From NCBI RefSeq assembly GCF_040954835.1, contig NC_090705.1, positions 16,070,436 through 16,134,435 on the forward strand: a stretch of 64,000 bases of DNA, in the 5' to 3' direction. The notes beneath the pieces are model-generated. The model saw only the letters and a list, made by a program, of their open reading frames with translations, was not told the origin of the DNA and made no database searches. The position numbers and the translations under genes were made by a program. This document shows, piece by piece, positions 1 to 64,000 of the stretch (positions within the stretch are counted from its first letter, which is position 1; each line of letters starts with the position of its first letter). The DNA is from Lepisosteus oculatus. Lineage: Eukaryota; Chordata; Actinopteri; Semionotiformes; Lepisosteidae.

Positions 1-1330
1 GAACAGGCATGGTGACCTGAACAGGTGCGAGCGTGTAAGTGGGCAAGCCGTTGACTTTGTTTCCCGTGGGAATGAGCTGGCTGAGGACAGACTGAGAGGC
101 GAGCATGGTGCCTTTGGAGGAGCCGACACCAGACACCGTCTGGTTTAGAGGAAGTCTCTGCGTCACCAGGAGCGGCTGAGATCCGGGGCCTCGCACCCCC
201 ATCTTGTTTGGGACGTTCACAGGAAGACCAGGCGGCAGCAGAGTCAGGCGCTGTTGCTGCTGCACAGGAACGCCGACAGAAATCGACATCTGCTTCGAAG
301 CGCTCTCCGGGGCGCTCGGCAACGACGTGCCCGCGGGGCCCTTGCGCAAGACTGCGCCAGCGGCCTGCGCCGCGGAGGTGGCCACGCTGGCTGGCGGGGG
401 CATGCTGGCTGTCACTCCTCGGGGAGGAGGCTGGGAGTTCTGCAGAGTCGCGACCGCAGAGCCCGGCGGAAGGAGACCCTTCGCCTCCGCGCTGGCCAGC
501 TGCACGAGAGCGGAGGCCGGCGGCGGGAGATAGGTGTGGGCCGTCCCGGGAGCGCACACCAGAGTCCCAGTGCTGTTCGCCGCTCCAGCCGGACCCCGCA
601 GAGGAGACGCAGCAGGAACGACGGGAGCCCCGGTCATCAGCGTTCCTTCGGGAGAATGCCGGACATTCTGCGGGAACTGGGGCATTTTTGCTGGCTGCTG
701 TTCGTTGGTCCCAAGCACCTTGGGGATTTTTACTGGTTGGTTCATTTTAGCCTTTGGAGCGATACTCTGAAGCTTATTGTGCTGATTTCTTTTCCCGATC
801 TTTCCGTGCTCGAACATTAGGAATTTCAGGTGCCCCTCTAATTCCTTGTGCTTGTCTGAAGTCAGGATGTGGTAAAGCAGATGCTCGGAGCTGTCGGCTG
901 GCAGGTTGCACATCCTGCAGTAAAATCGGAGAGGGGGGGAGCTGGCGTTCATTTCGCTTTCCGTTCTTTGCCCGAAATAGCGGTTCAGCAACGACGTGTA
1001 GTGATTCACCAGTATGTGTTTTTTCATGCAGTAATATAAGGAGTCCTGGTAGGGGCACTTCCGACAGGAGAACCTGTCCGTGATGACTGCAGATCCGGAG
1101 CCGGTCTGGGAAGGGGCAGCCTGGTTCTTCCTCGGGACAGTGTGGAAGATCTTGCAGTGCTGGTTGATGACTTTGGGGTGGGCAGTGAAAGGACACACGG
1201 GACAGGTAGCCAGAGCTTCCAGGTCCTGCTCGTCCTCGTGGCACCGCTGCACATGGCCTCTGTAGGCGTAGTGAGTCCTGGAGGAGAACTTGCACAGGCT
1301 GCAGCAGAACAGGTTGGTGCGGTACTTTGG
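1..1330 (-). CDS. adnp2: adnp2 last coding exon (partial)
   Basis: The exon begins after the acceptor TTTATTTTTCAG (AG at 1332-1331) with CCA AAG TAC CGC, in phase 0. It is open for 443 codons to position 2. It carries all four visible zinc fingers and the low-complexity linker. In the ADNP family the last exon encodes most of the protein, so this exon should run on for another 1.5 kb or more outside the window. GC content rises sharply relative to the adjoining intron. Confidence 0.95.
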
Positions 1331-4300
1331 CTGAAAAATAAAGACTGACAATCATTATCCTGATAACACAAAACCTTCATGATTTCCTGTTTATGGTATA
1401 GGAAGCTTGGTTACAAAACCTTGGGACATTGTTACAGCTGTGAAAAGTAGTTTTTTTTTCCCATTGATCAGACGTCCAATGCTTTCATGTTTTGTTAATT
1501 TTTGTATTTTGCAAGCACTTTGTGGCTGCTTACTAATGCAGGAGAATAGAAATCCAGAGGCTCACTGAAACGTTCAATTGTAGCTACTTCAAAATACAAC
1601 AATTTCAATGAACAAATCGTTTTAGGAGAATTATGCTGTTTGATATGGGTGAGTCACATAACTGTACTCCATGAAAATAAAACACATGGAAGCTACTTAG
1701 TTGTAACTGAGGAAATATTTAGAAATAGGTGACTGCTGACACTGTCATAGCTCAGAAAACCTTGTCCTTAATCGTACGAACTACCCACATACAATCAAAG
1801 CATACAGAATGAAAGAAGATACATAACAGCACCCAACTGCTGCAGCCCAGCAACTTAAGTTTATCCATAAGGACATAAACAGAGTAGAGCAGAGCAGTAA
1901 ATACGTAGAATAATCTACAGTATATACAGTATTGAAACTTTTTACATGTCAGTGTTGAAATGTGATGATGGCACACGTGCCACATTTCAGCATATTGTGA
2001 TGCACAATTCTCATGGTCCAATGTTTCAATAGGGCAACTTTCTAAGCAACCTTTTATCTTAATCAGAATAAGACACACTTACAAATTCTTAAGGTTTTGC
2101 TGTCATTGTGTCAGCAACAAGTGCCTATTGCCAATTTCAACCAGACGCTAAACCAACAAACTGCTTGAAAATGTCTAATGCACCCAAGTTCTTCAGGCAG
2201 GTAGCAAGACTGAAGTCCATCTTCCCAAGGCTAAGCAGCAGCAGTTAAGCCCTTGTTAATGTGAGTTTCTATGAAAAAGAGGCCTCTGCAAAATAATTAT
2301 TATTCAGTAAAAGCTGTGACATCAATCAATCAATCAGCATGGATCTACCCACTGTTTTCTGATAGTGTGGAGTAGATATGATCCTTTAAAATGAATACCT
2401 TTTTTTTCCTTTTCCCATTGTAGTCTCCCTCGGAGAGATCCCACCACTCTGTGTTGTGGAAATACTTGTCACCTGCATCAAAGCTTTGCAGCTCCTGGTA
2501 AAAAAAAAACAGTACAACAACTTTAAAACATTAAAGGTGTTCAACTACTTAATCTGTATCCATGTCAATGTGAGACTTCACAGTGCTAGTGACAGGGGAA
2601 AAAATGATTTCACATTAAAAAGTAATGGGGATTTTGTTTTTGGTTTAAAAATTTTCACCTTACAAACATTTTTTAAAGAAAAAAAAAACTTTACACTTAT
2701 GTAGCGCTTTTCTGCACGATCCGCTCAAAACACTTTACAGGTAATGGGGACTCCCCTCCACCACCACCACCAATGTTCAGCACCAACCTGGATAAGGTGC
2801 TACCAATACGCTCACCACAAACCAGCTGTCAGTGGGGAAGAGAACAGAGTGTTGAAGCCAGTTCCGAGATGGGGATTATTGGGAGGTCATGATGGGTAAA
2901 GGCCAGGCAGAAAACATGCTAGGACACAGGGGTAACACCCCTACTCTTTTCAAGAAACACCTCGGGATTGTTAATGATGACGGAGAATCAGGACCTTGGT
3001 TTTAAATCTTACCTGAAGAAGAGTGCCTTTATTACAGTATATTGATTATGTTCTGTTAGACCCTTTTCTCAGCAAACTACACAACTCTGGTAAAGCAAGC
3101 TGGAGATTTCTTTAGTGCAATAAAGAAAGGAGGACAGACGAAGTTAACAGCTTAACTTAGTCTCTCACTCATGTTCCTAAGAACAGCAACAGGCTTCTAT
3201 TCTGAAGATGAGCTAATTTTTCATACAAAACCTTACATTTATGATTGGTCAGTCGCAGTTTGTTACCATATAAAGTGTGAACAAAGTCAGAGAGTTAGGC
3301 CAGCCTTGGGCAATTAATCAAGATCCCCAATTAGCCAAGACCCCTTTTCCCTTTCATGTTATTGAATCAAGTGTAGGATACATGAGTTACACTTCCACTC
3401 AGAAGAAAAGACCATGAAGAAACTTAGCCCAGGTGGGAATGCACAAAACAGTAAAACAATTCTTGAGGGCCTAATTGTTTACTCCTAACAGACGTAGGTT
3501 CCTTCATTTCTTAAATCGAGGGACGGATGTACTTGATGTACTTGCATTCCGTACACAGATCCTAAAGTACCCGCCCTACAAGAGGGGAACCACTTCGTCT
3601 GCCTCTGAAAACAGCAACTGCCCCCGCTACACTGCAGATCAAGAGGGGAGCCCAAAAGTGCTTTGGAAATTCAATTAAAAGGAAACTTAAGGGAGGCAAG
3701 ATTGTACAAACCCAGAGTAGCATGTAGCAAGAACACCAGGGTTTTGCAAAGAACAATCCAAAACTATGCTGAGCACGACGAAATACTTGGTGGAAGCACC
3801 TTTGGCAACAATTAACAGTTTCTAAATGGGAAGGAAAGTTCTGGATTGTTGATAAAATCTACATTCTGAATAAGACAAAAACATGTTTAGACTCAGGACA
3901 TCTGCAGTAGCTAAAACCTACCTCTCTGTGCGTTTCCCACCAGATATCCCATTACTAAGTCTAATTCTACTGCAACGATTTTGGGTTATTATTAACCATT
4001 TTTTTCACACAGATGCGCAGAGCCATGCTCCCTAGCTGTTTCCCCAAGGAGGGTTGCCACTCACATAGGCTTGTTTCTGGTCAGGGTGCAGGACACCACG
4101 ATTGCCTAGAGGGGGTGGTGGTGAGCCAAGTCAATTACACTAGTCACTCCAGATTGGCAGGGTGCCAGATGGGAAAATAACTGGTGGTGGCAGTTTTCCC
4201 CTGACTAGTGTCCTGTCCTTTTGGAAAGGGTCGGATAAACCTACTCTAAAGACTGAACGTACCCCGCCTAGAATGCAATGTGGCGTTTCCATGGGGTTTG

Positions 4301-6172
4301 ACGCCTGAAGCCAATGGCAGCCATTGTGTGACATGTCTGAAAACATTGAAATGGGTCCGGCAGATTAAAGGGTTAAAGGTTCAGCTTCTCTGTTCTCAAT
4401 ATCGAACTGACCCTGCGCATGATCCCACTTGAGTAAAGCATCAGAGATTTCAAGCCACCTTGAAATTTCAAATGAAAACATCAGGGCGACAGCATGTTTT
4501 CTTTACCATCTCCATTCAGGACTGCACATGCATGAACACAAGTTCAGGTTTGCAATCTTCACACGTCTACGAGCGATACATGAAGTGCAATTAGCTACAG
4601 GAAAAGGATGGCATGGTGATTCCAGTCTGCAAACGATATTAGACCGCTACCAAACAAAGCCACTGGACTGGATTCAAAACGAGATTAAACAGTTCACAGA
4701 AATGCACTGAAGAACTCAGGTCTTGTATGGACTTGCTGCATTTCAGCTCTTGGATCAACGTCTCCCCATGTGGTAAGAACCACATTCTAAAGATCTCTCA
4801 GTCCCCGGTGATGCCTCTCTACGGTCAATAATGTAGCATTATTCTGTCCCCCTCACTGCCCCTTTAATAAAACTGTTTTCTTTGAGCAAACGGCTTCTTG
4901 TCCACATCATAGAAAGCAGCAGTACCTCCCACCTCCTCCTCTGTGATTGGCTGGTGCTTACCTCACTGTTAGCACACCAAATCAGAACAGCCCTGCTGCC
5001 CTAGATCCCCTTATCTCGTTGCTCATCCCACTGGTATCCAAGCAGCCATTTCAGATTTAATGGAAATGAACTGTGGGTAGCAATCTCTTGCCCAAGGATA
5101 TCCCTATGCAGGTAAACAACAGTGCTGCTGGTTCCCTTTCAGAGAAAACCCACAAGCGTGGTCTCTGTTACACATACCCCCATGCACAAGCTTGAGCCTG
5201 ACAAGTTTCAAGTTACAAGTCCTGCAGTGAGGGTAGGTAAGAGACTATGACGAAAATAATGATGATGAAATGGAACTGAACACCTCAAAGGCTTTTTTCA
5301 CATTTGCAACACACTTCTGATATAGTTTCCTGAAAGGCTTGGACCGCCTCAAGCTTTCTCTTTCTCTTGCTTGTTGACTACGTGGAGAACAGCTCATTTA
5401 GGAGAAACAGAGTAGGATATTCTTTAATGGGGAAATTTGTTTCAGCTTGTTTTAAGAAAAACAATATTCAGAGAAAAAGAAACTGCTGTAATTGACATAG
5501 GAAAGAGAAACACAGGCATCTACAGTTGGAATTTCCAAAATTCATTTCACGTGAAAACTAATATCCTAATCCTTCGTCGTATGTTAAGGAACATAGAGTC
5601 GCTGGATTGTGTGGACATTTCTGGACAGACAATGTTTAAACAGGTGTGTGTATATTCATAACATAACATCACTTTATTAGCCCTATGCAATTTCTTGCAC
5701 TAGGAATTTGTCTTTTCGCATACCCCAGCTTGCTCTCCATGAAACACAGACACACAGACAGGGAGAGAGAAGCTTGGGGTCAGACTGCAGGATCAGGCAT
5801 TGTACAGTGCCCCTGGAGCAGTTGGGGTTAAGGGCCTTGCTCAGGGGCCCAATGGAGTAGGATTTCTCAGCCGGCTGCTGGATTTGAACCAGCAACCTTC
5901 CAGCCACAGGTGCAGATCCTTAGCCACAGAGCCACCACAAAGAGGAAGCAGCACTGATTACTTCAGTCTTCTTTTGACAATTTTGTGCTATGATAAAACT
6001 GAAAATAGAATGAAAATCAACCCTGGACTCACAGTAATAATACAGTTAACAATTAATAACTCACCCCCAGCAGGTCTTTACAATCCTGAAGGCCAATATC
6101 CAACAAAATATTTTTTACCCTCTTCCTGGACTTTCTGATTTTTTCCAGATTAACTACAGGAAGCTGAAACAT
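1..6172 (-). CDS. adnp2: ADNP2, activity-dependent neuroprotector homeobox 2 (partial; N-terminal 511 residues)
   Basis: A multi-zinc-finger homeodomain nuclear protein of the ADNP family. Three coding exons are visible (6065-6172, 2399-2494, 1-1330), all joined in phase 0, giving 36+32+443 residues before the window edge. The start MFQLPVVNL at 6172 is the typical family N-terminus (MFQIPV... in human ADNP2). Exon 3 opens with [10 protein letters not shown] and holds four C2H2-like fingers: C78/C81/H94/H99, C111/C114/H126/H131, C157/C160/H173/H178 and C206/C209/H222/H229. A long Pro/Ala/Ser/Gln-rich linker follows, then [19 protein letters not shown] near the edge, a segment shared with human ADNP2. 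The ADNP paralogue is less similar at [10 protein letters not shown] and [11 protein letters not shown]. The homeodomain must lie left of the window. ADNP proteins bind chromatin; the role here is inferred from the family. Confidence 0.95.
1331..2398 (-). other. adnp2: adnp2 intron
   Basis: A GT-AG intron of 1068 bases between the two downstream coding exons. It is AT-rich. I see no repeat or other feature in it that I can name. Confidence 0.85.
2399..2494 (-). CDS. adnp2: adnp2 second coding exon
   Basis: A 96-base exon of 32 whole codons reading [19 protein letters not shown]... and ending in GKRKKK. The acceptor is TTTTTACCAG and the donor AAG|GTATTC. The reading GDKYFHNT matches the family segment GEKYFYNT in human ADNP2, which fixes frame and strand. 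Confidence 0.93.
2691..2900 (+). repeat. dispersed repeat, family D, copy 1
   Basis: About 210 bases, including the stretches GTAGCGCTTTTCTGC and ACAGGTAATGGGGACTCCCC and ending near GGGAGGTCATGATGGG. It aligns along its whole length, in the same orientation, with 57186-57407. This copy is more diverged. The element class is not clear: no RNA polymerase III boxes and no coding potential are visible. Confidence 0.85.
5661..5939 (-). repeat. tRNA-derived SINE, family A, copy 1
   Basis: Read on the minus strand, this has a tRNA-like head (A box around TGGCTCTGTGGCTAAGG, B box GGTTCAAATCC at 5890-5880), a body with GGGCCCCTGAGCAAGGCCC, and a 3' end GGGCTAATAAAGTGATG. It matches 47606-47884 over the full length in the opposite orientation, with scattered substitutions. 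It lies inside the adnp2 intron, in the sense orientation. Confidence 0.92.
6065..6172 (-). CDS. adnp2: adnp2 first coding exon
   Basis: ATG at 6172-6170, 36 codons, reading [19 protein letters not shown] and ending [16 protein letters not shown], then donor GGG|GTGAGT. The exon continues 10 bases upstream as 5' UTR to the acceptor TTTCTTTACACAG (exon edge 6182). The start is secure because the family N-terminus MFQ(L/I)PV is conserved. Confidence 0.95.
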
Positions 6173-7204
6173 CGTCTCTGCCCTGTGTAAAGAAAGCACA
6201 ACCGTTAGTGTCCAGCAGTAAACCAGCTTTCTAACATAGCCTAGCTCTCTCCCACGGGCTTAATCAATCTGTTGTTCCATCAAGGTGAATGATCATCTCA
6301 AATCAGGCTTTGCATTTCTAAACCATCACTGACTATTTTAAACGTCCATGTTTCTATTTCTATACAGTATACTCTAGGTTTCCAAGTTGTCAGCTGAAAC
6401 CCCAGTTACATGTTGATTGAAGCAGCTCCTCAGTAATTGGGGGTATTATTCAACTTCTGGCTTGCAATTACAATTCTGCAGGCTGGGCCATTAGAGTTGC
6501 AAATTGCCAAGGAATGATAAACTTAAATGGTAGCTACTTCACAAATCCGGCCAACTTGAACTATGGGAATATTCATAAATCCATTTCTAATCCACATACA
6601 GATGTAGATCTAAATTCATCTCTCACAGGACAATCATTCAGAACACGACAGCTTCATCACAGTGGAGGCAATCAATTCTTCCAACACTCCCCCTGTTAAT
6701 AGCAATTGCAGGTTTTTCATTGTGAACATTCATTTAGTATTTGCTTTAGGTCTCAAATGCAATTCCTGAAGAACCTAGTCTTCTGGATTTTGCCCCAACC
6801 CAAGTAGTTGATTAAATAATTGCTGTCTTTATAAGATTTTATAAGAGGTCTCTTACTTTGATTACTCATAAAAAGGAAGTAAAGTGCCTGTAATGTACAC
6901 CTTCAAGCATAAGCCCCTCAATCTAACTGTAATAAGCACGAACAAATATGAAGTTAATAAAATAATTAATTAGACCATCTACATAACAGAACTGCGGTGG
7001 AACACGAACAAAGACTCCAGGCTCAGCAGGAAGTGATTAAGAGACTCCTGATCTATGTGACGGGTGGCGCCCCCTAGTGAGTGCCGATGGTCGTGTGCGT
7101 GTTGGTGGGATCTTTCCCGCTGCAGATTTTGAGGCCTTCTGATGAGTTCCCAGGTATTCAGGTTGTAAACACAACCATCTTCCTTTCAAATGTTTTCCTA
7201 AAGC

Positions 7205-7285
7205 ATGAACATAAGAACGTTTACAAACAAGAAGAAGCCACTCGGCCCGTCTATCCTGCCTGGTAGCAGTAGCTGAATGAAGGCA
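7205..7285 (-). repeat. LINE 3'-end remnant
   Basis: On the minus strand the translated text ...RAEWLLLVCKRSYV corresponds to the tail shared by the LINE ends in this window (a ...GPNGLLSFV-like ending after the FKKRLDEIL region). The nucleotide signature is the reverse complement of GAACATAAGAACGTTTACAA plus CACTCGGCCCGTCTA. This is only the last 80 or so bases of the element. Confidence 0.6.
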
Positions 7286-7968
7286 GGGTATCGTCTTCAG
7301 CGACATGATTGGGTAGCTTTTCCAAAATAAAACGGAACAGACCTAAGTTCTTTTTCCCCCATGCAGGACATCTTATTTTAGGAATCCAAGATGGATTTAG
7401 AAATCCAAGTGGCTGTTCTTCAGTCTTGCATTCACCAGTCGAGTCTGTCTGACTGTATCGCAACTGATCTGACACTGGTGACCAATGTACACCGACGTGT
7501 CTGGGCATTCCTGCCCTCAGCATCCCGGCAGATCTCATCTTCCCTTCCACCTTGCGGTGCATGTCTTTCCCCGACTACTGTACCCAGCCCCACAGGTGCA
7601 TCTGTACCATCTCATCATGATCACGTCCGCATTCATCCGCAAGCCAACCGGCTTACAACCGACTGCACGCATACCGATGAGCAAGAGCCTAAGGCCACTT
7701 CCTTATAGTCGCACGAGGGATTGTTCTGAAAAGGAAGTGCTTTTTGATTTCGATTGGCTTTTTTTCCCCCACAATATTTTCCTAATGCGTACTTTGCTCA
7801 GTTTCTGAATTTGCACTGCGACAAAGCATGCCGGTTCACACCCGTTTTTCACAGTTCCAAAGAGTTTTGCTAGCCAGCTGCACATGGTTAGTCACTGTGT
7901 CTAGGTTTTCAGAAGTTTTACATACTTCATCTAACTTGTCCCTCTTGGTCAAGATTGTACTAGGGCAA

Positions 7969-8060
7969 TGTTTCTCGACTGTGGTCTACTGGTGGTTGAT
8001 ATATTTGTTATAGTTGGTCTGAGATGGATACAAATATTAGTGAAATAAGTGATATGTAAA
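7969..8060 (+). mobile_element. hAT-like MITE end
   Basis: CAATGTTTCTCGACTGTGGT followed by CTACTGGTGGTTGA resembles the common hAT-type terminal pattern (CAGTGNTTCTCAACCTGTGG). No matching opposite terminus was found by eye, so the extent is approximate. Confidence 0.45.
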
Positions 8061-8489
8061 TTTGGTCTACGTTACACGCATAAATTCTTCACTTTTTATA
8101 AATTTATAATAAACCAATAATATAACTACAGTCTGTAGATGACTTACTTTGCCATGTCGTTCGCAAAATAGCATCGGCGGTTATGAGGCGGGACTAATGA
8201 GCATGTCTAAGTCCTTAGTCAGCACTGTATCTAACAACGCTACACAACTGAATAAGCTAGTTGTCCATTTGTGGAGTGATTTTTAAAAATCTCGGTTTGT
8301 ATGAAACATCACACCCATCCCTGCACCAGCTGAGAAAATTCTAAGTTGGTGAAAACTGTTAAAATACAGATTAAAGAATCTGGCTCTCGATTTTGTAGGA
8401 TGTTCCACCTCACCATGATCACAAGCGTACCTAAATTAACCACTTCTTTTGGCAATTACATGAATTGTTCAAATTAAATACCATTATTT

Positions 8490-9370
8490 CAGTGGTTCTC
8501 AAACTTTTTGGACCAAGTACCACCCCTAATCCAACCAAAGCATCCAAGTACCACCTACAAGTCACCATCTCATAGGAACCCCAGAAATTCTCAATGACCA
8601 ACATGAGCGCATGTGCACACACACTCACACATACATATAATAAATATTATAATAATAAACTTTGTTTGATATATTAAAATGTGGCTTCTCAAAGTGTTTT
8701 ACAGAAAAAAACAACATAAAAATAAAAAAGCACCATTTCAGTGAGAGGGGTGAGCCCGTTTAGTCGAGCAAAGCAGATGTGAATTAATTTTTCGAGCCTT
8801 GATACAATTCACAGCAGAGTCTAACAGATTTTAAATCGTCAGGCATTTTCTTGATGGCAAAGGTCTCGCGGTGGATGTTGCAATGAAACCATTAATTTCT
8901 GGAGCAACCTCTCTAATTCGTGCAACTACACCCCTGTGTCGGCTTGTCATTGCTCTGGCACCGTCTGTACAAACTCCGACACATTTCATCCAGTCGTTCT
9001 CGCACTTCGTATCCAGTGCCATTCTCTCCGATAAATTCATTCAGAAGCTGAAATACGTGCTCTCCTGTAGTTCCTGTTGGTAGCGGCTTACAGAACAGAA
9101 AGTCCTCACGGGACGTACCCTCAAACTCGTATCTAACGTAAACGAGCAAATTGGCCAAATGGACTACAGACTCATATAATTGCAGTGAAAAACATCTGCT
9201 CATCTTAACGCGTGCTGTCAGCGTACTTTTGATATAATCCTTCATTTCAATAATTCTATGAATGACTGTGTCTTTCTGGGGGGGGCAGCAAGTCGAGCTG
9301 TTCAGCAGCTTTTTCTCCACACATAATATTGTGGGGCTTACCTGCTTTAGCAATCCGCAAGCTTGCATTT
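8490..9370 (-). pseudogene. Decayed hAT (Charlie/ZBED-like) transposase with one terminus
   Basis: The minus strand from 9370 to about 8830 encodes hAT transposase text in two frames: LANLLVYVRYEFEGTSREDF, FCKPLPTGTTGEHVFQLLNE, then after a frameshift near 8985-9005 CVGVCTDGARAMTSRHRG and VVARIREVAPEI. These motifs are typical of the catalytic core of the hAT transposases that also gave rise to ZBED5/GTF2IRD2-type genes. The downstream C-terminal part is missing. At 8490 a terminal-like CAGTGGTTCTCAAACTTTTT would be the 3' end of the element. The upstream terminus was not found. Non-functional. Confidence 0.85.
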
Positions 9371-11080
9371 TTCCACGTTTCCGTTTTTATTTCAGTGTTT
9401 ATTTTAAGTATTTATTTCATGCGCATGGGAGAGAAACACAGAGACGTTCGGTGTATTTTTCTCAAATTAGAACAGTTCTTAAATATTTTTCTGTTATTTT
9501 TCACGCTTTCCTGTGCTCACAAGATTACCAGCGTTCGTAGCACACATTTCTATGCATTCCTGTGTTTGCAATGTTGGCATTATTCCAAAATCACGCACAT
9601 TCTCCTTTCTCCCTATTTGCTGGAGATACAGTAGCTTTTTTTAAATACAATTGGTCACTTGCGTCCGTAGCACGCATTCCTATAGAGTGGTATAGAATTA
9701 CAGAGTATCTCTTGTGTCCACTGAAGTATTAGCGCGCACTGTATCGTAGTACGTAGGCTGCTCTTAAGATGCAAACCCAAAAAACATCTTCAGAAAATAA
9801 AATTTTGCTCTTAAGTTGTTGGGTGGTTGTGCTGCACAGGATAACAAAAAAAAACAATTGAAATTAAAAACAGACCCACTCCAATACCATCAGCTGCAAA
9901 ACATTGTAAATATTTCCCTTATAAATGCTTATAAAAAGTTATCAACACTACAGGCAAATGAAAGAAAACTATTTTGAACTACAACACGTCAGAAAATTAA
10001 GTGTTTTACAGCCATTTGTGGCCAAATCATCTGTCGGACATGCTGGACTTTCTCTGCTCATAAGATTCCCAACTTTATTCAGATTCAAAATCTCTATAGA
10101 TTGTCTGTAATTGACAGGACATCACAGCTAAGATGCATGAAACTGTTCTGCCGATTCCGAGAATGATCGTTTCTCCTGTAACGGTTTCCTTAAAGGGGAA
10201 ATGCAGTCCCAATTTCTCAGACCGGTTATAAAATCTCGGTAACGAAATAAATTCATTGAGAAAAATGTATCTAAATTTCAAACTAAGCACATAATTGTGA
10301 AATTTGTGAAAGTACTGTAAGTTCTCATGTTGTCACAAACTTGCATTAAAGTTCCCACAAATTGTGATGTGATGCTGCCCTTCCTGCTCACTAGTCTCTG
10401 TGATGAATAATGTAATGAGATGTATGAACTAATGAGTACAGGTTGTGCAGCAGACATTTCATTGAAGAAATGTTCCAATGTGATCTGCAATGTAACAAGT
10501 AAGTAGTATTTCTCTGCATAACCGTCTCAAAGTCTAGAACAATATTTGTATTGGATTAAAAGAGATATATGCACAAGCCTGCTTGTTTACAATGTAATAA
10601 GGCTGCAACACGTCACTGGTAGTTTTGTTCCCTTATTCTGAATTAGAGGACATGGAGCTGGGCATACAAGGAAATTTAATCTATTTTGTAGTGTAAACTG
10701 GAGGTTTTACAAACGACTGTGTACATTTTACTTGTATTGTGGTTTGAAATACACTCATCAAGGCTGATTCTAACTCCGAAATATAAAAATAGCACTGCAG
10801 TTCCTCTTTAAAAATCAAAAAGAGCCTTTGCTTTGTTCCTCCTCTTTTAGGACTAATTTTCTTCCCTGTAGATAAAGCCTTCAGCCATTAATAAAAGCCC
10901 AGTTGAAAAAAGGAATATTAGATGCGTATTTTCACGCCAGCAAGCTTATAGAAATTCAAGAGAGACCCGCAATTACCTATGCTTTCATTTCATGCACCGC
11001 AATAAAAACACCTTACTTGCATTTCCAAGATTGGCGAGAAATTGGCAAACTTTCGCAAAGCAATAATTAAAACCCTCACA

Positions 11081-11165
11081 CCTGAAGAAGGCTCCACGGC
11101 CGAAACGTTGTGCTTTCTTCTCTTTTCAGCATGGAATAAACCTATTACTTGTTCCTTTGCAGCCT
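11081..11165 (+). repeat. dispersed repeat E, copy 1 (possible Penelope-like element tail)
   Basis: CACACCTGAAGAAGGCTCC, then GGCCGAAACGTTGTG, then TCTTTTCAGCATGGAATAAA and CTTGTTCCTTTGCA. The same string with a few changes recurs at 32118-32210. The second copy sits in a stretch resembling the Penelope-like fragment at 58.8-59.3 kb, which is the only reason for that tentative assignment. Confidence 0.7.
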
Positions 11166-11317
11166 ACGCATGCTGACACAGCTACCTACCTGAAATAATA
11201 AAAACCGGTAACTTGAGACATGCTGGAAAACGCTCACTGAAGAAAATTAGGGGATATTCAGAATGAAAATTTGGGACTTTTTTGCATGACGCAAGGGTGT
11301 TTCAGATGCACAGTTGT

Positions 11318-11341
11318 CCGTTAAAGCAAAAGCTTTAACGG
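11318..11341. repeat. perfect short hairpin
   Basis: CCGTTAAAGC, loop AAAA, GCTTTAACGG: a 10-bp perfect stem. Flanking bases continue as an imperfect inverted repeat (CAGATGCACAGTTGT against ACAATCTGCAACTG). It could be the centre of a small inverted-repeat element. Confidence 0.6.
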
Positions 11342-14049
11342 TACAATCTGCAACTGCGCGGGCTGTTTTCTATTGAGTGTTGAAGACGGCAAGTTTCATG
11401 CTGCAGTTCTGGTACTGAACGGCGGAACACAGATAGTTGTTCTGGTGTTCCTGCTGTTTTAGTCGTGTATACAGTATTAGAGAAAATCCCTAACTATGTG
11501 CCTTGTAGTCCTGACAAAACCCCACCAAGGCGTTCCTTTGACACCACAATCATTAATGTACCTCAATCCACACTAATGCTGTGAAGAGTTTGATTATAAA
11601 AGATCTTTCAGTCTCGGGTCCAGTGGGTCCACAACCTGCGTCCCATGGTCAGGGACCTCTCTCATCATTCACAGGCACAGTTTAAACATATCCCCACAGA
11701 CAGCCTTTTCCTTTTCGCCAAAATCCCATTCTCACTACGATTTAAAGACGGCTCAGGACATGTTCCAAATACTTTTATCCAGAGCAGTGGACTTGTTGGA
11801 GCTAGTGAGAGGCCAATAATAAGTACACTCTTCTTTTATATTTGGAGCCCCGCAGTTCTCAATGTCTGACAAGGCAGGAAGAAAACACAAAGAAAACTGG
11901 ATGAGGACCAGTAACTTTCAAGGCATTTTCGACAGGTGGATTAAACATTAAAATAATCTCAGTACAACTACACAGGGAATTCAAATATCATGCTTTAGTT
12001 TTCTTTTGCTTTTCTAAAACATAATGGAGTGCAGCTACTGTCCTGCGTCATCATTTCAGGAAAATGAAAATGTGTACCGCTGGAATTATTGTAAAATCAT
12101 GTTTCCTTTGAAAAAAAATCAAACAGGATCAGGATTACACAAAACAAACACTTTGCAGTCATTTAAAAACTACAGATATAATTAAAAAACAAAAACCTCT
12201 ATACGTTGCATAAATAAGAATTAATTTTACAGCATTTGTAAACTGAAGGTGCATTAACAGGCCTTAAACACACAAAAGGTATTTACAACCAGATGGTGGC
12301 GCCTGATTGGACAACATGCTGACCAATCACATGCCGACGTTTCCCTGATTGTTAAAAACATGTAGACAAAACCCAAGACCTGTAGGATTTCTCATTTAAA
12401 CTGCAGCCCGTTTTAATAACAACACTACTTTCTAGGTCTCAGTGACCCTGCATCAGTGTGTTAAGCCATCTGCAGTCACACCCCAGCAAACCCTAATTAT
12501 TAAAAGCAGACACGTCCTCTATCATCAGCCATGACAGCTACATGCCACGAACCCTACATCAACACATTCTTCACTGTGCGGAAGCCATTCAACATTGATA
12601 CAGCTGGTCCCAGATTACTGGTCGTTCCTCTCAGCGTTTGCACAATCTCGTCCCACAAGCATTCAACAGGACTCACAACAATTATAGCAGTTGACTGGCC
12701 AGTATGTACTTCAGAACTGAGTTAGGAATGTCCGGGTGAATCCAATATCCTGCTCAGAAACAAGATGACTATGACCAGTAAGTTGACGAGCACTACAGCT
12801 TGTAAAACAACAAATAGAACGCAACGTCCCAAGAAACGGCTACAACTTAATGAGAGATCCTCTCTTAAGGTCTCTTAATATCATGCAGATTGTTAAACAG
12901 CCTTTTCCATGTTCACTTTGTCTGATACAACCATCAGCCCTGTACACCCTGCAAATGTTAAATCAGAGAAAGCACAGTCTGTTAAGGAGACTGGCATACA
13001 CACACAGAATAATGAAATCAAAGTGATTATGACATCACAATGCAGGCTTATAAAGTTGGCATAGTGCACTATGCAGTAATGTAGGTGTCTGCTGTGGACT
13101 AAAGCTCTGCTGAGCTGTTACAATACAGCCCATAGCATGACTTAATAATCTGTGGTCAAAGGTCAACCTACACCATATATTTGTTTTAGAAAAAATGGCA
13201 GTGTAATTCACCCTCTATTAGATCATATAAAACATCAGTTATTTTACTACAAATGAATATTACATTCTGCTTCTTTATGCATTCATTTTGTATAGTAAAA
13301 AAAATTAATATGCCCACTTTTGGAAATGTGTCTTTTTTATATACTGTATAACCATTATAGCAGTTGAAAACAATGATAACATTCATGGGAATTCTTAAAA
13401 TTTGATTAGCAATGGTCAGAGGCGACGCAGGGCTGAGATTTACTCTCATCTGTCCTACAAAGTGGGAACTTGTTTACTACAGCAACACCATAAATGTTTC
13501 TGTACCATGTACTTTCCACATCAGAAAAAAATAAACGCAACAGTCATAAAGGGCAAAATTCCACGACATCTCTGGCTTAACCACACTTAAAAACAACAGT
13601 GAGTAACAAAGAGAATGTTTTTTTACCTCCGTATAATACTTTACTCACTGGTGTTCAAATGAAGAAAAGGGTTTCTCAAATGTAAAAAATTTTTACAAAC
13701 TATTTTTAAAAACATGACTGGATGCCTGTCAGGTAATGCCAGTAACATGATCAAGGCATACAATGACATTCTTCAAGGCCTGCTGCAAACAGGCACTCAA
13801 ACCATCAGCTCATAAACACTTTTGATTTTGTATATGAAAACAATGGAGTTTTTTTCCACAAAAATAAGGTAATGAAGAAAGGGAGTTCAAATAGAGGACC
13901 CCCTTAATTAAAAGGAATAAATACAAAGTTACTTTGCATAACATTATTTTAAGTGTCTGTGATGACCGAAGGTAGTGAAGGTAGCCATCTTTAAGGGGCC
14001 AACAGTGAGCTAAATGCTGTACCAGTAGAGGAGTCAATGAAATTAACTA

Positions 14050-15200
14050 ATCAAAGGATTGCATCCATGCATATACTGAAAGAAACCAGGTTATCAGCTT
14101 TAACAACCTGGCTGGGTAGCTTGTTCTCATAACCCCACTGAGTAAAGAAATGTCTCCTGTTCCCTTTATAAAAAGTACTTCTGATTTCCAGTATGGGAAT
14201 CGAAGTCATTGATATAAATTAAGAAGAGCTGTTGTCCTAGTACAGATGTCTGTGGTACTCCACTAATTTACATCTCCTCAGATTGAGTATACCTTCTTAT
14301 CTGTACCCTCCGTTTTCTATTTAAGAATCAGTTCTCACTCACAATCCCCTGAATGCATATCACTTGCAATTTAAGAAGTAATCTTTTATGTGAAACGTTG
14401 GGAGCGTTTATAGGCACGACCTACCTTTTATAATTTCACACTATTCTCTACAATATGATTTCCAGATACGAGTTCTAGTTTAGTCCGTATTGGTTTATCA
14501 TTACCTGGTTCAGTATTCTAACCCCGTTTATGAACGAGTACTGCATTGGCAATTCTTCGGTCCCTGGGTTCTACCTTGGTGTTAAGGCACTGTTGGAAGA
14601 GTTGTCATCCTGAGTACAAGAGGTAAGATACCATCATGCCCTGGGGATCATCAATGCTTCTAATACACAAAACACTTTCCCGCTTCTAGGTTAATCTTCC
14701 ACACCTTTGTCCTTCCACTGCCTGAGGCATGTTGTTGACTTCTGCCTTACTGAGCACCAGAGTGAAACATTTGTTTAGTATAATCAGCCGATTCCCTTTC
14801 ATTGTCTAGACAATTACCATTTTTTTTCCCAGGTATATATTATTTCACCCCTGATGGTTCTTTTACTGTTGTCATAATTAAATAACATGTCAGCATTTTA
14901 CCCTCCACTTCAATATACATTTAATTTCTCTTGGCCTTTCTAGTATTCTTTACCTGTGCTAACAATACATTGTACTTTTTAATTAAATTGGATACCACTG
15001 TTTGCTTGTAGTTCTCCCTTCTACCTTATTGTTCTTGTTTTGCTGGGATACTGTTTTGTGCCTTCTGATTTACTCACTTTTTGCATAAACATGATCTGTG
15101 CTTCAAGTAGAATCTGTTGAAACTATCGTCATCCGTGGTCCACTGAATTTATATCTATCCTAATCTACTGCTCTTGAACGATCTCCTCCCTTCAATGCCT
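14050..15200 (-). mobile_element. Decayed LINE ORF2 remnant (RT fragment plus C-terminus)
   Basis: On the minus strand the RT signature SGVPQTSVLGQQLFLIYIND is readable at about 14270-14190 (consensus SGVPQGSVLGP...YIND). Before it is text resembling the palm approach (LLLKL-like, NRKRRVQIRRYTQS). After it comes a jump to the ORF C-terminus, YENKLPSQVVKADNLVSF (14130-14065). Upstream, 14400-15200 contains broken frames that resemble the linker before the RT. The family is L2/CR1-like. Many stops; inactive. Confidence 0.75.
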
Positions 15201-17064
15201 GCTTTCCAGAAATTGTAAACTTTCGCTGTGGACACAATCTAAATAAAACTACTGTATTATGTCTACCATTGATGTTTCTGCTGCTGACATTCCTAAAGGT
15301 CTTTTTCAGACCTTTTCGTAATTGCCTGCTGGAACCATTGTGATAGCACCTATCTCATCGAATTTGTTTCTGATTCTCCAGGCATTTGGGTAAATTTATG
15401 TAAATCTCCCTGTGGTTCTTCCTTTGTCTGTCTGCTTTTTTGATTCTCAATCCTGTGGTCATTGCCGTTGTGGTGATACAACGTGTCCCCATGGGCTTCA
15501 AATCCAGCCGTTGGAAGGAAACCAAATCGTGTTTATTTCTGTGGCTGTGTATCGGCCAACAAGAGGTAAATTAAAAAAGCTGGAGACATCCTGATCACGC
15601 TCACGCCAATGCTAAGAGAAGGGCATACCTGTCAGATTCTGATCCGTCATCTGCAGCTTCCAAAAAAGAAGGCTGTAGGGCTTCGACATTTACAGGGGTT
15701 CTGTGCAGAGAACCGCTGCAAATAACCAAGTCCACCCCTGTGCTGGCGCATTATGTACTATACAGCAGTATGTGTGGTTAAAAGGTAACCCTTCTTTTTA
15801 TGATAAAGTATTAATGCACTGCCTTTAAATCAATTTAAAAGACATTGATCAAATAAAGAAACTGATCACAAACTCATAGCAATCAGCTTAAATACACATG
15901 AATCCCCCTCCACAGTCCAAGCCTGCCCTTTTTTCTCCACGCCGCCATCATTATCACACCACCCTGTAATGAAATGGGCAATAAAACCGTCTGGTGTGCC
16001 TGCAAAGTCGTCTCCAGCCTGTCATTCCCCACACTTCCGCTCAGAAACTGGAGTTTTTATTTCAGGATAAAAACAAGACCAGCTTGAGATGAGGATGCTT
16101 GGGCAGGAGGCTGGGAGAGGTTCACTCACTAGGTAGATTCAAGCCCATGATCTTAATCTGCTGCAGCTCTAATTTGAAAGTTGTGGTTGACAACCTTCAC
16201 CTTGGTTTAATCCTGCTCTGCTTTCCTTCCCTACAAGACCCCGTTGGCCAGACTGAATTGCAAATAAGCAAATTCACAAATGTTAAATTTCAAGACGTGC
16301 GACCCTACTTATTCCCTCCTTCTAGCCAGCACGTCTATGGACTTAGATGACACTTAGTCACAATACATGCTGACTTAGCTTCACACTTCTTGCCAGCTGT
16401 CAGCTTTGCAGGTCAAACTCAATGGCATAAAATGGCCTCAAGGCCAGGCCAAATCCATCTGCTCTGCTCCCATGCTGGCACACTTTTGCCCCACTGCACA
16501 CACTTCAGTGGGTACTGAAACTGTACCTGTGATGCCTCTGCCCTGTGAATTCCCTCCAGGCCGGCGGAACACAGCTGCTGACCTGCTGAGTGGAGCCATT
16601 GTTCCAATGTGACCTGTTCAGCAGATGTCAGGCCTTGCCCTTGAACCAGTACAACTGCAAAGCCCACCATTTGCAGTCAATCCTGAAGAGGAACTCTAGA
16701 CAGAGCCATCTTGTTCACCACATTCCACACCTGCATTAGAGGCGGACGGCCATCTAATCCAAGGGAAACTGGAATCCAGCTTCCCTTGGATTCCGATGGA
16801 TCCCTTGGATGTAGTTTCCGTCCACACTACAGAATGCACTCCCGACACCAGGAGCTCTCAGAGCATTAGTCTTGAGAACATGTTTCACTTGAGAGACAGC
16901 AAGCCGAAACACTTCTACAGGGATGCTGCCTTGTGCACGAACACTGAGCTGGGTGCAAAGGTTGCATGGTGCGTCACATCACTGGCAAGACCTCCCAATG
17001 AGCCCCTTCTCCTTTAGTCCTAGTGCACTTGGGACACTTGCGTCCAACGGACCCCAGCTGAGGT

Positions 17065-17310
17065 GTGCATGGCCCGTGTTCAATGCAGCGTGAAGTTCTG
17101 CCCCTGGTCTCAGCCCCTACTCAAGAAGTTATTCAAAAGCTGGACTCGTTACTAGCCAAATGGAGACGGAAATCACTACCACAAAACACCGCCTGGCTCG
17201 ACAACATCACTGGCCGAAAAAGGTACGAAATGTACCAGAGCCTCAACCCTCGCTTAATGAAAAGGTGGACAAATCTTAATCATGGAAGAATGCTGTTTGG
17301 GCTCACCTGA
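17065..17310 (+). other. Unassigned open frame in a GC-richer island
   Basis: An 81-codon frame with a charged, plausible protein-like composition (EVIQKLDSLLAKWRRKS, ITGRKRYEMYQSLNPRLMKR). The surrounding 16.0-17.8 kb is less AT-rich than its neighbourhood, and several short frames overlap it. I do not recognise a family, see no splice-supported partner, and cannot exclude a decayed transposon or chance. No function is assigned. Confidence 0.2.
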
Positions 17311-19378
17311 CTGCAGCTGGAATCAGCTCCCGTACAAACTCTTCTACACTTCTGAGTGTCTAAACAGTATTACAAGGGGATTTCTCCATCACGCTCACAT
17401 CTGCATTGCATTTGCATTTGGCCTGTATTTGAAGGTAGTAGCCCAGGAGCAGCAGACGGAGTGGGGAGTCTGACCAGTGCAGAGGGCAAAATACCCCCTT
17501 ACAGAAAGAACTGGAGCCTGGTGTGCTTCTGGCCTGCCTCCGAGCAAGAGGCAGCTACCGCCTGGAGGGTCCAAACCCTGTCGGAGCGCCAGCAGGCTGC
17601 GGTCAGCCACCTACCGTCCGCACAGAGGCTCACGCGGTCATGCAAGTCGCCTGAGGAAGGTTTCAGTCTCAGTACCCACTGAAGGGCAGCATGAGGGCAG
17701 AACTCCTGTTGGGCATCTCCCAACTGTGATGAGCAATGGATCTGACCTACACCTCCCAGATGTGCTCCGGCTGCTCAGCAGCCTCACAGAGCTAACCAGC
17801 CACCTACATGGATAAAGGATTATGTGATGGACTGAGTTTTAAAACCAGTCTCAGCGGGAACTATAGTTATGTGATTATGTGACTGGTGAGCGCAATTGGG
17901 GACTATCGTAATATGGGGGAAGATGGTATTCTGGCTTTAGGGGGAAACAGGGTTTAGAGGACAGGGTTTTAGGGTTTAGAGGACAGGAGAGCGAGAAGTC
18001 TTGGAAAGTTACCAGCGCCACGGGAGATTTTGTAAATGCAAATCAACATGTCACCAAGCAAAGCGCTGTAATTAGCCTGAAGCGTGTGTAAATTAGCCAT
18101 AGATCTCAAAGATGTGTGATTACTCAAGGGTTGGGTTCAATCAAAGGAGGCCTTAGGTCAAACTGATACGGCAATTGTCAATTTTGTAGCCATGAAAAAA
18201 AAAAACAGAAAAATCTTTTAAAGTCCCCCGATCACATCCAAAATGCCATGCAAGACAAGGGCAATACAATACAATGCAGAAGTGCAATTTCACCACAATA
18301 ACATTTTTTCACTTGTAGGTGATATTCTCCTTGTTACATTAGCATCATATTATTCTACTGCCTACGTCAAATCATTTGATTAAGAGCTAGGCATGAAGCA
18401 TAGATAGAATGATATACTTTATTCCAGTAATGATATTCCTAAACAATATAAAGAAATTACATTTTTGGTCTGGTGGTTCATTGTGTTTCTTTTGAAATTG
18501 ATCTTGACTAAACAGCTCTAATTATGCCTGGGTCCTGCTATATTCAGCACAGGTAGAGCACATGAAAAGGTACAAGCATGCACACTATAAAAGGCCAATA
18601 GCAAGCCACTGAGATCAGCTGGTCAGGATACCTTCTGACCCCCGGAACACACTTAGAGGCATAGCTTGTGCACAGATCTCCAGTGACTTTACACATAGTA
18701 ATCAGAACATTTCAGGTAATGAGGGAGATCTCATTTTTTCTTCTGGGAAAGTGTATGTTAAAAGCAATAAAAAAGCAGATACTTCTGATGCATCAACAGT
18801 GGAAGTAAAACAAATGGAAGGGTCTTCAAAGTCTGCTGAGCCAATAATTCCAAATACCACAGCATATTCATGGCACGCTGACATCAGCTCCACCTTAAAG
18901 CAGTTAGAAAAAACCCGTCGATCTTCCATTGTCTGTGCCACCTTTAATGACAGCACCTCAGGCTCAGCTACAGCAGAGCACCAACAAATAAATCCCTGCG
19001 CATCTCTGGCCTACATGCACAATATCCCTCGTTAGCATGGTAATCACGCGTTGCTTAGGACAGCCCAATAAATAATTCTGCACCATTTCCAGTAATAACC
19101 CAGCTTGTTTACAAATCCAAACCTACCCCCTGCCACCAGCACGTATTTTCATGTTCTGCCAGAACTGAAGCTGGCTGTCATCTGATGCAGAAGCCCTAGT
19201 GCTGAACTTGAAGAACGTTGTGACACATCTACACTTATCTGTTATCTGGCACCAGTCACTATATGGGTCAGCAGCATCTTTCACTTTAGGAGGGACACAT
19301 ATCAAAGACCTCCTAGCTCCCACCCAGGTGGCGGATGATGGGGGTGACCTGTGTGCTTCAGGATGAAAAGTGCTAGTA

Positions 19379-21341
19379 CAGTACCTATAGAAAGTCTTAA
19401 AATTATACCGTGTCAGTGCTTCAGAGTTTCATGCATTTAAACGAGGATTCTTTCCCTCTTATCTACACTCCATACTCCACATTTTTGTGACACTATTAAT
19501 ATGAGCGTAGAATGACAACACATGGCTAAAATACCACCCAAGTAATAATACCGAATCTTCTATTCAAGTTACGATCATAGGCTTAACTTCAGCACAGTCA
19601 AGAACTAAACTGAAGTCACCAATTTGGTCAAACCAATGTTGTGGCTCTAGGGGGATGATCTTATTGCTTCCATATGTTAGTATCACACAGGCACCAGTAC
19701 TGCTGAGATTGTGTCTCTAGCTTCTGGTTAAGAGGCAGGATCGTAGGCTTAATCATAGGGGTCCCAGCACTGAACCCTGTGGAACACCCTGAGGAAGTTA
19801 GACATCAGATTTAAAACAACCACAATCTACTAATTAGCTCGTTTGTGTTGTGTATCGTATGAATGAGTTGGACTGTAAAGGTGCAGCTCCTGATTTTGTA
19901 TTTCTCTTTATCCTCCAGGATTGATGATGATAGTATTTTTCCACTGCAGTGCCTAATCTATACCCCCATTCAGGTTTTTCCATTTTTTGTTGCCTTATGG
20001 ACTGGAATTAAAATGTATTAAAATAATCTACTTTTCAATTATCTAAATATCCTTCCCCATAAATTCCAAGTGAAAAAATATTCTAGATTTTTTTTTAGAT
20101 AATTAATTCAAAATAAACCAAAATACCTTGGTTGAAAAAAACATCCAATCCCTATGTAATGGCGATCTGGATAGTGCATCAAAGGAGAGACTTGACCAGG
20201 AACACCAAAGACCTTTCAAAAAACTCTGGGGGCAAAGTTGTGGAAAGGCACGGATCAGGGGATGGGTATAAAAAAAAAAACTTCAAAAGCATTCAAACCA
20301 ATCAAGAAATGGAAGCCGTATGGTATGATCAAGACCATGCCTAGAACAGACTTTCCAACCAAACTGGACAGCCAAGTAAGAAGGAGAAGGAGACTGAACA
20401 CAGAGGCTACCAAGAGGCTAAGAAAGACCTACAGGCTTTTACGGCCAACACTTGTTAAGGCATGCATGTGACATCAAGCAATCCACAGATCTGGCTTGTA
20501 TGGCAGGAGGGCAAGAAGGAAACCATTAACAGAAAACAGCAACAAAGCATTTAAATGATGCTGCAAGCATGTGGCAAAACACCCTGGTGCCTGAAAATTT
20601 AAATGGAAGCTTTGACGCAAAGCATTATGTCTGGCACAGAGCCAACACATCACCTCACCTCTCTACTGTTCAGGACTGGGGTGGCCGCACTATATTACAG
20701 GGATGTATCTCATCTGCAGGGACTGAGGTACTTGTCAGAACGGCAGGGAAAATGAATTTAAGAAGAGGATGGAAACGTCCTTGAGGAAAAACTGCTGTCC
20801 TCTGCAAGAAAGCTGAAACTGGAATGGAAAGTCACTTTTCAGCATCACAATGACCCAGAAGCACCCAGCCAAAGCTATTCTGGAGTGGCTAAGTGGGGGA
20901 AAAAAAAAGTAAATATCCTTGACTGGCCCAGTCAGAGCCCCCATGCAAATCCAACCGAAAATCTGTGGCATGACTTGAAGGTTGCCGCCCATCAACGATC
21001 CCCAAGGCACTTTACAATACAGTTCAAGCTCCGTCAAGAAAAAGGATTAAATATTACCAAACCTGGAGTGCCAGGCTGACAGAGACCTACGCTTCCAGAA
21101 TCCGAGCTGTCACTGCTGCCAGAGGTACGTCCACTGGGTACGAACTCAGGGGGCTGGAGACGTATCCAATTCTGATAATTATATATTCAAAATCAAAAAC
21201 TGAAACGGTTTCCCCAAAAAACATTTTTCACCTTGAAAGTGTGGTGTAGGCAAGAAAAAAAAATTGTGCATTTAAATGCATGAAACTCTACGGGACCAAA
21301 AACGAAATGTAGAAAAAGTGGGAGCTTTTCCCTAGGCACTA
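19379..21341 (+). mobile_element. Decayed Tc1-like DNA transposon with long terminal inverted repeats
   Basis: The left end CAGTACCTATAGAAAGTCTT at 19379 and the reverse complement of the right end, TAGTGCCTAGGGAAAAGCTC at 21341, are flanked by TA dinucleotides (19377-19378 and 21342-21343), as expected for Tc1/mariner. The inner arms also match (AGAGTTTCATGCATTTAAA in both), so each inverted repeat exceeds 100 bases. Inside, 20825-21060 carries broken plus-strand transposase text: FQHHNDP (consensus FQQDNDPKH), KVNILDWPSQSPHANPTENL and WHDLKVAAHQRSPR. Frameshifts and stops make it inactive. The left half looks expanded, perhaps by a nested insertion around 19510-20000. Confidence 0.85.
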
Positions 21342-22129
21342 TATATTGAGGAAGTAACATAATGGTTCATCTTGCACAGTGAATTGGAAACAAAACAGGT
21401 CTCCAATTCCCCTTCACAGCTGTATCTATAATCAAGGCTACGCGAGTCTTAATTACACAAGCCACCACATGCTTCCGAGAGACTGCTGACAATAAAGCAA
21501 CGTTTAAGAATCTTTTCAGACATTCGGAGAATTAAAAACATACAAAAATAAATGTGTTAGGTTTAGAACAAATTATCGAACAATTAAGAGGACCACACTA
21601 TTAACTAACTGATCCCTGTCCACAGAAATTCAGTAAGAGCTCAGGGCTGGGCTCCTATGTTACGAGTTCAAGAGTGATCTAGAAAAGGTACAGAGAGAAC
21701 TCCCTTGGTCAAGTACCTGTACCAGTTGTCAGAAGCAAATAGTATATTGACAGTTCTGATGCACTGCACCAGCCTGAACAGTCTTATCAGGTCATCTGAT
21801 CTACTTAAGATATTAGAAATGCAGTCCCATGCATGGGTAAAAAAAAATGCATTTTATTTTAATAGGTCACATTACTAGACGTGTCTCAGCTGTTTTGAGA
21901 AAAAAAAACCATAAGCGAGGTTTATAAAATCCTGAAACGTTTGATGCTTCGATGTTTCATTACTGCTGCAAGATACAGCACTGGGTCATACCTGCAGTAG
22001 GCTGTAAAGCTCAGTGCCTTACCTGACTATCTGACAGCCTGACACGCAAAATATTGATAGCCGAAGCATTAGGATTATCAATGCTGATTAATACTACATT
22101 CATTAACCCAGCAAGCTTGTCTTTGGGGG

Positions 22130-22205
22130 GCAGAAGGAAACCCTGGAGGTCATACAAACTCCACACAGAAGGTGTGCCTGGCTGGACACGAATTCAGAAC
22201 TTCAT
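22130..22205 (-). repeat. tRNA-SINE family C fragment
   Basis: Reverse complement of the common fish SINE body (ACACAGAAGGTG..., GGAAACCCTGGAGG, CATACAAACTCCACACAG). Only about 75 bases remain. Confidence 0.55.
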
Positions 22206-22821
22206 TCTTAGAAATACAAGAAAGAGATACAACTGCAGGCTCAACACATTGGCTTCCTGGAATTTGCTTTTCTTTCTTAAATGTTTTTTTTTTCCCCAAC
22301 ATTTCATTTCCATTGTACCATTTAATTAACCAGCAACTCCTTAATGCCACATTGCTAAAAAACACCATTAAAAACATGGAAGTATCCCAGTAAAGTGGAA
22401 CATCAGGTAAACAAACCAAAAATATACACCTGTACAGACTGTAGCCACCAGCTGTCATTGAGGCCATAAAATACCAACCCACCCTTTTAACTGCTTCACA
22501 TTGTACTTAAAGACCACATTACATAAAACATCTTCAGCCACACCACGCTCACAGCACCTGTGGTCTGGGAAAATACTGATAGATTTGTCACATCGTTGTG
22601 CCATTATACTTATTAGGACAAGCCGGTTATAGTAATAGTTTATAAGCTTTGAGCTAAACACATGAAGAATACATTAATTAAGGCAACTTAACTAGCAAAC
22701 TGTGGCAAAACGGAAGGGAGTCAATTCTAACTCCCTCTTTTTAAAATATATAACGAACATCGAAACCAGTAGAAACTATAAGGAAGTGCGTTTTATTCCA
22801 AGAACACGAGTAACTTAACAC

Positions 22822-23000
22822 CAAGTGTCGTGGGAGTGTGGAACAAGCTACTCCGTCACGTCGTTGATGCCAATACCCTGATTTTTATTTTCACGAAACG
22901 GCTGGATGTGACCCCGGATCTACTCTCAAAGCGGCGCGATGGTCCAAGCTGTCTCCTCTCGTTTGCAAGCTGTGTTATTCTTCTCAGTCATCTTGGTTCG
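22822..23000 (+). repeat. LINE ORF2 C-terminus and 3' end remnant
   Basis: The frame from 22830 reads MGVWNKLLRHVVDANTLIFI then TKRLDV, matching the LINE C-terminal pattern VWNKLPSHVVEADTLASFKK seen in other copies here. The tail CGCGATGGTCCAAGCTGTCT CCTCTCGTTTGCAAG matches the shared 3' ending. Confidence 0.75.
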
Positions 23001-23829
23001 CAAAGTGGTCGAATCGGTCTGATTTCACAGGTTATAACGCAGCGCCGTACAGCGGGAGTCTCGCGGGTCACGCGACGCACCTGGCGAATGATCCCGTTTT
23101 TAAAAAATTTCAACGCAGTCAAACTCATCGGATCATTTGAGCTGAGTGTGTCCGAGTGAGCAATCAGCGCTGAGATCGAGTCCAAAATGTATTTAAATCC
23201 AGCGCGATGGTATTCCTGGGATGTGCAGAGACAAAAAAAACAACTGGCTGAACAACAGGTGTTCAAGAGCGAGCTGCGGGTTCTGGTTCTTCGTCTAATG
23301 ACATACATTAACTCGCAGATTCACCTTTTAAGTTAAAAAAACGTATTTAAAAAAGTTATGTGTAAACGAAGGAAGGAGGGTGTGGTGTGCCTGAAAAACG
23401 TGTTTTTAGCGGGAAAAAAATCAACTGTTAAATTTGCTTAGCAAACTAACCACACCACCCCCCCAAAAAAAATGCAGCGACGCTTTCTTCGTTTCTTAGG
23501 AAAAAATTGACACTACGATGACACTAACAAGGTTGCAAATCACAGCCAGTTAAATCTGACCCATTCACTGCATTCGGAGTTACAGATGCACCTGTTCGGG
23601 GAAAAGCATCACTGAAGATACATTGTGGCTTCTATCAAGACAAGAATTATCCAAGCAGCTCCCTGTCAAAATTACTGCACTGTCTCTAAACAAACTATTT
23701 CTTGACAGGTTTCTGATCAATTACCAAACGTTCCCGGTATGATCGTAAACATACTTAAGGCAACGTGTTAAAATAATACACTTGGGCTACTTTATAACAC
23801 AAAATACTGTGCATTAAATATTTACTCAC

Positions 23830-23941
23830 CTAATTTAAGGTCCCCTAATTGTCCTTCTTTGTAATTTTGGTTGTTGCGAATAGGAGTACCCTAAATTCGC
23901 CGTTGAGTTTCTGGCAATGTGCAAACAATTTTATTTTCGGG
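23830..23941 (-). other. adnp2: Candidate adnp2 5' UTR exon
   Basis: A 112-base minus-strand segment flanked by strong splice signals: acceptor-like TGTCTTTCTTTACAG (AG at 23943-23942) and donor AG|GTGAGTAAA (GT at 23829-23828). It has no useful coding frame. It lies just downstream of the promoter-like region at 24.4-24.8 kb on the same strand as adnp2, so it could be a leading non-coding exon. It could also be the 3' end of exon 1 with a chance acceptor-like string. The assignment is inference. Confidence 0.4.
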
Positions 23942-24399
23942 CTGTAAAGAAAGACAAAGCAGAAGCAATGAGGAAAACAAAAATCGCGACTAGCTCAAAA
24001 TGCTCACGGCACAACTTGGAAAGAAACTTTCACTCTAATATTCATCAATGTAAAAGGGAGTGAAATGCATGTCATTCGCTAGGGTAACTTGTCATTTCAC
24101 TTTGCAAGTCCGCTCTGCGCTACAGGATGCATCTTAAAAAAAAACTTAGCTGGCGCAGCCAGGACTGAAACCCGCAATCTGAAACAAACCGAGGGGAGGA
24201 AAGTGCACGCATAAATGAGCTGTAACAAAACAAACCAGTCCCACATGTATGCACCTCTTCCGAATAACACTGTATCGATCGTTTACCTACATGACAGGGG
24301 CGAAAACAAGCAACGAAAGGAGAAACATCTGTGTGGCTGCACATCCAGTGACAACTGAGAGACATGTCCCCTGTTCCGACGCTCTTAATGATAAATGCA

Positions 24400-24830
24400 A
24401 TCAGGTAAACTATCTCGCAAGAGGGTGCCGCGCGAGTCATCTGTTTCGTTTTCCGCTGTTGTATCCCGATAAGTATTCTTGTAGCTACCTTGTCGTCCTG
24501 GAAGAGGGAGCTCTCGGCTTCGCCTGTCTGCTTTGCCGGACTCGCACAGAAAGCACAAACCCACAGGCGCCACTCCGGTGCCACTGCAGAGAGGGAACAC
24601 ACCGCTCCTCTTGGAACAAGCGATCAGCCCTTCTGCTTCACGGAACATCCACGCACTCCCTAATGGCAATAAATAACGTGAACTTATTTTGTTTTCTCGT
24701 CACCGATTTTTTTTGTGCCGCATCACCCTCCTCCTGAAAGGAAAAATGGCGCTCCGAGTAAACGAGGAAGTGACGTTTCCGCCCCCCGATTTGCATGTTA
24801 GCAGGCTGACCAATGGGATAAAGGTGACCC
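24400..24830. promoter_or_regulatory. adnp2: Candidate adnp2 promoter
   Basis: A CpG-richer island in AT-rich surroundings. Visible elements are a YY1-like AAAATGGCG near 24743, a TGACG half-site near 24771, the octamer ATTTGCAT near 24790 and a CCAAT box near 24811. It sits 0.5-1 kb upstream of the candidate leader exon and 18 kb upstream of the adnp2 start codon. It may be bidirectional. No transcript evidence is available here. Confidence 0.35.
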
Positions 24831-27800
24831 TAATATTAAACACCATTCATATTCTCGACGGGCATGGAAAGTCAACTTCCCCCACCACACACACTCGACC
24901 CACCTGCCAGTACAGCATGCAGTCTCCAGTGTGCTCTCATTAATCTCCATTACCTTCATGATTGGGGTGTCAATTGGGGCCCTCTGACAAGCTGGTGGGC
25001 GTGTCTACACTGGGAGTCCTGACGGCAGATGGGTCACGTGGTGTAATTGAAGCGCAGGGAGCCCCAGCTGCTTGGAATCTGGGCCAAGTGGGAATGCCCT
25101 TGGACGATTTTGCCATTACATCATGCCTTGCCATTCTCCCTCAACCAATCAGGCCAGAGCATGGCATGCAATCTTGGTGACAGCAAATGGGAATGGAGAA
25201 ATATATTATGGAAAGCGGGGAAGTGAGGGAGAGCTACTCAGTAGATTTGTGCAGAACCTGGGAAAAACAAAAAAGCTAAACACATTAGGTACACCTGGAG
25301 CATGGCACCTCCATGGCACTTGTTTGACATGCACACTGGCCACAAGTTGTTTCGAGGAAGTCCTGATGCGTGGGGCGTGACGGTCCAGCGTGATAGGTGT
25401 GTGTGGCGGCCTGGCCAAGGCGAGACACAGAGCACAATGTGTCCAGAATAAGGAATAATTGCTTCCCTTTTTTGTGTGGCATCCACATTTGCTCACGACG
25501 AGGGTCGATCAAGGTTCTACCGCATTATCAGCGCCTTGGTATAGAACAGGAAAGGCAGCTGGACCAGCTGTTTCCTCTTGCAGGTGGAACTTCGGCACCA
25601 GAGCCAGAGGCCATCTTGCCAAAGGGCCTTCATTGACCTTTCGGCGTTAATCTGAAGATCAGATCACCTGGAAAAGATCTGTCCACATCACCGTTCCAGC
25701 GGGAACCTGAAAAAATCAAAGACATACATACTGTCTTATAGTGTAAAGGCCAATCCAGTTTAACAAGCAAACAAGAAAGCTTTCCTCGTCCCAATTTGCA
25801 TGTTAGCAAGCATCATGCCATAGTGGGCCAAATGGAATGAAACACGACAGAATTAAACCATTCCAAACTTGACAGAAATACCTAGGCACCAGTTTGCACA
25901 TGCAACATTTAAACAAGTGACGGCTGTTTTTGTCAATCTTTTATGGATTGTATCTCCACTATAGGAACTCTTAACTCTTTTTTGGCAGTAAATGACATGG
26001 GAGAGATTTTTAATGTCTCACTGTGGGGGTCTAGTCCCTTCCAGTGATATTGGCAAGATTCATGTATGAATTCCTGTGTTTTCTGTGGTTTAAGAATAAA
26101 AGCCATTTTTTTCCCTATTGAACACAAATTTTTATTTTCGTCTTAGATGCATGTTCTATCTTATAAATAAGAGATTCATACTTCAACCAAATGAAATATA
26201 TTTCAATACTTCATATTAGCATCAATTAAAGATTACACTTTTGACAAAAAATCCAGTGTCTGTTAGAGCAAGTGTGTTCTTTGCGTAAATGTAAAAAAAA
26301 ACAGGAAGTGGAACTGTTTATTTTAATATAAATATCCATTTTCTTACTTATGACATTGTCAATATCTTAAATTACACTCTTGAGATATTTTACAGAATAA
26401 ATAAGATTCTCCATCCTGGCTTATTCTTCTGTTACAAGTTATTATCGTTATCATCCACTGTCAACTTAGTTATATCTAGAAAAGTGCTACATGTGCTATG
26501 TATCTAGTTTTCTATTTGTGTGCAAACATAATACTGTTCATGTATTGTTCCTTAAATGTGTGATGGAAAAACATATTTTTGTTAAGAAACGTAAGATTAC
26601 AATGTAATGTCACCGAGTGAAAACAATAATTCGATTAGCGAAGTTAAATTACCTATAATATACAGAGGAAATAAGTTATGTAAAAATGTGCAAAATGTAC
26701 ATTTCACTTTTTTTAAAAAAAAGCGTTGACCGCACTTGTTTGTTTTAAAATATTTTTTCCACCCTTGTCATCAACTTGTTTCGTCGAATTGAAGGCAGGG
26801 AGTGCGAAACATCAATTGTGCACAGGGCTGTCTAAAGATAAATCGGTGGAGATTTAACTGTCTTTCGTCTCGTCTTACTCCTTTAAGAATCGTCTACGAA
26901 GATCCTCGCGTGAACCATCTCTCGGGTTACAAGCGATGCTCCTCCCAGCGCATACGAGAAAATTCTCGCTGCTGTGGTTGCTGTTGAGTACGGGAGGGAG
27001 TGGCTTAATTGGGCAGACAGCATAGATCCCGGCGGTCATGACCATGTTTTTACTGCTGAAATTTCACGTTATTTTCATAAGTACACGTGACATAAATCTG
27101 ATATATGTATAGTGATATTTATTCCCGCCTCTGGAACTGTGTGTTGACTGTGTTGGACAGACTCCAGCAATGAAGGGGGAGGAGAAAGCCCTGTCAATGA
27201 TTGACAAGAAATTACAAATACAGGCAAAAAGTAGTTTTAATATTAAAACGCATCTTCTTACACATATGAAATGTGTAAGATATACACATTTGACATCCAC
27301 TTTAGGCTAATAGTTGCATGACTGATCAATATAATTGATGTTTAAGATGTAAAAATATGGAATTCAAAAGGGTTTGCATTGAAATTGCACAATTGGAACA
27401 CAACACTTTCTGTTCTTCTTATATAGTGTACAGCTGAGCAGTATTTCAGTATTTTGGCAGATTGAAACTTAAAATCTGAAAGCAATCTTTGACTTTGCTT
27501 CAAATGACGTCACCAGGCTAATCTAAAAAAACAACTTACAGCTGGATTTGGACAATAAAACAATGACCTAAAATTAACCCAAATTACATGAAAAAAACAA
27601 TTAAATTCTATAGCTTTAAAGGTGGTGTTATTGTGAATTCACCATTTTCAAGCTTGTTTTATCTAACTCCATGAATATTTTCTCTTGTGTGCCTAGGCCG
27701 TCTCACCCTGAAGGATGCTGTTGCACATACAGAAGTGGACTCTCCTCATCCCCCAGTGAACTGTGGCCTGACCTGAGCACCATACAGCAGTCCCTGTGCA

Positions 27801-29369
27801 CACTGACCAGGGCAAGGGGCAGGAAAGTGCTGCACCAGGTGAATAAAGGGAGAACTTTAGGAAGACAGACACAAACCCAAAGCCAAACCCAAAGGGACCC
27901 AGGATCCTGCTCTTTCAAAGGTTGCCATGGGAACTTAATGAAATAAAAGTCAACATTTCATCATGATCTTATAGTCCAAAATCCAGCATATCCTACAGCA
28001 CTTTGTGACATGTTTCCATTTCAGATTTCATTTGACTATAGACTATATTAACTAACAGAACCATCATGCACTGCAATTTCCCTCACGGGATCAATAAAGT
28101 ATCTATCTATCCTTGTTTTCTGTTTTCCCCCATTAGACATCTTGTTTTCCTTGTCGTTATATCTTTTTTATTTTTATCCATTTTATACCAAAGAAGAAAG
28201 TGAATGAAAATGAATCAAATACTTTTGTTCTTCCTTTTGTATCTAGTTGGTAGAAGGTCAGGGGATTGTGGAAACATATTCTGGCAGGAACATTCATTTC
28301 TATATACTATATAAGAGTAATTCATGGAAATAGAGTAAAGTACACCACAACTCTAACTTTTGAGCAAGTCTGATGTTTGAAATACGAAATCTTCAATTAA
28401 ATAGTGTTTTTTTTCCCTCATCACCATTTACTGTATGTGTAACACGGCACACAGCAAAGTCTTCAGGTCATTATGAAATTCCGCCCTCTCACTACAAAGC
28501 TATTTTTGTATCTTAATTCTTTTGTTGGGTTTTCATGCCACTGAAGCTTGTCATTCATAGTCAGCATAGTAACATGGCAGCCAGAATCAGCATTACAGTG
28601 CAGTACAGGCTCGTTTAGCATGTCAGACCAACAAAGCTCATTCTTGTGTGTCAGCATCTCTCAATTGAGAGGCTGCAGTTGGAGTTTAATGCTGCTGTCA
28701 CATTACTTATGCAAAACAGTTTAACAACATATCCACTGAGAAAAAAAGCAGGCAATCAGTAATAGCATAATAATGATCAAGGCAAGGTGGTCTACAGTGA
28801 AAGGGCTGCTCTGCCAGATCATTAGTTTTTCATTGTACATTTGCAAATAAATAATAAAAGTAATTTTCAGTACTACAACAGCAAACGTAAAACAGCAGTG
28901 GATAATGTAAAGCCTTTAGGAAATAAAAATGATGTACTAAATAATCGCTCAGGTGTTCACCAGGGAAGAAATTGACAACACGCTTCAGGCTAAGGAAAGA
29001 CAGAGCTCTGTATTAAATAATATTAATATATAAGAAGCAGAAGGCTTAGAGATACTAGAAGCACTTAAGATTAAATAAGTTTCCAGGGGGTTCTGGTATT
29101 CCACCAATTGTACTTTAAGGAACAACAGATGCTCTTCCAACAGTCATTCAAATCAAGTTTAATGCTATGACTGGAAAATTGCTAATACAGCACCCTTCCC
29201 AAAAGTGGTGACAGAAGCGAATTATGTAATTGTATGTCAATAATTCTTACTTCTATTATTTACTTACTCTTACTCCGATTCTAATAAATATAAAGTTATG
29301 GAAACTATAATTTATAACTAAAGAAACAGGGATTGCCAACAATGATTTAGAAAAATGATGTCTTATTAT
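24831..29369. other. Intergenic stretch without recognised genes
   Basis: Mostly AT-rich. 24.95-25.7 kb and 26.8-27.05 kb are less AT-rich and hold short overlapping frames with no family signature. Near 28075-28115, CAATTTCCCTCACGGGATCAATAAAGTATC followed by TATCTATC is a typical fish LINE 3' terminus with its ATCT microsatellite tail; the body of that element is not recognisable. Confidence 0.6.
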
Positions 29370-30235
29370 GTAACTTGATAGAATTCTTTGAACCAGCAAC
29401 AACAGTAATAGCCATACACAGAGCATATGATATGGTAACTTACATTTTCAGAAAGCCTTTGATAAAGTAACATGTAAAAGATTATTTCTCAAACTGAAGG
29501 GTGTACACAATTTGAATAAAGCATGTGTTTGGGTTGAGATATGGCAGAAAACAGAGTACCATCTCAAACTCTGGAGTGGCTCAAACAGAAATTGTCAGTG
29601 ATGCGGCACAACTGGAATCTATATGAGGACCATTACTTTTCCTGGTTTATATCAGTAATCTAGATTCTTGTACAGTTAGCAAACCTGTCAGATTTGCCCA
29701 ATATACCGAGCAAGAGGATTAGCTAACTGCAGAAGCAACAGAAGAAATGCAGAATGATTTACATATAATTCAAGTCAGGACAAACGTTTGGCAGATGAAA
29801 GTTAGTGTAAATAAGTGCAGAGTCTTATATGCAGGTAGCTGAAACATATACAGTGAATAAAAGATGAGAGCTGTTTTTGCTGACATCAGTTTTCTCCTGA
29901 CCAGGAGCTGTCAACCTTGGGTCTGGACAAGTGCTGTGTCTTGTTCTATTCTCCAGTCTAGTTCTGAGTCGCAGGCAAATTTATTTCAATTTTCTGCTTC
30001 AGGTAGAAATTGTCACCATTTAATTTAGGTTCATGAAAGGATGTTTGAGGTTTGTGACTGGTATCAACCCTGAGTTTCAGAAATCCTCTCATTCAGATAT
30101 GTGGGGTGAAATTTAACAGAACTTAATGGAGAGAAAAGCTGAAGTTGTTGGAAACAATGTACTGTAGCTAGGGTATTGTTAAAATCAAGGACAGAGAGCA
30201 GAAAATGTGCAGATCAATTAGCTCTGGTGATTAAT

Positions 30236-30560
30236 TAAAGGCCTGGGTGGAATGAAAACCAGCAGGCACATCGACCCGTTGGGACCAGGGTTGAGAAACG
30301 CTGATCTAGACAAAAGATCAATTACAAAGGTGCATGGAATGTTATATTTAGTTAACAGTGTAGAATTTAAATCAAGGATTGTCGTGTTAAAAATTGGCTA
30401 ATGCACTAGTAAGATCTCACTTAGAATATTGTGCACAGCAGGGGTCTCAGACTTGGCTCCTGGTGTTGTCTGGTTTATGTTCCACTCACAACCTCAGTTA
30501 CAGTTGGTCTAATAACTTCATAACCGTAACATTTCTAATCAGGTTCTCATTAATGATTAA
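30236..30560. repeat. hAT-like MITE ends inside the LINE
   Basis: GGTGGAATGAAAACCAGCAG and GGGACCAGGGTTGAGAAACG (30248-30302) form the reverse end, and GCAGGGGTCTCAGACTTGGC with TTATGTTCCACTC (30437-30486) the forward end, of the common fish pattern 'caggggtctccaa...ctgg'. They may be two elements or two ends of one. Confidence 0.5.
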
Positions 30561-31814
30561 TTAGTGATTAATAGGTAAAACTACCTTTAATAAAATGAAC
30601 CATCTTGTGCAACAAAACTGTGAAAGACAAATCTTATGCTTTGTGTAGGTAAATTTGTTTTGGTTTGGTTGTCTTTTACATCTAAGTATTTTTTCTAAGA
30701 CACATAAATAAGAACAAAATATGGTGTATGTGCTGCATCTTGAGGAATGTGCTTTCATTTTTGTCAGCTATTTTTTATCACTTTCTCATACTCATTTCCC
30801 TATTGTGAAATTTAATGTGATGAATATTATGATATGTCATTTTTTGTTTTGCTGATATTACTTTAACCTCGGTCCATCCTGCTAAAAAGGCTTCTGTAAT
30901 GATTCCCCCCAAAAAATGAAAGACAGGAAATGAAATGGGGAACCATATCAGCGTTACACATCTTCGACGATCGAGGAATATTTTTTTTAGATCACCACAT
31001 GGAGCGCAGTTGAGCCAAACTCTCACTAAAAGTCTTCGCAAAATACCGTGCCTGCAGCAACGATTCATCATTGTAGCAGTTGGTTTTGTTCCCATATTTT
31101 TAAAACAGGTTAGTTAAAATAAGCAGGCTGTTATTCTCCTAAGATTTACATTTAATGCTATCTTGGTAACAATAATTTCAATAACTTTTCATATGCATAA
31201 ATCTATGAAAGGATATTTTATTTTATATTATTATTTTGTTTTGATCAACTAAAAAAAATCATGTTGTCATTTATGTGATTACAGTAGACAGGGGTTTAGA
31301 GATAATATGGTTCTCTAAAATGTTGTGAGTTTTATAGAGGCTTGTACTTCAACAGTGTAAACCTAGGTTTCATTACCATTAATGACACAAGGACCCTGGG
31401 CACCCTGTCAGCTGTGCCACAGTCTCAGAGCTTTAATCAGAAGTATAGGAACCGCAGGGAGCTGTGTAAGCACTACAGAGGCAGGAACCATGTCTTTATT
31501 AACAGTACAGGGGCTCCAGGGCTCTGTAGAGTCCCCTGGGGTGCTTTTCATAATACAATAGTACCTCTTGTTGCCTGTTAACTCTGTAGTGAATGAGAAT
31601 TTTATGGTTGTTATCTTTAGTGAGGAAGTACTTATTTTGTATACCAACAGGGCTAAAGGGAAGCGTGTTTAGAATTCAGATTCTAATCTGTATTTAGTAT
31701 TCTTTACACAAAGGGTTGTGGTGTCTGGAACAAGCCACCCAGCCAAATCGTCAGAGCTGATATTATTGCATTAAAGACTAAAAGACGGTTCAGAGAACAT
31801 GTTAGGGCTGTGAA

Positions 31815-32220
31815 GATTAAAGATTCCCCGAAGCCCATAGTTTCTCATTTCACCTCAGACGGCCTAGATCACACTGATCTATCTGTCTCTGTTCTCAAAG
31901 AAGGGTTTCTCAACTCCAATAGCAGGAAGACTACAGAAACGAAACTCATCCTGACACTAGGCTCACACCTTCTCCCTTCTCTCAATGAGCGACTTATTTT
32001 CATGTAATCTTTACACCTCTCTTCACACCTCTCCACTTTGCACTTCCCGAGTGGCCTCTCCCCTCTCCCAGCTTTTGTTCTCCTGTGCTATTTCATCTTT
32101 GCTGTCTGCCCTGTCTTTCTCACACCCGAAGAAGGCTTCACAGCCGAAGTGTTGTGTTTTCTCTCTTCTCTTTTCAGCATGGAATAAGCCTATTTCTTGT
32201 TCCTTTGCATCTTTTAATAC
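31815..32220 (+). repeat. dispersed repeat E, copy 2, in a pyrimidine-rich insert
   Basis: Contains CACACCCGAAGAAGGCTTCA, GCCGAAGTGTTGTG and TCTTTTCAGCATGGAATAAG, matching 11081-11165. It is preceded by about 200 bases of C/T-rich sequence. It interrupts the LINE between its C-terminal coding text and its 3' tail. Confidence 0.65.
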
Positions 32221-32689
32221 GTGCTTGTATGAGATGTTCAGATCAATTAGTTAGCAGCAATCAAATGAGCTAGATGGGCCATATGGCCTCCTTTCATGTG
32301 TAACCCTCCTAAAAGCTTTAATGATTTTCATGGTGTTATTTTTTGCAGCACTTGTTTTAAAATCTGCAGTGACTGGTACACTCTGTGATCAGACAGTTGA
32401 GTTCTCTCCCTTTCATTTCCACACACGGCCTTCCTAGTTCCAGCTGTCTCTTCTCTAGCTCACATGATGGTGACTCTGATCACATAATGTCATGTTTCCT
32501 CCTCAGAGTTCAGAAAACCTGTTAATCCCAAACTGAAAAATGCACATTTAAAATATTGCAAATATACTAAGTAAAGAACTGACCTAAGAATCACTACATA
32601 ATATATTTCATGCAGTTATCAGCATATCTTAGTTAGCTCTGGAAAATATGCAGCATTTTAATCTCTGAATTTTTTTTACAATTTTTATA

Positions 32690-33125
32690 TTTTCTGTCAG
32701 TACCTTAAAGGCTCATTTAGAACACTGCGCATTCTTTTGGTCTCATTTAAATTACTGAATGACAGTATTCTAAATGAGGCCTTACAAGTTCCTTATACAA
32801 TTTTCACATAACAGCCTTTGATTTACATTTCGCACTTTTAACTTTTGTATATATCCTAGCAATTTGTTTGTCTTTTTAATGCCTTCCCCACATTTTCTGG
32901 TAAATGTAAGCAATGTTGCAACATAAACATCTAAATCTTTATTATTCACTACCTGCATGCTTTACCCTGCACTTATTTACAGGGTCATATGCTAGGTTCT
33001 TGACCCAGTCGTGAATTTTGTCTAAATCTTTTTTAGATTTATTTGCTGCTTTTATAGTGTTAGCTAATCCTGTACTTTGTTATCATCTGTAAACCTGGCT
33101 ACTTCTTACATAACAAAAATACATT
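32690..33125 (-). mobile_element. LINE RT fragment, inverted
   Basis: On the minus strand: EVARFTDDNKVQD (the catalytic FADD box degraded to FTDD), LDKIHDWVKNLAYDPVNKCR, then VRPHLEYC near 32780. This is the same family as 29370-32320, but in the opposite orientation and directly beside it. Several stops. Confidence 0.75.
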
Positions 33126-33342
33126 AAAGGAAACCTCCTCTTCACTGAAAACATACTTTCAATACTAACCAATGTTACTTGCAAAGGACAGCAAGAATAA
33201 ACTTGTTAGAACAATAACTGAGCCACAAATATTAAGAAAGTGAAAAAGCTTAGGTTACAGTATTCTTAAACAACAGTCCTGGTTTTCCAAGATGTGGACA
33301 TCAAAGAAAGATGATGGGTCTCATCAATAATCATAATAATAA

Positions 33343-33900
33343 TTATAATAATAATACATATAGATTTGGAAGTCTGATAGGAAGCCAGGACAGGAGTAAT
33401 GTAATCACTTGCATGCAACCTGGACAGGATTCTGGTTGCTGAATTTGGACATACTGAAGTTTGTTTAGTGTAGAGTTAGATACCCCAGAATGTAGGGTGT
33501 TGCAATAATCAATCCTGAAAAAGACAAATGAGTTAAATAGCATTTCAGCCACACTCAAGAGATAATGTAGGACACAATCTGGTGATATTTCCTAAATTAA
33601 AGTGATGTTTTTACAGTATTTTGCATATGTAGGTCAAATGTCAATCCTGGATCAAATATCACCCCCAAGTTCTTCAGTTTAGACTGAAATCAATACCATC
33701 CACAGTTGGTGTTAGTGCATTGGCTTTACATACAGTTTATGGGAGGTGTTGAAAAGCATGCCTTCAGTCTTGTCGCAGTTTAAGTGAAGGAAGTTTTGAG
33801 TCATCATCAAATGTTTGAGTCATCATGGTTTTTGTCAGAGATGCATTTAGAGAGTGCAGAAACAGCCACTTCAGTATCAGGTTTAGTATGGACATAGATT
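33343..33900 (-). mobile_element. L2-type LINE RT C-terminal remnant
   Basis: The minus-strand frame 33558-33343 reads LSVAEMLFNSFVFFRIDYCN then LHSGVSNSTLNKLQYVQ, matching the L2 pattern DAEKLVHAFVTSRLDYCNAL...LQLVQNAAAR. Upstream (33600-33800) there is LKNLGVIFDP-like text. This family is distinct from the other LINEs in the window. Inactive. Confidence 0.75.
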
Positions 33901-35574
33901 TGTATGGATAGTAGGGACATAGTATGGATCATCAGCATAGAAATGATCATTCAGACCATGCAATCATAATAGCTGATAAAGTGTGTACATGAAATAACTA
34001 AATAGTAGTTTTAAATGGCAGTTTAAAGCCCTTTATTTTTACCAGTCATTGCGTACTGACTCAACTGCAGCTTTCAACATCAGATCTTTCTTTGGAGTAA
34101 ACCATAAGGACAAATCAGGTATGCAAATAACAGAATGGTATGAAATCAGGAAATTAGAAAAACTGTTGCTGCATTTCATATTGACTGAAAAAAGATTACT
34201 GCTAAGGATATGAGCTTTTAGAATACAGTTTAAAGAAATCTTCTGGATTTTCCACAAGCTCTGTGTAAAGGACACAGTACCAGTTAATAACATGGTTTAG
34301 AGCAGCAACTAATACACATTGTTTCACTACACACATTGTTGAAACAAGGATGTGCTTCATATGACCCAGCCTTTCAAACAGCAAGTGAGCATTGAAACAT
34401 TGTGTGTTTGTTCATGAGCACTACCTGGTTTAATACTGACTGGCTCTAGAAACTGAAATGGCCTAGAAAGGCCATTAGGGTATGGTCCAACTGGAAAAAC
34501 CATACAAATCACATACTTCCAATGAACAAACATGGCAGTCATTTCAAGAATTTAATCCTATCAGAGTTCTCCCTGTAATCCCATTACTTGATTAGGGAAG
34601 AGAAGAAAGCAGGAAGAGCCATCATAATCCTCCTTTTAAAGATATGGCAAAACATAAAGCAAATTCCCATTTGCATTGGCAGATTCAATTTTCTCTGCAT
34701 ATTATTTTCTTAAATGGGCAGCAAAGTGGTTTGGGTATTAGTGCCTTCCAGCACTGGTGTCTGGGGTTCAGTTTTGGACAGAGATGGCTTTTATGTGGAA
34801 TTTGTATGTTGTCTATATGTTATTGTTTTTGCGCAAGCTCAGTCCTTATGCTTCCTTTGGGCTGGCTTTCTGATGCAGAAGGATGTTATGTTCTTATAGA
34901 CATTACTGATAGGTGCTGCAGCGCTTACAGAAAAGTGGTTCATCATGAAGACTACCAGTACATTCCAGACAGAGCACTTATAGCTTTGTGAAATTACAGG
35001 TGAACATTATGCAATGGGATGCACGCGTATCTTAGCAAATGTTATCATCAAGTGCTAGAACAGAAGATTCTAAAAGTCTCTCAACTGTCTTAGAACGGTT
35101 TTGTGTGTGCGCCCTCATTCAAGCCCCGCAGTGAATTATGGGAAGGCAGCCGCTTGAGGCTGCAGTCTGTCGCCACACAGGGTCCCCTGGGAATTTCCTG
35201 CACATACTCTTACAGCATGATTGGGGTGTTCACATTAACAACCGCGCCAGCTGTGCCAAATTATCTTAACGTATGACAGTGGAAGAGGACTCATTTCAAA
35301 GTATATCCGGCAGCGTTTATACTAGAAAAACTCACCCATATGATCCCAAGTACTTGTATATAAGCATCTGAGACTTATTCTATTTTATCCTCTCTGGAAT
35401 CTTCTTCTCTTAAAATCAGCCAAAATCTTGTCCCTGCTGCCACTTATCAACATATCTTGAATAGGCAGTGACAAGTGAGTAAATTATTTTCCTTCTTCAT
35501 TGCTCAACTAGTACCACAAACAACCATGAAGGAAACAAAAATGCACAGCATTTCTGATCTGACATTTGGAAAGG
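33901..35574. other. Intergenic stretch before nutf2
   Basis: AT-rich, with one SINE piece at 34715-34850. 35100-35230 is somewhat GC-richer. I see no gene. Confidence 0.6.
34715..34850 (+). repeat. tRNA-SINE family C, 5' part
   Basis: Degraded tRNA-like head (GGGCAGCAAAGTGGTTTGGG, B-box-like GGTTCAGTTTTGGAC at 34764-34778), followed by the start of the SINE body (GGAATTTGTATGTTGTC). Compare 40953-41254. Confidence 0.6.
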
Positions 35575-35580
35575 TTTATT
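35575..35580 (-). terminator. nutf2: nutf2 polyadenylation signal
   Basis: AATAAA on the minus strand, 123 bases beyond the nutf2 stop codon. It gives a short 3' UTR. Confidence 0.65.
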
Positions 35581-35702
35581 TAAAGTATTTTCTAAAGAAT
35601 TACAAAAGTAACAAGTTTTGTGTTTGATATGTACAGAACTCTGGTGCCATCCTGCAACTTGTATGTTAATATTTGCAAGAAAATAAAGTTGAAAAACTTT
35701 AA

Positions 35703-35819
35703 CTAGCATCCAAAATTATGCAGTGCTAGTCTGAACATGTCATTACTGCAGATCCATTTGTTATCAATATTCTTCAGGAGAAACAGCTGGTGAAACCCCA
35801 TCACAGGATCATCATCCAC
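35703..35819 (-). CDS. nutf2: nutf2 coding exon 4 with stop
   Basis: 39 codons including TAG (35705-35703), after acceptor CATTTGTAG. It reads [19 protein letters not shown] then [19 protein letters not shown]. The extra C-terminal Cys after FG is unlike human. Confidence 0.95.
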
Positions 35820-38800
35820 CTACAAATGACAAAAAAACAGCACTGAAAGCACAAACACCCACAGCCCATAAAGTTTATTTAATAAAATTAAGTGTCCTCA
35901 ATGTCCTGCTACACGCAGAACAGGCAGCAGTATCAATGTCTTTAATGTCCTAGAAAGACAGATCTAGTCACTATATACATGTACAAAAACTTTTTATATT
36001 TTCCTACTCTAAAAATGATCACAATACAATGTTATAAAACGTAGGGCTTGTTATTTAAGGCTAAAAGGGGTCCCCCTCACCTTTGTAACTTCTCATTTCA
36101 TTTATAAGTCCCAAAGTTCATGCATTTCAAAAGGCACTAACTGATCATGCTACTTAAACCAAATACACATCAGTCACTGCAATACACACCAGATGCTTTA
36201 ATCTTAAAACTGCTCTAAACCGCCCAATGAAAGTTGGTGTATTTGTTTTAACTGCAGCCAATTGTTGTGAAAACATTTGGAAATTACATGAATTTTGCAG
36301 CAAATCAAATCGTTTAAAAGCAAAGAAGCCCATAGAATAGAATTTTGAAGTTTTAAAGAAACAAAACCATTCACAAAAAAAGTGAAGAGACCAGGCAAAA
36401 CCTGACGGTCTTACACAATTCCTGGACAGCCAATGAGCCTAACCAGAGTGTAACCTACTGAGTTTGAGACTTGGCTTAAAAAGATTTAATTGTGATTTTC
36501 TGAAATAATCTCTATTCCACCAGTCAAGCTATAGACATGCCACTGTGTAGAGCCCTAGAGCAGCCAGACAGCTGTATTTATACAGTCTGGCGAGAGTGGA
36601 TCCCCAACTCAAAGTTTCTTAAAAGTGGAACTATCCTTGTGCATGGAAGGGAGATGAGGGTGATCCCCAAAAGTACTGTTCAAGATGAGTTGCGTCGAGT
36701 TGCAGTTATACTGTAAGTGTGATAATTTCAAGCACTTTAGGCAACTGACCCACAGTTTGTGAAACATTCCTGAGCTGGTTGCCTCAGGATTTAATAACAA
36801 GGCTGCTGGCAAAACAAGTCAATGTACCAATCTCACAAAACTTGTCGAACTAGCGCAGATTTCAAGAAATCACAAGATGTGGACTTTGAAACAGAAAAAA
36901 ACAGTTATGGTGCAATCAAGCCACATATGAAACTTCTGGATTTAAATAAAGAAAAAAAATGAGAAACCAACTGTCAAACAATCTGAAGCTATCTGAGTAT
37001 TTCCCAAAGTTGGAAAACATGTCAGAACAGAATATATATATTGAATATATAATATAATATATATAATATTGAGGAAAAAGAATGGGCAGATACTACATCA
37101 TTACACAATACCAGGAGAGTCAAAAACTCAAAGATATTTTGCTTAATTAATCATCTAAACCTGTGTCCTTTCCTAATAAATATTCCAAGACTATACATTA
37201 ACTTCTATAGTGTTGAAGAGGAGCAGCACAATAAGTCTGCAGTTTCATTGCTGGGTTCCTGAAAAGCTGCAGGTCTTGGACAGACCCAGTTTCTTGGGAT
37301 GTCTTTTTCAGATACTGGGAATTATTCTATTTTTATGCATTGTTTCCTAAGAAATTCACTGCAGAGAAGCCTCTTTACACGGATTTGTGGCAGAGAATCG
37401 CAGCTGAACTTCAGCATTAAAGCACTGCTGCATTTAATCACTTAGATAGGTTGGTACAGGCCAAAAAACGTCTATTACCACCGTCACCCAAACCCCCCAA
37501 AAAAAAGAAAAAGATTTTGTACAAAGTACACAGATCCTTCGACATCAGCATTAGATGCACTGAAGTTTTCCAGCTTTTCAAATCAGATACATGATTTTCC
37601 ATTCCCCTAAACAGTGCGATTTCAGCACCCAATTAAATCTGGTAAACGATTCCCCAGGTGAGCACGCCCGCGACCCTCACCTTCAGCTGCCCCACCACCA
37701 TGCTGATGACGCAGCTGTCGGGGGTCGGCTGGTGATCCTGCGCGGTTATGCTGTGCTGGATCTTCTGAAATGGCAGATTCTGGGGGGAGAAAGGCCAGAA
37801 GCAGGTTGGGAGGTCCGGTTAGGTGTTACAAAATCAAATGACATTCTTGGTCGCACTCAACCAGAAAGATTCCAGCCGCTGGACGGTAGAACAGGCCAAG
37901 CTGGGTGTGCGAGACTGCAACATCTCCGCTTTGTGTAACGCACCCTGTCCTGCTAAAGGATTTCTTTGCCCTTTACAACGAGACATCTGGCTCATACAAA
38001 TACTCATTTCTTTTTGTTATTCTTAAAAAAAAAACCCATAGATCTCTATCAAGGCTGCAAGATGACCTCTGGAACATTTGTGGAATCAACAGGGCCAAGT
38101 GCTCTGCATCAGTCTCTACCTCATTTTCTACACAATCAGTACACGCCAATTTCAGAGAGGGCGACAAGGTATTCATGATCGTGTATAAAACAGGGTGGTC
38201 TAGCTCCTAGATGTACAATTACACTTTAAAATTACTTTTACAAAGGGGAAATTAAATTCCCCCATCTGCACCATTATTCTGTCCTAAAAGGTGCAGATGA
38301 CTGGTCAGATTTACAGTACCACATGAGAACAGCTGATCAGAAGAGCAACAACTTTTCCCTCCCGATTATGAAGTTTGAACACGACCATTCCGCCCCGTGT
38401 TAAATAAACGCCAACCCTAAGCACTGCAGGAATTACAAAAAGAGGGGCACAGCACAATCTGGCACATACAGGTAACAGTTGCTCCAATATACATCTGATT
38501 TCAGAAATCAGATTTTCAACTTGGGTTTTAAAGAACTAATTCATACTTACAGTCAGTTTTTCCATAATGGCATTCTTGCCTTGAAAGCCTTGTCCTTCCC
38601 ACGTCAAACAGGAGGCGTCCGTCTAGGACGAAAAGACAAACAGCTCCAGAAAGAATAAGCAGAACTTCAGGAAAAAGGACGGAATTCCCAATTAACTAAG
38701 ATACACTTCGCTGAGGTCATTCCCTTTGTAACCAAAGGACAATCTTGGACAACCGCTTAGAAAAATCAGAGACGACTTGGAGGAATGATCATCTTATTTA

Positions 38801-39266
38801 ACAGGCCTCCTCCCTATGTGCCTTGTTACTAAGCCCTTTCAGTGAGGAGCACTTCACATGCTTGCTACTGACCCCACAGGTTCTTCCTTGTCCTCGTAGG
38901 TTAGCTGGCTACACAAACTACCCCACCTCAGGAAAGACTTCAGGGGAGGGGCAGAGCGAGAGCCCAGCGATTCACGCAATATTCTCAACATGACAAGCGA
39001 CACGTCTGTATGGAACATCTATGCATTTCTGAAGTGCATCGCTGCTTTAACTCTGGATTACTGAAGTTTGATTTTAAGCCTTGCCCGTCCGTCTCAAACA
39101 GTACGTGTCCAGAGTTAGGGATGCAGCTTCTCAACAGGTTTCCTCAAGGAACAGGTACAGTACTCACATAAAGGTCTGCCAGAAGCACCCGATTAGTGTC
39201 AAACTGTTGGTAGTAATGCTGTACGAAACCTGCTCCAATTTGCTCCCACACAGGCTTATTTTCCAT
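35703..39266 (-). CDS. nutf2: Nuclear transport factor 2 (NTF2), complete
   Basis: Homodimeric carrier that binds Ran-GDP and FxFG nucleoporins and brings Ran back into the nucleus. Four coding exons (39168-39266, 38551-38622, 37681-37779, 35703-35819) join in phase 0 to 128 residues; human NUTF2 has 127. The reading runs [73 protein letters not shown] and [10 protein letters not shown]. Residues known to touch Ran and FxFG repeats in the family are kept: W41 and E42 (in TWEGQ), D92 and D94 (in VDDDP). The central segment is almost identical to human, while the N-terminal 33 and last 35 residues are more diverged, as expected for an NTF2 paralogue (fish nutf2l) or a fish orthologue. It is an intact, spliced gene, so not a retrocopy. 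Confidence 0.95.
35820..37680 (-). other. nutf2: nutf2 intron 3
   Basis: 1861 bases, AT-rich, with an AT-dinucleotide tract near 37029-37070. No repeat family or gene recognised. Confidence 0.8.
37681..37779 (-). CDS. nutf2: nutf2 coding exon 3
   Basis: 33 codons between acceptor CTCCCCCCAG and donor AAG|GTGAGG. It reads [17 protein letters not shown] then [16 protein letters not shown]. This is the most conserved part of NTF2. Confidence 0.96.
37780..38550 (-). other. nutf2: nutf2 intron 2
   Basis: 771 bases with GT-AG ends. Nothing recognised inside. Confidence 0.85.
38551..38622 (-). CDS. nutf2: nutf2 coding exon 2
   Basis: 24 codons between acceptor TTTTCGTCCTAG and donor ACT|GTAAGT. 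It reads [20 protein letters not shown] then EKLT. It contains the Trp-Glu pair used for nucleoporin and Ran binding. Confidence 0.95.
38623..39167 (-). other. nutf2: nutf2 intron 1 (within the coding part)
   Basis: 545 bases with GT-AG ends. No repeat or gene recognised. Confidence 0.85.
39168..39266 (-). CDS. nutf2: nutf2 coding exon 1
   Basis: ATG at 39266-39264; 33 codons reading [20 protein letters not shown] then [13 protein letters not shown], donor TAT|GTGAGT. The exon begins at 39276 after acceptor AACTATTTCAG, so only 10 bases of 5' UTR precede the start in this exon. Confidence 0.95.
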
Positions 39267-39742
39267 GATGACCTATCTGAAATAGTTCGAAAATAGATTC
39301 GTTATTTTTACACACCAATAAGAGACACGAAGCGAGTACTGCCGCAAAATCGCACAAAGCAAGCGCCGTGACTCAGAAACTCACAAACCATAAACTTAAT
39401 GCCCAATACGCAATTATATTAAACTGAGTTTCTCTTTCACACTGCACAGACATGCTTTCCACAGGAGAACAGCTAACACGTGTGACTGCGCAGACCTCAC
39501 AGCAAAAATGCAAAACCAACAGTGGTTCTTATTAATAATGTATCTTTTACTACTTATACATCATCTTCATTACAGGCGAGTTTTGGGCGAAAATCTGTCT
39601 CAGAACCGGAAGTTTTTTTTTTTAAACTGAATTCACTCCAGAAACGTGGGCAAGAGTTACACCCGACCATTCCTCAAGTTTAAACCGGTTCTAATTTCCT
39701 CGCGTTTGTAATTTCGGATTTTATATTTCCGTCTGTACTCAC

Positions 39743-40030
39743 AGTTTTGAAGCAGCACAAAATCCTCTACACCTCCTTGCCTGAATCCGGGAAGAAAGAA
39801 GTCCCGCTCAATCTGTTAAGAGTGAGAGCGAGCGTTTCCGACCAATACCATCCGCGGCGGGGAGGGCCGTGTGCCTGAGCTCTGGCCACAGAGAGCGCAC
39901 CCCGAGCGCAAGCACGGCCTGCGTTGGAGGAAGTCTTGATAACACGAGGTTTCCCGAAGCGTACGACGTCGTAGTGGTAGTAGCGATTTGCACGAATTAG
40001 AGACGCCCCCGAGTCTGATCCTGGAAAGCA
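39743..40030 (-). promoter_or_regulatory. nutf2: nutf2 leader exon and promoter region (candidate)
   Basis: A GC-richer island upstream of nutf2. A donor-like ACT|GTGAGTAC on the minus strand (GT at 39742-39741) could end a non-coding first exon that splices to 39276. A CCAAT string lies near 39842, beside CCGCGGCGGGGAGGGCC. The transcription start is not fixed by the sequence. Confidence 0.45.
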
Positions 40031-40952
40031 GAAATACAGTTAGTCTCATAGGTAACCATAACTTACTTGTTTTTTTTTAAATTAAAATCAGAAACGCTTA
40101 TTAATGATCAATTAAGCAATTGATTTCTCCAGTTGAACCCGCTCTGTTAACTGGGGCTGAAACGTATTGCCATTTTAGTTCCAAATGATCTCTCGTCATC
40201 TTTAAATTGACCACAGTTAACTTGCTTCACGTTTTTACATATTGATGGCTTAGTGGTTACCTATAAAACCTGTCGTATTGGAGCATAATTAGGCACCTTT
40301 TTCATTAAAAAAACAACTGTCCTCCGACCTCCCCAAAACGGCATCTGTTGTTATTATTCAGCTAATTTAACAGAAATGAACACGAACAGTCAAAAAAGTC
40401 ATAAAGAAGGCTAATTAAAAAGATAACCAGCTCTCCGAATGCTTGGTAATGCCTTTTAAAGACCACAGACTTTAAGATCTCTCTCTTTGTAAACTGCGAG
40501 CAGGCAGGACTGTACTGTCCCCGGCGGTATTTGCTATACGCACCTGATGAGCCAGTGAATTCCTCTGCACTCTCGAATGGAGAGAGATGTGCCTCTCTGA
40601 CGCAGGCCGCTTATGAACGGTGTCCTTCAAACAATATTCGCTGCTGTGGATTGTATTTTGCTATCAAATCGTCCTTTTAATACCTGCCTACAAAATAACG
40701 CAGGTGACGGCTGGACACAGCCATGTTTTAACAGAGGATGCTGACAGGACTAGGGAGCTTAATCTGCCGTCCCAAGAGGACACAGGAAATGCTGTTTTCG
40801 GATTAGCTGCTCAGTTACTTCCTGTCTTTCTGGGTTATGTGATTAGTCATCAACAAAATTAATTATTTACAAACATTTATGTGTACTTTTGATATTTTAA
40901 CTGGGTTCCCCAGTTAATGTAGTTTGATTTTGTCTGCACATGTGTACAACTC

Positions 40953-41254
40953 AGGCACAGTGGTTAGCAGTGCTGGGGCGCTGGGTTCAATTCCAGACCT
41001 GATTAGTGATCTGCATGGCGTTTGTAAATTCTGCCCATGCTAATATAAATTTCCTCTGGGTGTTTCAGTTTCCTCAAACTCTTAATTGGCTTCAGGGAAA
41101 ATTGTCCCTGGCATGAGTGTGTGTTTGTCTCTCTGCCCTGCGATGGACTGGCATCGCACCCAGTTTGTACCCTGCCTTGTGCCGCTGCTTGCTGCGATAG
41201 GCTCCAGGTCCCCCACAACCCTGGATAAACCAGTTGGAAAAATGGATGGATGCA
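40953..41254 (+). repeat. tRNA-derived SINE, family C, near full length
   Basis: tRNA-like head with A box around GTGGTTAGCAGTGCTGGGG and B box GGTTCAATTCC (40984-40994). The body has CCCTGCGATGGACTGGCATC and GCGATAGGCTCCAGG, and the tail is AAAATGGATGGATGCAT. This is the widespread fish SINE pattern. Other pieces are at 22130, 34715, 41476 and 44690. Confidence 0.9.
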
Positions 41255-41475
41255 TACAACACACAATATAAACTACAACAACAGTTGTTTTGTCCACAAC
41301 ACCACTGAGGAGAGGCTGATCTCAGATCCTACTCTTTTGATTACACAGCTGTCAGGAACAACAGTGTTCTGTTAACCCTCTTCCTACTTCACAGTAGGAG
41401 AGACTACACTCTAGACTGGACAGCAGTCCTTCACACACTAACACAGGGGAAACTTAATGATGCCAATTAACTATG

Positions 41476-41595
41476 CATGTTTTAGGATTGTGGGAGAAAA
41501 CTGGAACACTTGGTGACAACCCACCTGGACAAGGGGGAACATAAACACTCCCCCGTCCAGAATCGAACCCGGGACCCAAGAACTATGAGGGAGTG
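41476..41595 (-). repeat. tRNA-SINE family C, 5' half, inverted
   Basis: GGATTGTGGGAGAAAACTGG, ACAACCCACCTGGACAAGG and AGAATCGAACCCGGGAC (B box in reverse) mark the head and front body on the minus strand. The rear half is missing. Confidence 0.75.
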
Positions 41596-42304
41596 AAACT
41601 GCTTTCAAAGAATTAACTAAAGCCTTTTTAGATGTATTCGGTGCCCATAAGAAAGGCACTAAGCACTTACATTCCTGAGGAAGTCTTGCTCCAGTACTCT
41701 TTGGAAAATCTTTACCAGTTAGAAGTGATTTCTACTAGAGCTCCAGGGTCCCAAGAATCCTGATTGATCCAGAAAAGTCCCCAGGCCTGACCAAGCAGCG
41801 ATGGCGTGGAAAAGGAAAGCCATGGCAAAATATGACAAAACCTTGTGTAAATGGAACAAGCATGGTGTACAGCTGCCTACCGAGATGTACCGACATGGCC
41901 AGATAGAGCTGCTATCTGGATTAATTTCCATTAATCAACAATAAAAAGGAAGAAGGCTTGACAAAAAAAAATACCACAACAAAACTATTAACTAAAGTTT
42001 CGGTCAGTTCCGGCATATGTTGATGTGGCTCCAGCCTGGGACAGGATGCTCATCATCTTTCAGTTAACTATAATTCTGAAACTACCTCAGTCCTGCATCG
42101 TGTTGTTTAGACTGCAGACTTGCTCTAGCACTCCATTACATTAGAGCCTAAGGGAGAGTAGTCTTTCTGCTGACAAAGTCTTACACTGCTGCAGGGGTCC
42201 CGTTAGGTTCAAGAAGGTAAAAAGCAAGTTGTACATTATTAAGGATTCAGTCTACTTATCCTCTTTCCAGTTACTGAAAAGATGTGCTGTACTGAGTGAC
42301 CAGC

Positions 42305-42505
42305 CCATTGGGTCATAATTAGCTAATTGATCTCAGAATCTCATCCAGCCTTTTCTTGAAAGAAACAAGGGTTTCAGCTTTAAACAACACGGCTGGGTAG
42401 CTTGTTCCACACTCCCACCACTCGTTGTGTAAATAAGCACCTCCTGCTCTCAGTTTTAGATGCAATTCCACGTAGTTATCACTTGTGATCTCTAGTTTCA
42501 CTCTC
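42305..42505 (-). repeat. LINE ORF2 C-terminus and 3' end remnant
   Basis: The minus-strand frame ends ...CGTSYPAVLFKAETLVSFKK then RLDEILRSIS, the same C-terminus as in the other LINE ends here (VWNKLPSHVVEADTLASFKK). The 5' part of the element is absent. Confidence 0.8.
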
Positions 42506-43625
42506 GCTACTAAAGCTCACCGGCCTAACAGTCAGCGCTTTTGTTATACTGCATATGTTATATCCTACAGATAGTCCGGAAACCCTAGAGATTAATGTTG
42601 AACAGGTCGAGGCAAGTTTAAATAATTGGTAAAAGAGGAATATCATAGAAAATGGCACTCAATGTGGCAAACAGTCAAAGCTGAAACACCAACTTATAAA
42701 TTAAACACAAACAGGTACAATTACAGACACAGGTATTGGCACATTCCATCTTCAACAACATTATTAACTAATTTATGAAGAGTAAGAAATACAGTATGTT
42801 AAACTGTACTTATTTGACAGCGATATCTGAAAAGGGATTCAAGATTTCTAGTACATTAATTTATGACACAAAATGCTTATTTCTTGTTCTTATTAAGTTC
42901 ACATATTTCTGTAAAAATCAGTTCAGTCACTCGCAAATACAAATCGCTGGTCAGACTTTGAAGACATATCACAGTCACATAGGTACAGTTCAACAACAAA
43001 AAAACAATTTACTTAGTGAATAATTATGCTGAATGCATTGTGTACCAATGCATATGACTGAATGTATAACAGAATGTTATCATATAAAATACTCATGTAA
43101 AAAAAGTGATTTTAAAGCCACCTCGACGTGAAAATTAAAAAAAAAAGCTTCAGCAAAAGAAATAAACCACAACATCATGTTAGTTGAAATTCTTTAGTAA
43201 ACAACTCTTCTGCAACAAGCTTTTGTCCTTGGCAGGAATCTCCTAGCATAAAATACTGGAGTAGTTAAATCTACAACTTGGAGTTCCTAAACCTGTTACT
43301 TCAAAAAGCCAAAGAGTTTGCATTTTAATTTACAAAACACATGTTGGGCTCTTGATTGTGTTCAGCAGCCTGGACCATACACCCTTACAGAGACCAGGGT
43401 TGGTTAGTGTTCTTTTAGTTCAGCATTTGGCTGAAGGAGCTGTAAGACAACAAAAGGACAAGGAGAGGCACTTTAAACAGCATCTTCATCAAGATATTTG
43501 TCCAAAGCCAAGATACTGTTCAGAACTTCCAGCTTCAGTCTTCTCCATGGTAAAGCCTGCCTTTGAAATCCTCCACCTGCTTGTATGGATCCAGCACTTG
43601 ATCTACTGAATGACCTCGATATGCT

Positions 43626-43631
43626 TTTATT
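43626..43631 (-). terminator. bloc1s4: bloc1s4 polyadenylation signal
   Basis: AATAAA on the minus strand, 148 bases beyond the bloc1s4 stop codon. Confidence 0.6.
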
Positions 43632-43778
43632 CTGATGCTATTGATTAAAGAGAATAGTATTGCTTAAGAAAGTCGAAAGCTTTTAAAGGTAACACTGCTT
43701 TCCATAGGATAAGTGTTGCCTCCAAAGTCCAGTCAAGTCAAACTCTGATGCAGTAGCCCATCTCCAGAGATAGGATTA

Positions 43779-43889
43779 TTATTCTGCTGGTGTTCTCAAG
43801 TCTCCCGATGGAGGAGGAAAATAATCTTCAGTCCTGAAAATGGGAGGAGGCTCTTGGCGATGCTGTGGTCTTCTGGGGCTGCTTGGTTT
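43779..43889 (-). CDS. bloc1s4: bloc1s4 coding exon 5 with stop
   Basis: 36 codons plus TAA (43781-43779) after acceptor TTTCTGTTGCAG. It reads KPSSPRRPQHRQEPPPIFRT then EDYFPPPSGDLRTPAE. FRTEDYFP is the conserved C-terminal signature. Confidence 0.93.
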   Translation of the reverse strand, partial: KPSSPRRPQHRQEPPPIFRTEDYFPPPSGDLRTPAE

Positions 43890-46800
43890 CTGCAACAGAA
43901 AGATGTTGTTAACTCCTCCAGCACGCTTACACCCCTCCCACCCGGGAGATACCTCTGCGTCCCCTGGTGTAACGGTAATAGACTCAGGGAATCTTTCATC
44001 CCCTGTGTAGTCTCACACCCAAACAATGCAAAAGAACTCTCTTATCTCGTGAAGTACAGCTGTACTGTGTTCATTGTTGGTGACGTTGGTCTGTTTTTAT
44101 TTGATTCTGCTGCAAGATAAATGTCCCCCAGGAGATAATAAAACTTGAACTGAATCGAACTGCTGTATTTGTATTGGCTGCATGTGGATGTGTGGTTATA
44201 GAGACCAGTTGTGTGCCCAACAGTGTGGATGGTAGCTGAAGTATTCATTTTTCAGTTTTGGCTAACTTTTAACACAAAGTTAACCCACACTAAGACCCAG
44301 TTCCTCAGTTAAATGCTTTTGAGTAGCTTTACAAAATTTGAATGCGTTGATGAAGAAACTGAAAATTAAGCTCCTACAAGGGCAACATGCCACAAGTCTC
44401 AGGCTTTTACCATACTGCTTATCTTATTAAACCCACTACTTTATTCCTTTAAAATCACTTGGTTGTGTCTTAGTTCCACTACCTATCATGAAAACATCAG
44501 GTCCTCACACTGGTGTGATCAGAGATAATTAAAAACTACTCTTCCTCTGAAAGGTAAGCGCAGAAGAAAATTGTTTAGGCAGCACTAATGGTACCACAAG
44601 GTCAGATCACAGAGTAAAAACAATCTTGAAAATGTCAATATAGAAAAACTTAACTGAGTGTATTTTATGTTTAACCCATGTTTGCATGGGTTTCCTCCAG
44701 GTGCTCTGGTTTCCACAGCCCAAGAACAGACTGGTAGATTAACTGGATTTGGGGAAAACTGGTGTGTCTGTGTGTGTATGTCTGTGTGTGTGTGTCTGTG
44801 TGTTGGCACTGCGATGGTCTGGTCCCCTATCCAGCACGTATCCTGCATTGGGCCCTTTGCTTGCTGGGTTAGTCTTTGGCTACCACGCGTCCCTGATTTG
44901 GAAGAAGCGGTTAGAAAATGCATGGATGGTAATGGAGGTACTCACGCTGAGAAACCCAGGGACGTTCATCGTGCGGAAGATCTTTCTGAAAGCGCTGGGC
45001 AGGGTGGACATGTCAGCCTCTGCCTGTGTGACCTGCTCCTCCATCACACCAACGTTGTGGCTGACCATTTTAACAAAAGCCTGAAATGCACACAATGACA
45101 CTAGATCAGCCTTCTTGTCATATTCCGCAAGAATTATTCAAAAACAGCCGACTTAACAGGTTACCAGAATATTTCACGCCTCACAGCATAGACAAATGCA
45201 GGTGTTTTGTAATTTTTTCCTTAATGATTCAGACTGACAGACTTATTAGTACACGGACAGTTTCAGCTCAAAATAAAGTTCTTAAGAGTGGCTCTGTTGT
45301 ATGCATTTCAGTTTCTGCTATGTTTCTCTTTGCACTGCTATTACAACACTATATATTGGCCTAATTTCTTTATTTGTATAGCTATATACAAAAACATGCA
45401 ACCAATATTCTTTTTCCTCTGACAAAGCAATATTCATAATGGATGTAATGAAAACAAATCGTCCACAATCATGCACCATGTATTTTAATAATTTTCCAAA
45501 ACTTTAACTTTTGTCACTCTCACATCTAAACTCAGTTCTTCAGCTTTTAACAGCTGCCAAAATAAAACTGCACATACAATCTTTTTTTAATACTGGTAAG
45601 CACCCAAACACTGTTTTTAAAGTCAGTAAACAGCCTGTTTCTTTAGGATGATCTTGGCTTCGATTACTTTCTTTGTAAATGCAATGTTTCATGAAGACGA
45701 GCGTGATCAGAAATGCTTTTCCATGTAATAAACCAGCACATTTTAAGGACTTTAGAATTAAAAAAATTAAAAAAGTAGAACAATTCCTTTGAAAACTCTT
45801 TTTAAGAAAGTCTTCACAGTGTTCTCCTACACCAGAGTCTGGTAGTGTATAGGCTTTCCTATACTTTTATCAGTGTTGTTGCTGTGTGTATGCAAGCTGG
45901 CCATATCTTGCACAACTGTACCGGACAGTACTTAATGAGACATGGGCTGAACAGGTTTTCACATGGCTTCAGCTCCGTCTTAAAAATAAATTAATAAAAG
46001 CTATATGAAAAATCAAGTTTTTTTCCAGTAAAAAACAAATCATATCTACTTAATAACCTGATACATGCATTGCAATTAATACTTGTTCTATATGTACACT
46101 TACTTCCAATTTATCAATTTTTCTGTATATCTCTCTCATTTCTTCAGATTTCCTGTGAATTTGAGGTAGATTTTCATTTACGACCTGAGAAGTATCATTT
46201 CGAATCTGGATAGGAAAAAAAAGACAAAGGGCTACCTTACGTTTAAACTACTGATCTAGGGAGATATGAAGAAGCAGACACATCAAACAGTCTAGACAGT
46301 GGCACTGCAAGACATTAGGAGCATATGCATTACAATCATACCATATGTAGGCGAAGAATCCTGAGATACATAGAATATCAAGTTACAGCGCAGTATAGAG
46401 AAACAGAATCTGACGGCTCTCTACCTCTGCCTTGTGCAAATAATACATCACTCCCTCTGTATTTAACAATGTCAAATTTTTATTCCCCTGTTTCCTTGTG
46501 CTGTGTAAGGCAGACAGCTGTGCTCACAGATCTACCATGTAATCTTCTAGTAAGGCTTAATACAGAGGTAATTAGCACACCTGGCACACAAACCAAAGAA
46601 GACAGTATATTGCATACGCAAATCCTGAATTGTACATACTGTATGTTCAGACCTATAATGACTGAATGTGTAGTTTCAGTATGATGTTTTTTCAAGTGCA
46701 AGAGTTTGAGGAGACTTCACAATGATTAAGCAGTAAGACATACATTATTAAGTTGAGGATACCTTTTTTGTGTGCTCTTAAAGACCCTTAGACCTACTAC

Positions 46801-48285
46801 CTCCAGCAAGATGTGGATAGGCCCCAATCCATTTTAAGCAATGTCAATTTGTTAAACGCGTATGAGACAGTGAATCTTGTCTTGCATCCCTGTATGCTGA
46901 GGACCAGAGCACAGCTGTTTGGCACCCTGACTGTTTGCATAGAGACAATGCAACCAATGTTTTTAAACACCTGAATCCCATTTTAACACTTTTGGAAAAT
47001 TAAACTATCACCTAAATGTGACTGAAGTAAGGTCGGATGTTCTTGTGAAAACCTAAGAAAGGTTCCAAATCAGAGGAGGTCATTCTGCCCATCTAGCCTT
47101 TTGGCAGTTAACTGATCCAGGGATCTCATACAGTCATTTTTGAAAGGATCCAGGATACTGGCTTCAACAACATGGCTGGCTAGCTTGTTACAGACTCCCA
47201 CAACCCTTTGTGTAAATGCCTCCTGTGTGAAAACATACCATGTCAAGCATTCCAACAAACTCATCCACTCTGGTAAGCATCTCCTCCAAGCTCTTCTCTA
47301 GATCCCGAATCTGTGCAAAAAGAGAGAATCAAGATCAAGAATCAAGAATCAAACACAGTGCTTATGCATGAACATATTTTAAGAACAGACTATTTCCAAT
47401 AGCCTAAGAACAAATAAATCTACTGGGTTACGTCCGATGGGAAACAACTGAGTTACGACTTTTCTTCCAAGGCAGCAATCAGCGATACGCCACCCTATAG
47501 CTATAACACGGGAGAGAGGGGAATTATTTGCCATATACTGTATACATGTACATAGGGATTCTTATTTGTGCTGCTCTCTCAGGACGTGCAAAGTGCAATA
47601 GATTGGGCGGGGCGGTGGCTCTGTGGCTAAGGATCTGCGCCTGTGGCTAGAAAGTTGCCGGTTCAAATCCGGCGGCCAGCAGAGGAATCCTACTCCGTTG
47701 GGCCCCTGAGCAAGGCCCTTAACGCCAGCTGCTCCAGGGGCGCCGTATAAATGTCTGACCCTGCGCTCTGACCCCAAGCTTCTCTCTCCCTGTCTGCGTA
47801 TCTCATGGAGAGCAAGCTGGGGTATACTAAAAGACGAATTCCTAATGCAAGAAATTGTATACGGCTAATAAAGTGATCTTATCTTAACCTACACCGCACA
47901 ACGTAGTCGGCACGTTATAAAACAGCAAATAATACAAAATGACAGCCACAGGCGACTATGCACAACACAGCCTCACACGGCGGCACAACAGCAAGCACGG
48001 GGATATTTAGGATCAAGATCTCACCTCCACCCCAACGTCGGCTCTGAGGTAGGAGGAGTAGCTTTGGGCAGTGTGTCTCAGCAGCTGCTCGTCCTCTTCC
48101 ACGTCCAGCGGCGGCGCGCCGCTGCTGAAGCTGTGGCTGTGGGACACGACGCCGCTGCTCAAAGCGTCACTCGTTACCGAGGCGCTGCTCTCGCTCTGCG
48201 ACACATTGCCGCTGTCCCGGCTGACATCGGCGCTCGACTCCTCCACCGGGGACAGAGACCCCACACCTTCTGACCGATGCTCCAT
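43779..48285 (-). CDS. bloc1s4: BLOC-1 complex subunit 4 (cappuccino), complete, five coding exons
   Basis: Subunit of BLOC-1, the cytosolic octamer needed for biogenesis of lysosome-related organelles such as melanosomes. Exons 48025-48285, 47239-47310, 46104-46205, 44946-45080 and 43779-43889 join in phase 0 to 226 residues (human 217). The acidic Ser-rich N-terminus contains RDSGNVSQSESSAS (human SGDSGTVSQSHSSAS). The helical coiled-coil core, residues about 88-180, reads MLTRVDEFVGMLDM, EMREIYRKIDKLEAFVKMV, MEEQVTQAEADMSTLPSAF and FRTMNVPGF. The C-terminus has the diagnostic IFRTEDYFPPP. BCAS4, the family paralogue, lacks that C-terminus, so BLOC1S4 is the better name. The human gene is intronless, so the four introns here are notable. 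Confidence 0.93.
43890..44945 (-). other. bloc1s4: bloc1s4 intron 4
   Basis: 1056 bases. It holds a family C SINE piece (44690-44936). Near 44127-44160 a string GGAGATAATAAAACTTGAAC resembles another fish retroposon 3' tail. Confidence 0.8.
44690..44936 (+). repeat. tRNA-SINE family C, body and tail, with TG microsatellite
   Basis: GGGTTTCCTCCAGGTGCTCT, AGATTAACTGGATTTGGG, a TG-rich tract (44761-44805), ACTGCGATGGTCTGG and the tail AATGCATGGATGGTAATGG. The tRNA head is missing. It lies antisense within intron 4 and ends about 10 bases from the exon 4 donor. Confidence 0.8.
44946..45080 (-). CDS. bloc1s4: bloc1s4 coding exon 4
   Basis: 45 codons between acceptor TGCATTTCAG and donor AGC|GTGAGT. 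It reads AFVKMVSHNVGVMEEQVTQA then EADMSTLPSAFRKIFRTMNV and PGFLS, a close match to human BLOC1S4. Confidence 0.95.
45081..46103 (-). other. bloc1s4: bloc1s4 intron 3
   Basis: 1023 bases, AT-rich. Nothing recognised. Confidence 0.85.
46104..46205 (-). CDS. bloc1s4: bloc1s4 coding exon 3
   Basis: 34 codons between acceptor CCTATCCAG and donor GAA|GTAAGT. It reads IRNDTSQVVNENLPQIHRKS then EEMREIYRKIDKLE, corresponding to human ...MRRIYSRIDRLE. Confidence 0.94.
46206..47238 (-). other. bloc1s4: bloc1s4 intron 2
   Basis: 1033 bases. It contains a LINE 3' end (47065-47225) that stops about a dozen bases from the exon 2 donor. The rest is plain AT-rich sequence. Confidence 0.85.
47065..47225 (-). 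repeat. LINE ORF2 C-terminus and 3' end remnant in bloc1s4 intron 2
   Basis: On the minus strand it reads FTQRVVGVCNKLASHVVEAS then ILDPFK, followed by LDG-QNDLL-like tail text, the same ending as the other LINE copies. It is in sense orientation with bloc1s4 and begins at about 47225, next to the donor GT at 47238-47237. Confidence 0.8.
47239..47310 (-). CDS. bloc1s4: bloc1s4 coding exon 2
   Basis: 24 codons between acceptor TTTTTGCACAG and donor ATG|GTATGT. It reads IRDLEKSLEEMLTRVDEFVG then MLDM, matching human LEDLLTRVDEFVGMLDM. Confidence 0.95.
47311..48024 (-). other. bloc1s4: bloc1s4 intron 1 with SINE
   Basis: 714 bases with GT-AG ends. A family A SINE (47606-47884) fills more than a third of it, in the antisense direction. 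Confidence 0.85.
47606..47884 (+). repeat. tRNA-derived SINE, family A, copy 2
   Basis: Near full length: head GGGCGGGGCGGTGGCTCTGT with A box around TGGCTCTGTGGCTAAGG, B box GGTTCAAATCC (47660-47670), body GGGCCCCTGAGCAAGGCCC, 3' end ACGGCTAATAAAGTGATCTT. It pairs with the copy at 5661-5939 and is younger-looking (the tRNA boxes are clean). Confidence 0.93.
48025..48285 (-). CDS. bloc1s4: bloc1s4 coding exon 1
   Basis: ATG at 48285-48283, 87 codons, donor GAG|GTGAGA. The product is Ser- and acid-rich (DVSRDSGNVSQSESSASVTS, then SHSHSFSSGAPPLDVEEDEQ), likely disordered, as in the human protein. The first ATG was chosen; no in-frame upstream alternative is visible. Confidence 0.9.
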
Positions 48286-48480
48286 CTTACCTAAGCTTTC
48301 TCCTCTTTCCGTGTTGTGTCAGCTGATCCAAATCACGCGGAAGAAATAAGCGGAGCAGAGGAGAATGGGACGGTGGCCGGCAGGGCTCAAATCGCAAGCC
48401 CGTTTGGACTGCCTTATCTACGGGTCCAAAAACAGAAAACGCCGTTCTTCGGATTTGGTTATATAAGCTAGTTCTAAAGG
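48286..48480 (-). promoter_or_regulatory. bloc1s4: bloc1s4 5' UTR and proximal promoter (candidate)
   Basis: A moderately GC-rich stretch upstream of the start codon with an E-box-like TCAGCTGA near 48318 and AATCACGCGG near 48333. AAGATGG spans the start codon. No TATA box is evident. Confidence 0.35.
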
Positions 48481-48790
48481 TTTTTTTTTTACTTTCACAG
48501 TCTATCGTGAAGTTGTTGCACGGATACAGTGCTGACAACAGTTCTCAATAAATATTTAGTAGTTGTTAGACTGGGGAGTCGCCTACAAAAGTTTGCGAAC
48601 AACCATGTATTGGTTCATGTCTGGGTAGTTTAGAGCACAGAGTAAAACATTTTTAATAGGATTCCCTTATTAACAAGAAGTTCCCAAACACAAGTGTCTT
48701 ACCTACCTAGAGGAACTATTCATTGCAGGTCTCAGTATAAGCACATGAGAAAGATCACAGATGAGTTGGTTATAATTTAGTTGTTCGTAT

Positions 48791-49084
48791 TGTAACGCAA
48801 CGGGGGCTCAGGCGGGCGCCCTCGCCGCATCTGGTCGGCCCCATCCCGACTGGAGGCTCGAACCCGGGACTCCCGCGTCTCTCTGCAGCGACCTAGCCCC
48901 GTGAGCCAAAGAGAGATCTCTCCACAGCCCAGTAGCTGTGGTCCTGCTATCACAGGGAAGGGCGGTGACGTCACCCGCTCTGGTACGCCGGCTCTTACAC
49001 ACACTGCTTGTCGGCCGTAAGCGTTACACTCCCTGCTCTGGTACGCCGGCTCTTACACAGTACCTGTCGGCCGTAAGCGTTACA
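48791..49084 (-). repeat. tRNA-derived SINE-like element bounded by TGTAACGC inverted ends
   Basis: The left end TGTAACGC (48791-48798) matches the right end GCGTTACA (49077-49084) as an inverted repeat. Inside, the minus strand has a tRNA-like head: A-box-like TGGCTCACGGGGCTAGG (48908-48892) and B-box-like GGGTTCGAGCC (48867-48857). The right part holds two tandem units of 54-56 bases (48973-49028, 49031-49084), each with CTCTGGTACGCCGGCTCTTA and GTCGGCCGTAAGCGTTACA. The whole element is much more GC- and CpG-rich than its surroundings. Confidence 0.75.
48966..48973. promoter_or_regulatory. Palindromic CRE-type site TGACGTCA inside the SINE
   Basis: A perfect 8-base CREB/ATF consensus 681 bases upstream of the bloc1s4 start codon, within the transposed element. 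The motif is seen directly; any function is inference. Confidence 0.4.
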
Positions 49085-52000
49085 GTATTTTGTTCCTAGA
49101 CTGCTAGCAGTTCATTGTTCTGAAAATACCTTGAAGGACCCCAGGGATTTCTGGCAACTTTTTCCAGACAGCAAAAATGGGACTCCTGTTGTGCAAGGAT
49201 GTTGCTCCTGTTCTCAATCCTGAAAAGACATCCCCTTTCTCAGGTCTGCAGGACCCTGTTCAATAACCTCAAATAAATATTCCAAATAATAGGAAAGAAT
49301 AAAACCTTTTTTTGTATTTTTAAATAAAATTTCTACTCCACAGTACCCCTCCCCTCACGCACAGAACGAGGAAGGAATTCTGATCACTTGCACTCTCCTG
49401 ATGCTCCTATTGTTTATTATTGCACATTCGGCTAGATGTGCTCTTTAAATTCTCTGGATTTATATTTTACATCAAAGTCCAACTTGCTACCTGGCATGGC
49501 TGCCAATATCCTGGCTTCTTTCAAGAAAGGGCAGGAGGAGATCAATTACTAACAACCAGATGGACTGAAAGGACTATTTCAGCCTTAACAGTAAATTTCT
49601 GAATTTTGTACTTAGTTTGTTTTTTAAGAAAAATGTGATGCTGGTGTCGAGATGATAAAAACTAATCATATGGCCTCCTTTTGTTCTTTCTAAAAAGAGC
49701 TATACTTTTCCGCAAGTGTCTCTTTTTTAAGCCAACAGTGCTTTAGTACACAAGCCAAGATGCAACTCGAGCAGATGATTTTGGATTTTTTCTAAATGTA
49801 CAAAGTGTCAGATCTGGTTACGTTACGAAGGACTTCTTAGAATGTGACAGCTACAGCAAATTGTAGGTCTAAAAAAATTGCAAATCCAATATTTGTGCAA
49901 TATTTGTGGAAAGATACTTGTATTTGACACACTTACTTTCACACTATTAAAACAGCTGTCAAACAAAATCCAGATCTGGGGTAGTTCTTCCAAAATTGGA
50001 GCTAGTTCCAAATAAAACAACAAAAGCACAGCAAACCATAATTTTTGCATTTATTTATTCATTTCTTCCTTACAAAATACAAAAAAAAATCAGTGGTAAG
50101 AAAATATGGTCATCATGTTTTACATACACAATTAAAATGAACCGTATTAATTGAGAGTTCAGCTTTCACTAACCTTTCACTGATGATTCAACATCAGGAT
50201 GTATCATAAATGTCTGCAGAAAAGAAATAAAAGGCTTCAGAAATACTCTAATTAACCTAATTAGAAAATAATAAAAACTACAAGGGCACTTATGAGAGGC
50301 TAAGATTTGGTAAAAAAAAAATAAAAGCAGTGGAATTTAAGAGGGACATTTACAAAGATCTATTTTATTTTCCTAATCCATTCTGCAATAAAAACAGATC
50401 CTGAGATGATTATTTTGTTTGGCATTCAGTACAGCACTGTTCTCACTGCTCTGGTTCACAAAGTTTGCAGTCTTTGGAAAGATGTTTTTAGTGGTTCTTA
50501 GGAATTTTGTCAAATATTTTAAGATTTCGTTATTTAGAAAATCACAGCAAAAACTGACTCCACATTAGTTTCCCTCTAAATAACTGCACTGTGGCCTTCA
50601 CTTTATAACAGCATCACATAACACTGATATGTTCAAAGCCTTGGATTATCAAGAGTCTGTTAACTCAGTGTCAACCTGTCCTTTGAAATGAAAACTCAAT
50701 GAACTACTGCAATAGAGAAAATGTCTTGACAACCCTCTATAAATTCCCTTGTTCCTTTGAGCGCAGGATGACTCCAATTCATTTCAGCGTTCAAAACCAC
50801 AAAAGATGGGGCAGAATTGTTGGAGCAATGTGCTGCTGACTTGTGATATAGAGGAAATTTGAAAAATCAAAACAACAATGTTTAAAGTTCAAACATTAAA
50901 AAAAGATGTATTAAATAATGATTAGATCTTAACATAATTCTGTATATTAAAAAGAGGGAATCTGCAAACACAATAGAGGTCAGGGGATAGCATCCATAAA
51001 TACAAATAAAAACTATTGGCGTTTTTTGACTCCACAATGTAATAAAACAATGGTACCTCCAACTGTTGTAAAACAAAATATTAGAAATCAACTTTATATC
51101 TGTGAGAAAAAGTCCAGGGAGAGCACTAGAAATTATTATTTAGGTTTACCTTTAGAATCTTTCAATTTTCCTGGCAGGGTGCCTGGAAATCTTTTTTCAC
51201 TGGTGCAAATACCTCCTCTCCTCAGCCTCCTCAGCAAAAAAGACCCTCAATCAGCTTCCATCAGCAGCTCACCACAAACTGGAAGAATAAAAATCTCTCT
51301 GGACCTCACATTTTAGCAACTGCTGCAGACGAAACATGCTAAATAAGTGGTCCCATTTCTCACAGACATAAATCTATCCGAAACAAAGGGGCTTTTATCG
51401 TACCGGTGGATTTTCTGAAAACATTAAGACTTTGTTGCTATTATTCAATTCTTATTGTTCGTTACACAGTCCATGATACAAAACATCCGTTTTAACCTTT
51501 ACACACATCTTTTACAACTGCACTTTAAAAACACAAGAAAACTCCAGCACTCTCTGTAACGATTCCATAATAAATAGTAAAATAGTAGTAATTTAATTCC
51601 TAATACTTATAACATTTAAGCTGGCATTACAAAGACTGGTGAGGAATGCAAACTCATTTTGAGCCACCAGGTGGCAGTGTCCTAAAGCAAATCCCATCAA
51701 TGCCATGAAGGCAGCGTTCTTGCCTTCAGCCTGAGAGTCTTGAGGATACAGCTGGTGGTTTTGGTTTTCACACCCACACTTTAACATTTGTTCCTCTCAA
51801 AACGTTCAAAGTTCCGACTTAGACTGTGGTTTTGGGTGGTGAGAAAGATTGGAAATAACATTCCATGGGCTTTTGTGTGGCAATGGGCCAGCACAGGAAA
51901 ATGTACTACCTAAAGTATGCAAGTTTGAGCTCTCACTTTCCTTTTTACAAAATTAAATTTCTCTGGAACCAAAACGGAGCTGGAAATCAAGTACCTGCAC

Positions 52001-54326
52001 AGGGGAGAAACAAAGACGATGAAAATCGAAGCTTGGGCCTTTCAAATCCATGAACCAGAGTCGTGTTTTTCGGACCCGGGGCCCACAGGCCCTGGAGCAC
52101 CGGTGACCTCTCCCAGGTGCAGTCCAGAGAGGCACAGCTCTCGGCGGTGAAGTCAGGGTTGTTTCTTCCATGGTTTTGTTTTCAGCCTAAGCACTCCTCA
52201 AAGGAGGAAAGGCCCTGGTGAGGTGGTCAATGGGCACAGACAAGGTTGAGGAACTCCCAACTAGAGAGGGAAAACACTGCCACTACGCAACATTCAACTC
52301 CAGTGCCAATTACATGTAAAAATTGGGGCTGCTCAAAGTAAATACTTTTTAAGGGAGGCTGGACAGAAGACTTAATCAGTTCAATTCTGTGGATCTTTTA
52401 GTAGTACAAAACTACTAAAACCAATAAACAAGTGACTGTGTAGAATTTAAAAAAAATGTGCGGTAAAAACAAAAAGGACTTTTCTATCCTAGTTAATTGT
52501 CACAAACATTTACAATCAATAAAGGATGGGTTGTGCAGTCAAACATTCGTGCACTAACAAATAATACATTTCCCAAGTCACCACCTGTGTGTAACCAAGT
52601 ATGTGTCCTAGTACTGTACTACAAACACGCACAAGCATGTGTGCATACATGTGTCTGTATCATCAGATTAAGTCAGCACTGCACCTCTATCCTCAGAAGT
52701 AATACTGCCTACATTTTTAAGAAATTCAGTTGAAATAATGAAGCACCTTCCAGTTCTCTCAGTCCAACAGCTCAACTGCCCAAGGAAAATGCGAAAAGGA
52801 AGAAAATCAAGGAACAGCCAAATGTTTGACTGGAGAAAGAGGCCTCATCTGCTGTGCCTTATAAATGCAAGCTGGTCTGTGATAGGGGAAGTAATGGCTG
52901 AACTGCACGAGTACACCTTCCAGAAAACCCCTAATGAATGGAAAACTGTTTTGCTTGTTAAAAATAACCAGAAGGTGCCCTACTGCAAATCACTCAATGC
53001 CTTTTCAACAAAATGCACCAAACATCTGCTTAATAGAAAATGTGCAGCTTAAGCTTAAAAGGGATCAGAAATATATTGTGCTGTTAACCCCTTACAGTAG
53101 CAAGTGCTGACAGTATAAACAAATTGCAAAAAAGGTGAAAAACCAGCTTTTCCAAACAAAAAACATCCTTTCAAGAAGGCGATTAGCCAGAAAGCATGCT
53201 TGCAACTCCTGATCTTTGACCTGTGCAGTACACAAAGCACGTCTAACTCATGTTATTTGGAGGCGCAGGTTTCTTTGTTCTCCAGGAAAAGGTATGCCAC
53301 GGATTGGAAGACTTCAGTGAGTGAAGGAAAAATATCCTCGCCAAGCATCAGTTTAACTGCTGCATTCACTGACTACCACTTTTAACTGCCAATAATACTG
53401 ATGTCTTGCAGGGCTTGAGGATCAGCTATGAAGAAGAGCTGTGAAGCTGTGCAGAGATGTGATGACAGGACTCTCCTGCAAAAGGCCTGCGAATTTTACC
53501 CAAACATCCAAGAGCATCTTCTGCAGGCCAGTAGGCTGAGCTGGACTGGAATGAACTCTACAACTGGAAATGAGCACATTTCTCCAGTGTTGGCGAGAAG
53601 GAACGATTCAGCTTTTACCCTTCTTACAGTGCAAATGGCCTTGCTCAGAAGACTAGTTTTGAAATCATCCCCACATAAATGCCTTGATTATCCAACAGGA
53701 CCGGTAAGATTATTTTAAGAGAATGCTGTGAATAGGAGCTACTGATAAAGCTTTAATTCATCACTTTAAGACACATTGTGAGCAGTTAAACAGAAATATC
53801 CATGGAAACCTGTCAGAAAAAGAGACCAGCTGCAGTCAAGACAGGTTTCCCTAATTCTCAATAATTTACAAGTTAAAGCTTTATAAATAGAACCCAAGTT
53901 TTGGCCCCGTCACCACGACAAGAGGAACTCTGTGATTTTAAAAAGGCTGAACATCTTCAATCATATTAAAATAACACCCAACATTGTTTCTTTGATCAAA
54001 ATCAGTGGGTCAGCGTCAAAAGCTGGTTTCGCTCTTTAAAACCTCAATAAACACCTGTTAATCTGACAGATTAAAAATAACCAACCAAAAGCAAAAAAAA
54101 AAATCCATTCATTCATAAAACTTCAAACATGTACAAAGTTCCGGTTCCCAGTGGTTGATAACTTATTTGTCTTATAAACGGGTGTTTTTGGCTTTACGAA
54201 CGGAAAAGTAACGGCTTTGAACATCAGCCCCGCCGTTTGTTGTATCGGGGAAAAGGGGAGGGAGGGCTGCAGAGGTCCGTGGGAATTCCCTGATCAGCTA
54301 GGCTGCGAAGGGATGGGCAGGGAGCA
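49085..54326. other. Spacer and presumed pard6g 3' UTR side
   Basis: One LINE end (49480-49600) near the left; otherwise AT-rich. Possible pard6g polyadenylation signals on the minus strand are ATTAAA near 53752 and AATAAA at 50364-50369, 50054-50059 and 50050-50055; which one is used is unclear. Short plus-strand frames at 52738-53052 and 53428-53718 show no family signature. Confidence 0.55.
49480..49600 (+). repeat. LINE 3'-end remnant
   Basis: LPGMAANILASFKKGQEEIN followed by a stop matches the LINE C-terminus (LPSHV..DTLASFKKQLDEI). The tail ACTAACAACCAGATGGACTG follows. Confidence 0.65.
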
Positions 54327-55297
54327 TTATAGCGTGATCACTGTCCCGTCCTCCTCCACACCTCCTCTGGGGAGAGCCAGGCTGTGCCGGGGATCAGTCC
54401 GCAAGGTGTGGAGGATTTTGTGCAGGCTGCCATTGCTTTCCCTGATGGTGGGGCTGCTGCTGTGATGGTGCTGGAGGGTGAGGTCTCTGTGCAGCTTGTA
54501 GCTCAAGTGGCTGTTTCCTGCTCCGTTGAGGCTGGGCTGGGAGTGGAAGGAGAGAGTGGAGACAACGGAGGGGGGGCGGGGCGGGCTGGAGAGGGGGGGC
54601 GGGGCAGGTGGGTGGGGCTGGGCTCTGGAGGGGGCGGAGCCGGAGGACCGGTGGGAGGGGCGCTTGAGGTTGCTCTCGATCACGATGTCGGACTCCTCGT
54701 CGCTCTCCAGCTCGTCGGCGGGGAAGCTGTGCCCCGTGCCCGCGGGCGGCAGGCCGGCGAAGCCCGTGGAGCTGCCACTGTCCGTGGACTGGCCAGAGCT
54801 GCCGGAGATACGGCTGCTGCGCACGATGTTGTTCCGCTGGTTGACTGGCTTGACGGTGATGATGAGGTTGTGGCTGTTGGCGATCATCATGTCCGTCACC
54901 TGGTCCAGGGTCTTGCCCGTCACCTCGATCCCGTTCACCTCCAGCACCTCGTCGTTGACCGCCAGCAGCCCCGTGCTCTCCGCCAGCCCCCCCGGCACCA
55001 TGCGGGAGATGAAGATCCCCGGCACCTTCTCCAGGCCGTGCGGGGTGACGCGGACGCTGGTGCCATCCCGGATGTAGAAACCCAGCGGCTTGTCCGAGCC
55101 ATGGCGGTACAGCCGGACCCGCCGGTGGGACTCTGGCAGGATGTCCACGTCGATGATGGACGACACGGGGCGGAAGTCCTGAGGCAGGCCAATCCGGATG
55201 TGAGGCCGCTTCCTGATGACGTCGGGGCGCAACGCAACGACCGCCTTCTTCCGCCGCGTCAGGGTGTTGGTGCCAAAGTCGCTGTAGTCGACCTCCT
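54327..55297 (-). CDS. pard6g: PAR6 gamma, last coding exon (semi-CRIB, PDZ, C-terminus)
   Basis: PAR6 is the adaptor of the PAR3-PAR6-aPKC-CDC42 polarity complex. The exon follows acceptor CTGTTTCCGCAG (AG at 55299-55298) with a split codon, so the intron is phase 1. It runs 322 codons to TAA (54329-54327). It starts [17 protein letters not shown]; the semi-CRIB reads [20 protein letters not shown] (exon residues about 35-54). The PDZ domain spans about 59-151, with carboxylate loop PLGFYI and [21 protein letters not shown] Ser/Pro-rich spacer follows and the end is [20 protein letters not shown] then TVITL. That tail matches PARD6G ([18 protein letters not shown]...) rather than PARD6A or PARD6B. 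The N-terminal PB1 domain exons lie right of the window. The Pro-rich spacer is longer than in human. Confidence 0.94.
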
Positions 55298-57185
55298 CTG
55301 CGGAAACAGAACAAAAACAAGAGCGCTGACCGGGTGTGCTTTATTTCCGAGGGGTGAGAAAACCCTAGGGTCGAAATAGAGAGAGTCAGGAAGGCGTGAA
55401 AAAGACATTCCTCAAGATTTTCAGGCTGTGTACGTCATTCCCCTCTCATATTGCATCAGGACTTTCACGGACTAGCTCAGCTTTTCAGGCCACATATTGT
55501 GCACAGCTGAGCAGGAAGACAGAAGTAACAAAACTGCTTTTTGCATACGATACCCTCTCAATCTTTTAGGGGGAAAAAGGCAGACTTAACAAAAGAATAA
55601 CATTTCAGAGAAGACAAAACTATAAAAACAAACCTCTCCCAAACGGTGAATAAATCATTTTCAGAGTTTATGTGCAGGCTGCTTAAAAAGCTTAAAATAG
55701 AGGTTTCTTGGGGCTATGAAAAATCTATGATCAGACAAATTATACTGATGTTAAATGACTGACACAAGGGAGTAAGAACTGTTTCAACCTGGGATCATAA
55801 CCAGCGAAAACTGTTTTGGATTGCAATGAGAAACCGACTGTGAGGGATCATGTGTTCTGCACAGAAGAGCACATTATTTAATTTTTCATTTGTTGTTTGC
55901 TCTTTCATCTCCGAGGGGGACAAAGGAGTAGGGGATAAAATCACAATGGCCAGAAGTGGACATCCTGTTGAATATTCTATTAAGTGACTACGAAGGAACA
56001 AGCTTTAGGCTGTGTTGTTGAAATAAACGTGCATTTCTCCCCCAAATCGTCATACCTTTACTCTCCAGAACTGAACGACGGAACCGGCTGGACGAACATT
56101 AAGCTACAACAAACTACTGAGGAAATAAACCACATGCAATGAATAAAAAACAGCAGCCCCTTGCAAAAGATGTTTTTGGGGAAAATAAAATTATAGCGGT
56201 TGTGAAACTGGGCCACAAGAGCATCCCTCCCAGTTGCTTAGACAGCTGCTTTCTATAGCCCTGCCTGCCAGGCGAAATAGCAGTGCACAGCCAGATAAGA
56301 CTGTATAAACAAGCACATTCCGTGTAGCTGCAGACGGGCAGACTCTTTCCCGAGCTCAGCCAGGTCTGGCTCCGGTACCTGCTCCTCCGGGGAGCAGGGC
56401 GGCAGTAGCTGACAGTTCTGGGAAGGACTTCAAAGGGAGGAATGATTTCCACCAGGGAGAGCAGCACTTCAGGCAGCTTGGGAATCCTGCCAGAGGCTTA
56501 TTAAACCAGGAAGCGTTGTTGTCAGACCGGGGTGGTGCTGGTGGTGGTGTGATGGTGTGTGTGTGTGTGTCGGGGGTGGGGGGTGAGGGGGGGTGAAGAA
56601 TAGGCAGCACTCTGAGGAATCCCCCCATCAAGATTCTGGATACTCTCAAGAGCCACAGGGGCTTTATGCCACTGCAGCTGTGCCACAGATTTAAAAAATG
56701 CAGACTGCTGGTGTTGGCCGCAGATAATTAATCACCACACAACCCTTTTCTAAATTTCACCCTTCAGGTTCATTTGATTGGGTCAAATAGACATTTGGGC
56801 AAAAAGTGTGAAATGTACGGTCTTATGTTCTGGACGTTTTAGCTTTTGAGAACATATGATTATACCTCCATCAAATTTGGAAGGACCGTTGCTCTTCCAT
56901 TGTGAGCCCTGTACCAGCTTTGGGGTGTGAAGTAATGTGAAAGAAAACTATTTGGATTCTCCCGTCAGTCTCCTGCCGTTCATGTGGCCCTGCAAATTCA
57001 CACACACCCAGCAAGCCTCAGCAGTCAAGCCAGGAAAAACCCCCAGTTGTGTTATCTAATGGGATGGCCCAGAGTAAAGCTGGAAGTGGCTTAGTCTGAG
57101 CCCCAGATGAGCAGCTCTTTTGGCTCTCAATATCATTTGATGATGATTATCATTATCATTAATAATAATAATAATAATAATAATT

Positions 57186-57407
57186 GCTTACACTTATATA
57201 GCGCTTTTCTGGATACTCCACTCAAAGCGCTTTACAGGTAATGGGGACTCCCCTCCACCACCACCAATGAGCAGCATCTACCTGGATGATGCGACAGCAG
57301 CCATAGTGCGCCAGAACGCTCACCACACACCAGCTATCAGTGGGGAGGAGAGCAGAGTAATGAAGTCAATTCATAGAGGGGGATTATTAGGAGGCCATGA
57401 TTGGTAC
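57186..57407 (+). repeat. dispersed repeat, family D, copy 2
   Basis: ACTTATATAGCGCTTTTCTG, CTCAAAGCGCTTTACAGG, ACCACCACCAATGAGCAGC, CAGTGGGGAGGAGAGCAGAG, end GGAGGCCATGATTGGTA. It is better preserved than 2691-2900 and is preceded by an ATA trinucleotide microsatellite (57160-57183). Confidence 0.88.
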
Positions 57408-58729
57408 TTGTTTCTGGGTTCCCTCACTGACTTCGACTGTTTCTACTTCATCACGGGTTCTTCAGTTCTTTAAACAATACTGTTCTACCGCTGAATCAAA
57501 CTACTGCACTGATATGGCCCTTAAAATGGATTTTCAAAGTGTGTGTCCTTTGTGAATCAATGTCCTTTTATCTCTGAAAACCGCAAAGCTAGGCTTGTGC
57601 ACTGTAATTTGAATAGCAAGTGCAAGATCGGCACAGATTTTAATTTGTCAAAATAAGCCATTATTTTAAAATGTGATTTGAAAAGCATGCATGTTGCCAT
57701 TGATCATCTGGTCCCTTTTAAATATTGGTTTTAGTTACAATCTTACACTTGTGGGGGGACACTTTCTGAGGCAAGTTAAAAGACTGCAAACTACAAACAC
57801 CCTGCTCTAGGGAGACCTCTTGCTTCACACTTATCTCAGGTCTGGGGCTGAGCATAGCTTTGCAGGACCTGGTTGAGCTCAGATCAAGTATCTTGAGGAG
57901 GAGAGACATAACAAAACAAGCACAATAAACCAGGCTACCAGCAGTCTGTGAAAAACAAACACATTCGCTCTCTCTTGACCTCTCGGATTCAGGAAAAGCC
58001 TTCAAGAGAGGAGACGAACAAGCAACCACAGGCTATGCAACAAGTGGCTGTCAGACCAGGCTTTGAATTTCAGAGAAGATTTGAAATGAAATCCTGCTCC
58101 ACACTACACATGCAGCAACGTTTATGGCAGACACCGAGTTAGAACAGGGCGGGGAACTGCAAGCTTAAAACAACGCCCTGAAGCAAATATTAAAAACAGA
58201 CCAGCAGGTGTTGAATTTGGAAAGACACGGTCTCAAAACAAAACTTTCTTCCCAAGTTGGACTTGGAGATTTCAGTTACCACAAACTGTTAGCTGCTCAC
58301 CGAATAATAAAGTAACAAAGTCTGAGAAAGAAAGAACACCGTACACTCTCATCAACATACTTTTAGAGGCAAGGGCATGGGTAAGAGGATCAAGCCCTGC
58401 ATGTTTAAGGTGTTTTGCAGCTTTGGGACAATATCCAGTTTTCCAGAATGATTCTTCTTGACCTTGTTCATCGGATGCCTTTACAGCATCATTTCCCATG
58501 ATGCACACACTCAAACATACAGGCCTTGATCTCCGATTCACTGGCTTGTGCGAACAGTTGAATTGGTTTCCACACTGGACACACTTTTCTTTGTTTACCT
58601 ATTCTATCAACAGGTCAGTGGAGTTGCTATGGATACGATGTCGGCACCCAGGTATGCCAATATCTTTGTCATCTAGCTGGAAGAATGCTGCTCTCCTACA
58701 GTGGCTTTGTCTTCAACCTTTGCAAGTGA

Positions 58730-59345
58730 TACACTGATGACTGCTTCAGTGCTGCCAACAGTTCCAAACAGAACGTCCTGCATCATTTCACTAACGCCAA
58801 TCTCCAATACTCACTGTTAATGTATCCTCCGTTCTTCTGCCTTTCCTAGTAATAAGCCTCTCTATCGACCAACCAGGACTGTCAACTGTCTGTTTTATGA
58901 ACCCCCAAAACTTTGTCAGTTATGCAGAGTCGACACAGACCTCCATAACCAGCCCTTCTAATGCGCTCACGCTTCATTGACAGGGGATACCCTATGCGCT
59001 GCACGGACAGGGCCCTCAGCTCAGCAGGAAACAGCCCTCACAGCACCAACCTGATGTGGAATACAGTTCTGGGACTGGGAATTCCTCATCTGCTTCCTTT
59101 CCACCCTTTCTTTCCCAGGATCACCCAAGATGGCTCTTCAACTAGAATCTTGATACTCAATCATAACTGCTTTTTTAATCCTCTCCATTTATTTACAACT
59201 TTCATCTTTTCATACCTTTTCATTTCCCTTTCATCCCCTTTGTTTGCACACTCTCCATCTTACACATTTGAAAAGGTGGTTTATCTTTCTACTTTTCTTT
59301 TAACCCCTACTTGTTCTTTTGCTGCCAACACACAGTGATGGACCT
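58730..59345 (+). mobile_element. Penelope-like element fragment (tentative)
   Basis: At 58955-59030 MRSRFIDRGYPMRCTDRALS resembles the RxRFxxRGYP...RA block near the end of the RT region of Penelope-like elements. Just upstream, in another frame, are QNVLHHFTNANLQYSLL and LCQLCRVDTDLHNQP, which fit the preceding 'LH..S.HP....SIPYSQ...R.RRI' stretch. A pyrimidine-rich tail follows, like the one before repeat E at 31.9-32.1 kb. Frames are broken. Identification is by pattern memory only. Confidence 0.5.
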
Positions 59346-60479
59346 CCCCACTCTAAACGACCTTAACCAATTCAGTCACACACAGCAAACCTGCTTCACA
59401 AAATGGACAACTGTTCTGTTTAATAGCGCAGACCTTTCCTTCCAAGCATTTATAAGGTTTAAAATCATTCGAGTAACAGAACTCACAATTGTCCAGTATG
59501 GATTGTCAAAGAAAATGCTTTTGAAGGAGAAAAAGAAAACACTGAGCACTTAGGAAGGGATTTTAAAAAGTCATTTAGAAAGTACCTGAAACACTTCAAA
59601 GCCGACCACCAGAGTTATTATTAGCTAAAACCATAGCAGCATGATTATTTTTATTGAATCCAGACTCAGGGCCTTACTTTGTGCAGGAATTTATGCCACA
59701 AGTGCACAAGAACCTGATGAGAAACACATTTGAAGTTTCCTTGAAGTTTCATTGCAGTTGTGTGCTGCTTTTGTAGCCCTGCTGGCCTAACGCATGTGCG
59801 CAAGGACTGGCGGCCTCAAATGTGCTTACAATCTTACGGAGAATAATAACATCTGCAAACAAAATGATTTTGTTTGAAGCCATGCATCCTCACGCCTGAC
59901 ATTTCGACCTGAGCTTGAGAAACGCCTCGCTTTAAGGCTGCGGATTGGGGAATGGCCGTCTCCCGACGAGAGCAGGCCACGCGCCATGTAACACAGACTA
60001 GCGTTCTGTTCCAACAGGAGAAATCTGCTGCTCCTTCAGAGTTCCCACCTGCACTTCATTTTTAATCGTGAGAGCCCCCACCCTGGATTTCTGATTCGTA
60101 CCTGAATATCTCCCGACACAATAATCCCCAAATACCCGTGGAAAGCATGTAAACTCGCTGATCAAAGGGCAAGCGGACACTTCCCAGACCAGATGAATGG
60201 AATGCTGTAATGGAGCAGAGGCCTCAGGAACATGCCGCTGGTGAAATGAAAAGGCCAATGCGGTGCACAGTTCACCCCAATCTGGGGCCCCAGGCCCATT
60301 CTCACTCCATAAGTCAGTCATACACGTGTTTCTGTTTTACACATGGGTACCCAATGAGGCTGAAAATGCAGTGAAGGGAGATGAAGGAGGCACAGGGAAG
60401 ATGATAAATAGGTGAAAAAAAGTACGTCCAAAAATTCTCTTTCAATTAACATTGTTATAAAAAGAATAAAGCCGTATAG

Positions 60480-60900
60480 CTGGCTCAGAGACTGGGGGAC
60501 AACAAAAACTCTGCCTCGGTCAGCCGGGACAAAACTAGACCAACACCCAGGGGCTGCCGTCTTCCCAGCGAGCAGTCGGGCTTAGCCGCCGTGAGGGTCA
60601 GGGTAAAGGCAACGCCGTGCTTTCGAGACCCCCTCTCCCCACCTGCTGGGGCGGGAATGGAGAGCCCAGCCAGGGAGGGGGCTCCCCTCGTCCTGCACCC
60701 TGACAGGACCCGGGCAGTCACCCTGGCTCCTGTCCAGCTGGCCGGGCTCCGATTCGGGGACAGGGGGAATTCCACAGCAGGGTGAGCCCTGGGAATCGGA
60801 GCGGAGCGGCTGAGGAATGTCAGGGAGTGCTGGCACCACTGCCTGGCCTTGCCAGGCAAACGGCAGGGAAAAACAGGGACTGTTCTGGGCACCCAGGTTC
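60480..60900. other. GC-rich island within the pard6g intron
   Basis: About 420 bases clearly richer in G+C and CpG than the flanks, with frames open on both strands (minus 60485-60892). No domain or splice-supported exon was recognised. It could be an alternative promoter, a lncRNA exon or old repeat DNA. Confidence 0.3.
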
Positions 60901-60989
60901 ATTTCAGCAACTCTTGATGCAAGATGTCCATAACGTCCTTAAAATGTGGGTGAATTTTAGTCTGCTGTACTTGAAATAAACAGAAGCCC

Positions 60990-63560
60990 TGGACTGTTCG
61001 CAGCACAATCGAGGTTTATAGGTGGAATTAATAGGGTACACATTTAAAACAACAAGACTCTCAACAACATGGTTAATGGGTCTGTTAGGTACAGTAGGTC
61101 TGCAAAAGCAAAGCTGCTCAGTGTAGCAAAGAAGCTTTTTTGAAAAATAGCCACATTAACATACACTCACTGCACAGGCCACCCACATATTCAGGTAGTC
61201 ATAAATTTGACATCATATTTTTTTGTTAATTAATGAACTTCAAAATGACCGCAGGAATAACTGAAATTGCCACATGGCCCCAAAATCTCTGAGAGAAAAT
61301 GGGATTTTATTACTCTGAACTAAATTCATGTTAATTGAATGCTTAACCTTTGCTTAATTTACATAGCTGCTCAAGAACCATGTTGGATAATCAAATAGCC
61401 ATGTATAAGTTTTTAAAAATAATCTAAAATTTATTCAATTTCACTGAAATTCATTTACTTTGTTTTCATACCGAGCCCTATTTTGCGAATCTTGCAGATT
61501 TAAAAAACAACCATTAGGAAGAACACGTTAAGCAGGTGCTCAGTGCAAAACAAGGACTATACTTCATGAAAAGAAGTCAGAGCTTTTAAAAACGGCTGAT
61601 TGCAACTGATCAAGCAAACAGAAAATTAAGATAACTCCAGACACTACATGCTGTCACATTCATAGAGCACAATTGGATAAGCCGGTCCCACGTAGAAATT
61701 AAAGGGCAATACCTATGTAGTAAAGAGTTAGCTCACAATTTACACAATGACATTTAATTTCCAAGGCAACTTTAAAATCTGTTCTGTCTCTGTGTCTGTG
61801 GTTGTGGGGTAGTTGTTGAAATTGGAATATTATCCATTTTTCTTCTTGTCATTAACACGTCTGAAACAAATTGGTAACATTTCCAGACTGCAAAACTGAA
61901 TTTTGTTGTTTAGTCTTTGAGATCAGTTTAACTCTGTATTGGTTGTGACCATTGAAACAAAACAAGAAAGCTACTTCGCTTTGATTTCACAATTTAAAAA
62001 AACTGCAACACAACAATGTTCCAGTGCAACAGAAAACACTTTCTGAAGCAAAGCTGAAAAAACAACCCTTTAGTTATGTTTCTGAAGAGAAGTTCTGCTA
62101 AATTTGTAATGCGTAAATATACAGGGAAGATACCAGCATTGATTAGCAAAGCTAATTAGAAGCTGGGCATTTTGATTGGAGTTAGCTCAACAAAAGCTTT
62201 GCATTGACTGATCAAAGCAGTTTTTTATTGAAAAATTTTAAAGCACTACTTTACAGAGTCCACTGTTGCAATTTTACATAATGGTGATCAGAAGATAATT
62301 TGAGTAAATGTCAACCAGAAGGAAATGCATGATAAAATTTCAAAATTATACTTTGCTTTATGAATTACACAAATTGGTAGAGCTTTGTGTTAGTCTTGGA
62401 AAAATCCTAACAAAATTAACTGATGGAGCAGGGCTCGTAATGAATCATTGCACCAGCAAAACTGCTGGATAATTATTAAAAAGCACTTGTTTTTTATATT
62501 ACTTACTTTGAGGACAGCATATCAGCCTTTAAAAACAAAGGGGATAAGGGATTTCAATTGTATCATTATTTTAATGTTATTTTAAGTGTGAGCAGACAAA
62601 CACCATTATCACTGTACACAGTGAATATTTGTCTTTAAAAAAATTTCAGTCTTGTTTACTCTTCACAGCAGTTTAAATCCCAGTAAATAACTTAGAGATG
62701 CCCATGCATGTTTTGCTGAACCGAAGACTGCTCATAAAATCTTTGGGGGGATGGAGTCTTCCTTGCTTAAAAGTGAAACTGGTAACTGATTAAGCAGAGC
62801 AAAGCCTTAAGCACCGGACAGTCAGAATTTCACAGTGCTCCCTAAAAAACCACTCCTTTCGCCCGCTCATCTCTTGAAATGACAGATTCCGTTCCAAAGC
62901 TCACCTTTTAAAGAAACCAAGACCTTGTAATCCTCCCAGAGTGCAGGTTCAAAGGAAACTAAAGCAATTCAAGCCTAAGCAAGAGACTGAAATGGTTCTT
63001 AAAACTTTCCAGCTACTAATGTCTTAAATCCCCACTGCACAGACACATTCACTTCTTCACACAGTACATGACAGCCACTCCAAGCCAGAAGCTATTTTGA
63101 CTACATTACCCTTATGTTACAAACAGAAAGAATTGTAGGAAATGACAGATGAAGAGAGAGCTAAGATGGTGTTTAATTTTAGCTTCAGAGATGCGTTTGA
63201 AGTGTTAGATTAAATCACACATTTCTTTAACCCCTGTCAGCAATATTCTAAACAGAATGTGTCAGATCCGAAATGTGTCATACATACACAGAAGCTACAG
63301 TACCCCAGTTCCTATGCATCTAGACCCCCATTAATAATTAAGACTACAACTCTGAAGAGTTGTGTTTTTTTTGTAATTTGAAAAATGCCACTCCCATGTA
63401 CAGTGCATCTGGTCCAAGATAAAAACTCAGACCTCCCCATATTTCACAATACTTCCCCTTGAAAGAGGATTGTGGCCCTCTGATGAGACTCTACACTTCA
63501 CTGTCCACGGCGAGGAGGTGGGACAGTGAAGTGAAGTTACAAATTATGATTTAATTATTA
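60990..63560. other. AT-rich, repeat-poor intronic block
   Basis: 2.5 kb without any repeat I recognise and with almost no CpG or long frames. It contains homeodomain-type TAATTA and TCF-type ATCAAAG strings (for example 62145-62225). Nothing is assigned. Confidence 0.3.
63494..63533. repeat. 13-bp perfect hairpin
   Basis: CACTTCACTGTCC (63494-63506), a 14-base loop, then GGACAGTGAAGTG (63521-63533). It is isolated within the pard6g intron. Confidence 0.6.
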
Positions 63561-64000
63561 ATTATAAAAATGAATTATAATCTTGAGTTAATTCCTGTAT
63601 GCTGAGTTCTGTTGCTTCACTAATCACAAAGGGCAAAATCATTTACTTTTTGCAAATGAGGAAATTCCAATTAATCCAGGTAAACGCTAGGGTGTGTGAA
63701 GGACTTTCAGTCTCTGTCGTGACACATTACCAACGATTCCCGAGCACAGAATTTCATTACACATTGCAAAGCCGATGCCCATCCTGCAGAGGGCACTGTG
63801 TCACGTCGGTGAAGTCAATGACCTTCTCAGAAAACAAAAACAATTTCTGTTCGCAGCATGGCATAACTCGGTGAGCAGTAAATCCCCAGCTTTGGATTTA
63901 TCAGCGGCAGCAAAATACACAAATGAGAACATTAAAAAAATGCCCTGCTGCGCATTAGTGAAGTGTCATTGATGCCAAACCGCTAATGAGGTGAAGGGCC

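Follow-up and report, generated by a model that had tools for sequence, protein, structure and literature searches.

A spliced bloc1s4 gene between adnp2 and pard6g in Lepisosteus oculatus, probably the ancestral form of a gene replaced by a retrocopy in mammals

Retrogene replacement is an established process, and 'orphan' retrogenes, retrocopies that have taken over the function of a parental gene since deleted or reduced to a pseudogene, comprise 25 human cases (Ciomborowska et al., 2013, cited in an excerpt of PMC5408686). The replacements of SYCP1 in amphioxus and of Sowah in tetrapods, as they appear in an excerpt of PMC5803294, resemble the case reported here in that the parent has vanished from its former location and the retrocopy stands elsewhere; they concern other genes, however, and for BLOC1S4 the evidence is a parent that survives in a fish.

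Based on the analysis of a window of 64,000 nucleotides, the whole stretch of Lepisosteus oculatus contig NC_090705.1 considered here, we propose that its spliced bloc1s4 gene is very probably the ancestral BLOC1S4 at the original place, and that the mammalian copy is a retrogene that replaced the lost parent. Among known systems, BLOC1S4 would be a clean example of retrogene replacement. The comparison covers two fishes, this species and salmon, and two mammals, human and rabbit. BLOC1S4 is subunit 4 of BLOC-1, also called cappuccino, and is a mouse Hermansky-Pudlak model gene, and the window protein presumably has its role in BLOC-1. Positions without a prefix are those of the window, whereas prefixed ones refer to contigs of the same genome, the contig of the window being C10. 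Of three Rhodopsin_N matches in this genome, one lies in an open frame of 359 residues, consistent with an intronless rhodopsin, a mark of ray-finned fishes, and the other two lie in frames of 136 and 137 residues.

The gene runs on the minus strand from 48285 to 43779, with five exons and a product of 226 residues. Exon 1 (48025..48285, 261 nt) opens with the start codon at 48285 and ends at a phase-0 donor; exon 2 (47239..47310, 72 nt), exon 3 (46104..46205, 102 nt) and exon 4 (44946..45080, 135 nt) each equal in length the corresponding exon of a paralogue on C16, and exon 5 (43779..43889, 111 nt with the stop codon) holds the motif FRTEDYFP. All exon lengths are divisible by 3 and the phase is 0 throughout, while the introns of 714, 1033, 1023 and 1056 nt begin with GT at 4/4 donors and end with AG at 4/4 acceptors, splicing being deduced from these signals and from homology, not from RNA.

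To the left of bloc1s4, part of the last coding exon of adnp2 occupies 1..1330 on the minus strand and continues beyond the window to C10:16068984 (ADNP_N, E 4.3e-24), and the adnp2 start-codon exon lies on the same strand at 6068..6172 (lower end approximate). Further leftwards, beyond adnp2, a DIM1-family gene that we take as txnl4a is found at C10:16049656-16051787. On the right side, also on the minus strand, an open frame with a PDZ domain of PARD6 type extends over 54330..55340 (limits of the open frame) and is named pard6g because of its neighbours; four PARD6 motifs revealed no upstream pard6g exons in 94 kb of C10, rightwards to C10:16154435. Three strong PARD6 loci occur in the genome, on C10, C16 and C20, and a fourth match, on C8, is weak and resembles another PDZ; therefore, the PARD6 family gives no sign of the teleost doubling. 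In salmon, a sweep region on chromosome 14 lists pard6g, bloc1s4, nutf2, adnp2, txnl4a, pqlc1, kcng2 and ctdp1, read here as map order although the consulted portion of the source does not state the order (PMC4982270). The bloc1s4 neighbourhood is therefore not peculiar to the fish of the window. One gene of the salmon list, nutf2, was not found on C10, the four NTF2-family matches lying on C1, C8 (two) and C11. The preliminary description had given five phase-0 exons with consensus splice sites, a complete 226-residue product and a position between adnp2 and pard6g; its coordinates and residue count proved exact, and the position is borne out by the adnp2 exons on the left and the PARD6-type frame on the right.

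The mammalian gene, as described, differs in both structure and place. Human BLOC1S4 is described as intronless and lies, as we assume, between MAN2B2 and KIAA0232; to our knowledge, there is no BLOC1S4 on human 18q, and in mammals the parent would be gone from between ADNP2 and PARD6G. We take CFAP184, a name used below, to be CCDC96. In rabbit, a single 250-kb window of chromosome 2 contains BLOC1S4 with MAN2B2, KIAA0232, S100P, CFAP184, PPP2R2C and TBC1D14 (excerpt of PMC12224565), and in human, BLOC1S4 and KIAA0232 are the genes given for a SNP at 4:6741568 (excerpt of PMC11130355). In these sources, the neighbours of BLOC1S4 in salmon are those of the window, and those in human and rabbit are different.

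The block around the mammalian gene is conserved in the genome of the window species, with a CCDC96-type frame (C1:42387758), KIAA0232 (C1:42492846-42505621) and a GH38 gene presumed to be MAN2B2 (C1:42613840-42617607) in this order on C1. The whole genome (1.2 Gb, 813 contigs) was searched with the window protein, and 150 of the 272 first-look candidates were scored; no bloc1s4 was recovered at the C1 block among them, nor did a local search find one in the 40 kb 5' of KIAA0232, out of about 108 kb up to the GH38 gene, where the six local matches were dismissed as fortuitous (best E 0.46, 22.3 bits). A complete copy free of introns should, in our expectation, exceed by a good margin the scores of the single diverged exons detected at the C16 paralogue. 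The intronless copy at the 4p16-equivalent place, which would have spoken against the preliminary description, was thus absent from the scored candidates and from the 40 kb beside KIAA0232.

These results bear on the age of the retrocopy. It could predate the divergence of ray-finned fishes from tetrapods, with fishes keeping the parent and losing the copy and mammals doing the reverse; differential loss is common and only two fishes were compared, but this history is improbable, since it requires an extra loss and no intronless copy appeared in the places and candidates just named. The event that we prefer, a later retroposition, postdates the ray-finned fish/tetrapod split unless fishes have since lost the copy, and it may be mammalian, amniote or tetrapod, so that the term mammalian in the title of the preliminary description is premature.

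That the gene both lost its introns and changed its place speaks for retroposition, after which the parent would have been lost. It could be argued instead that mammalian BLOC1S4 was relocated by a rearrangement at the DNA level and lost its introns separately, both of which steps occur in vertebrates; however, retroposition accounts for the loss of all introns and the move in one event, and such a two-step course appears very unlikely. Retroposition is also the reading favoured when the spliced gene of the window, the neighbours in salmon, the other neighbourhood in mammals and the greater age of the introns, addressed below, are taken together.

The C16 paralogue provides the reference for both the identity and the history of the window gene. 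At E<=10, the genome search with the window protein gave nine matches among the 150 scored candidates: five to bloc1s4, covering 5/5 of its exons at the window locus, three to the C16 gene and one to an unrelated frame on C12. The single C16 matches are weak (E 0.41-1.08); they are counted because three of them follow one another in order, have the exon lengths of bloc1s4 and fall between the neighbours to be expected. Searching back with the C16 protein returned seven matches, all at the bloc1s4 and C16 loci (10/10 candidates scored). The C12 match (C12:27594453-27594920, E 1.09) was rejected as bloc1s4, being judged a retroelement-like frame, and a local tblastn with the BLOC1S4 protein gave no hit there; counting its flanks, this locus carries two long frames, one of 419 and one of 566 residues.

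On the plus strand of C16, exons 2-4 of the paralogue measure 72, 102 and 135 nt in phase 0, as in bloc1s4, and identical residues between the two genes number 14/24 in exon 2, 13/34 in exon 3 and 16/45 in exon 4. A candidate exon 1 (C16:9552085-9552261) ends in phase 0, no fifth exon turned up at this locus, and exons 1 and 4 are followed by weak donors (GTCAGC and GTCCGT). The exon borders were placed by visual inspection, guided by the structure of the window gene; the start of exon 3 alone is dictated by the sequence, through a stop codon lying within the acceptor. The gene is flanked by pard6b (C16:9535113-9535655) and by adnp (C16:9571470-9572051), the latter similar to the adnp2 of the window. 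Human BCAS4, a spliced gene that we take to lie on 20q13 between PARD6B and ADNP, belongs to the same family as the window gene, and in the genome of this fish the borders of exons 2-4 coincide and the two neighbourhoods are paralogous. With provisional human sequences, the C16 protein shares 42/89 residues with the BCAS4 core, 46/114 with the window protein and 43/102 with BLOC1S4, and the window protein shares 46/99 with the BCAS4 core; as such a comparison does not clearly separate BCAS4, the name bcas4 for the C16 gene rests on its neighbours.

Could the window gene then be BCAS4, and the C16 gene the true BLOC1S4? Exon structure alone fails to separate the two genes, but this exchange of names is highly unlikely. 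In a neighbourhood test, the window gene shares its PARD6-type and adnp2 flanks with the annotated bloc1s4 of salmon; its 226-residue protein contains FRTEDYFP, an end that we take to be diagnostic of BLOC1S4; and identity with human BLOC1S4, in a provisional sequence that serves as a lead only, is 105/193 for the window protein vs 43/102 for the C16 protein. In profile and structure searches with the window protein, the 13 Pfam matches all stayed below the cut-off (best BLOC1_2, 18.1 bits vs a cut-off of 33.4), and the PDB gave no homologue, its five matches (best E 0.36) being ascribed to coiled-coil character or to chance; a scan of GTDB contigs with an alignment of the two proteins gave 272 pattern matches, none of which was confirmed.

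With the window gene taken as BLOC1S4, the polarity of the intron difference can be addressed. The borders and phase of exons 2-4, placed by eye as described, are common to bloc1s4 and the C16 paralogue, so that the positions of all four introns are alike; shared positions imply that the introns predate the duplication, and therefore an intronless BLOC1S4 is the derived form. The preliminary description had taken the window gene as the ohnologue of BCAS4, here the C16 gene, and its spliced state as original, and both statements agree with the coinciding exon 2-4 borders, the first also with the parallel pard6-x-adnp neighbourhoods. That the intronless form is ancestral and introns were gained in fishes, for which we found no supporting point, is almost certainly wrong, because the borders and phase matching the C16 paralogue make the introns older than the duplication.

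For the retrogene replacement, we propose the following course. A PARD6-x-ADNP segment would have been copied, with the vertebrate genome duplications as the likeliest occasion, giving rise to BLOC1S4 and BCAS4, whose introns would stand at the same places because both come from this one segment duplication. Later, in a lineage from which mammals descend, spliced mRNA of the window type may have been reverse-transcribed and the retrocopy inserted near KIAA0232 and MAN2B2, whereupon the intronless copy would have taken over and the parent been lost. Both the retroposition step and the loss of the parent in mammals are what we infer from the present distribution.

The analysis sets the polarity of the intron difference for a gene tied to lysosome-related organelles and names the parental place, so that the timing of the replacement can be tested on vertebrate genomes already at hand. 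It also connects BLOC1S4 with BCAS4 as the two copies of a single PARD6-x-ADNP segment, a point relevant to whether BCAS4 could substitute for BLOC1S4. Among the full-text literature, whose coverage leaves most subscription journals outside, no article contained both BLOC1S4 and retrogene, and none joined cappuccino, BLOC-1 and intronless. The case may already be known, possibly within the 2013 list of human 'orphan' retrogenes. A stronger proposition, namely that BLOC1S4 is an unrecognised mammalian replacement retrogene whose vacated ADNP2-PARD6G site still has remains of the parent, perhaps regulatory elements retained for the neighbours, as is reported for Irx-Sowah, is speculative and, in our estimate, rather unlikely.

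Several minor features of the region were also observed. In the window, adnp2 shares its strand with bloc1s4 and pard6g; the adnp of C16 runs against bcas4 and pard6b. Human ADNP2 and PARD6G face each other, and in the lineage of this fish adnp2 may have flipped its orientation without leaving its place. Between adnp2 and bloc1s4, an open frame of 151 residues (8913-9368, minus strand) looks by eye like part of a transposon-derived protein and has no Pfam match at E 0.001. ARAGORN called no tRNA in the window, and repeat and promoter scans of it were uninformative. Intron 1 of bloc1s4 contains a dispersed repeat at 47565-47864 with a head that appears tRNA-like by eye, perhaps a SINE. Across 170 kb of C16, this repeat and the stretch 5667-5919 hit one and the same set of three places.
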